Positions 1 to 31,618 of a stretch of DNA of 31,618 nt are shown here, piece after piece. The stretch comes from a virus. A program made the translations under genes and the position numbers. How positions within the stretch are numbered: position 1 is the stretch's first letter; each line of letters begins with the position of its first letter. The stretch is from positions 1 through 31,618 of the IMG/VR virus record IMGVR_UViG_3300011116_000253. One strand, given 5' to 3'. The notes below the pieces were generated by a model. It saw nothing but the letters and a program-made list of their open reading frames with translations. It was not told the DNA's origin and ran no database searches.

Positions 1-127
1 GCAAAAAGATAATAGAACTGAACCGAGAGGGAAACCTGCTCGGTTTTACTTTGAGGATACTTTGGAAGATGGGAACCGGCACAAAGGGTGAGTTCTTTAA
101 GAAATACAAAAGAGCAGACATTATTGA
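1..127. repeat. Terminal overlap, left copy
   Basis: Bases 1-127 are identical to bases 31492-31618. The identity stops exactly at the window end and runs through the middle of one gene. A length of 127 is a common maximum assembler k-mer, so this reads as circular-contig overlap, not a biological terminal repeat. Confidence 0.95.
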
Positions 128-389
128 GAATGTAGAATATTTCAATTCAATTTATGGGAATGATACTTATCCTGATGAGGATTTGTCAAACTATGCTATC
201 AACAAGCTGAACCATAAACTGACTATTAATGCAAATGAAGCTCACGAATCAATCATCTTTAAAAAGTATGTTGAGCTGAAGTCCTGTACAAAGGTTGCAG
301 AGTACTTCTCAGTTCCTAAGAAGCATATCTTTTTGGTAGTTAAAAAAACAAAGGATGAACTTAAGAAAGCTATAAATGATAACTTATGA
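3..389 (+). CDS. RNA polymerase sigma-factor-like protein (3' part, continues from window end)
   Basis: This frame is open from the window edge. Joined through the circular overlap to 31356-31618 it gives a 174-residue protein starting at GTG. The N-terminal half (LQDDLRQELAMVLLNY, then a helical stretch ending FFKKYKR) resembles sigma region 2. The C-terminal half (IFKKYVELKSCTKVAEYFSV, then a basic helix) resembles the helix-turn-helix of region 4. It would be a minimal sigma-like factor for host RNA polymerase, at the head of the late block. An internal TTG at 51 would give a 112-residue form without region 2 and is unlikely. Its stop overlaps the next start (ATGA). The family call is from motif shape and could be another DNA-binding protein. 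Confidence 0.7.
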   Translation, partial: KKIIELNREGNLLGFTLRILWKMGTGTKGEFFKKYKRADIIENVEYFNSIYGNDTYPDEDLSNYAINKLNHKLTINANEAHESIIFKKYVELKSCTKVAEYFSVPKKHIFLVVKKTKDELKKAINDNL

Positions 390-634
390 ATGAGTTAATA
401 TGGATTCCTTTAGGTGCTTGGTTATTTGCCTATTACTTTGTGAATGTTGCAGGGATACCTTCAGCATTTAAAAAGGGATTTGGGTTAATGCCACATAACA
501 GGATCAAGCCATTTGATTGTGTTACTTGCTTATCGGTATGGTCAGCAGTTGCACTTTACTTGTTGCCTATTAGTGCAACTTATTTTTTAATAGTAGCTTT
601 TGGAGCAGGTTACTTAGGAACTAAAATGAAATAA
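386..634 (+). CDS. Small two-helix membrane protein
   Basis: This 82-residue protein has a hydrophobic segment at about residues 4-24 and a second at about 50-76. Between them lies a basic loop leading to a DCVTCLSVW motif whose two cysteines form a CxxC pair. Small phage membrane proteins of this shape exist, but I do not recognise a named family. It overlaps the sigma-like gene by four bases (ATGA), so translational coupling is likely. A role at the host inner membrane is inferred only from topology. Confidence 0.7.
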   Translation: MNELIWIPLGAWLFAYYFVNVAGIPSAFKKGFGLMPHNRIKPFDCVTCLSVWSAVALYLLPISATYFLIVAFGAGYLGTKMK

Positions 635-636
635 TT

Positions 637-969
637 ATGATGTATGGACTTAATGAACCAATAAGAAAAGAATCAATCCTATCAGGAAATTCAGGCATAA
701 AGGAAACTGATTCAAAACTTATATATGATATTGATTTTGAGTATATCAAAGGAATGGCTGAAAGGATGCAGTTAAACAGGGGGAAATATCCAGTAGGTAA
801 TTGGACTAAGCCAATAGATGTAGAGTCCCTTAAACAAGCTCTATTTAGGCACACGATTGAAATTATGCAGGGCAACTATTCAGATGAGCAGAAGTATGGT
901 CATTTGTTTGCAATCGGTTGTAATGCTTTTATGATAATTAACCAATTAAAAAATGAAAACAATGGATAA
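637..969 (+). CDS. DUF5664-like protein (putative dATP/dGTP diphosphohydrolase-type)
   Basis: This 110-residue protein has the spaced motifs I associate with the DUF5664 / MazG-like nucleotide pyrophosphohydrolase group: GKYPVGNW, then ALFRHTIEIMQGN, then an acidic residue and GHLFAIGCNAFMI near the C terminus. Members are thought to act on deoxynucleoside triphosphates. The match is from remembered motifs, so the enzymatic role is an inference. No purZ-like gene accompanies it, so there is no sign of a base-substituted genome. Two in-frame ATGs stand at the start (637, 640). Confidence 0.6.
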   Translation: MMYGLNEPIRKESILSGNSGIKETDSKLIYDIDFEYIKGMAERMQLNRGKYPVGNWTKPIDVESLKQALFRHTIEIMQGNYSDEQKYGHLFAIGCNAFMIINQLKNENNG

Positions 970-1180
970 AATATTTATACAAACACCTGAACAAAAAGCA
1001 AAAGAATTAAAAGAGGATTTATTAAAAATACTTCCTGATGCAGTTGAAATAGATAAAAAATGTTTAGATGATTTAATATATTATCATTTAAAAGTTATTT
1101 TAGAAGAACTTGATGGAGCTGGTCAGAAATTAAGATATAATTATTACAGGGAAGTCCATAAAAAAATATTTGGATGTTAA
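953..1180 (+). CDS. Small hypothetical protein
   Basis: This 75-residue, charged, mostly helical protein has no motif I recognise. Two starts are possible. ATG 953 overlaps the upstream gene by 17 bases. ATG 962 forms an ATGGATAA overlap with the upstream stop and gives 72 residues. Both are preceded by an A-rich stretch. Tight packing and shared strand support it being real. Confidence 0.6.
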   Translation: MKTMDKIFIQTPEQKAKELKEDLLKILPDAVEIDKKCLDDLIYYHLKVILEELDGAGQKLRYNYYREVHKKIFGC

Positions 1181-1201
1181 TCAGTTAAAAAATGAAAATT
1201 T

Positions 1202-2212
1202 ATGAGGATTCTTGGTTTGAGTCATCACCAATCAGGGTGTGGATTTCATCGAGTAGTTTTGCCTATGGCATTTATGAATGGAATCACCGGATTTGTTACA
1301 AATATACCTACCTATGAGAAGTTAGAGGAAGGATGGGATATTATCCTTTACAATAGGAAGTCAGTAATGGATCAAGATTGGACTGAGGTTAAAAAGCAAA
1401 TGGGTTCTAAAATAGTTATGGATATGGATGATGATTGGATTCTCCCTGCAAACCACATCAACTATAATTCCTATGTTGAGTTCAAGCCGGTTATTGAAAA
1501 CAATCTCAGGGAAGCTCACTTAGTTACCTGTACAAATGAAATACTTGCAGAAAGGATTTATCCCTTCAATTCCAATGTTGAGATATTCCCAAATGCTTTA
1601 CCTTATGGAGAGCACCAGTTCACTGACTTCAAAGAAGAAGATGAAAGGGTAAGGATATTTTGGTGTGGGGGAGCTACTCACGAGCACGATATGTCAATAC
1701 TTAGATACCCATTCAGGAGATTAACTGATTTCTCATCCAAAATTAAAATGGTTCTTGGGGGTTATACTGATTCAGATCCTGTGAGTAAAATGATATGGGA
1801 TAAGATGTTTAATTCATTTACTGCAAATGGTCAATTACCCTGGGCAAGAATAGCAGGATTGAATCCTACTGAGTATATGAATCTTTACAACTATGCAGAT
1901 ATTATGGTTGTTCCTTTAGAAAACTCACCCTGGCATTCCTGTAAATCCAATCTTAAACTATTGGAAGCAGCTTGTAAGAGAATCCCTGTTGTAGTGAGTA
2001 AAGTCAATCCTTATGCTTTAGATACTGATGCTCCTGTATTTTGGGTTGAGCATCAATCGGATTGGTACAAACATTTAAAGTTCTTAATTAACAATAAAAA
2101 TGCAAGAGAAGATTATGGCCAAAAAATCTACGAGTGGGCAAACAAAAAGTACCATCTTAAAGACATCAATGTCAGAAGAAAATCCACATTTGAAAACCTT
2201 ATCAAATCATAA
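1202..2212 (+). CDS. Glycosyltransferase, GT-B type (GT4-like)
   Basis: This 336-residue protein has two-domain GT-B architecture. The N-terminal half carries SGCGFHRVVLP (residues 11-21) and an acidic MDMDDDW motif (73-79), with PNA at 130-132 before the inter-domain segment. The C-terminal half has ADIMVVPLENSPWHSCKSNL and KLLEAA (to residue 257), the usual sugar-nucleotide-binding region of GT4-like enzymes. It would transfer a sugar from a nucleotide donor to an unknown acceptor. It is the first of three glycan-type genes, followed by a second glycosyltransferase and a methyltransferase, which suggests glycosylation of a virion protein or of a host surface polymer. Donor and acceptor cannot be deduced. 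Confidence 0.85.
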   Translation: MRILGLSHHQSGCGFHRVVLPMAFMNGITGFVTNIPTYEKLEEGWDIILYNRKSVMDQDWTEVKKQMGSKIVMDMDDDWILPANHINYNSYVEFKPVIENNLREAHLVTCTNEILAERIYPFNSNVEIFPNALPYGEHQFTDFKEEDERVRIFWCGGATHEHDMSILRYPFRRLTDFSSKIKMVLGGYTDSDPVSKMIWDKMFNSFTANGQLPWARIAGLNPTEYMNLYNYADIMVVPLENSPWHSCKSNLKLLEAACKRIPVVVSKVNPYALDTDAPVFWVEHQSDWYKHLKFLINNKNAREDYGQKIYEWANKKYHLKDINVRRKSTFENLIKS

Positions 2213-2408
2213 GCACATTTATGACTTGTATATGAAATGTGGTGAGATAGTTTCCTTTCATCATCACATTCAGGCAGAGGTACTTGAAGCTTATAGGAGT
2301 TATGATCCTAATTACAGGTATCAGAACACTTGTCCTGTATGTGTGGCTGAGTTTTTAAATACTGCTTATAAGTGGTATGAATCTGAAATTGCTAAACTTA
2401 ATAACTGA
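2169..2408 (+). CDS. Small His/Cys-containing hypothetical protein
   Basis: The 79-residue form starting at ATG 2169 (MSEENPH...) is preferred. It limits the overlap with the glycosyltransferase to 44 bases; an ATG at 2100 would overlap by 113. The protein has a HHH cluster and later a TCPVC pair, which could together bind a metal ion, and an aromatic-rich C-terminal helix. I do not recognise a family with certainty. Its place inside the glycan cassette may be incidental. Confidence 0.6.
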   Translation: MSEENPHLKTLSNHKHIYDLYMKCGEIVSFHHHIQAEVLEAYRSYDPNYRYQNTCPVCVAEFLNTAYKWYESEIAKLNN

Positions 2409-2420
2409 AATTTAAAAGAG

Positions 2421-3092
2421 ATGAACACATTTGTACATTCAGGAGCTACTGGAGATATAATATTCTCACTACCTACAATCAAAGCAATGGGTGGGGGTAA
2501 GTTAATTATTTCAAATTTTGATAAGCAAAGGTCAGAATCAGTTAAGAAACTTATTGCAATGCAACCTTACATCACTTCAGTTGAAATTGGTGATGGGCAT
2601 TTTGATGGATACAATCTAAATAGATTCAGGGACTATGCAGGCCATTTTAATAACTTAGTTGAAGCTCACTTCAGAGGGCAAAACATTCCTGTTGATCCTG
2701 AGTGGAAAAAAGGATGGCTATCATTACCATACAAACCAAGCACTAAGGAGAAATATGCAATCATTAACAGGACTACAAACTATGAAGATTGGAATTTTGA
2801 TTGGGCAAAGGAAGTAGAGTATTTAAAATCAATAGCTGATAAAGTTTATTTCATAGGTTACAAAGATGAATATCATTTATTCAACAATACCTTTGGAACT
2901 GATATATCCTACATTGAATGTGATTTCTTAGAAGGAGCTCATTTAATTCAGGATGCAGTAATGTTCACCGGATGCTATTCAGCTTGGAGTACAGTTGCAA
3001 TGGGGTTGGGTGGTCAATATAGATTAGTTCAAGCTCCAGGTCATACCTGTTCATCCCTATTAGATACAAGAGAAACCATTATAAATATTTAA
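2421..3092 (+). CDS. Glycosyltransferase-like protein (GT9/heptosyltransferase-like GT-B fold)
   Basis: This 223-residue protein opens with HSGATGDIIFSLPTIKAMG (residues 6-24), the glycine-rich first loop seen in GT9-type enzymes. A segment around IINRTTNYEDWNFDW could begin the second Rossmann-like domain. FTGCYSAWSTVAMGLG near the C terminus resembles the nucleotide-sugar loop. It is shorter than typical 300-350-residue heptosyltransferases. It lies three bases upstream of the methyltransferase gene and probably works in the same glycan pathway. The GT fold is likely; the GT9 assignment is tentative. Confidence 0.65.
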   Translation: MNTFVHSGATGDIIFSLPTIKAMGGGKLIISNFDKQRSESVKKLIAMQPYITSVEIGDGHFDGYNLNRFRDYAGHFNNLVEAHFRGQNIPVDPEWKKGWLSLPYKPSTKEKYAIINRTTNYEDWNFDWAKEVEYLKSIADKVYFIGYKDEYHLFNNTFGTDISYIECDFLEGAHLIQDAVMFTGCYSAWSTVAMGLGGQYRLVQAPGHTCSSLLDTRETIINI

Positions 3093-3094
3093 GA

Positions 3095-3613
3095 ATGTAT
3101 AGCCAAGCAAGACAAGATGATTTTGTAATTCATATGATGAATGGTAAGGTTGGGGAGTACTTAGAGATAGGAGCTTCTCATCCCATTGATATTTCTAATA
3201 CTTATGCTTTAGAGCAGTTAGGTTGGACAGGACTAAGTATAGATATCAGCAATGAATGTGAGCAGATTTGGAAAGAGAAAAGAAAGAATCCTTTAGTGAT
3301 TGCAGATGCTTTGACATTTGACTATCCTACTAAAAAGAGGATTGATTACTTGCAGATTGATGTTGATCCTTCAGAGGTTAGTTACAAAGCACTCCAACAG
3401 GTATTAAAGAGTAAGACAAGATTTTCAATAATCACTTATGAAACTGATGCCTATATGGATAAGAGATTTATAATGCCGAGCAGGGAACTTCTATTGAATC
3501 AGGGTTATACTTTGATTGCTCCTGATGTTCTTTGTGGATTTGGTCCATTTGAAGATTGGTATATTGATGAATCAGTAATAGATGCTAACTTATTTAAAAC
3601 ATTCAATAAATGA
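3095..3613 (+). CDS. FkbM-like SAM-dependent methyltransferase
   Basis: This 172-residue protein contains the class I methyltransferase motif I, YLEIGASHPIDISN (from residue 22), followed by GWTGLSIDIS whose aspartate (D50) would hold the ribose of S-adenosylmethionine, and an IADALTFDY segment. The DYLQIDVDPSE motif is typical of FkbM-type proteins, which often O-methylate sugars. Directly after two glycosyltransferases, it probably caps or decorates the glycan they make. Its stop overlaps the next start by four bases. Confidence 0.8.
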   Translation: MYSQARQDDFVIHMMNGKVGEYLEIGASHPIDISNTYALEQLGWTGLSIDISNECEQIWKEKRKNPLVIADALTFDYPTKKRIDYLQIDVDPSEVSYKALQQVLKSKTRFSIITYETDAYMDKRFIMPSRELLLNQGYTLIAPDVLCGFGPFEDWYIDESVIDANLFKTFNK

Positions 3614-3963
3614 TATTACTTGCCGGACAAATAGAATCTATTGCTACAAGAAAGGATAAGACATTAAAGGTAATCATTGGAACTCAGGAGTTAAATCCTG
3701 CACAGGCATCTGATGTATTTAGTTTGAATCAGCAGTTTTGCTATATTGGGATGAAGTCGGAACCATTCTCAAAGCAGGAAACTGAATTGCTTGATTCTTT
3801 AAAGTCAGATTTGGAACATCAAAAAACTCCATCACAAAGATTAAGAGGAACTTTATTTAGATTATATGAACAAGATAATAAGGGATATAAGGATTTCGGC
3901 ACATTTTATGCTGCTGAAATGGAAAGAGTTATTGAACACTATAAATCAAAGATAGATGGCTAA
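3610..3963 (+). CDS. Conserved-looking phage protein of unknown function
   Basis: This 117-residue protein has a beta-rich first half (GQIESIATRKDKTLKVIIGT) and a helical second half with TPSQRLRGTLFRLYEQ and an aromatic/acidic FGTFYAAEMERVIEHYKSK segment. Similar proteins occur just upstream of the small terminase in other Bacteroidota phages as far as I recall, but I know of no function. It overlaps the upstream gene by four bases and the small terminase gene by eight, so it belongs to the packaging cluster. Confidence 0.65.
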   Translation: MILLAGQIESIATRKDKTLKVIIGTQELNPAQASDVFSLNQQFCYIGMKSEPFSKQETELLDSLKSDLEHQKTPSQRLRGTLFRLYEQDNKGYKDFGTFYAAEMERVIEHYKSKIDG

Positions 3964-4324
3964 TGAGCAGAATTTAAAACCATTTAAGAAAGGGTTTGAT
4001 CCTAAGAGAAATTATAAAGGAGCTCCAAGAAAATTGGTATCACAAATATCAGACATTGGATATTCTAATTCAGAGATAGTGGATTGTATTAAAAATATTG
4101 CAGCACTTACTGAAGATGAGATAAAACAAATAGTAGATAATAAGGATTGCACAGTACTGGAAAGAATGATAGGTAAAGCCATTTTAAAGGACTTTGGGAA
4201 GGGTTCTTTATGGAACTTAGAGATTATCATTAATAGAGCTTTTGGAAAGCCAAAGGAAACTCAGGCAGTTGAGAATACAGGAAAGATTGAAGTAGTATTT
4301 ATTAAGGGTAAGACAATCCTTTAA
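3956..4324 (+). CDS. Terminase small subunit (DUF5681-like)
   Basis: This 122-residue protein lies directly upstream of the large terminase gene. It begins with the basic, proline-containing stretch FKKGFDPKRNYKGAPRK, the hallmark of DUF5681-like proteins. A helical body follows, with ERMIGKAILKDFGKGS and WNLEIIINRAFGKPKE. Small terminases recognise phage DNA and start packaging with the large subunit. The repeat/palindrome element just beyond its stop is a natural candidate for its binding site. Position and family-like N terminus support the call; no catalytic motif is expected. Confidence 0.75.
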   Translation: MANEQNLKPFKKGFDPKRNYKGAPRKLVSQISDIGYSNSEIVDCIKNIAALTEDEIKQIVDNKDCTVLERMIGKAILKDFGKGSLWNLEIIINRAFGKPKETQAVENTGKIEVVFIKGKTIL

Positions 4325-4385
4325 TTATATGCGATAGGGTATAAAATTGACAAAATTTGTCAAATTATATGCGATAGGGTATAAA
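4323..4385. repeat. Two exact 23-bp direct repeats flanking a palindrome (possible packaging or regulatory site)
   Basis: Bases 4323-4345 and 4363-4385 are identical over 23 positions and share the core TGCGATAGGGTATAAA, with a 40-bp period. Between them sits the inverted repeat TTGACAAA-A-TTTGTCAA (4347-4363), whose last base is the first base of the second repeat. The element fills the gap between the small and large terminase genes. It could be a pac/cos site bound by the small terminase, or an operator. A chance 23-bp repeat this close is unlikely. Confidence 0.75.
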
Positions 4386-4435
4386 GTAGCATATCCTACA
4401 CATTCAAGCTGTTTTTGTGCATTATAAAACACATT

Positions 4436-5587
4436 ATGAGAATAGAACTTTCAGAACCACATATCAACCAACAAAGAATACTTGATAGCCAATCAAGATT
4501 TAGAGTTATTATGTGTGGTCGAAGGTTTGGTAAATCAGAACTCAGTCAGATTGAAATCATATCAGAAGCACTTAAAGGGAATCAGGTTGCTTACATCACT
4601 CCTACTTATAAACTTGCTAAGACATTCTTTGAGAAACTGATTAAGGTTGTCCAGTTTGAATACAACAAATCTGACTTAGTTATATACTTTCCCAATGGGG
4701 GTTCAGTTGAGTTCTTTACAGGTGAAAGATTGGATAACCTAAGAGGTCGTAAATTTCACTTTGTTGTAGTGGATGAAGCTTCATTCATTCCTAACTTAGA
4801 GGATGGATGGTTGAATTCCATTCGTCCCACTTTAACTGATTATAAGGGACGAGCATTATTTTTATCTACTCCAAGAGGTAAGAATTACTTTTATCAACTT
4901 TATTGCAAACAGGATCAAGATTGGGAATCTTACAAGTTCAGCACTTATGACAATCCTTATATTGATGTAGATGAAATCAATGATGCAAGAAGGCAACTGC
5001 CTGAAGCAGTATTTGAGCAGGAATATATGGCCAATCCTATGGAGAATGCAGCCAATCCATTTGGTAATAATTTTATTACTTTATGCACTAAGCCATTGAG
5101 TACTTTAGAACCTATGTATTATGGCATAGATTTGGCGAAGTCAGTCGATTGGACAGTTATCATTGGACTTGATATAAATGGGAATGTTGCCTATTATAAT
5201 CGCTTTCAGAAGGATTGGGCAACTACTAAGGAAACAATACTAACTTTAGACAGGAGCAAACCTATTATCATTGATAGTACTGGAGTGGGTGATGCTATTA
5301 CTGAAGATTTGCAAAGGTACTTTCAGAGGATGTATGGTTTTAAATATACATCCCAATCGAAGCAGCAATTAATGGAACTTCTTGCATCCACAATACATAA
5401 ACAAGAGATAGGATTCCCTGAAGGACCTATAAAATCAGAGTTAGAGATATTTGAGTATGTGTACACTTCAACAGGGGTAAGATATAATGCTCCGGATGGG
5501 TACCACGATGACTGTGTGAATGCTTTAGGATTGGCTAACAAATGTAAGAATGACCATAAATTCTCAGGTGTTTATAGATATATTTAA
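4436..5587 (+). CDS. terL: Terminase large subunit (packaging ATPase/nuclease)
   Basis: This 383-residue protein shows both terminase domains. The ATPase has Walker A CGRRFGKS (residues 27-34), Walker B FVVVDEA (109-115) and coupling motif STP (144-146). The RNase H-like nuclease has acidic residues in YGIDLAKS (D232), IIIDSTGVGD (D280) and YHDDCVNALG (D358/D359). It pumps DNA into the procapsid through the portal and cuts the concatemer. ATG 4436 is chosen; a TTG seven codons upstream adds only seven residues. The gene follows the small terminase after the repeat element and overlaps nothing substantial downstream when the chaperone gene is started at 5625. Confidence 0.96.
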   Translation: MRIELSEPHINQQRILDSQSRFRVIMCGRRFGKSELSQIEIISEALKGNQVAYITPTYKLAKTFFEKLIKVVQFEYNKSDLVIYFPNGGSVEFFTGERLDNLRGRKFHFVVVDEASFIPNLEDGWLNSIRPTLTDYKGRALFLSTPRGKNYFYQLYCKQDQDWESYKFSTYDNPYIDVDEINDARRQLPEAVFEQEYMANPMENAANPFGNNFITLCTKPLSTLEPMYYGIDLAKSVDWTVIIGLDINGNVAYYNRFQKDWATTKETILTLDRSKPIIIDSTGVGDAITEDLQRYFQRMYGFKYTSQSKQQLMELLASTIHKQEIGFPEGPIKSELEIFEYVYTSTGVRYNAPDGYHDDCVNALGLANKCKNDHKFSGVYRYI

Positions 5588-5624
5588 TTTAAAAGATAAC
5601 AAATACAAAAAATCCCATTATAGT

Positions 5625-6272
5625 ATGATGACAACTAAGATGACCATTAAGATGTTTCAGGACTTATTTACTATCTCTCAAACTGAGATGGAGGAAATTG
5701 ACAAATCAATTTTGTTGGTTCAAGCTTATACCGGCAAGAGTGAATTTGAGATTAACAAGATGTCGGTTAAGAAGTTTAACAGGTTATGTGCTAAGATTAA
5801 GAAAGCTTTTGACAATGTCGGTAAGCAAATTACTAAAGGCAAACCTAAAAACTTGATAAAGGCAAATGGTAAATGGTATTGGTTAAACTTTGAGATTAAT
5901 GAAATGACTGCCGGTAGGTATGTAGAAACTGCAACTTTCGGAAGTGATGTTGTAGGTAATCTTCATAAATTAATGGCGACAATGTGTACTCCAATGAAAT
6001 GGAGTTGGAAAGGGTTAGTTCAGGATAAGTACAAAGCTGATAATCATTCAAAGTATGCTGAAGATATGTTACAAGCAGATTTTGATCATTGCTATCAAGC
6101 TTGTGTTTTTTTTTGGGCAGTTTTCAACGAATCAATGAGAGTTTTACAGTACTCTTTGGAGGGAGAGCAGATGGAAAAAGAGATGTTGAACCAGCACCTG
6201 ATGAATTTCAAAAAAGTTATGGATGGATGTTTAATGCCAAATTGGTATCAGAATTTGAAAATATCAGTTTAA
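5625..6272 (+). CDS. Tail assembly chaperone, short (G-like) form
   Basis: The zero-frame protein is 215 residues from the ATGATG at 5625; an ATG at 5550 would overlap terL and is less likely. The body is helical and polar, with an FQDLFTISQTEMEEIDKS opening typical of tail chaperones as I recall them. The key evidence is the run of nine T at 6106-6114. Reading is GTT TTT TTT TGG in this frame, and a second open frame at -1 continues to 6388 with a conserved-looking YGW motif. This matches the lambda G/GT strategy, in which the short and frameshifted forms guide tail tube assembly around the tape measure protein. An unusual feature is its position next to terL, far from the tape measure gene (10870). 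Confidence 0.7.
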   Translation: MMTTKMTIKMFQDLFTISQTEMEEIDKSILLVQAYTGKSEFEINKMSVKKFNRLCAKIKKAFDNVGKQITKGKPKNLIKANGKWYWLNFEINEMTAGRYVETATFGSDVVGNLHKLMATMCTPMKWSWKGLVQDKYKADNHSKYAEDMLQADFDHCYQACVFFWAVFNESMRVLQYSLEGEQMEKEMLNQHLMNFKKVMDGCLMPNWYQNLKISV

Positions 6273-6388
6273 ATGAGGTTTGGGATTTGAATGTTTTTCA
6301 GTTTTTAAATGATTTATCTTATATAAAAGTAAAAAATAAGTACGATGCCGATAAGCTTCAGCAGAGCACGAGACAGGGCAATAAGTAA
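6089..6388 (+). CDS. Frameshift extension of the tail assembly chaperone (GT-like), -1 frame
   Basis: This frame lies -1 to the chaperone and is open across the slip site. A -1 slip on T TTT TTT (6107-6113) would join 163 chaperone residues to 91 residues encoded from 6113 to 6388, making a protein of about 254. The -1 tail has YGWMFNAKLVSEFE and WDLNVFQFLNDLSYIK, which look like the T domain of GT proteins. It is therefore better read as an extension than as a free gene starting at 6089. Its end overlaps the next gene by 44 bases. Transcript slippage on the T run would have the same effect. Confidence 0.65.
   Translation: MLSSLCFFLGSFQRINESFTVLFGGRADGKRDVEPAPDEFQKSYGWMFNAKLVSEFENISLNEVWDLNVFQFLNDLSYIKVKNKYDADKLQQSTRQGNK
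6106..6114 (+). other. Programmed -1 frameshift site (T9 slippery run)
   Basis: Nine consecutive T contain the canonical heptamer T TTT TTT at 6107-6113 in the zero frame of the chaperone gene. The -1 frame is open for 91 codons past the site. No stimulatory structure was worked out. An assembly error in the homopolymer is the main alternative. Confidence 0.65.
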
Positions 6389-6980
6389 AATAGGTACTTC
6401 AAGAGATGAGTTTGTATCTTTTGTTGCTTCAGGCATATTAGAGGAGTATGGTGTTGAATTTAAAAGAGTGCTTGAAGATTTAATGAAGCAAAGACAGATT
6501 TCAGCAAGTGGAGAATTAGCTGATTCAATCAATCCTATTATTGATAATAATGGAAAGAGATTGACTATTACAATGCTTGACTATTATGATTTTGTCAATG
6601 AAGGGGTAAAGGGTGTTAAGAGTTCAAAGAATGCTTCTACAAGTCCATATAAGTTTAAGAATTATGGAATGAGTGCAGATGGTAGAGCAAGTATAAAACA
6701 ATACATCTTATCAGGCAAAGCAAAGGTAAGAAGTACAGGTGGGGATAAGGCAAGAGGGATAGGGCTTGAAAGAAAGGGAGTTCAGTTTAGTCAAAAGAAA
6801 TCACTTATTGATAGACAAGTAGATACACTTATTTATAATATCAAAAAGTATGGTATTAAGAAAACTGACTACTTCACTGATGCTTTTGAAAAGGTGTTTG
6901 CAAACTGGGAACAGGATATTGCAGAAGGATTGGGTGAAGATGTTGCTTTAAGTTTACAATTAAAAAGTTCAAAAAAATAG
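6345..6980 (+). CDS. Probable HK97 gp10-like neck / head-tail joining protein
   Basis: This 211-residue protein has SARGEL-type features of gp10-like tail completion proteins: ASGELADSINPI, then TITMLDYYDFVNEGVKGV and a basic glycine-poor linker with SPYKFKNYGM. In the family these proteins sit at the tail-proximal end of the connector. The gene starts 44 bases inside the frameshifted chaperone reading frame and ends two bases before the next gene. The family assignment rests on motif shape and context, so a different tail-completion role is possible. Confidence 0.55.
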   Translation: MPISFSRARDRAISKIGTSRDEFVSFVASGILEEYGVEFKRVLEDLMKQRQISASGELADSINPIIDNNGKRLTITMLDYYDFVNEGVKGVKSSKNASTSPYKFKNYGMSADGRASIKQYILSGKAKVRSTGGDKARGIGLERKGVQFSQKKSLIDRQVDTLIYNIKKYGIKKTDYFTDAFEKVFANWEQDIAEGLGEDVALSLQLKSSKK

Positions 6981-6982
6981 TT

Positions 6983-8263
6983 ATGAGTATAGTTAGTGGT
7001 TTTACTAAGGCAGAGCAAAATTTAAATTATTATATTACACAAGATACAATGTTTGCATCTGCTCTCTCAAATGCTTCAGGGATGCCTGATTTTAAATATG
7101 TGTTTGATATTTATGCAAATGGTAATCAATTAACTAGGGTGAAACTTTATCCTGATCCTGCTACTGCTTATGGTTATTTTGATGCAGGTCCTTCAGTAAG
7201 AAATGAAATTGATTATGGTTGGATGATTGCTTATGCTGATGATCAAAGTTATCACGATAATATATTTATAACTGAACCGAATCAATCAGGACAGATTGCT
7301 ATTAACTATGACATCAGATTTGGTGAGGAGTATATTTCAGGGGGAGCTTATGTATCAGGCACTTATGTATCAGGTGGTACTTTAGTTACTTTATTAAATC
7401 AAGCATCAGGGACAAGAAAAGCTTATAATTTTGCAGCTCCTTTATTTAATAGAAAAAATGGAGCTACATTAATAAATAAAAAATTTCTAACTAATAGACC
7501 AAAAAAAGCTAATTGCAGAATAGATGGAGATTTACTTATTCCATACATAAGTGATACTGCTCGGAGAATTGGTTTTCAAATTACTCAATATAATGCAAGT
7601 AATTCTTTTATTACAATATTTAATTCCTATGAAGCAGGAGCAGGAGCAAGTGCAGAAATTACACAATTTGCTCAATTAAATATTGCTCCAGTTGCTTTAA
7701 ATGCATTATTAGCTGCTAATGGTGCAACCCAAATAGGTTCAAATACAAGTTATTATAATATAGAAGTTATAGATTATGATACTGGAGAAATTATCAGTGA
7801 TACATTTAAAGTTTATATTGATTGCAATCCGAAGTATGATCCTATTGATTTACATTTTATGAATCAATATGGAATGTTTGACACTGCAAGATTTGACTTA
7901 GCAAGTAGATTGACAATGGATATAGAAAGGAAATCATATAATAAAAAAGATTGGAGAAATGCTAGTGCAAGTTCAGTAGATTTTTATCCAAGACAAGAAA
8001 CCAAGATAAACTATGGCAGTAAATTGAATTGGACTTATAAGCTTACAATGAATTACCCTACTGATGAGGAGTATATTTGGTTAGCTGAGTTAATTGCAAG
8101 TCCACAAATTTATGCAAACTTCCCTGAAGTTACTGATGGATTTTTAATGCCGGTAACAATAAAGAATACTAACTATGAATATTCAACTAATCAAAATAAT
8201 GGGTTGAAGGTATTGGAAATTGAAGTTGAATTGAATCAAACAAGATATGGATTTTTAAGATAA
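6983..8263 (+). CDS. Tail structural protein (probable distal tail/baseplate)
   Basis: This 426-residue protein is rich in Tyr, Asn and Gly with alternating beta-type segments such as FKYVFDIYANGNQLTRVKLY and GPSVRNEIDYGWMIAYADD. No catalytic motif or signal peptide is visible. Its position between a connector-like gene and a larger baseplate-like gene, and its composition, point to a virion component. I associate this opening with Bacteroidota phage structural proteins but cannot name a precise role. Confidence 0.65.
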   Translation: MSIVSGFTKAEQNLNYYITQDTMFASALSNASGMPDFKYVFDIYANGNQLTRVKLYPDPATAYGYFDAGPSVRNEIDYGWMIAYADDQSYHDNIFITEPNQSGQIAINYDIRFGEEYISGGAYVSGTYVSGGTLVTLLNQASGTRKAYNFAAPLFNRKNGATLINKKFLTNRPKKANCRIDGDLLIPYISDTARRIGFQITQYNASNSFITIFNSYEAGAGASAEITQFAQLNIAPVALNALLAANGATQIGSNTSYYNIEVIDYDTGEIISDTFKVYIDCNPKYDPIDLHFMNQYGMFDTARFDLASRLTMDIERKSYNKKDWRNASASSVDFYPRQETKINYGSKLNWTYKLTMNYPTDEEYIWLAELIASPQIYANFPEVTDGFLMPVTIKNTNYEYSTNQNNGLKVLEIEVELNQTRYGFLR

Positions 8264-8279
8264 TAGCAGATAGATTAAT

Positions 8280-10451
8280 ATGATTAGATTATTTATAGAA
8301 GATAATGAGCTTGATGTCAATCAGGGATTTACAAATCAGATAACTTATGCAGTAGATGATTTGCAGAATCTTGATAGTAAGGCAACTGCATTCAGTAAAA
8401 CAATAGTCCTTCCAGGTACTGCTAACAATAATAGTTTGCTTGGTAATATCTTTGAGTTTGGAGCTGCTAACTTTACTATTGATGGGATTGCAAATGTTGG
8501 ATATAATTTCAATGCTTCAAGATCAGCTAAAATGAGAATGGAGTATAATGGGGTTCAGGTTATTAAAGGTACTTTGAGATTATTGGAGATTATTGTTGAT
8601 GGTCATTTGATTGAATATGAGATTGCTTTATTTGGTGAGCTTGGTGGTTTCTTTGCACGATTAGGAAATAAGAAAATAGAGGAACTTGACTTTGCAGCTT
8701 ACAATCATTCTTATTCAATATCTAATATTACAAATAGTTGGAACAATGCTAATCAGGGGTATGGTTATTACTATCCATTAATTGACTATGGTAATGTAAG
8801 TACTAATAAGAAAGATTATGACTTCAGGGCATTTAGGCCGGCAGTATTTGTCAAAGAAGTATTGGATAAGATAATCACTGATAATGGTTACACTTGGGAA
8901 TCTAACTTTTTTAATACAAATTTTGCTAAAAGATTAATAGTTCCTAACAATCAAGAAAGATTATTAGTAAATAAAACTCAGGCATTAAATTCAGGATTGG
9001 ATGGTTCTACTGTTGGCATAGCTACAACTCCCTGGAGAAGATTCCCATTTGTAAATGTAATTGGAGATACTTTTACTCAGGAAGATAATCAATATGGATA
9101 TCCTTTAAGATTAAAATATAATGGGATAAATTCAACATTCAATGCAAATATAAATATTCAGGGAACAGTTAAATTATATGAACAAAGTGCTTCAGCAAAT
9201 CCTTATAAGGTTTCACTTGGTTATTATATTGACTTTTTAAGAAATGGTATTATTGTTGATAGAAAACAATATTATTTTGAACAATCACAAAGAAATCCCC
9301 CCTACAATCCAGCAAATCCAAATAATCAGGCAACATACACTTTCCCATTTTCTTATACTTATAGTTCAGCATTAAGTTTAAATACAAATGATACTCTTGA
9401 AATTCAAGTAACTCAATATACCTATTCAAATTTAATATTGAATTTTACAAGATTTAGCACTCCGAACTCATCAATAAATATACAAGCTCAAAAACCAATC
9501 CTATTAACTCCTTCAATAAATGATACTATTCAGATAAATGATTGCTTACCATTAAATGTGAAGCAAAAAGATTTCTTTGCTTCTATTTTAAAGATGTTCT
9601 ATTTAATGGTTACTGAAGATAAGATGAGGGAAAGGCACTTTATCATTGAGCCCTGGGTTGATTTTTATGATAAGGATAGGACAACTTATTTAGATTGGTC
9701 AAATAAAGTAGATAGGAGTGAACCGATAAGAATCAAACCAATGTCTGAGCTTAATGCAAGATATTATCAAATGCTTTATAAGTCAGATAATGATTGGAAA
9801 AATGAGGAATATAGAAAACTTTACTCTGAAGGATATGGAGATAGAATCTTTGATAATGGATTTGAGTTTGCAAAGGAAACTGATAAAACTGAAGTAATAT
9901 TTTCAGCTACTACTTTGCTTGGTTATACTATTAATAATGTTGCAGTAGATAAGATTGTAAGTGCTATTTATAAAAAGAATAATGGACTTGAACAACAGGT
10001 TGCATCTAATATCAGAATCCTTCAGGCAAAGAAGATTACAGGTAAATCAAATTGGTATATTCAAGATAGAACTCCATCAACTACAACAAATCTTTCATCT
10101 GCATTAACTGAGTATGGTTATGCAGGACACTTAGATGATCCGGATGCTCCTAACTCTGATTTAAACTTTGGAGCTACTAAAGAACTTTATTTCACTTTGG
10201 TTGCAGGAGCTTTATCAAATAATTTATTCAATGCTTATTACTCATCTTACTTAGCAGAGATTACCGATAAAGATTCAAGATTACTAACTGTCAAAATGAA
10301 ATTCACTGAATCGGATATTTATAATCTTGACTTTGGTAGGTATATTCTAATAGACCAAGTGCTTTATAGGTTGCAAAAGATTATTGACTATTCTCCAGGT
10401 GAGATTTGCAAAGTGCAATTATTAAGAGTTATATCAACAAATTATAATTAA
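8280..10451 (+). CDS. Large tail/baseplate protein
   Basis: This 723-residue protein starts MIRLFIEDNELDVNQGF and has an early segment AFSKTIVLPGTANNNSLLG, a beta-rich pattern resembling baseplate hub or distal tail proteins of Bacteroidota phages. Much of the rest alternates hydrophobic and Asn/Tyr/Ser-rich strands. No enzyme motif was seen, so a tail-associated lysin is unlikely. It sits between another tail protein and a small fibre-like gene, upstream of the tape measure gene, and probably forms part of the tail tip. Confidence 0.65.
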   Translation: MIRLFIEDNELDVNQGFTNQITYAVDDLQNLDSKATAFSKTIVLPGTANNNSLLGNIFEFGAANFTIDGIANVGYNFNASRSAKMRMEYNGVQVIKGTLRLLEIIVDGHLIEYEIALFGELGGFFARLGNKKIEELDFAAYNHSYSISNITNSWNNANQGYGYYYPLIDYGNVSTNKKDYDFRAFRPAVFVKEVLDKIITDNGYTWESNFFNTNFAKRLIVPNNQERLLVNKTQALNSGLDGSTVGIATTPWRRFPFVNVIGDTFTQEDNQYGYPLRLKYNGINSTFNANINIQGTVKLYEQSASANPYKVSLGYYIDFLRNGIIVDRKQYYFEQSQRNPPYNPANPNNQATYTFPFSYTYSSALSLNTNDTLEIQVTQYTYSNLILNFTRFSTPNSSINIQAQKPILLTPSINDTIQINDCLPLNVKQKDFFASILKMFYLMVTEDKMRERHFIIEPWVDFYDKDRTTYLDWSNKVDRSEPIRIKPMSELNARYYQMLYKSDNDWKNEEYRKLYSEGYGDRIFDNGFEFAKETDKTEVIFSATTLLGYTINNVAVDKIVSAIYKKNNGLEQQVASNIRILQAKKITGKSNWYIQDRTPSTTTNLSSALTEYGYAGHLDDPDAPNSDLNFGATKELYFTLVAGALSNNLFNAYYSSYLAEITDKDSRLLTVKMKFTESDIYNLDFGRYILIDQVLYRLQKIIDYSPGEICKVQLLRVISTNYN

Positions 10452-10455
10452 CAAT

Positions 10456-10854
10456 ATGAACTTAAAATATTTTGAAAATATAGATGGTACCTGGTTGGAT
10501 ATTTCAGGACAACCTGGAGCTTCATTGGAATATAATGATGTTAGTGGATGGGTAACTTCAGGTGGATATAAGAAGTATGTTGCACAATTAACTCAATCCG
10601 GTACTGATGATCCAACGGCAGTAGTTTTAGAAAATACTTTGGGATTTGTGCCTGATTGGAAAAGAAATAGTGCAGGTGCCTATGGGTTTGATTGGGATGG
10701 TGATTTTGTTGCTACTAAATGTTTTATAATTGTTCAGAATACAATAGATAAGCCATTGAGGTTTTCTTATGGTACTAACTATGATATTGATTTATTAACA
10801 ACAGGGGATGGATATTTCACCAATGCATCATTTGAATTAAGATATTATAACTAA
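10456..10854 (+). CDS. Small tail-tip or fibre-associated structural protein
   Basis: This 132-residue protein has KKYVAQLTQSGTDDPTAVVL and ENTLGFVPDWKRNSAGAYGF, a combination I recall from small structural proteins and fibre modules of Bacteroidota phages. It is predicted to be mainly beta. It begins four bases after the baseplate-like gene and ends 15 bases before the tape measure gene, so it is probably made and assembled with the tail tip. Confidence 0.6.
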   Translation: MNLKYFENIDGTWLDISGQPGASLEYNDVSGWVTSGGYKKYVAQLTQSGTDDPTAVVLENTLGFVPDWKRNSAGAYGFDWDGDFVATKCFIIVQNTIDKPLRFSYGTNYDIDLLTTGDGYFTNASFELRYYN

Positions 10855-10869
10855 TTAAAAATATTAAGA

Positions 10870-12717
10870 ATGCCAAAAACAGTAGTTGCATTAGAAGCAA
10901 CATTTAATGCTTCAGGAGCAGAAGGTAGTGTAAAGAGTTTAAAAGCTCAATTAAAGGAAGCTCAGGCAGATGTGCAAGCTTTATCTGATAAGTTTGGAGC
11001 TACTTCAGAACAAGCAGTAAATGCAGCTAAGAAGGCAGCAGGGTTAAAAGATGCTATTGGTGATGCAAAAGCTTTGACTGATGCTTTCAATCCGGATGCT
11101 AAATTCAAAGCATTTAGTTCAGCACTTCAGGGAGTTGTTGGTGGTTTCTCTGCACTTCAGGGAGCACAGGCATTATTCGGCAATCAATCAGAAGAACTTA
11201 CTAAGACACTTGCTAAAGTTCAGGGAGCAATGGCTTTAAGTCAGGGATTGAATTCTGTACTTGAAGCTAAAGATGCTTTTGTGAATTTGGGTACAGTACT
11301 TAAGACAAATGTTGTAGGAGCTTTTAATGGCTTGAAAGCTGCAATCGGCAGTACAGGTATTGGACTTTTGGTTATTGCATTACCAATCATCATAGCAAAT
11401 TTTGACAAAATTAAGCAGGTAGTTGCAAATCTATTTCCTGGACTTGCAAAGCTTGGTGGTTTTATAATGGATTTAGTTCAGAACATCACTGACTTTGTAG
11501 GGATAACATCTGAAGCACAAAGGGCAACTGATAAGCTAATTGCATCCAATAAAAAGCAAATTGAAGAAACTGATAGGTTCTTAAAATTCAATGCTGATAA
11601 ATATGATGAATATACTGTCAGAAAAATAAAAGCCAATAATGAGTTTAGAAAGAATGAAAATGAAATATTAGAGAATAAGAAATTAAGTGAAAAGGAACAA
11701 CAAAGATTATTAAAAGAAGCAAGAGAATTTGCAAATAGAGAGATTGCAGGAGCTGAAGCAGACAGACAAGCAAAAGCAAATGAATCAGCTAATAAACAAA
11801 AAGAAGAAAGAAATAAATTAAAAGAACAAAAGAAAAAAGAAAAAGAGCAAGAAGCACAGGAAGCAGCAGCAGCAGAAAAAGCTCGTTTAGAAAATATAGT
11901 TGCTCAAAACAAAGCTACTGATGAACTTATTTTAAGAAATAGAATTCAATCAATTAAGGATGAATTCCAAAAGAAACAATTTGAATTAGCAGTTCAGCAA
12001 CAAAAAGAAATTGATGATCAACTTGTATTGCTCCAAAAAGGTTTAATTACTCAAGATGAATACAATCAAAGAAAGTTATTAATTGAGCAGAATTATAATC
12101 AACAACAACAAGATTTGCTTGATGCTCATAATAAAACAACTGAAGAAAAGAATAAGGCATCAAAAGAAAAACAAGCAGCAGATGATATAGCAACTGCAAA
12201 AGCAGTTCAAGAAGCTAAACAAAATATTAAAAATGCTGAAGTTGCAGCTGAAGAATCAGCAGTTAATTTATTAAATCAAATTGCAGGAAAGAATAAAGAT
12301 TTACAAAGAGTTGCAGTTATAGCTCAAAATGCTTTAGCTATTCAAAAAATAATAACAAGTACAAAAGCAGCAAATGCAGCAGCAAGATTAAAATATGCAG
12401 CTTTACCTGGTGGTGTTGCTTTAGCTACTGCTGAAAGTACTGCAAACAATGTTTCAGCAGGTTTAAATATAGCTGCTTCAATAGTTGCAACTGCAAAAGC
12501 ATTAAGTGCTATTGGTGGTGGAGGTAGTGCTTCAGGTGGTGGGGTTGGAGGTGATACTACTGCTCCGGTTCAACCACAAGTAGCAACTACAACTATCAAT
12601 CAGGGACAGGTAAATCAGTTAGCATCTGCAACATCAAGAGCATTTGTTTTAGAATCTGATGTATCAGGTAATCAGGAGAGAATACAAAGATTAAATAGGG
12701 CAGCAAGAATTAACTAA
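10870..12717 (+). CDS. Tape measure protein
   Basis: This 615-residue protein is Ala/Lys/Glu-rich and strongly helical. It has an N-terminal coiled-coil part, a hydrophobic segment (GLLVIALPIIIANF, about residues 165-178), a long charged coiled coil in the middle (KEERNKLKEQKKKEKEQEAQ) and a glycine-rich stretch near the C terminus. This is the usual tape measure architecture: the protein sets tail length and is ejected with the DNA. It is short for the class, so a short tail (roughly 90 nm at about 1.5 angstrom per residue) is inferred. Confidence 0.88.
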   Translation: MPKTVVALEATFNASGAEGSVKSLKAQLKEAQADVQALSDKFGATSEQAVNAAKKAAGLKDAIGDAKALTDAFNPDAKFKAFSSALQGVVGGFSALQGAQALFGNQSEELTKTLAKVQGAMALSQGLNSVLEAKDAFVNLGTVLKTNVVGAFNGLKAAIGSTGIGLLVIALPIIIANFDKIKQVVANLFPGLAKLGGFIMDLVQNITDFVGITSEAQRATDKLIASNKKQIEETDRFLKFNADKYDEYTVRKIKANNEFRKNENEILENKKLSEKEQQRLLKEAREFANREIAGAEADRQAKANESANKQKEERNKLKEQKKKEKEQEAQEAAAAEKARLENIVAQNKATDELILRNRIQSIKDEFQKKQFELAVQQQKEIDDQLVLLQKGLITQDEYNQRKLLIEQNYNQQQQDLLDAHNKTTEEKNKASKEKQAADDIATAKAVQEAKQNIKNAEVAAEESAVNLLNQIAGKNKDLQRVAVIAQNALAIQKIITSTKAANAAARLKYAALPGGVALATAESTANNVSAGLNIAASIVATAKALSAIGGGGSASGGGVGGDTTAPVQPQVATTTINQGQVNQLASATSRAFVLESDVSGNQERIQRLNRAARIN

Positions 12718-12762
12718 GATTCAATTAAAAGAGATTATTAAATAAAATTCCCATTATAAGTT

Positions 12763-14115
12763 ATGAAGTTTCAAGATTTACCAATATATGAACTTAAGAT
12801 AAATGAATCTTTGAATGATGAATCAGAGGTTTCCTATGTGGCTTTAGTAGATTTACCGGCTATCAAAAAGGACTTCTTAGCATTTAATGAGCAGTTTATT
12901 AATCCTTCAAAGGGTGAGCATAAAGAGGAGTTCCTTCCAAGATGTATAAAGTATGTAATTGATGAAGGCAAACCTTCTGAACAAGCAGTTGCAATTTGTA
13001 ACAGTTTATGGGATGAGCACTTTGCAGAAGAAAGTTACAATGACTATCCTAAACAAGCTTCAGAGAATGCTCAGATAGCTTTGGATTGGGCTGAGAAAAA
13101 TGGTTGGGGTGATTGTGGAACTCCAGTAGGTAAGATTAGAGCAAATCAATTAGCTAAGGGTGAACCGATAAGCAGAGATACTATTGCAAGAATGTCTGCT
13201 TTTGAAAGGCACAGGCAAAATAGTCAAAAGGATTTAGGTGATGGATGTGGAAGGTTAATGTGGTTAGCTTGGGGTGGTGATGCCGGTGTTGAATGGGCAA
13301 CAAGAAAACTTAATCAAATAGATACTAAGTTAGCTGAATTTGCAGGAGAGAAGGTTTCTATTGACTATGATGATACTTTAAGCACATCAAGAGGTAAGGA
13401 CTTAGCTAAAAAATTAATAGGTGAAGGAAAGATTGTTTATATCATTTCTGCCAGGTCTGAGCTGACAGGAATGCTACAAACTGCAAAAGATTTGGGTATT
13501 GCTGAAAGTAGAGTTTATGCAACCGGTTCCAATAAGGCAAAAGTAGAGAAGATAAAAGAATTAGGAATTACTAAGCACTATGATAATAATGCTGATGTAG
13601 TTAAAGAACTAGGTTCCATTGGTTCAAAGTTTGCTGAAATTAATTATTCTTTTCAGATTATCAGTGAAGATGAACATATCATATCAGGCCCATTGATGTT
13701 GGCTGACCAACTTATTTATAGAGATAATGAGAAATTTGGTGAGCACTATGTAAAGTTCAGTCCTGATACTATCAAAGATATTGCAATCAAGTTTGCTAAG
13801 AGAAAATACCAATCAAATGTAAATCTTATGCACGATCCTTCACAGGTTGTAGAAGGGGTTACAATGTTTGAATCATTTATTGTAGATAAGAAAAGAGGGG
13901 TATTACCAATGGCCGGTTTTGAAGATGTTGCTGATGGTAGTTGGTTTGGTAGTTTTTATGTAGAGAATAATGATGTTTGGAATCAAGTAAAATCAGGAGA
14001 ATTGAGAGGGTTTTCAGTAGAAGGATTGTTTGATTATGAGGAACCAAAGAAGCAATTATCACCTGAAGAACAAGCACTTAAAAAAATAGAAGAACTTTTA
14101 AAAGAGATTAATTAA
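12763..14115 (+). CDS. Multidomain capsid maturation protease (XkdF-like) with embedded HAD-like domain
   Basis: This 450-residue protein seems to contain four modules. Residues 1-45 and about 290-450 form an XkdF-like serine protease: ISGPLMLADQLIYR, NLMHD (H357) and LRGFSVEGLF (S418) are the likely substrate and catalytic segments. Residues 52-88 (FLPRCIKYVIDEGKPSEQAV) and 92-187 (DCGTPVGKIRANQLAKGE ... WLAWGGDAG) are accessory modules found in phage head proteins. Residues 196-285 form a HAD-like unit with DYDDT (D201/D203), IISAR and KVEKIKELG ... HYDNN. The gene precedes the scaffold candidate and the major capsid gene, as expected for a maturation protease. Why a phosphatase-type fold lies inside it is unknown. 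Confidence 0.75.
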   Translation: MKFQDLPIYELKINESLNDESEVSYVALVDLPAIKKDFLAFNEQFINPSKGEHKEEFLPRCIKYVIDEGKPSEQAVAICNSLWDEHFAEESYNDYPKQASENAQIALDWAEKNGWGDCGTPVGKIRANQLAKGEPISRDTIARMSAFERHRQNSQKDLGDGCGRLMWLAWGGDAGVEWATRKLNQIDTKLAEFAGEKVSIDYDDTLSTSRGKDLAKKLIGEGKIVYIISARSELTGMLQTAKDLGIAESRVYATGSNKAKVEKIKELGITKHYDNNADVVKELGSIGSKFAEINYSFQIISEDEHIISGPLMLADQLIYRDNEKFGEHYVKFSPDTIKDIAIKFAKRKYQSNVNLMHDPSQVVEGVTMFESFIVDKKRGVLPMAGFEDVADGSWFGSFYVENNDVWNQVKSGELRGFSVEGLFDYEEPKKQLSPEEQALKKIEELLKEIN

Positions 14116-14135
14116 CAAAAATCCCATATTAGATT

Positions 14136-14705
14136 ATGAATGCAAAAGAAATACTTGAAAAATTAAAGATGACTTTTAATGAGTTAGTAAACAATGCTGA
14201 TGCTCCGGTTGTTCCTGAAGTTCCAGTTGCAGTAACTACAAAAGCTAAATTAGCTGATGGAACTGAAGTTGAAGTAACTGAATTAGCAGTAGGTGGTATA
14301 GTAACTATTGAAGGTGTACCTGCTCCTGTTGGAGATCACAAATTAGAAGATGGAACAGTTATCACAGTTGGTGATAATGGTGCAATCACTGCTATCGTTC
14401 CTGTTGAAGAAGCTCCAATGGATGAAGAAATGGGTAAGATGGATAAAAAGAAAATGGGAATGGAAGAAATATTCTCAGCTTTTGAAGCATCTACAAACGA
14501 GAAGTTTGCAAGTTATGAAGCAAAGTTTGCTGATTACGAAGCTAAATTATCAAAAGCTACTTCAGTAATTGAAGGACTTTTAAACTTAACTCAGGTATTA
14601 GCAGAAACTCCAACAGGAACTGCTGATCCAATCGTTTCAAAAACAAACAATTTTAAAACCGAAGAACCTGTGATGAAAGATTACAGAGGTTTATTTAATA
14701 AATAA
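14136..14705 (+). CDS. Probable scaffold protein
   Basis: This 189-residue protein has an N-terminal helix, a Val/Thr/Gly-rich middle (LEDGTVITVGDNGAITAI) and a C-terminal coiled coil with repeats based on KFASYEAKF and KFADYEAKL, ending in a short basic tail. No catalytic motif is present. Its place between the maturation protease and major capsid genes is the classic scaffold position, and the coiled coil fits. The middle part looks beta-rich, so a decoration role is an alternative. Confidence 0.6.
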   Translation: MNAKEILEKLKMTFNELVNNADAPVVPEVPVAVTTKAKLADGTEVEVTELAVGGIVTIEGVPAPVGDHKLEDGTVITVGDNGAITAIVPVEEAPMDEEMGKMDKKKMGMEEIFSAFEASTNEKFASYEAKFADYEAKLSKATSVIEGLLNLTQVLAETPTGTADPIVSKTNNFKTEEPVMKDYRGLFNK

Positions 14706-14737
14706 CAAATAATAATTAACAATTAAAACTTAAAAAA

Positions 14738-15697
14738 ATGGCTTTATCATTTTCAGGTTTGAATGCCTATACTAAAGAGCTTGTTCAACCTTTATTAACT
14801 TCAGCTGTAATCGGAGCAAGAACTCAGCAAATGATTATGGATGGTGGTATTGTATTAACAGGAGTAAAAGGACCAACTGCACTTCCTACAATGGATACTG
14901 ATGCAGTATTTGCTACTCAATCTTGTTCTTTTGATGCTTCCGGCACGACAACTTTTTCAAATGTTGTACTTACTCCGGGCAAGATAAAAGTTGAAGAAAA
15001 AATATGTCCAAAAGATTTGGAAGCTTATTTCACTCAAACTGCATTGAAAGCTGGTTCTACTTACGAAGATTTCGGTAATGCTGATTTCTTAGCTGCTTAC
15101 TTAGAGAAGAAAAATGCTCGTATTGCTGCTCAATTAGAAACTGCAATATGGCAGGGAGATTCTGCAAGTGCAACTGCTAACTTGAATAAATTTAATGGTA
15201 TTCAAAAAGTAATTGCTGCAGGTTCACCGATAAATGCGAATGTATCAGGTTTCACAGGAGTTGCTACAATCACAACTGTAACTTCTTCAAATGTTGTTGC
15301 TGCAACTGAAGGTATCTACAAAGCAATCCCTGCTCAAGTAATGGCTAAAGGTGATGTTAAGATTTGGGTTGGATATGATTGGTATCGTTTGTTGATTTTA
15401 GCTTACAGAGCATTAAACTTGTTCAGCTACAATCCACAAGATGTAAATGCACAATCTTTCATACTTCCAGGCACTAATGTTGAGGTTGTTCCTGTAAATG
15501 GTTTGAATGGTACAGGTGATGCTTATGCAATAAGCTTAGGAAATATGGCTCTTGGACTTGACTTAGAAGCAGAAGAAACTAACTATAAATTTTGGTACAG
15601 CATCGACAACAATGACTGCAGGTTCCGTGCAGAATGGAAGGTCGGAATTGCTATCCCCTTCACTTCTGAGACAGTTAGCTTCTTAGCAGCTATCTAA
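14738..15697 (+). CDS. Major capsid protein (HK97-type inferred)
   Basis: This 319-residue protein opens MALSFSGLNAYTKELVQPLL and shows the mixed helix/strand pattern of a capsid protein, including EEKICPKDLEAYFTQTALK and a helix at KKNARIAAQLETAIWQGD. It has no enzyme motif. Position after the protease and scaffold genes, an A-rich leader (AACTTAAAAAAATGG) and a strong terminator just downstream (15725-15757) all suit an abundant virion protein. The HK97 fold is assumed from phage type and order, not shown by the sequence itself. Confidence 0.85.
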   Translation: MALSFSGLNAYTKELVQPLLTSAVIGARTQQMIMDGGIVLTGVKGPTALPTMDTDAVFATQSCSFDASGTTTFSNVVLTPGKIKVEEKICPKDLEAYFTQTALKAGSTYEDFGNADFLAAYLEKKNARIAAQLETAIWQGDSASATANLNKFNGIQKVIAAGSPINANVSGFTGVATITTVTSSNVVAATEGIYKAIPAQVMAKGDVKIWVGYDWYRLLILAYRALNLFSYNPQDVNAQSFILPGTNVEVVPVNGLNGTGDAYAISLGNMALGLDLEAEETNYKFWYSIDNNDCRFRAEWKVGIAIPFTSETVSFLAAI

Positions 15698-15724
15698 TTA
15701 GTAAATATAAATTAATAATCAAAA

Positions 15725-15757
15725 GGGGTAGGGCTACAAATACCCTATCCCTTTTTT
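15725..15757 (+). terminator. Intrinsic terminator after the major capsid gene
   Basis: GGGGTAGGG (15725-15733) pairs with CCCTATCCC (15743-15751) with one G-T wobble over a nine-base loop, followed by six T. The A-rich stretch upstream pairs with the T tract, so it could work on both strands. Confidence 0.88.
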
Positions 15758-15770
15758 AAATCTAAATATT

Positions 15771-16310
15771 ATGCCTTGTGCTTTGTCAGCCGGATATGCA
15801 ATAGATTGCAAAGAGTCGGTAGGTGGAATAGAAACCATCTATGTAATAGAAAATTCAGCATTATATGATGCTTCAGGTAATTCAAGAGTTACTTCAGCTT
15901 CAGGAACAGTTACTGCTCTAACAAAATCAACTGGTAAAAGATTCTACAAAATAGAAATACCAAGAGCAACTGCTTCTGCTAAAAATACTTTAACTGCTTC
16001 AAATGAGAATGGAACTTTGTTCTATACTCACGAAGTAATGTTCCCAATCAATAGCCGTTCAGCTACTGTAAGAAATATCATTAATACACTTGCTAAAAAT
16101 CGTTTAACTTTCGTTTGTGTGGAAGCAGATGGTTCAAGCAGAATGTATGGTGTTGGATATGGTTTGAATATGACTACTGGTGAATCAGGATCAGGTACTG
16201 CTGCAGGAGATCGTTCAGGATATATGATGACTTTTAACTCTAATGAGAGAGAAGATTTCTTAATTGTTCCTGCAAACATAGTAGCAGCTTTAGAAACTCC
16301 AGGTACTTAG
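15771..16310 (+). CDS. Probable major tail tube or abundant virion protein
   Basis: This 179-residue protein begins MPCALSAGYAIDCKESVGGI and is beta-rich throughout, with NGTLFYTHEVMF and a serine/glycine-rich turn before RSGYMMTFNSNERED. Similar openings with two early cysteines are, as I recall, annotated as structural proteins in Bacteroidota phages. Terminators on both sides (15725 and 16335) isolate it as a single-gene unit, which suggests tuned or high expression, as for a tube protein. A head decoration role is the alternative. No promoter was found in the 13 bases before it. Confidence 0.6.
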   Translation: MPCALSAGYAIDCKESVGGIETIYVIENSALYDASGNSRVTSASGTVTALTKSTGKRFYKIEIPRATASAKNTLTASNENGTLFYTHEVMFPINSRSATVRNIINTLAKNRLTFVCVEADGSSRMYGVGYGLNMTTGESGSGTAAGDRSGYMMTFNSNEREDFLIVPANIVAALETPGT

Positions 16311-16334
16311 TAAATAAGTAAATAAAAATAGAAG

Positions 16335-16366
16335 CCACCGACCGATTAAAAAGTCGGTGGTTTTTT
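16335..16366 (+). terminator. Intrinsic terminator upstream of the 16368 gene
   Basis: CCACCGAC (16335-16342) and GTCGGTGG (16353-16360) form a perfect eight-pair stem with a ten-base loop, followed by TTTTTT (16361-16366). The next ATG is one base further on, so readthrough or an unseen promoter must supply downstream transcription. Confidence 0.9.
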
Positions 16367-16367
16367 A

Positions 16368-16739
16368 ATGAATATGATAATACTTACAAAAGATAATGCA
16401 TCAATAAATATTTACTGCACTCCTGCAGAAAATACAACTGTTGTTTTTTCAATTTATTATTTTAAATTTACAAATAGGATTACTCAATCAGTTGTTGAGG
16501 AATGGTACACAGATATAAGTACATTTGTAAGATATCAGAAGTTTCAAATTGATGCAAATATTTTTGACAATGAGGATACAGGATTTTGGACTTATGAAAT
16601 TAGGGGAGCACAAACTGTTGATGTAGTTCCTACTGGACCGGTTTTAGAATCAGGTTATATGTATTTGAATCCTGCTGATACTTATGAACCTACAACTTAT
16701 AATGAACAATCAAACGAATTCTTAACATACAATGGATAA
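16368..16739 (+). CDS. Small virion structural protein
   Basis: This 123-residue protein has beta-strand character (TTVVFSIYYFKFTNRITQ, GFWTYEIRGAQTVDV) and VLESGYMYLNPADTYEPTT toward the C terminus. The phrase LESGYMYL is one I recall in small fibre or adaptor proteins of Bacteroidota phages. It starts one base after the terminator T tract and overlaps the portal gene by eight bases. The exact role is unknown. Confidence 0.6.
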   Translation: MNMIILTKDNASINIYCTPAENTTVVFSIYYFKFTNRITQSVVEEWYTDISTFVRYQKFQIDANIFDNEDTGFWTYEIRGAQTVDVVPTGPVLESGYMYLNPADTYEPTTYNEQSNEFLTYNG

Positions 16740-18759
16740 CTACAAACACATAGTCCTACAATTTGACCAAGCTCAGCAACCTAAATTCAGAGAATTAAAG
16801 AGTAAGGGTTGGGTTGAATTTGGTGAGAAAAATGATTATCCCAATTATTTGCTTTCTCTATTTAATGAATCACCTAAGCACGGTGCAATAGTTAAAGGGA
16901 AATGTAATTATATCTATGGGAAAGGATTTGAGCAACCAGGTCAAGCCAATGGGAAAGATACTTGGAATGATGTAATGAAGAAAGCCATTAAAGATGATGA
17001 GCTTTACAGAGGTTACTATCTACAATGTATTTGGAACAGGGCAAAGAAATTAAGTGAGGTTTATCATTTGGAGTTCCATAAAGTTAGGGTTAGCAAAGAT
17101 TTACAAACATTCTTTGTTAAAAATGATTGGGCAGATTTTAAAGAGAAGCCAAGAGAATACAAAGCTTTCAATGTTAATGATCCTGTGGGTAGTCAAATTC
17201 TTTACATAAAGGAATATAACCCTTCATCTGAAGTTTATCCTTATCCTTCATATTTTCAGGGTTTAAATTACATTGAATCGGATATTGAGGTATCAAGACA
17301 TATTTTAGGAAATGCTAAGCAGGGATGGGTTGGTTCTAAACTTGTTAATCTTAACAATGGTGATCCAATCGGAGAAGAAAATAAGGGTGAAGTTGAAAGA
17401 GGACTTTTAAAGAAGTTCACAGGTGATTCAGGTAAGAGGGTTGTGATAATGTTCAATAAGTCAAAAGAGAATAGTGCTGAGATTTTGGACTTAGGACAAA
17501 CAATGCTTACCAAAGAAGATTTTACCAATGTAAATAACTTAATCACTCAGGAAGTATTTGCTTCACATCAAATCACTTCTCCTGTTTTATTTGGGATAAA
17601 ATCAGATGGGCAATTAGGAGCTCGTAATGAAATCAGGGATGCTTATCAGATTTTCAATAATACTTATGTTCAGGGCAGACAGCAAGAGCTTGAAGAAATA
17701 TTTACTTATTTAAGGAATTTAAAGGGAGAAGCAGGGGAGTTTAAAATACAACCGGTTGAACCATTGAACTTTGAATTTAGTGAATCTATAATGGCTGCAA
17801 ATCTTACTCAGGATGAAATCAGAGAATTAATGGGTAAAGAACCATTGGCTAAAAATCAAGTTACTGCTGATGGATCAGTTGCAATTCAGAATGAAATACA
17901 AGTTGATGCTACTCCTTATGTAGCTCCTGTAACTCCATCCAATGATTCAATTAAGAATCTTACCGGCAGACAATATCAAAATGTGATGAGGATTGTTAGA
18001 CAATTTAGCACTGGTAAATTAACCAAAGGACAAGCAAGTTTAATGCTTAAAAATGGTTTTGGTTTTACTGATAAAGATGTTAATGACTTTTTGGGATTGG
18101 ATGATGATCCATTGACTAAAGATGAGATAGCAAAATTCTCAATGACCAATGATGAAAGATTACTTGAAGCTTTTGCTCAGCACGGAGAAAGCTCAAAGAA
18201 TTATATAGTTATTGATAAAAAAAAAGTTTCGGAAATAAGTGATAAAGAATACTTTGCTGAGATTAGTTCTTTAAATCAATTACAAGCCAATATTTTGGAC
18301 TTAATCAGTAAGGATAAGAGAATCACTGCTGAAGTAATTGCAAGTACTTTAAAACAACCTATAAAGGATATAGAGCAAACTATTCAGGACTTAGTAGATA
18401 ATGAATATTTGAAGCAAAGCAAATCTAAGATAGGAACTGATGCAATTGTTGAAAGAGAATTGACTGCTCCTATTTCTGAACTTCAGGGTAAGAATCCATC
18501 TAAGAAAGTAACTGAAATACTTATTAGATATTCTTATGAGTGGAGAGTTGCTGATAATGGGAATCCATCAAGAAAGTTTTGTCAGAGATTGTTAGATTTG
18601 GATAAGTTTTATTCTCGTTCAGATATTGAGCAAATATCAATGATAATGGGTTACTCAGTTTGGGATAGATGTGGGGGTTGGTGGACTGAACCTGATGGGA
18701 CTCATAGTCCACAATGCAGGCACGAATGGAAAGCTAATATTGTAAAAAGAAAAGATTAA
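16732..18759 (+). CDS. Portal protein fused to winged-helix and MuF-like Cys/His domains
   Basis: This 675-residue protein is longer than usual for a portal (about 400-550). Residues 1-395 look like a portal: GWVEFGEKNDYPNYLLSLF, KGKCNYIYGKGFE, a helical stem with TNVNNLITQEVFASHQ and SPVLFGIKSDGQLGARNE. Residues about 513-562 resemble a winged helix (SLNQLQANILDLISKDKRI, then DNEYLKQ). The C terminus has C617, C647, C662 and H664 (RKFCQRLL, VWDRCGGWW, PQCRHEW), similar to the C-terminal part of MuF-like head morphogenesis proteins. The portal forms the DNA channel at the capsid vertex. The gene lies far downstream of terL, which is atypical. Confidence 0.78.
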   Translation: MDNYKHIVLQFDQAQQPKFRELKSKGWVEFGEKNDYPNYLLSLFNESPKHGAIVKGKCNYIYGKGFEQPGQANGKDTWNDVMKKAIKDDELYRGYYLQCIWNRAKKLSEVYHLEFHKVRVSKDLQTFFVKNDWADFKEKPREYKAFNVNDPVGSQILYIKEYNPSSEVYPYPSYFQGLNYIESDIEVSRHILGNAKQGWVGSKLVNLNNGDPIGEENKGEVERGLLKKFTGDSGKRVVIMFNKSKENSAEILDLGQTMLTKEDFTNVNNLITQEVFASHQITSPVLFGIKSDGQLGARNEIRDAYQIFNNTYVQGRQQELEEIFTYLRNLKGEAGEFKIQPVEPLNFEFSESIMAANLTQDEIRELMGKEPLAKNQVTADGSVAIQNEIQVDATPYVAPVTPSNDSIKNLTGRQYQNVMRIVRQFSTGKLTKGQASLMLKNGFGFTDKDVNDFLGLDDDPLTKDEIAKFSMTNDERLLEAFAQHGESSKNYIVIDKKKVSEISDKEYFAEISSLNQLQANILDLISKDKRITAEVIASTLKQPIKDIEQTIQDLVDNEYLKQSKSKIGTDAIVERELTAPISELQGKNPSKKVTEILIRYSYEWRVADNGNPSRKFCQRLLDLDKFYSRSDIEQISMIMGYSVWDRCGGWWTEPDGTHSPQCRHEWKANIVKRKD

Positions 18760-18764
18760 GATAA

Positions 18765-19553
18765 ATGAGCAAAAATATACTATTCATAACTGAAGAAACT
18801 TTTAAGAGTAGAACTGGAGCATCCAATGCTATTGATGGAAAACAATTATTTCCAATGATTAAGGTAGCAGGGGATATTTACATTCAACCTGTACTCGGTT
18901 CTAATCTTTACAAAAGATTGCAATCAGGAATCACATTAAATAATCTTAATGTTTATGAGAAAACTTTGATTGATGACTATATGACTGATGCTTTGATTTG
19001 GTACACAATGTCAATGCTTCCAATGGTTATGGGTTATCAATTATTCTCAAAGGGTTTCCTTCAGAAAACTGCTGAAGAAAGTAATACACCATCAAGAGGT
19101 GATTTGGAGCTTATAGAGCAGAAATATAAGTCAATGGCTGAGTTCTACAATACAAGAATGATAAGCTATTTAAAAGAGAATTATACCCTTTATAGTGAGT
19201 ATTTAAATTATGGTATGGGGTTAGATGTAATATTCCCTGAGGACAAAGCTTACACTTGTCCAATTTACTTAGGTGGAGCTGAGAGAAGAAATGCAAGATA
19301 TGTGAATAGTTCATCTACTACTCCAAGTCCATTGGTAGCTACTTATGTTGCAACAGGTGGGGAATCAACATTCACTATTGTTGCTATGTCAGGAAGGGTT
19401 ACATACTTTGCAGCAAGAGGTGGTCTTAGTAAATCAATTACAAGCTCACCGACAAATGATACTCAATATCTTCAAATTACAAGTGGAGTGGTAACATTAC
19501 CGACAGGAGATATTGCAATGGCCGGAGAAGTATTCACATTTTTATATCAATAA
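18765..19553 (+). CDS. Probable head-tail connector protein with C-terminal beta domain
   Basis: This 262-residue protein has a helical N-terminal part (KQLFPMIKVAGDIYIQPVLG, TLIDDYMTDALIWYTMSMLP) that resembles the adaptor proteins that dock under the portal (DUF6712-like from memory). A Ser/Thr-rich linker leads to a small beta domain (SPLVATYVATGGESTFTIVA and a glycine-rich end). The gene follows the portal gene by five bases. The C-terminal domain might be an Ig-like decoration. The connector role is an inference from context. Confidence 0.6.
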   Translation: MSKNILFITEETFKSRTGASNAIDGKQLFPMIKVAGDIYIQPVLGSNLYKRLQSGITLNNLNVYEKTLIDDYMTDALIWYTMSMLPMVMGYQLFSKGFLQKTAEESNTPSRGDLELIEQKYKSMAEFYNTRMISYLKENYTLYSEYLNYGMGLDVIFPEDKAYTCPIYLGGAERRNARYVNSSSTTPSPLVATYVATGGESTFTIVAMSGRVTYFAARGGLSKSITSSPTNDTQYLQITSGVVTLPTGDIAMAGEVFTFLYQ

Positions 19554-19611
19554 ATATTTATGAGTAAAGGGTACAAAAAAGAGTACATTGACAAAGTAAA
19601 ACAAAAGTTTA

Positions 19612-20043
19612 ATGACATACAATCAAATAGTAAAGGAAATACAAACACTACTGGAAACTCACAAAATGATAAACACAGTAAAGTTTGCAACTCCAGTAGA
19701 GTGGTTAAATTGGGATAATCAACCTGTATTCCCTTTAGCTTCTTTTGCTATCAATAGAGGTGGGTTAAATGCAGGTAGGGAACAAACCTATTTAATTGAA
19801 ATGTGGTTCTTGGATAAGTCAGGGGTTGAAGGTGAGTTTGAAACTGATGTCATAAGTGATATGCACTCAGTAGCTGCTGACATTATAAGCACTTTAAGAA
19901 AGGGGAGCAATCCTTATACTATTGATATTGCAATCAGTTGGGATGCAGTAACTGAGAAGTTTGAAGATTATTTAAGTGGGGTTTATTTAACTTTTAATAT
20001 AAGTATAGTATCAGCTTTTGATGCTTGTTCAATGCCGGTTTAA
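19612..20043 (+). CDS. Probable tail terminator / head closure protein
   Basis: This 143-residue protein starts MTYNQIVKEIQTLLETH and shows alternating strands and helices (PVFPLASFAINRGGLN, QTYLIEMWFLDKS, HSVAADIISTLRKGSN), the compact alpha/beta shape of tail terminator proteins. It follows the connector gene and precedes the fibre gene, completing the neck module. A 52-codon frame at 19560 overlaps its start in another frame and is not preferred. Fibre translation starts 10 bases past its stop. Confidence 0.6.
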   Translation: MTYNQIVKEIQTLLETHKMINTVKFATPVEWLNWDNQPVFPLASFAINRGGLNAGREQTYLIEMWFLDKSGVEGEFETDVISDMHSVAADIISTLRKGSNPYTIDIAISWDAVTEKFEDYLSGVYLTFNISIVSAFDACSMPV

Positions 20044-20053
20044 TCAGTTTAAT

Positions 20054-21787
20054 ATGAGAAAATTACTTTTTGTTTTATTTAGTTTGATTTCATTAATTAG
20101 TAAAAGTCAGGTATATCAGGCAATGCCACAATATGGATATGGTCCTGTAAAAAGATTTGACATTGATTCAAGTTTGACTATTCCCACAACCTGTGGAGTT
20201 CCAACACTCAGAACTACATTGACTAAAAAAGCTGCTATTGCTTTTGATTCCTGCAATAATAGATTTTATCAGTACAATCCAAAGACATTAACCTGGAGTG
20301 TAATTTCAGGGGGTGGAGCTTCAACTGATACTACAAGTTTAAGCAATAGGATCAATGCTAAGGCCGATACTTCAGCACTTAATTTGAAATTGAATATTTC
20401 AGATACAATAAATAAATGGGTTACTTCGGTAACTAAATTAAACGATTCAACAATTAGTGTTTTAAGAAATGGTACTAATACTAATATAACCATTAATGGA
20501 GTTAGTTATGCAAAAAAACTAAAGACACAGGTTTGGAATAATTCAGGAGTAACAATCACCAAAGGATCAGTTATTTATATAAATGGGAAACATTCTTCTA
20601 ACTTGCCTACAATAGCTTTAGCTCAGGCAAATACTGAATTAAATTCCTATTCTACTTTTGCACTTGTTGAGAATGATATATCTAATAATTCTCAGGGAAC
20701 AGTTATTCAGGCAGGAACTATTGAGAATTTAAATTTACCTACATCAACTTATACTGATGGAGATTTGTTGTACTTAAGTCCAACTGTTGCTGGTGGTTAT
20801 ACAACTACTAAACCATTAGCTCCTTATCACATAGTAAAACTTGGAACTATTGTTAGAGCTCATCCAACATTAGGTACTATTGAATTAAAAATTGAGAATG
20901 GTTGGCAGTTAGATGAGTTAAGTGATGTTCAGATTCCTGCAGTTCCAAATGATTCAACCTTATTACAATTCAGTAGAGTAGATTCATTATGGCATTCAGT
21001 TTCAGTTACCAATGCAATAGGTACTAATTATTTAAAGCCAACTGATACCACTTCTTTAAGCAATAGAATCAATCTTAAATTGAATAGTTCAGATACTACT
21101 TCTTTAAGCAATAGAATCAATATCAAATTAAATAGTTCAGATACAAGTTCATTAAGCAATAGAATAAATCTTAAATTGAATAGTTCAGATACTGCTTCAT
21201 TAAGTAATAGAATTAATACAAAATTGAACACTTCAGATTCAACTATTTATTATACAAAATTCAGAAGTGATACATCAAGAACTAACATTTACAATCAATT
21301 AGCACAAGAATTAAATATTTCAGATAGCACAATATATTATACTAAGTTCCGTTCAGACACTTCAAGAAGTAACATTTATACTTCATTAAGTAATAAAGGA
21401 TATGCAATAAATTTAGGAGCTGCATCAACAAACTTAGTTGCAAGTTCAACCTATTATTTTGGAATACCTATATTGACAGTACAAGCAACTGCTGCTTTAA
21501 GAAGGGTTTATATTCCACAATCCGGTACTATTAAAGGTGGCCAAATTTATATGAGGGCAACAAGTGCTACATCAACTGAAACTTGGACTTTAAGTATAAG
21601 ATTGAATAATACAACTAATACTACATTTGCATCAACAGCAAATAACTCACTTGATAAAGTATTTTCAGCAACAGGACTAAGCATATCAGTAGTTGCAGGA
21701 GATTATATTGAGATAACAACAACTACTCCGGCTTGGAGTGTAGCTCCAGGTTCAACTTATATTTATGGATCAATCTTTATACAGTAA
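20054..21787 (+). CDS. Tail fibre / adhesin with signal peptide and tandem repeats
   Basis: The 577-residue form from ATG 20054 is chosen because it starts exactly at a Sec-type signal peptide (MRKLLFVLFSLISLISKSQ), basic then hydrophobic, then a likely cleavage region. The body has Asn/Ser/Thr-rich beta segments, four tandem 16-residue units based on SLSNRINLKLNSS, then two units starting STIYYTKFRSDTSR. The C-terminal about 130 residues are beta-rich, suggesting a jelly-roll-like receptor-binding head. The repeat middle resembles a trimeric fibre shaft. A secreted host-modifying protein is possible because of the signal peptide. Its place between neck and lysis genes fits a fibre. Confidence 0.72.
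   Translation: MRKLLFVLFSLISLISKSQVYQAMPQYGYGPVKRFDIDSSLTIPTTCGVPTLRTTLTKKAAIAFDSCNNRFYQYNPKTLTWSVISGGGASTDTTSLSNRINAKADTSALNLKLNISDTINKWVTSVTKLNDSTISVLRNGTNTNITINGVSYAKKLKTQVWNNSGVTITKGSVIYINGKHSSNLPTIALAQANTELNSYSTFALVENDISNNSQGTVIQAGTIENLNLPTSTYTDGDLLYLSPTVAGGYTTTKPLAPYHIVKLGTIVRAHPTLGTIELKIENGWQLDELSDVQIPAVPNDSTLLQFSRVDSLWHSVSVTNAIGTNYLKPTDTTSLSNRINLKLNSSDTTSLSNRINIKLNSSDTSSLSNRINLKLNSSDTASLSNRINTKLNTSDSTIYYTKFRSDTSRTNIYNQLAQELNISDSTIYYTKFRSDTSRSNIYTSLSNKGYAINLGAASTNLVASSTYYFGIPILTVQATAALRRVYIPQSGTIKGGQIYMRATSATSTETWTLSIRLNNTTNTTFASTANNSLDKVFSATGLSISVVAGDYIEITTTTPAWSVAPGSTYIYGSIFIQ
21044..21235 (+). repeat. Four tandem 48-bp repeats in the fibre gene
   Basis: Units start at 21044, 21092, 21140 and 21188. 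Each encodes 16 residues of the form DTTSLSNRINLKLNSS. The first three are close in DNA; the fourth has drifted more. A diverged copy of the opening lies at about 20328. Unit number may vary between relatives by recombination, altering fibre length. Confidence 0.9.
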
Positions 21788-21807
21788 CTACAATAACAAT
21801 TAATAAA

Positions 21808-22071
21808 ATGAATACAAGACAAATACAACAAAAACAAACTTGGTCACCTGAAACAGGTAATATCACCATTGACACTTTATGTCTAAAAGATTTTTATCAT
21901 TACCATTTTGATGATGGGAGTGGTAAGGTTTCTTATACTTTGCAGTCAAATGGGTTAGATTACTTTCCAGGTACTATTGAAATTCCATCTTCAGTAATTC
22001 AGCAATGGGGAGCTGATGATAGTATCATTTGGAACTATGTTGCTGAACAATTAAATCTTGAAATAGTATGA
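21808..22071 (+). CDS. Small protein after the fibre gene
   Basis: The 87-residue form from ATG 21808 is preferred because a start at 21733 would overlap the fibre gene by 55 bases. It is aromatic and beta-like (DFYHYHFDDGSGKVSYTLQ, DYFPGTIEIPSSVIQQWGAD). It could be a small structural or fibre-attached protein, or a fibre chaperone. No family is recognised. It overlaps the next start by four bases (ATGA). Confidence 0.6.
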   Translation: MNTRQIQQKQTWSPETGNITIDTLCLKDFYHYHFDDGSGKVSYTLQSNGLDYFPGTIEIPSSVIQQWGADDSIIWNYVAEQLNLEIV

Positions 22072-22277
22072 CACCACAGGAACTAACAAATTGGCTAATG
22101 CTTATTGTGATTGGTATCATTGGGTACTTAGGTCAAACCTTTATAACAAGATTAGATAGGTTTGAAAAGAAAGTAGAGAATATCTTAATTGATAATATTA
22201 GTCATACTAAAGATATTGAGAGATTGAATGCTGATGTAGATGATCACGAAAAGAGAATAACCAAATTAGAATCTTAA
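22068..22277 (+). CDS. XhlA-like holin-associated membrane protein
   Basis: This 69-residue protein has one transmembrane helix (WLMLIVIGIIGYLGQTFI, about residues 9-26) followed by a heptad coiled coil (RFEKKVENILIDNISHTKDI, then EKRITKLES). This layout is close to haemolysin XhlA-type proteins, which act with a holin at the inner membrane, except that XhlA usually has the helix at the C terminus. The next gene is a two-helix holin candidate, which supports a lysis role. Confidence 0.62.
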   Translation: MTPQELTNWLMLIVIGIIGYLGQTFITRLDRFEKKVENILIDNISHTKDIERLNADVDDHEKRITKLES

Positions 22278-22311
22278 AATCTTTAAAATTCTTAAACCAA
22301 ATAACAATTAT

Positions 22312-22536
22312 ATGAATAGTTCATTTTTAAACATTGATTTGAAGGATTTAGGGAAGGGGTTAATTCTTGCAGTTTTAACTTCAGTATTGACAATCGTTTA
22401 TAATACTGTTGAAGCAGGGAGCTTGACTTTTGATTGGAAGATAATTCTTACTACTGGAATAACTACCGGACTAAGTTATCTTCTAAAGAACTTATTGACT
22501 AATTCTCAGGGAGAAACTTTCAAGTCAGAGAAGTAA
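22312..22536 (+). CDS. Holin candidate
   Basis: This 74-residue protein has two hydrophobic helices (GLILAVLTSVLTIVYNT, and IILTTGITTGLSYLLKNLL) and a short charged C terminus (GETFKSEK), the size and topology of a class II holin. Holins open the inner membrane so that the lysozyme can reach the cell wall. It stands between an XhlA-like gene and the spanin and lysozyme genes. No strong family motif exists for such proteins, so the call rests on topology and context. Confidence 0.68.
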   Translation: MNSSFLNIDLKDLGKGLILAVLTSVLTIVYNTVEAGSLTFDWKIILTTGITTGLSYLLKNLLTNSQGETFKSEK

Positions 22537-22542
22537 TAAAAG

Positions 22543-22634
22543 ATATTAGTGAAAGGGTTAGTTTAAAGAAAAAACCATCTAATTGTATAGGTGAGATAAG
22601 GGATTGAAAGGTACCTTACCAAACTCACTAATAT
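22543..22634 (+). ncRNA. Structured intergenic RNA candidate between holin and spanin genes
   Basis: The 185-base gap 22537-22721 carries no gene. ATATTAGTGA (22543-22552) is perfectly complementary to TCACTAATAT (22625-22634), closing about 72 bases. Inside, GTTT/AAAC extends the stem after a bulge, and GGTGAG pairs with CTTACC (22590-22595 with 22615-22620) with one wobble. The rest is less defined. It is not a recognisable tRNA: there is no CCA end or T-loop motif. No recognised riboswitch or sRNA family fits. Confidence 0.5.
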
Positions 22635-22639
22635 ACTTC

Positions 22640-22668
22640 AAATAAAAAAGCTCCGTAGAAACGGAGCT
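22640..22668 (-). terminator. Minus-strand-oriented terminator hairpin
   Basis: AGCTCCGT (22649-22656) and ACGGAGCT (22661-22668) form a perfect eight-pair stem with loop AGAA. On the + strand no T tract follows. On the minus strand the stem is followed by TTTTTTATT, from the A tract at 22644-22649. It therefore fits a terminator for leftward transcription, although every gene here runs rightward. Confidence 0.6.
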
Positions 22669-22721
22669 CGGTTACCCTAAATCTTAATCTCAAATCCTAT
22701 GATCAGGACAAAAATAATACA

Positions 22722-23225
22722 ATGAGATTAATTACAATCATTTTTTCAATATTTTTTTTAGCAGGTTGTTATACCCAAAAGAAAGCTGAAAGGTCTTTAA
22801 ATAAGGCACAAATTAATTATCCTGAATTAGTTGCTGAGAAAAGCTCATTGTGGTATCCCTGCATTCAATTTAAAGGCACTTCAGATTCAAGTCAATACAA
22901 ATCCTTTGTCAAGCAAATAGATAGCTTAAATGGTCTAAAAATAGATAGTATTTATTTTTATGATACTTTAACAAAATTTGACACCATTGTCAAATTAAAG
23001 AAATGTCAGGACTTAGTTACTAAGTATAGAACCATTTACAAGAATCTCCCTGCAATCCACGATACAGTTATAATGGTTTCTACTGCTGATAAATACACAA
23101 TCAAGTATTTAGAGAATGAAAGAGAGGAATCACATAAAAGATATGACAGGTCAATGAAGTTAAATATTTGGCTTTTATTGGCTTTGATAGTTTCATTACT
23201 TGCTCACCTGTTTAAAAAGAAATGA
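22722..23225 (+). CDS. u-spanin-like outer-membrane lipoprotein with C-terminal membrane anchor
   Basis: This 167-residue protein has a lipoprotein signal peptide with lipobox LAGC (Cys16), a charged periplasmic domain of about 130 residues, and a C-terminal transmembrane helix (LNIWLLLALIVSLLAHLF, residues 147-164) ending in KKK. Lipid at one end and a membrane helix at the other is the design of unimolecular spanins such as T1 gp11, which bridge the outer and inner membranes and fuse them in the last step of lysis. It overlaps the lysozyme gene by four bases. It implies a Gram-negative host. Confidence 0.75.
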   Translation: MRLITIIFSIFFLAGCYTQKKAERSLNKAQINYPELVAEKSSLWYPCIQFKGTSDSSQYKSFVKQIDSLNGLKIDSIYFYDTLTKFDTIVKLKKCQDLVTKYRTIYKNLPAIHDTVIMVSTADKYTIKYLENEREESHKRYDRSMKLNIWLLLALIVSLLAHLFKKK

Positions 23226-23665
23226 CTATGACAACCGGACAAAAAGGAATAGCATTAATTAAGAAGTGGGAATCTTGTAAGCTAACAAGTTACCAATGCA
23301 GTGCAGGTAAATGGACTATTGGATTTGGAAATACTTTTTATGAGGATGGGAGTAAGGTTAAAGAAGGGGATAAAATTACTCAGGTAAGAGCTGAGGAGTT
23401 GTTTAAGAATTTGTTACCAAAATTTGAAAACATTGTTAATAAGAAAATTAAACTATCTTTAAATCAGAATCAGTTTGATGCTTTAGTATCACATACCTGG
23501 AATACAGGGGGATCAGATACTTTATTTGACTTAGTCAATAGAAAAGCAAAGGACAGTTATATAAGGGATTGGTTTGAAACGAAGTACATTACTGCAAGTG
23601 GAAAGGTTCTTAAAGGACTTGTAAGCAGAAGGAAAGAAGAAGCAAATCTATACTTTACAATATGA
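23222..23665 (+). CDS. GH24 lysozyme (endolysin)
   Basis: This 147-residue protein matches T4-type lysozymes. KKWESCK places the catalytic glutamate at E17, followed by C26 in YQCSAG and T32 in KWTIGFGNT. The E-9-C-6-T spacing equals E11/D20/T26 of T4 lysozyme, with cysteine in place of aspartate, a common GH24 variant. SRRKEEANLY closes the domain. It cuts the glycan strand of peptidoglycan. No signal peptide is present, so export depends on the holin. It is translationally linked to the spanin gene upstream and to the exonuclease gene downstream. Confidence 0.93.
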   Translation: MTMTTGQKGIALIKKWESCKLTSYQCSAGKWTIGFGNTFYEDGSKVKEGDKITQVRAEELFKNLLPKFENIVNKKIKLSLNQNQFDALVSHTWNTGGSDTLFDLVNRKAKDSYIRDWFETKYITASGKVLKGLVSRRKEEANLYFTI

Positions 23666-24423
23666 TTGTTAAAAACAAAGCAAAAGCTAAACTAAGGACA
23701 CAAAGAAGAAGATTGTACTTCGATATTGAAGTGAGTCCCAATATAGGAATGTTTTGGGAGGCAGGTTATAAAAAAAACATAGATTATCAAAGTATCATTA
23801 AGGAAAGAGCTATTATTTGTATTTGTTGGAAATGGGAAGATGATAAGAGTGTTGAGTTTGCTCATTGGGATTCCAAACAATGTGATAAAACATTACTTCA
23901 GAAGTTTATTAAAGTAGCCAATGAAGCTGATGAGCTAATAGGGCATAATGGGATAAAATTTGATTTAGCTTGGATAAGAACCAGGTGCCTATTCCATAAT
24001 ATTGAAATGTTCCCAACTTACAAGAGCATTGACACACTTCAAGTGAGCAGACAAAAGTTCAGATTCAATTCTAACCGGTTGAATTATATTGCTCAGTTCT
24101 TAGGGATTGGAAGTAAGATAAAAACTGATTACAATTTATGGAAGGATATAGTGCTTCATAAGTGCAAAAAATCATTGGATAAAATGATTAAGTATTGTCA
24201 AATGGATGTAATATTGCTTGAGAAGGTTTACAAAAAGTTATCCGGCCATATAGAACCAAAGACACATTATGGAGTGAGATTTGGTCAGGATAGGGGAAGT
24301 TGTCCTGAATGTGGTTCAGATGAATTGATAAGGGCAGGAACTTTAATATCTGCAACAGGAGTTAAAAAAGTAAAATTAAGATGTAATACCTGCAACAAAT
24401 TTCATACAAAAACTGATAAATAA
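23662..24423 (+). CDS. DEDDy 3'-5' exonuclease with C-terminal zinc ribbon
   Basis: This 253-residue protein has the RNase H-like DEDD motifs: YFDIEVSPN (D21, E23), GHNGIKFDLAWI (D101) and YCQMD (Y178, D182), the tyrosine marking the DEDDy type. At the C terminus two CxxC pairs (C214/C217 in CPECGS and C241/C244 in CNTC) form a zinc ribbon. It probably trims DNA or RNA 3' ends in replication or recombination. A zinc ribbon on such a small exonuclease is unusual. It overlaps the lysozyme gene by four bases. The next small frame shares its stop (TAATG). Confidence 0.85.
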   Translation: MIVKNKAKAKLRTQRRRLYFDIEVSPNIGMFWEAGYKKNIDYQSIIKERAIICICWKWEDDKSVEFAHWDSKQCDKTLLQKFIKVANEADELIGHNGIKFDLAWIRTRCLFHNIEMFPTYKSIDTLQVSRQKFRFNSNRLNYIAQFLGIGSKIKTDYNLWKDIVLHKCKKSLDKMIKYCQMDVILLEKVYKKLSGHIEPKTHYGVRFGQDRGSCPECGSDELIRAGTLISATGVKKVKLRCNTCNKFHTKTDK

Positions 24424-24524
24424 TGTGGAAAGTTTACTTAATGGAATTTATTGTTGTTGTAGTAATTTCAGGGATATGGATATTATTAATAGACAAACAT
24501 TATAATAATGAAAAGAGAGATTGA
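24423..24524 (+). CDS. 33-residue single-pass membrane peptide
   Basis: A short frame starts at ATG 24423, one base into the exonuclease stop (TAATG), and ends at 24524. It encodes MWKVYLMEFIVVVVISGIWI, then LLIDKHYNNEKRD. The hydrophobic core of about 18 residues and the basic tail indicate one membrane helix. It overlaps the next gene by 17 bases. Such coupled micro-proteins are common in phages; function unknown. Confidence 0.45.
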   Translation: MWKVYLMEFIVVVVISGIWILLIDKHYNNEKRD

Positions 24525-24693
24525 AAAAATATTGGAGTATGTTCCAACATCCGAAAAGATTGCAGTGCTTGAAAGCTTATGCAAAAAGTATAGAAGATTA
24601 AACTCACAAAGGATCAATGAAAAGCAAATGGGTAGGAGAGTAGATGATGATAGGCCTGATTTACAACTTTTAAAGAATAACAATGGAAACTGA
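24508..24693 (+). CDS. Small charged helical protein
   Basis: This 61-residue protein is charged and helical (REIEKILEYVPTSEKIAVLE, then CKKYRRLNSQRINEK). No motif is recognised. The start follows an A/T-rich leader and overlaps the preceding membrane peptide. Its stop overlaps a 23-codon frame that begins at 24683. Confidence 0.55.
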   Translation: MKREIEKILEYVPTSEKIAVLESLCKKYRRLNSQRINEKQMGRRVDDDRPDLQLLKNNNGN

Positions 24694-24754
24694 AATTGAT
24701 ATCCCTTTGGAGTTCCCTGATTTGTTTGAAGGGGAACCTATTTATGAAATCTAA
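24683..24754 (+). CDS. Possible 23-residue acidic micro-protein
   Basis: ATG 24683 opens a 23-codon frame that is acidic (METEIDIPLEFP, then DLFEGEPIYEI). It overlaps the upstream gene by 11 bases and ends five bases before the next start at 24759. The spacing suits a translationally coupled peptide, but the frame is too short to be sure. Confidence 0.25.
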   Translation: METEIDIPLEFPDLFEGEPIYEI

Positions 24755-24758
24755 CATT

Positions 24759-25055
24759 ATGGAGAATCCTATTAACGAACAAATAAAAGAAGTAATTGCT
24801 GAGATTATTCAGGAAGCAGAACCAGTGAATGAAACCGAAATGCTTGAAGAAGGAATTGTTGAGTTCACAACTGCCGGTGAATATATCAACTCAGCTTATT
24901 TTGCACTATCAGCAGTTGAAGATATTGATACTGCTATAATATCTAAAGAAGATGAAAAACGAATTAAGAGAATTAAAAGAAAAGCTATTAAGATTATTGA
25001 TATTTGCTTATCTGAAATGTATGATGAGCTATTTGAGAATGATGAAGAAGATTAA
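24759..25055 (+). CDS. Acidic helical hypothetical protein
   Basis: The 98-residue form from ATG 24759 is preferred. An ATG at 24744 adds five residues, and a TTG at 24696 is unlikely. The protein is rich in Glu and Ile (KEVIAEIIQEAEPVNETE), with a basic helix at EKRIKRIKRKAIK and an acidic end ENDEED. No family is recognised. It is the last gene before the terminator at 25103 and so ends the late transcript. Confidence 0.55.
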   Translation: MENPINEQIKEVIAEIIQEAEPVNETEMLEEGIVEFTTAGEYINSAYFALSAVEDIDTAIISKEDEKRIKRIKRKAIKIIDICLSEMYDELFENDEED

Positions 25056-25102
25056 GGATTTTAGATAACTTTGATTTGTGTTTTGATTTAGTTTTGTGAA
25101 CG

Positions 25103-25130
25103 GCCGGGGTTTTTACCCTGGCTTCTTTAT
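25103..25130 (+). terminator. Intrinsic terminator ending the late block
   Basis: GCCGGGG (25103-25109) pairs with CCCTGGC (25116-25122) with one G-T wobble over a six-base TTTTTA loop, followed by TTCTTTAT. It separates the last late gene from the early promoter about 80 bases downstream. Confidence 0.8.
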
Positions 25131-25190
25131 TTATAGTATATACTGATTATCAATGAGTTATGATAAAATGAAAAAATATTTTAAAAAAAG

Positions 25191-25213
25191 TTCTAAATAA
25201 TTTTGTTTTAGAA
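25191..25213. repeat. Inverted repeat around the -33 box of the early promoter (possible operator)
   Basis: TTCTAAA (25191-25197) is the reverse complement of TTTAGAA (25207-25213), with nine bases between. The TTTTG -33 box (25201-25205) lies inside the spacer. A dimeric regulator bound here would block the promoter. No repressor gene was identified in the genome. Confidence 0.45.
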
Positions 25214-25233
25214 ATAAATTCACTTTATATTTG
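25201..25233 (+). promoter_or_regulatory. Bacteroidota-type early promoter
   Basis: TTTG (25202-25205) and TATATTTG (25226-25233) are 20 bases apart and match the Bacteroidota -33/-7 consensus TTTG...TAnnTTTG. AATAAAT precedes the -7 element, as at the other two promoters. Transcription should start near 25240 and cover the small-protein/ERF operon. Confidence 0.75.
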
Positions 25234-25275
25234 CTCTATCAAATCAAAACAATTAAAAATCTAAATCAAAATCAA

Positions 25276-25401
25276 ATGCAAAAGCAACCAATTCAAAACA
25301 ACAACACAGAAGCTTCTAATCTTGAAGCATCAATTACCTGCACAATTATTATTTTAATCTGCCTATTTGGAAACCAAATCTTAGACAAATTATTTTTTTA
25401 A
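25276..25401 (+). CDS. 41-residue membrane micro-protein, first gene of the early operon
   Basis: ATG 25276 opens a 41-codon frame. A polar, Gln/Asn-rich start (MQKQPIQNNN) is followed by a hydrophobic stretch (CTIIILICLFG) and a short tail ending LDKLFF. The hydrophobic part could span the membrane. It is the first frame after the early promoter and has a leader rich in ATCAAA-type repeats like other early genes here. An early membrane peptide might alter host physiology or exclude other phages, but this is a guess. Confidence 0.5.
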   Translation: MQKQPIQNNNTEASNLEASITCTIIILICLFGNQILDKLFF

Positions 25402-25433
25402 ACAATAATTAATCAAATCAAAAATTAAATCAA

Positions 25434-25721
25434 ATGAAACTTCCTATCACAATCAGCAAAACATCTTATGTAGAGTTTGACACTCCTGCTTATTACAAAT
25501 CAAAAAGAGGTTCTTATTACAAAATCTATGAAACGGGAATGGTATCAATTTACAAAGAAGCCATTGACAACTATTACATCTTAGATGCTAAAGGCAATCC
25601 TGATGAGTTCACAGTTAATAAAGTTAGAGAGTTACTTGAAACAGGCACACCCATTACTAAAGAAGAATTTTTGCAGCAGTTCCAAATCACAGTTAATCAT
25701 CTTAACATTATTGCATCTTGA
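25434..25721 (+). CDS. Early hypothetical protein
   Basis: This 95-residue protein has beta-like and aromatic segments (TPAYYKSKRGSYYKIYETG) and a helical end with EEFLQQFQITVNHLNIIAS. I recall similar small early proteins in Bacteroidota phages but know no function. It has the same A-rich ATCAAA-type leader as its neighbours. A TTG-started frame overlaps its stop. Confidence 0.6.
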   Translation: MKLPITISKTSYVEFDTPAYYKSKRGSYYKIYETGMVSIYKEAIDNYYILDAKGNPDEFTVNKVRELLETGTPITKEEFLQQFQITVNHLNIIAS

Positions 25722-25852
25722 TACTGCTAATCTTTTTAATAATATTTGTTATATGGTATGTAACAGTATTAGCAATCTTAGACATTCTAATCTTTTTAAT
25801 AAATCACAAAACAATTAAAAATCAAAACAATGAAAAAAAGCGAATCAATTAA
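25718..25852 (+). CDS. Possible 44-residue membrane peptide (TTG start)
   Basis: A frame from TTG 25718 to 25852 encodes a very hydrophobic peptide (ILLIFLIIFVIWYVTVLAIL, then a polar tail). It overlaps the upstream stop by four bases (TTGA) and the ERF gene start by 23 bases. There is no ATG, so start and reality are uncertain. The continuous hydrophobicity of about 27 residues is the main support. Confidence 0.33.
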   Translation: MILLIFLIIFVIWYVTVLAILDILIFLINHKTIKNQNNEKKRIN

Positions 25853-26396
25853 GAACATCTCTACTGCTCTTGCAGTATTCCACATCAAAATGGATGTGAT
25901 TAAGAAGGATGCTAAAAATCCTTTCTTTAAATCTACTTATGCATCTTTAAGCAATATCTTGGATGCAATTAAAATCCCTTTAGCTGAATCAGATTTATCC
26001 TTTAGTCAGCATCCAATGGGTGAGAATGGACTAAGTACAATCCTTATGCACAAATCAGGTGAATGGATTGGTAGCCACTTTACAATGAAGCCGGTAAAGA
26101 ATGATCCACAGGGCATTGGTAGTTGTATAACTTATATGAGAAGATATGCTTTAGCTGCTATACTTGGATTGAATATTGATGAAGATGATGATGGTAATTC
26201 AGCTTCAGGGAATAGTAGTCACAAATCTTCAAATAATAGTGACAAAGCAGAGTTACCCTGGTTAAATAAGAACAGTGATGAATTTGCAAAGGTTCAAGCT
26301 TATCTATTAGATAATGGAACTATTGACAAAGTAAGATTGAAATACAAAATCAGTAAAGAAGTTGAAACACTTTTATTATCAAACATTAAAAAATAA
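25830..26396 (+). CDS. erf: ERF-family single-strand annealing protein
   Basis: This 188-residue protein carries ERF hallmarks: NPFFKSTYASLSNILDAI (residues 30-47), a GEWIGSHFTM strand and ITYMRRYALAAILGLNIDED (100-119), followed by an acidic, Ser/Asn-rich linker and a short basic C-terminal part. ERF proteins anneal complementary single strands during recombination and probably circularise or repair phage DNA. It works naturally with the SSB-like protein, the NinG homologue and an exonuclease, all present in this genome. Its leader shares 18 bases with that of the 30222 gene. It overlaps the next start by one base. Confidence 0.93.
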   Translation: MKKSESIKNISTALAVFHIKMDVIKKDAKNPFFKSTYASLSNILDAIKIPLAESDLSFSQHPMGENGLSTILMHKSGEWIGSHFTMKPVKNDPQGIGSCITYMRRYALAAILGLNIDEDDDGNSASGNSSHKSSNNSDKAELPWLNKNSDEFAKVQAYLLDNGTIDKVRLKYKISKEVETLLLSNIKK

Positions 26397-26635
26397 TGCA
26401 AATAGCATATTTAATTAACAATCAGGTAGGAGCTTCCAGTAGGAAAGTAAATGGCCTAAAAGGTGATAAGGTTACAATCATCACTTACTCAATCAATATG
26501 AGATTAGTTGAGAATGAAGCTGGACACAAATTTTGGGTTAATGAAAACAATCTTTCTGAAGCTCCTATCCCTAAAGAAATAACAAATGAACAAACCGACA
26601 CTAAAAGCCATAAAAGCCGAAATAAAAAAAGATAA
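26396..26635 (+). CDS. Small early protein (beta-rich N terminus, basic tail)
   Basis: This 79-residue protein starts with short strands (MQIAYLINNQVGASSRKVNG, KVTIITYSI) compatible with an SH3-like barrel and ends in a charged, basic tail (KSHKSRNKKR). No family is recognised. It begins on the last base of the ERF stop and overlaps the next gene by 50 bases. Confidence 0.5.
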   Translation: MQIAYLINNQVGASSRKVNGLKGDKVTIITYSINMRLVENEAGHKFWVNENNLSEAPIPKEITNEQTDTKSHKSRNKKR

Positions 26636-26777
26636 AGAGTACAGGCCTAAGCCCTGGTTAATCAAACCATTTGAAGAAAAGAAAGTGCAGGGTTATTACT
26701 ATGTGAAGTATAAACATAAGGATCAGGTAAGAAAAGAAATTGACAAACTCCTAAATCAATATAATGACATTCCTTAA
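26586..26777 (+). CDS. Small basic protein
   Basis: This 63-residue protein is basic and aromatic (AEIKKDKEYRPKPWLIKPF and QGYYYVKYKHKDQVRKEID) and could bind nucleic acid. It starts 50 bases inside the upstream gene and overlaps the HNH gene start by 14 bases. No family is recognised. The charge pattern differs from the upstream frame, which supports its being real. Confidence 0.45.
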   Translation: MNKPTLKAIKAEIKKDKEYRPKPWLIKPFEEKKVQGYYYVKYKHKDQVRKEIDKLLNQYNDIP

Positions 26778-27393
26778 AAAGTTTTGGACTGAAGATGAAA
26801 TCAAGCTCTTAAGACAAACTTATCCTGATATGTTTGCAGAAGATGTTGCTAAGCTTTTTAATTGCACAACAAGACAAGTTTATAATGCTGCATCAAAATT
26901 CAAGATTAAGAAATCTAAGGAATGGATGGAGAAGGAACTTCAAAGACAAGCAATTAGATTAAAGATTGCCGGTAAGGAAGCAAGATTTAAACCTGGATTC
27001 ATTCCACCGAACAAAGGCAAGAAAATGAATGCTGAGCAATATGACAAATGCAAACTAACTTTCTTTACAATAGGCAACAAACCACATAACACAAAATGGA
27101 ATGGCTATGAGAGAATGTCTAAAGATGGATATATTGAAGTCAGAGTTGCTGAAGGGAAATTCAAGCTTAAACACAGGGTAGTTTGGGAACAGGTAAATGG
27201 ACCAATCCCACCTGGAATGATCATAGTATTTAAGGATAAGAATAAGCAAAATGTAGATATCAACAATCTTGAACTTATCAGCAGAAAAGAAGGAATACAC
27301 CGAAACCGATTAACACAATACCCACCGGAACTAAGAACATTAATCAAATTAAACAACAAATTAAAAAAGAAACTAAATGAAAAACAAAATTGA
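26764..27393 (+). CDS. HNH endonuclease with N-terminal helix-turn-helix
   Basis: This 209-residue protein has an N-terminal Myb/HTH-like domain (FWTEDEIKLLRQTYPDMF, then LFNCTTRQVYNAASKFKIK), a basic linker and a C-terminal HNH domain: KLKHRVVWEQVNGPIPPGM (H137), then FKDKNKQNVDINNLELIS. The position that carries a second histidine in many relatives reads PGMII here, so activity may be altered. Such genes in phages may be free-standing homing endonucleases or nicking enzymes for replication or packaging. Whether it is selfish or useful is not clear. It overlaps the next start by 17 bases. Confidence 0.8.
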   Translation: MTFLKKFWTEDEIKLLRQTYPDMFAEDVAKLFNCTTRQVYNAASKFKIKKSKEWMEKELQRQAIRLKIAGKEARFKPGFIPPNKGKKMNAEQYDKCKLTFFTIGNKPHNTKWNGYERMSKDGYIEVRVAEGKFKLKHRVVWEQVNGPIPPGMIIVFKDKNKQNVDINNLELISRKEGIHRNRLTQYPPELRTLIKLNNKLKKKLNEKQN

Positions 27394-27604
27394 AGATTTA
27401 AGAAACCATCTATTTGCAACCATTGAAGCTTTGGCTGATAAGGATGAACCAATGGATATAGACAGGGCAAAAGCTATTTCAGATGTAGCTCAAACAATTA
27501 TCAATACTGCAAAGGTTGAAGTGGACTTCCTAAATAAAGTTGGGGGAAATGGAACCGGATTTATTAATGATAAACTTTTAGGAAATGACAAGCAGACAAA
27601 TTAA
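27377..27604 (+). CDS. Conserved-looking small early protein
   Basis: This 75-residue helical protein opens MKNKIEDLRNHLFATIEAL and has DIDRAKAISDVAQTIINTAK followed by VEVDFLNKVGG. I recall this arrangement as a common small protein of Bacteroidota phages, found next to HNH and replication genes, without a known function. It overlaps both neighbours slightly. Confidence 0.6.
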   Translation: MKNKIEDLRNHLFATIEALADKDEPMDIDRAKAISDVAQTIINTAKVEVDFLNKVGGNGTGFINDKLLGNDKQTN

Positions 27605-28043
27605 TTGGTATTCAGAAAAGTACTGCACTCCCTGTTCTGATCATACACTATCACCATCAGTGAACATCTTACAACCGGATGATATCATCTTGAAGGTTTG
27701 CAACTTACTTGGGGTTCCAGTAGGCAAAACATTGGGTACTGATAGACATTCTAACTATGTTGTAGCAAGATATATTATTTCAGATATCCTTTACTCAGAT
27801 AGGATTCTAATAATGTCTTTAAAGCAAATAGGAAGGTTACTTGGGAATAGGGATCATACAACAGTAATGAACTCAATCAGGAATGTATCTAATCGTTGTG
27901 AAACTGATATGGACTTCAGGGAGAAGTATAGGCAGATTCATATTGATTTATATGGTTCAGACATTTACTTCAGATATACCGATAAATATTACCAATTTCA
28001 AAAGATGAAAAAAAGAAAAAAAGTTTTTTTGGTAAGAGAATAA
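27585..28043 (+). CDS. DnaA domain-IV-like DNA-binding protein
   Basis: This 152-residue protein has the DnaA C-terminal signature around GNRDHTTVMNSI (residues 87-98), preceded by SNYVVARYIISDIL and MSLKQIGRLL, which match the helix-turn-helix and basic loop used by DnaA to read its box. The AAA+ ATPase and oligomerisation domains of DnaA are absent. An N-terminal piece with CTPC may be a small metal-binding or flexible segment. It might mark the phage origin for the host replisome, compete with host DnaA, or regulate transcription. It is the last gene before the promoter and structured RNA at 28028. Confidence 0.78.
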   Translation: MTSRQINWYSEKYCTPCSDHTLSPSVNILQPDDIILKVCNLLGVPVGKTLGTDRHSNYVVARYIISDILYSDRILIMSLKQIGRLLGNRDHTTVMNSIRNVSNRCETDMDFREKYRQIHIDLYGSDIYFRYTDKYYQFQKMKKRKKVFLVRE

Positions 28044-28055
28044 ATCTTATATTTG
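28028..28055 (+). promoter_or_regulatory. Promoter of the structured RNA / replication unit
   Basis: TTTG (28028-28031) and TATATTTG (28048-28055) are 16 bases apart. The spacing is a little short for the consensus. AATAAAT (28039-28045) lies one base before TTATATTTG, exactly as at the late promoter. The element overlaps the end of the DnaA-like gene. Confidence 0.65.
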
Positions 28056-28148
28056 GGAACGATTTCGTTTTGAAGTAGAAGCCAAACCGAAATTTTTTAT
28101 TTCAACCTTAAAGGGTTTACATTGCTTCTACCAGTGTAAACCTTTTTT
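28056..28148 (+). ncRNA. Compact structured RNA: leader/attenuator or sRNA with loop-leader complementarity
   Basis: Transcription from the promoter just upstream would give an RNA of about 88 bases. It contains a small hairpin AACG/CGTT (28058-28069), GTAGAAGC (28075-28082), hairpin GAAAT/ATTTC (28089-28103) and the terminator stem at 28114-28142. The 13-base terminator loop contains GCTTCTAC (28124-28131), perfectly complementary to GTAGAAGC upstream. This allows a pseudoknot, or pairing that competes with terminator folding. It precedes the replication genes, so it is a candidate attenuator, antiterminator target or stand-alone sRNA. Confidence 0.6.
28110..28148 (+). terminator. Terminator at the 3' end of the structured RNA
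   Basis: GGTTTACA (28114-28121) and TGTAAACC (28135-28142) form a perfect eight-pair stem with a 13-base loop, followed by six T (28143-28148). The upstream AAAG can extend pairing into the T tract. The first replication gene starts five bases after the T tract, so replication transcripts must read through. Confidence 0.88.
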
Positions 28149-28153
28149 ATTTT

Positions 28154-28351
28154 ATGCCAATAACAAAGTTATTTCAAGATTCAGATTGTGAAAAATCAAT
28201 TGATTGTTATCCTACAAAAGATACAGAAATTTGTTTCAGATTTAGTTTAAATGGTAATTGTGAGTTTACTATTGATTTAGACATTGAAACTGCTGAAGCT
28301 TTAATGGATGAAATTCATTTATCACTTAGTCAATTTAAAGGAGGTAAATAA
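28154..28351 (+). CDS. Small hypothetical protein at the head of the replication unit
   Basis: This 65-residue protein is acidic with strand-like segments (TEICFRFSLNGNCEFTID) and a C-terminal helix (TAEALMDEIHLSLSQFKGG). I recognise no family. A good GGAGG-like stretch near its end (AAAGGAGG) lies just ahead of the next gene's TAATG start, one of the few Shine-Dalgarno-like sites seen. Confidence 0.6.
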   Translation: MPITKLFQDSDCEKSIDCYPTKDTEICFRFSLNGNCEFTIDLDIETAEALMDEIHLSLSQFKGGK

Positions 28352-29145
28352 TGGCATTCATTAAATTAGATAGGGCAATTATTGACTCTTATTGTTTTGC
28401 TAATCCTAATCATTTAAAGGTTTGGTTATGGTTATTAATCAAAGCTAACTTCAAAAAAACTTATGTTCCATTTACTTCAGGAGCAGGTATTACAACTATT
28501 GAGCTTCAAAGAGGTCAGATGATATTTGGTAGGTTTACTGCTGAAGAAGAACTTGATATGAATGGATCAATGATTTATCGTTCATTAAAGAAATTTGAAG
28601 AATTAGAGCAGATAAAAATAGATGCGAACAACAAGTTTAGTATCATAACTATTTGTAACTATGATAGTTATCAAGACAATACTTCTGAAGATGAACAACA
28701 AGTGAACAACAAGCGAACAACAGATGAACAACTGGTGAACACACTTAAAGAAGGTAAAGAAGGTAAAGAAGTATTTAATAATATAATAGGGAAAAAATTT
28801 GTTTTTGAAGATTTTAATGGTTTGCCTAATCATTTAAATAAATCAATAATTGAACAAACTAAAATTACAAAGCAAATAGATGTTACTTCTGACCAAGTCA
28901 ATTCAATGTGGGATGTTTTCAAGCTTCAAAATCTAACAGGAACAAAATTTTATCATAACGAACATTCAGTTTATCAACATTTCGTAAATTGGATTAAAAA
29001 TCAAAATTTCAACAATGGAACAAATAGCAAATCAATTAGCAAATCAACTACAAAAAATCGTACCACAGCAGATGAAAGATTTGAATTCTACACAAACTAT
29101 GCAAGTCAGTTCAGTGATGGAAGCAATGAAATCAAAAAAGATTGA
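28351..29145 (+). CDS. Replisome organiser / replication initiation protein
   Basis: This 264-residue protein starts MAFIKLDRAIIDSYCFANPN, then HLKVWLWLLIKANF and IELQRGQMIFGR, the N-terminal winged-helix pattern of phage replisome organisers. The middle is a charged linker and the C-terminal part is Asn/Ser/Thr/Lys-rich with little structure. Such proteins bind the origin, often within their own gene, and recruit the helicase loader. It follows the upstream gene through TAATG and overlaps the next gene by up to 131 bases. Confidence 0.78.
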   Translation: MAFIKLDRAIIDSYCFANPNHLKVWLWLLIKANFKKTYVPFTSGAGITTIELQRGQMIFGRFTAEEELDMNGSMIYRSLKKFEELEQIKIDANNKFSIITICNYDSYQDNTSEDEQQVNNKRTTDEQLVNTLKEGKEGKEVFNNIIGKKFVFEDFNGLPNHLNKSIIEQTKITKQIDVTSDQVNSMWDVFKLQNLTGTKFYHNEHSVYQHFVNWIKNQNFNNGTNSKSISKSTTKNRTTADERFEFYTNYASQFSDGSNEIKKD

Positions 29146-29839
29146 GGATGCAACTGATCAGGAGCTTGCAGCAAAGTTTGGAATCATTTACTTTATGATT
29201 GGACTTAGGCCACAACACACTCCAAATGTCCAGGAGTCCAAAACTCTATTTGCTTATGTTAGGGCAACATACAAACAAAGAACACTGGATGAATTAGTAC
29301 TGGCATTTAAGAATTATGTTGAAGGAATGTATTGTGAAGATGTCAAGTTTTATGATCAATTTACTTTGCAGAGTTTAAATTCTATTATGAATGGGTATCG
29401 TAAGTACCTGATTGAATTAAATTCTAAACTCAGGGAAGTAAAACCACCGGAACCAATCATCCCAAAAACTGACATTCAAGAAGATATTGAGGAATACCTA
29501 AATAGGACTGATTTAAGCAGAAGAAATTTAGTATTAATACCAACTTACATTTTTGAAAATATGCTTAAATTGGGGTACATTAATCAAACTGAAAAAAGAA
29601 AAGTATCTTTGTACAGGTTGGCTACTGATATGTATGAATCAAAATTAGCTTATGAAGCTAAGGATTTTGACAAGTTTGCAATCGGAAAGCTTAACCGATT
29701 CAGAAAAGAGAAGTCCTATTATTTTGAAAATATAGATGATGTAACTGTTGCCGACATTAAACAACTTTATCAAAAATTATCAGTATTAGATGAAATCCAA
29801 AAGTACCAAAAGCTCAACAAGAAAATCAAAATCAACTGA
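29015..29839 (+). CDS. Probable helicase loader or replication accessory protein
   Basis: This 274-residue protein has a helical middle segment (DQELAAKFGIIYFMIGLRP, RATYKQRTLDELVLAFKNYV) and a charged C-terminal half. No Walker A motif is present, so it is not a DnaC-type ATPase. Position after the organiser gene suggests a lambda P-like or other loader role, by context only. ATG 29015 gives a 131-base overlap with the organiser gene. Later ATGs at 29072, 29099, 29117 and 29126 reduce it, so the start is uncertain. Confidence 0.6.
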   Translation: MEQIANQLANQLQKIVPQQMKDLNSTQTMQVSSVMEAMKSKKIEDATDQELAAKFGIIYFMIGLRPQHTPNVQESKTLFAYVRATYKQRTLDELVLAFKNYVEGMYCEDVKFYDQFTLQSLNSIMNGYRKYLIELNSKLREVKPPEPIIPKTDIQEDIEEYLNRTDLSRRNLVLIPTYIFENMLKLGYINQTEKRKVSLYRLATDMYESKLAYEAKDFDKFAIGKLNRFRKEKSYYFENIDDVTVADIKQLYQKLSVLDEIQKYQKLNKKIKIN

Positions 29840-30194
29840 GTTGGTTCCACTGCCTAAGCTAAAGAAGAAAGCACAGGACATCTTCAACAAGTGGATCAGG
29901 AATAGGGACAAAGAAGAAAGATGTATTTCTTGTAATGGACCAGTAGAACAGGCAGGTCATTACTTCAGCTCAGGACATTACTCAGCTTTGACATTCCAAG
30001 AGCTAAATGTAAATGGCCAATGTGTAAGATGCAATATGTTTTTGAGTGGGAACCTGATTCAGTATAGAATGGGGTTAGTAAGGAAATATGGAGAGAAGAT
30101 AGTTAAGGAACTGGAGAAGCAATCAGATGTCAGAACATACAAATGGAGCAGAACTGAACTTGAAGATATAATCACTAAATATAAAATCAAATAA
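29790..30194 (+). CDS. ninG: NinG/Rap-like recombination protein
   Basis: This 134-residue protein matches the NinG family: KKKAQDIFNKWIRNRD, then RCISCNG (C45, C48), EQAGHYFSSGHYSALTFQEL (H57), NGQCVRCNMFLSGN (C78, C81) and YRMGLVRKYGEKIVKELE. In lambda this protein (Rap) promotes Red-dependent recombination and is an endonuclease of branched DNA. It has a very basic, Ser/Lys-rich N-terminal tail not seen in all members. It overlaps the preceding gene by 50 bases and probably acts with ERF. Confidence 0.9.
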   Translation: MKSKSTKSSTRKSKSTELVPLPKLKKKAQDIFNKWIRNRDKEERCISCNGPVEQAGHYFSSGHYSALTFQELNVNGQCVRCNMFLSGNLIQYRMGLVRKYGEKIVKELEKQSDVRTYKWSRTELEDIITKYKIK

Positions 30195-30207
30195 AATCAA
30201 AACAATC

Positions 30208-30225
30208 TAAAAATCAAAACAATGA
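30208..30225 (+). repeat. Shared A-rich translation leader (second copy of the ERF-gene leader)
   Basis: Bases 30208-30225 are identical to 25816-25833, including the ATG: TAAAAATCAAAACAATGA. Similar AATCAAA-rich leaders precede 25276, 25434 and 30935. They probably act as A-rich translation enhancers where Shine-Dalgarno sites are absent. Confidence 0.7.
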
Positions 30226-30470
30226 CTACAACAACAAAACAAAACAAACTTGAATCAGTATTAGACAAATTAAATAACTCTACTGAAGAACAAAAGCAAA
30301 GAGCTCTCAGCTTTCAAATTAAGGACTTTGCAGAAACCTTAGCAAGAAACCACTACAACCTTATACATAGATCAGGGGGAGTTTATGAATGGATTGGGGG
30401 AAATGGAATGTATGTTGTAAAGACAACTGAAGAACTATTTGACTTATACATTAATAATAAACTTGATTAA
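30222..30470 (+). CDS. Small early hypothetical protein
   Basis: This 82-residue protein has a polar N terminus, a helical stretch (EEQKQRALSFQIKDFAETLA), then RSGGVYEWIGGNGMYVVKTT. No family is recognised. The first 18 bases around its start (30208-30225) are identical to those around the ERF start, so the two may be co-regulated. Confidence 0.55.
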   Translation: MTTTTKQNKLESVLDKLNNSTEEQKQRALSFQIKDFAETLARNHYNLIHRSGGVYEWIGGNGMYVVKTTEELFDLYINNKLD

Positions 30471-30471
30471 T

Positions 30472-30906
30472 ATGAGTGCAAATAATCAAAGCAACTATCA
30501 AGACAGGATGAAACCTGAAAACAACAAAGGGGAAATACTATTCAAAAAATGGTGTTCAGAGAATGAATGGGATTGTCAAAAGTTTGGATTTGAAAGGGAC
30601 ATTAAAAATTTTTGGAACTTGAATCCAATACTTAGGAATATCCCTGATTTTGTAATTGAGAAGGGAGCTAAGATATTTGTTGTCCAGGTCAAAGGAAGTC
30701 CAAACTTCAAGCAGAATGAATATCATCTATTGGATGAGTTTATTAAATCATACTATTCAGATGAAGCTCCACTCATTTATGCTTTCTGCTTAGATAAAAA
30801 TCCTATATTTAAAAAGACCGAAGAAGTCAAAAAACTATACCAAGAAAGCCAAGATAAAATTTGGTCAGATGGTAAAATTTATAGAACTTTAAACCTAAAT
30901 AAATAA
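30472..30906 (+). CDS. PD-(D/E)xK-fold nuclease candidate
   Basis: The 144-residue form from ATG 30472 is chosen because it starts one base after the upstream stop; ATG 30439 would overlap. The sequence has E21 in GEILFKKWC, then IPDFVI (D59) and FVVQVKG (Q72-V73-K74), the D...QxK layout of some restriction-like nucleases such as Mrr. A helix and strand follow (HLLDEFIKSYYS, APLIYAFCL). It could resolve junctions or process replication forks. It may equally be an inactive member, since Q replaces the usual E. Confidence 0.58.
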   Translation: MSANNQSNYQDRMKPENNKGEILFKKWCSENEWDCQKFGFERDIKNFWNLNPILRNIPDFVIEKGAKIFVVQVKGSPNFKQNEYHLLDEFIKSYYSDEAPLIYAFCLDKNPIFKKTEEVKKLYQESQDKIWSDGKIYRTLNLNK

Positions 30907-30934
30907 CTAAATAAATCAATTAAAATCAATCACA

Positions 30935-31216
30935 ATGGAATCAAACAAAACTTTTGCCGAAGGAATTAACTTCAAAAGAAATGACAATGCTCCTGACTTT
31001 GTAGTGGGCAAACTGACTATCAAAGCTGATGCAGCTATTCAATTCATTGAGAAATTCTCAAAAGACAACTGGATGAACTTAGACATCAAGAAAGCTAAGT
31101 CAGGGAAATACTACATAGAACTTGATACCTATGTAGGAACCTATCAGAGCAAGTCAAAAGAAATAGATGATAGTTTAATATCTTCAAAAACTGAAGATGC
31201 TGATTTACCTTTTTAA
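30935..31216 (+). CDS. Single-stranded DNA-binding protein candidate
   Basis: This 93-residue protein has a beta-rich body (NAPDFVVGKLTIKADAAIQF, SGKYYIELDTYVGTY) and an acidic C terminus ending EDADLPF, close to the DDDIPF tail by which bacterial SSB recruits partners. It lacks a clear OB-fold signature, so it may be a phage-specific SSB. It is the last gene of the replication block and would protect single strands made during replication and ERF-driven annealing. The acidic LPF end is the strongest evidence. Confidence 0.62.
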   Translation: MESNKTFAEGINFKRNDNAPDFVVGKLTIKADAAIQFIEKFSKDNWMNLDIKKAKSGKYYIELDTYVGTYQSKSKEIDDSLISSKTEDADLPF

Positions 31217-31255
31217 TTCGTTTTAATTCGTATAGTTTATACTTGTTTTAAATTT

Positions 31256-31284
31256 CTCCTGATGTTTCTACATTGGGAGTTTTT
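31256..31284 (+). terminator. Intrinsic terminator ending the early/replication block
   Basis: CTCCTGATGT (31256-31265) pairs with ACATTGGGAG (31270-31279) with two G-T wobbles and a four-base loop, followed by TTTTTATTTTA. It lies about 20 bases before the late promoter -33 box. Confidence 0.85.
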
Positions 31285-31303
31285 ATTTTAATGTAAAAAT
31301 AAA

Positions 31304-31333
31304 TTTGGAGTATTGAAATAAATGTTATATTTA
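31304..31333 (+). promoter_or_regulatory. Late-block promoter upstream of the sigma-like gene
   Basis: TTTG (31304-31307) and TATATTTA (31326-31333) are 18 bases apart, and AATAAAT (31317-31323) precedes the -7 element with the same spacing as at 28039. The predicted transcript would start near 31340, a short distance before the GTG at 31356. The -7 element ends in A instead of the usual G. Confidence 0.65.
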
Positions 31334-31355
31334 CAAATCTAACTATGAAACTACT

Positions 31356-31618
31356 GTGAAAGCTTGCAGGAAATATATTGAATCAATGTATATGAATCCA
31401 AAGGTAACTGAGTTACTGAGTAAGATTAAGCCGGTTGAACTCCAGGATGATTTAAGGCAAGAACTTGCAATGGTACTTTTAAACTATAACTGCAAAAAGA
31501 TAATAGAACTGAACCGAGAGGGAAACCTGCTCGGTTTTACTTTGAGGATACTTTGGAAGATGGGAACCGGCACAAAGGGTGAGTTCTTTAAGAAATACAA
31601 AAGAGCAGACATTATTGA
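31356..31618 (+). CDS. RNA polymerase sigma-factor-like protein (5' part, continues at window start)
   Basis: Starting at GTG 31356 the frame reads MKACRKYIESMYMNPKVTEL, then the region-2-like segment, and runs off the window end in frame. Because 31492-31618 equals 1-127, it continues at position 128 to 389. ATG 31386 or 31392 are alternative starts. The GTG is preferred because the N-terminal helix is then complete and the promoter lies 22 bases upstream. It is the first gene of the late block. Confidence 0.68.
   Translation, partial: MKACRKYIESMYMNPKVTELLSKIKPVELQDDLRQELAMVLLNYNCKKIIELNREGNLLGFTLRILWKMGTGTKGEFFKKYKRADII
31492..31618. repeat. Terminal overlap, right copy
   Basis: These 127 bases equal bases 1-127 of the window. 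They show that the contig is circular and that the sigma-like gene is intact across the junction. Confidence 0.95.

Follow-up and report, generated by a model that had tools for sequence, protein, structure and literature searches.

The window analysed here, a phage record of 31,618 bases, carries a 127-bp direct terminal repeat (positions 1-127 and 31492-31618) and for that reason probably represents a complete genome of ~31.5 kb. Its recognised genes all lie on the plus strand, and neither an integrase nor a CI-like repressor was found among the window ORFs searched. The element that is our subject sits in a 110-nt gap between a plus-strand gene (27585-28043) whose product contains the C-terminal (domain IV) DNA-binding domain of DnaA (PF08299, E = 1.5e-13) and a replication operon on the same strand. 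The latter opens with an ORF of 65 aa (28154-28351) that matches no family, followed by a gene for a DnaD-like helicase loader or O-like replication protein (28351-29145; phrog_2514, E = 2.5e-25), presumed to be the controlled gene, and it also encodes NinG (at 29790). An earlier note on this DNA had the replication genes begin five bases after the element. An ORF does start 5 nt downstream, but it is the 65-aa frame, with the DnaD-like loader coming next.

The product of the upstream neighbour, 27585-28043, is a lone DnaA domain IV (Bac_DnaA_C), without an ATPase domain, encoded beside the replication operon. Many members of the family described below have a relative of this protein upstream of the element. 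Scanning genomes with the DnaA-like protein gave matches that look like ordinary dnaA genes.

Two hairpins with complementary loops

The plus strand carries a -7 promoter element of Bacteroidota type, TATATTTG, at 28048-28055. In Flavobacterium psychrophilum TAnnTTTG occupies positions -12 to -5 (PMC9723704) and, when this rule is applied to TATATTTG, a transcription start at about 28060 is predicted. The MFE structure folded from 28060 consists of exactly two hairpins, both with open loops. The first, H1 (28061-28094, plus strand, like all the features that follow), has 11 bp, including one U-C mismatch, and a 10-nt loop, AA-GUAGAAG-C, within which the strand GUAGAAG (28075-28081) is here called K1. 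A single-stranded linker (28095-28109), seen in alignments as well as folds, leads to H2 (28110-28146), a terminator-like hairpin with 15 bp, a loop of exactly 7 nt and a U-tail. The whole of this loop, CUUCUAC (28125-28131), is the second kissing strand, K2. The U-tract and the U-rich spacer that reaches the start codon (28142-28153) overlap the end of the H2 stem, and H2 is the sole terminator-like hairpin between 26.5 and 30.5 kb of the window. The MFE structure of 28056-28148 contains a different 5' hairpin, which was dropped given the start at 28060 and the fold of the relatives; it missed H1 because four bases upstream of the likely start had been included.

The earlier note held that the terminator loop shields an exact complement of the 5' leader and that their pairing would make a pseudoknot. 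The exact complementarity is confirmed, GTAGAAGC at 28075-28082 matching GCTTCTAC at 28124-28131. The complement is indeed present in the H2 loop, but the loop proper is a 7-mer, not an 8-mer: H2 is closed by G28124, so that the loop reads CUUCUAC and the kissing helix has 7 bp rather than 8. Likewise, the pairing proposed as a pseudoknot is maintained in relatives, but its topology is otherwise, the 5' copy also being held in a hairpin loop, that of H1. K1:K2 joins two hairpins through their loops in a kissing interaction, and is not a simple or classical pseudoknot.

Several controls show how often such an arrangement is to be expected by chance. The element scores 67.5, and the runner-up among two-hairpin loop-loop sites on the plus strand of the full 31.6-kb window scores 40; kissing scores on the minus strand are the mirror of the same inverted repeats and were discounted. 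Of 171 replication-gene loci, 32 have a two-hairpin kissing site with a score of at least 40 within 160 nt upstream, compared with 1 of 513 shuffled sequences. Finally, a promoter-anchored scan of 1.95 Mb yielded 44 candidates, where a dinucleotide shuffle of the same size yielded 0. One of the 44, L005, looks like a chance occurrence and was rejected.

Conservation and variation in relatives

Relatives were collected from viral contigs with the helicase loader, DNA patterns and neighbouring proteins as queries. This produced around 45 distinct relatives in uncultured phage contigs, located at the head of a replication operon or just upstream of it. The 45 elements tabulated carry 23 different K1 words, to which later scans added three, making 26, and K1 and K2 are exactly complementary in all the relatives counted. 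For each pair of relatives listed, K1 and K2 show equal numbers of differences. Since pairing is kept through 26 different loop sequences, we take this to be a real RNA element, and there is strong support for the suggestion of the earlier note that a new RNA element heads the replication genes.

Covariation in relatives had been put forward as a check on the pairing. An alignment of all types made with MAFFT misplaced H2 of one clade, and an alignment of the window's sub-family, A5, was used instead. In A5, 100% of the K1:K2 cells are paired and five of the seven pairs are doubly changed, as are 7 of the 10 modelled pairs of H1. The structure as a whole beats 500 of 500 shuffles in A5, and slid controls come nowhere near it. 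The result is repeated in an independent second sub-architecture, which has a short H1 and an H2 with an outer GCCC/GGGC stem. Here double changes affect four of the seven K1:K2 pairs, and several of these changes are transversions, which cannot pass through G-U. Parsimony on the type-1 tree places 24 changes in K1 and 24 in K2; per column the loops undergo 3.4 changes compared with 1.9-3.0 in other parts, so that they change at least as often. A covariance model, R1, built from the nested hairpins only and with the kissing pairs left out, recovered three new members (L338, L273 and L259), all of which have complementary loops. Equally, MFE folds to which the kissing was not supplied leave K2 open in 42 of 43 elements and K1 in 34 of 43.

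An 8-base complement is possible by chance in a single sequence, and it might be supposed that the window contains an ordinary terminator along with a fortuitous complement in the leader. The mirrored loop changes and all of the covariation results refute this reading, to which we attach next to no probability. The two-hairpin kissing structure is near certain. As far as comparison of the sequences goes, the evidence establishes two hairpins, their kissing pairing, the position of H1 near the predicted +1 and the element's place at the start of the operon; function we infer.

Members of the family share a layout of TAnnTTTG-type promoter, H1, linker, H2, U-rich stretch and start codon. The H1 loop consists of two bases, N7 and one base, or else of about seven bases, and the H2 loop of about seven. 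Three types of replication protein follow the element, namely DnaD/O-like, Lin1244_N and a 'KDPAFLFY' type, and in some phages the element is found a few hundred bases farther upstream of the replication gene. The linker of the window's sub-family has a conserved AUUUC, and in the clade of L010 a mini-hairpin takes the place of part of the linker. This mini-hairpin, UUUAGA-GAAA-UCUAAA, is conserved and has a GNRA loop; it is seen in L010 (2704-2801), L009 and L002 and is possibly a further tertiary contact.

Transcription start, strand and termination

Nearly all relatives have TAnnTTTG, or alternatively TATATTCG or TATnTTTA, at a distance of 8-26 nt upstream of K1, and TATATTTG at 28048-28055 is among few such sites in the intergenic gaps of the window. 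The arrangement is that of Bacteroidota sigma-A, TAnnTTTG ending 5 nt before the start, with the motif present and the start itself predicted. The prediction of the start from the promoter is independent of the folds and, in the MFE folds of 43 elements, the first paired base falls at a median of +3 from it. Predicted leader lengths range across members from 73 to 106 nt, with a median of 95. The 88-base RNA predicted earlier fits the predicted start at 28060 and the end of the terminator. As the earlier note had also maintained, no separate promoter for the replication genes was found, TATATTTG at 28048-28055 driving the element itself. Shine-Dalgarno motifs are scarce (3 of 39 genes) and, taken with the type of promoter, this suggests that the phages with the element probably infect Bacteroidota.

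A further gap in the window, of 175 nt at 25056-25233, contains several TAnnTTTG-like sites, a GC-rich terminator-like hairpin (25102-25123) and a copy of TATATTTG at about 25226-25233. It is probably a second transcription start, one without a kissing element.

The oppositions in H2 across the family comprise 39 G-U against 4 A-C, which indicates a plus-strand RNA; those in H1 (15 G-U and 20 A-C) are neutral as to strand. The figures for H2 bear on whether the inverted repeats could act at the level of DNA, as a replication origin or as sites for the upstream DnaA-domain protein. The location between a DnaA domain IV gene and a helicase loader would suit such a role, and the inverted repeats score on the minus strand too. 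Nevertheless, the 39:4 ratio favours plus-strand RNA, the promoter stands at a fixed place relative to H1, and the sequence of the 7-mers is free to vary, as that of a protein site would not be. We therefore consider a DNA-level element very improbable.

A stem leading directly into a U-tract, as in intrinsic terminators, is present in the window and in most members but not in the clade of L373 and L404. In this sub-clade (L373, L389, L404, L408 and L413) the U-tract is broken directly after H2, with the fold retained. Termination may thus be lost or weak in this sub-clade, and so may not be universal in the family. In the 15 bases preceding the AUG (-15 to -1) the elements contain 63% T and 14% A, compared with 29% T and 54% A for other genes of the window. 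Given this difference between a U-rich spacer and the A-rich regions in the phage's other genes, the U-tract looks like the tail of a terminator rather than a ribosome site.

These observations also bear on a purely structural 5' UTR, which would protect the replication mRNA or set its translation without regulated termination. A hairpin at about +1 stabilises bacterial mRNAs, and H1 begins there; in members the start codon follows shortly after H2, and the clade with the broken U-tract keeps the fold. A stable hairpin would, however, suffice for protection, with no need of exact complementarity between loops, and a U-rich spacer is at odds with the A-rich sequence at which translation otherwise starts in this phage. 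In our view a role of this kind is unlikely.

Elsewhere in the window, a strong hairpin followed by a T-run (15698-15770) fills the gap between a gene ending at 15697 and another starting at 15771. It is likely to be an ordinary terminator.

Possible function and comparison with known systems

The reading that we favour, with a probability of roughly 55%, is that the element is a cis-acting kissing-loop leader RNA, an attenuator of the phage replication operon, which would probably control the timing of replication-gene transcription. A host-type promoter would start the RNA at H1, after which RNA polymerase would make H2, the predicted intrinsic terminator that immediately precedes the first start codon. 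On emerging, the K2 loop of H2 would pair with K1 in the preformed H1 loop, and the resulting complex of H1, kiss and H2 would make up the whole leader. H2 would terminate part of the transcription, giving an RNA of ~90 nt with hairpins at both ends, and the kissing contact would set the amount of readthrough into the replication genes. Our guess, at somewhat better than even odds, is that kissing would hinder termination rather than promote it, since the stems by themselves form a strong terminator, and such strict conservation is hardly to be expected of a contact that did no more than strengthen it. The element sequences show no conserved alternative antiterminator helix, so that the switching step is invisible in them.

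This appears to be a recurrent regulatory RNA in phages probably infecting Bacteroidota, whose phages have been little studied as to the control of their genes. Its study would help to show what effect tertiary contacts in nascent RNA have on intrinsic termination. The element is readily testable, as every loop change can be compensated, and the 26 loop words found in nature offer a collection of variants that may prove orthogonal to one another.

Covariation alone does not tell pairing in cis from pairing in trans. The terminated RNA of ~90 nt could itself be the real product, a trans-acting, self-recognising RNA with the loop word as its identity code. Its loops would pair with the leaders of other copies and shut the replication operon, effecting copy-number control or superinfection exclusion after the manner of the phage P4 CI RNA or of plasmid antisense control. 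An RNA structured from about +1 to the terminator is consistent with this, as are loop words which diversify yet stay self-complementary. So too is the comparison of L010 with L252, which differ in four of seven loop pairs and in one other aligned base of the element, the 600 nt upstream being 94.8% identical. That case is, however, a single lineage, while other pairs keep their word over large divergence, the window and L015 for example sharing the same loop word despite ~66% identity upstream, and for these reasons diversifying selection is not claimed. Moreover, cis pairing has a large advantage in concentration and would mask both loops. The lack of a recognised integrase or CI-like repressor among the window ORFs searched also counts against a trans-acting RNA and makes lysogenic immunity unlikely. 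Overall, we consider action in trans unlikely. We would be similarly hesitant about a word-specific lock, in which pairing within a leader as against between leaders would sense the number of genomes, or exclude co-infecting relatives with the same word, and so control entry into the replication operon.

Searches with Rfam 15 gave no match above the gathering threshold for the window and 18 relatives, with only chance-level matches under an E of 5, and the C4 antisense RNA model (RF01695) matched neither the window nor these relatives. No such motif is described in the open-licence literature searched, where absence is not proof, or in two survey papers (PMC2864571, PMC8040213). The element is apparently undescribed and would constitute a new RNA family and, pending experiment, a new variant of leader attenuators.

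Among known systems, RNA I/RNA II of ColE1 and CopA/CopT of R1 are linked to replication and kiss through small complementary loops, of 7 nt in ColE1, with words that differ between compatibility groups. The element resembles them in its fully complementary small loops (7 nt in K1 and K2), varying words and link to replication. In contrast to these systems, where two RNAs come from opposite strands and the regulator is made from the strand opposite its target, both partners here are plus-strand loops of one leader, and one of them is the loop of a terminator. The P4 CI RNA and the C4 RNA of P1 and P7 are small leader RNAs of phage operons, complementary to a later part of the transcript and linked to termination, and the element shares with them its small size, its place in the leader, a complement later in the same transcript and, as predicted, termination before the downstream genes. 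C4, however, pairs with sites beyond itself, whereas the partner here is inside the element's own terminator loop, and the present phage differs further in having no recognised lysogeny genes and the element in having no Rfam match. The put RNA of HK022 is likewise part of an early phage leader and has two hairpins, but it works through RNA polymerase, which then passes terminators farther along. To our knowledge its loops are not described as kissing and, in contrast to what is predicted for the element, put does not itself terminate transcription ahead of a start codon. Attenuators and riboswitches with terminators share a terminator directly before the first gene, but the element has no visible alternative antiterminator helix or conserved ligand-like core, and its most variable part is the conserved pairing itself. 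We know of no characterised leader in which a hairpin at +1 kisses the loop of an intrinsic terminator.

A blastn search of the region against named phages and plasmids gave no match, and those named-phage relatives of the replication proteins that were examined have either no intergenic room or no element. Among the 10 candidates per genome scored with the RNA model in 395 Bacteroidota genomes there was no member, though so small a number makes this result uninformative. No convincing element was seen beside the chromosomal relatives of the replication proteins examined. Most loci where the replication gene follows close behind another gene have no element there. In L359, L362, L281 and L295 a hairpin, for which no kissing partner was found, is present just before the start codon of the replication gene and is possibly a different type of leader.
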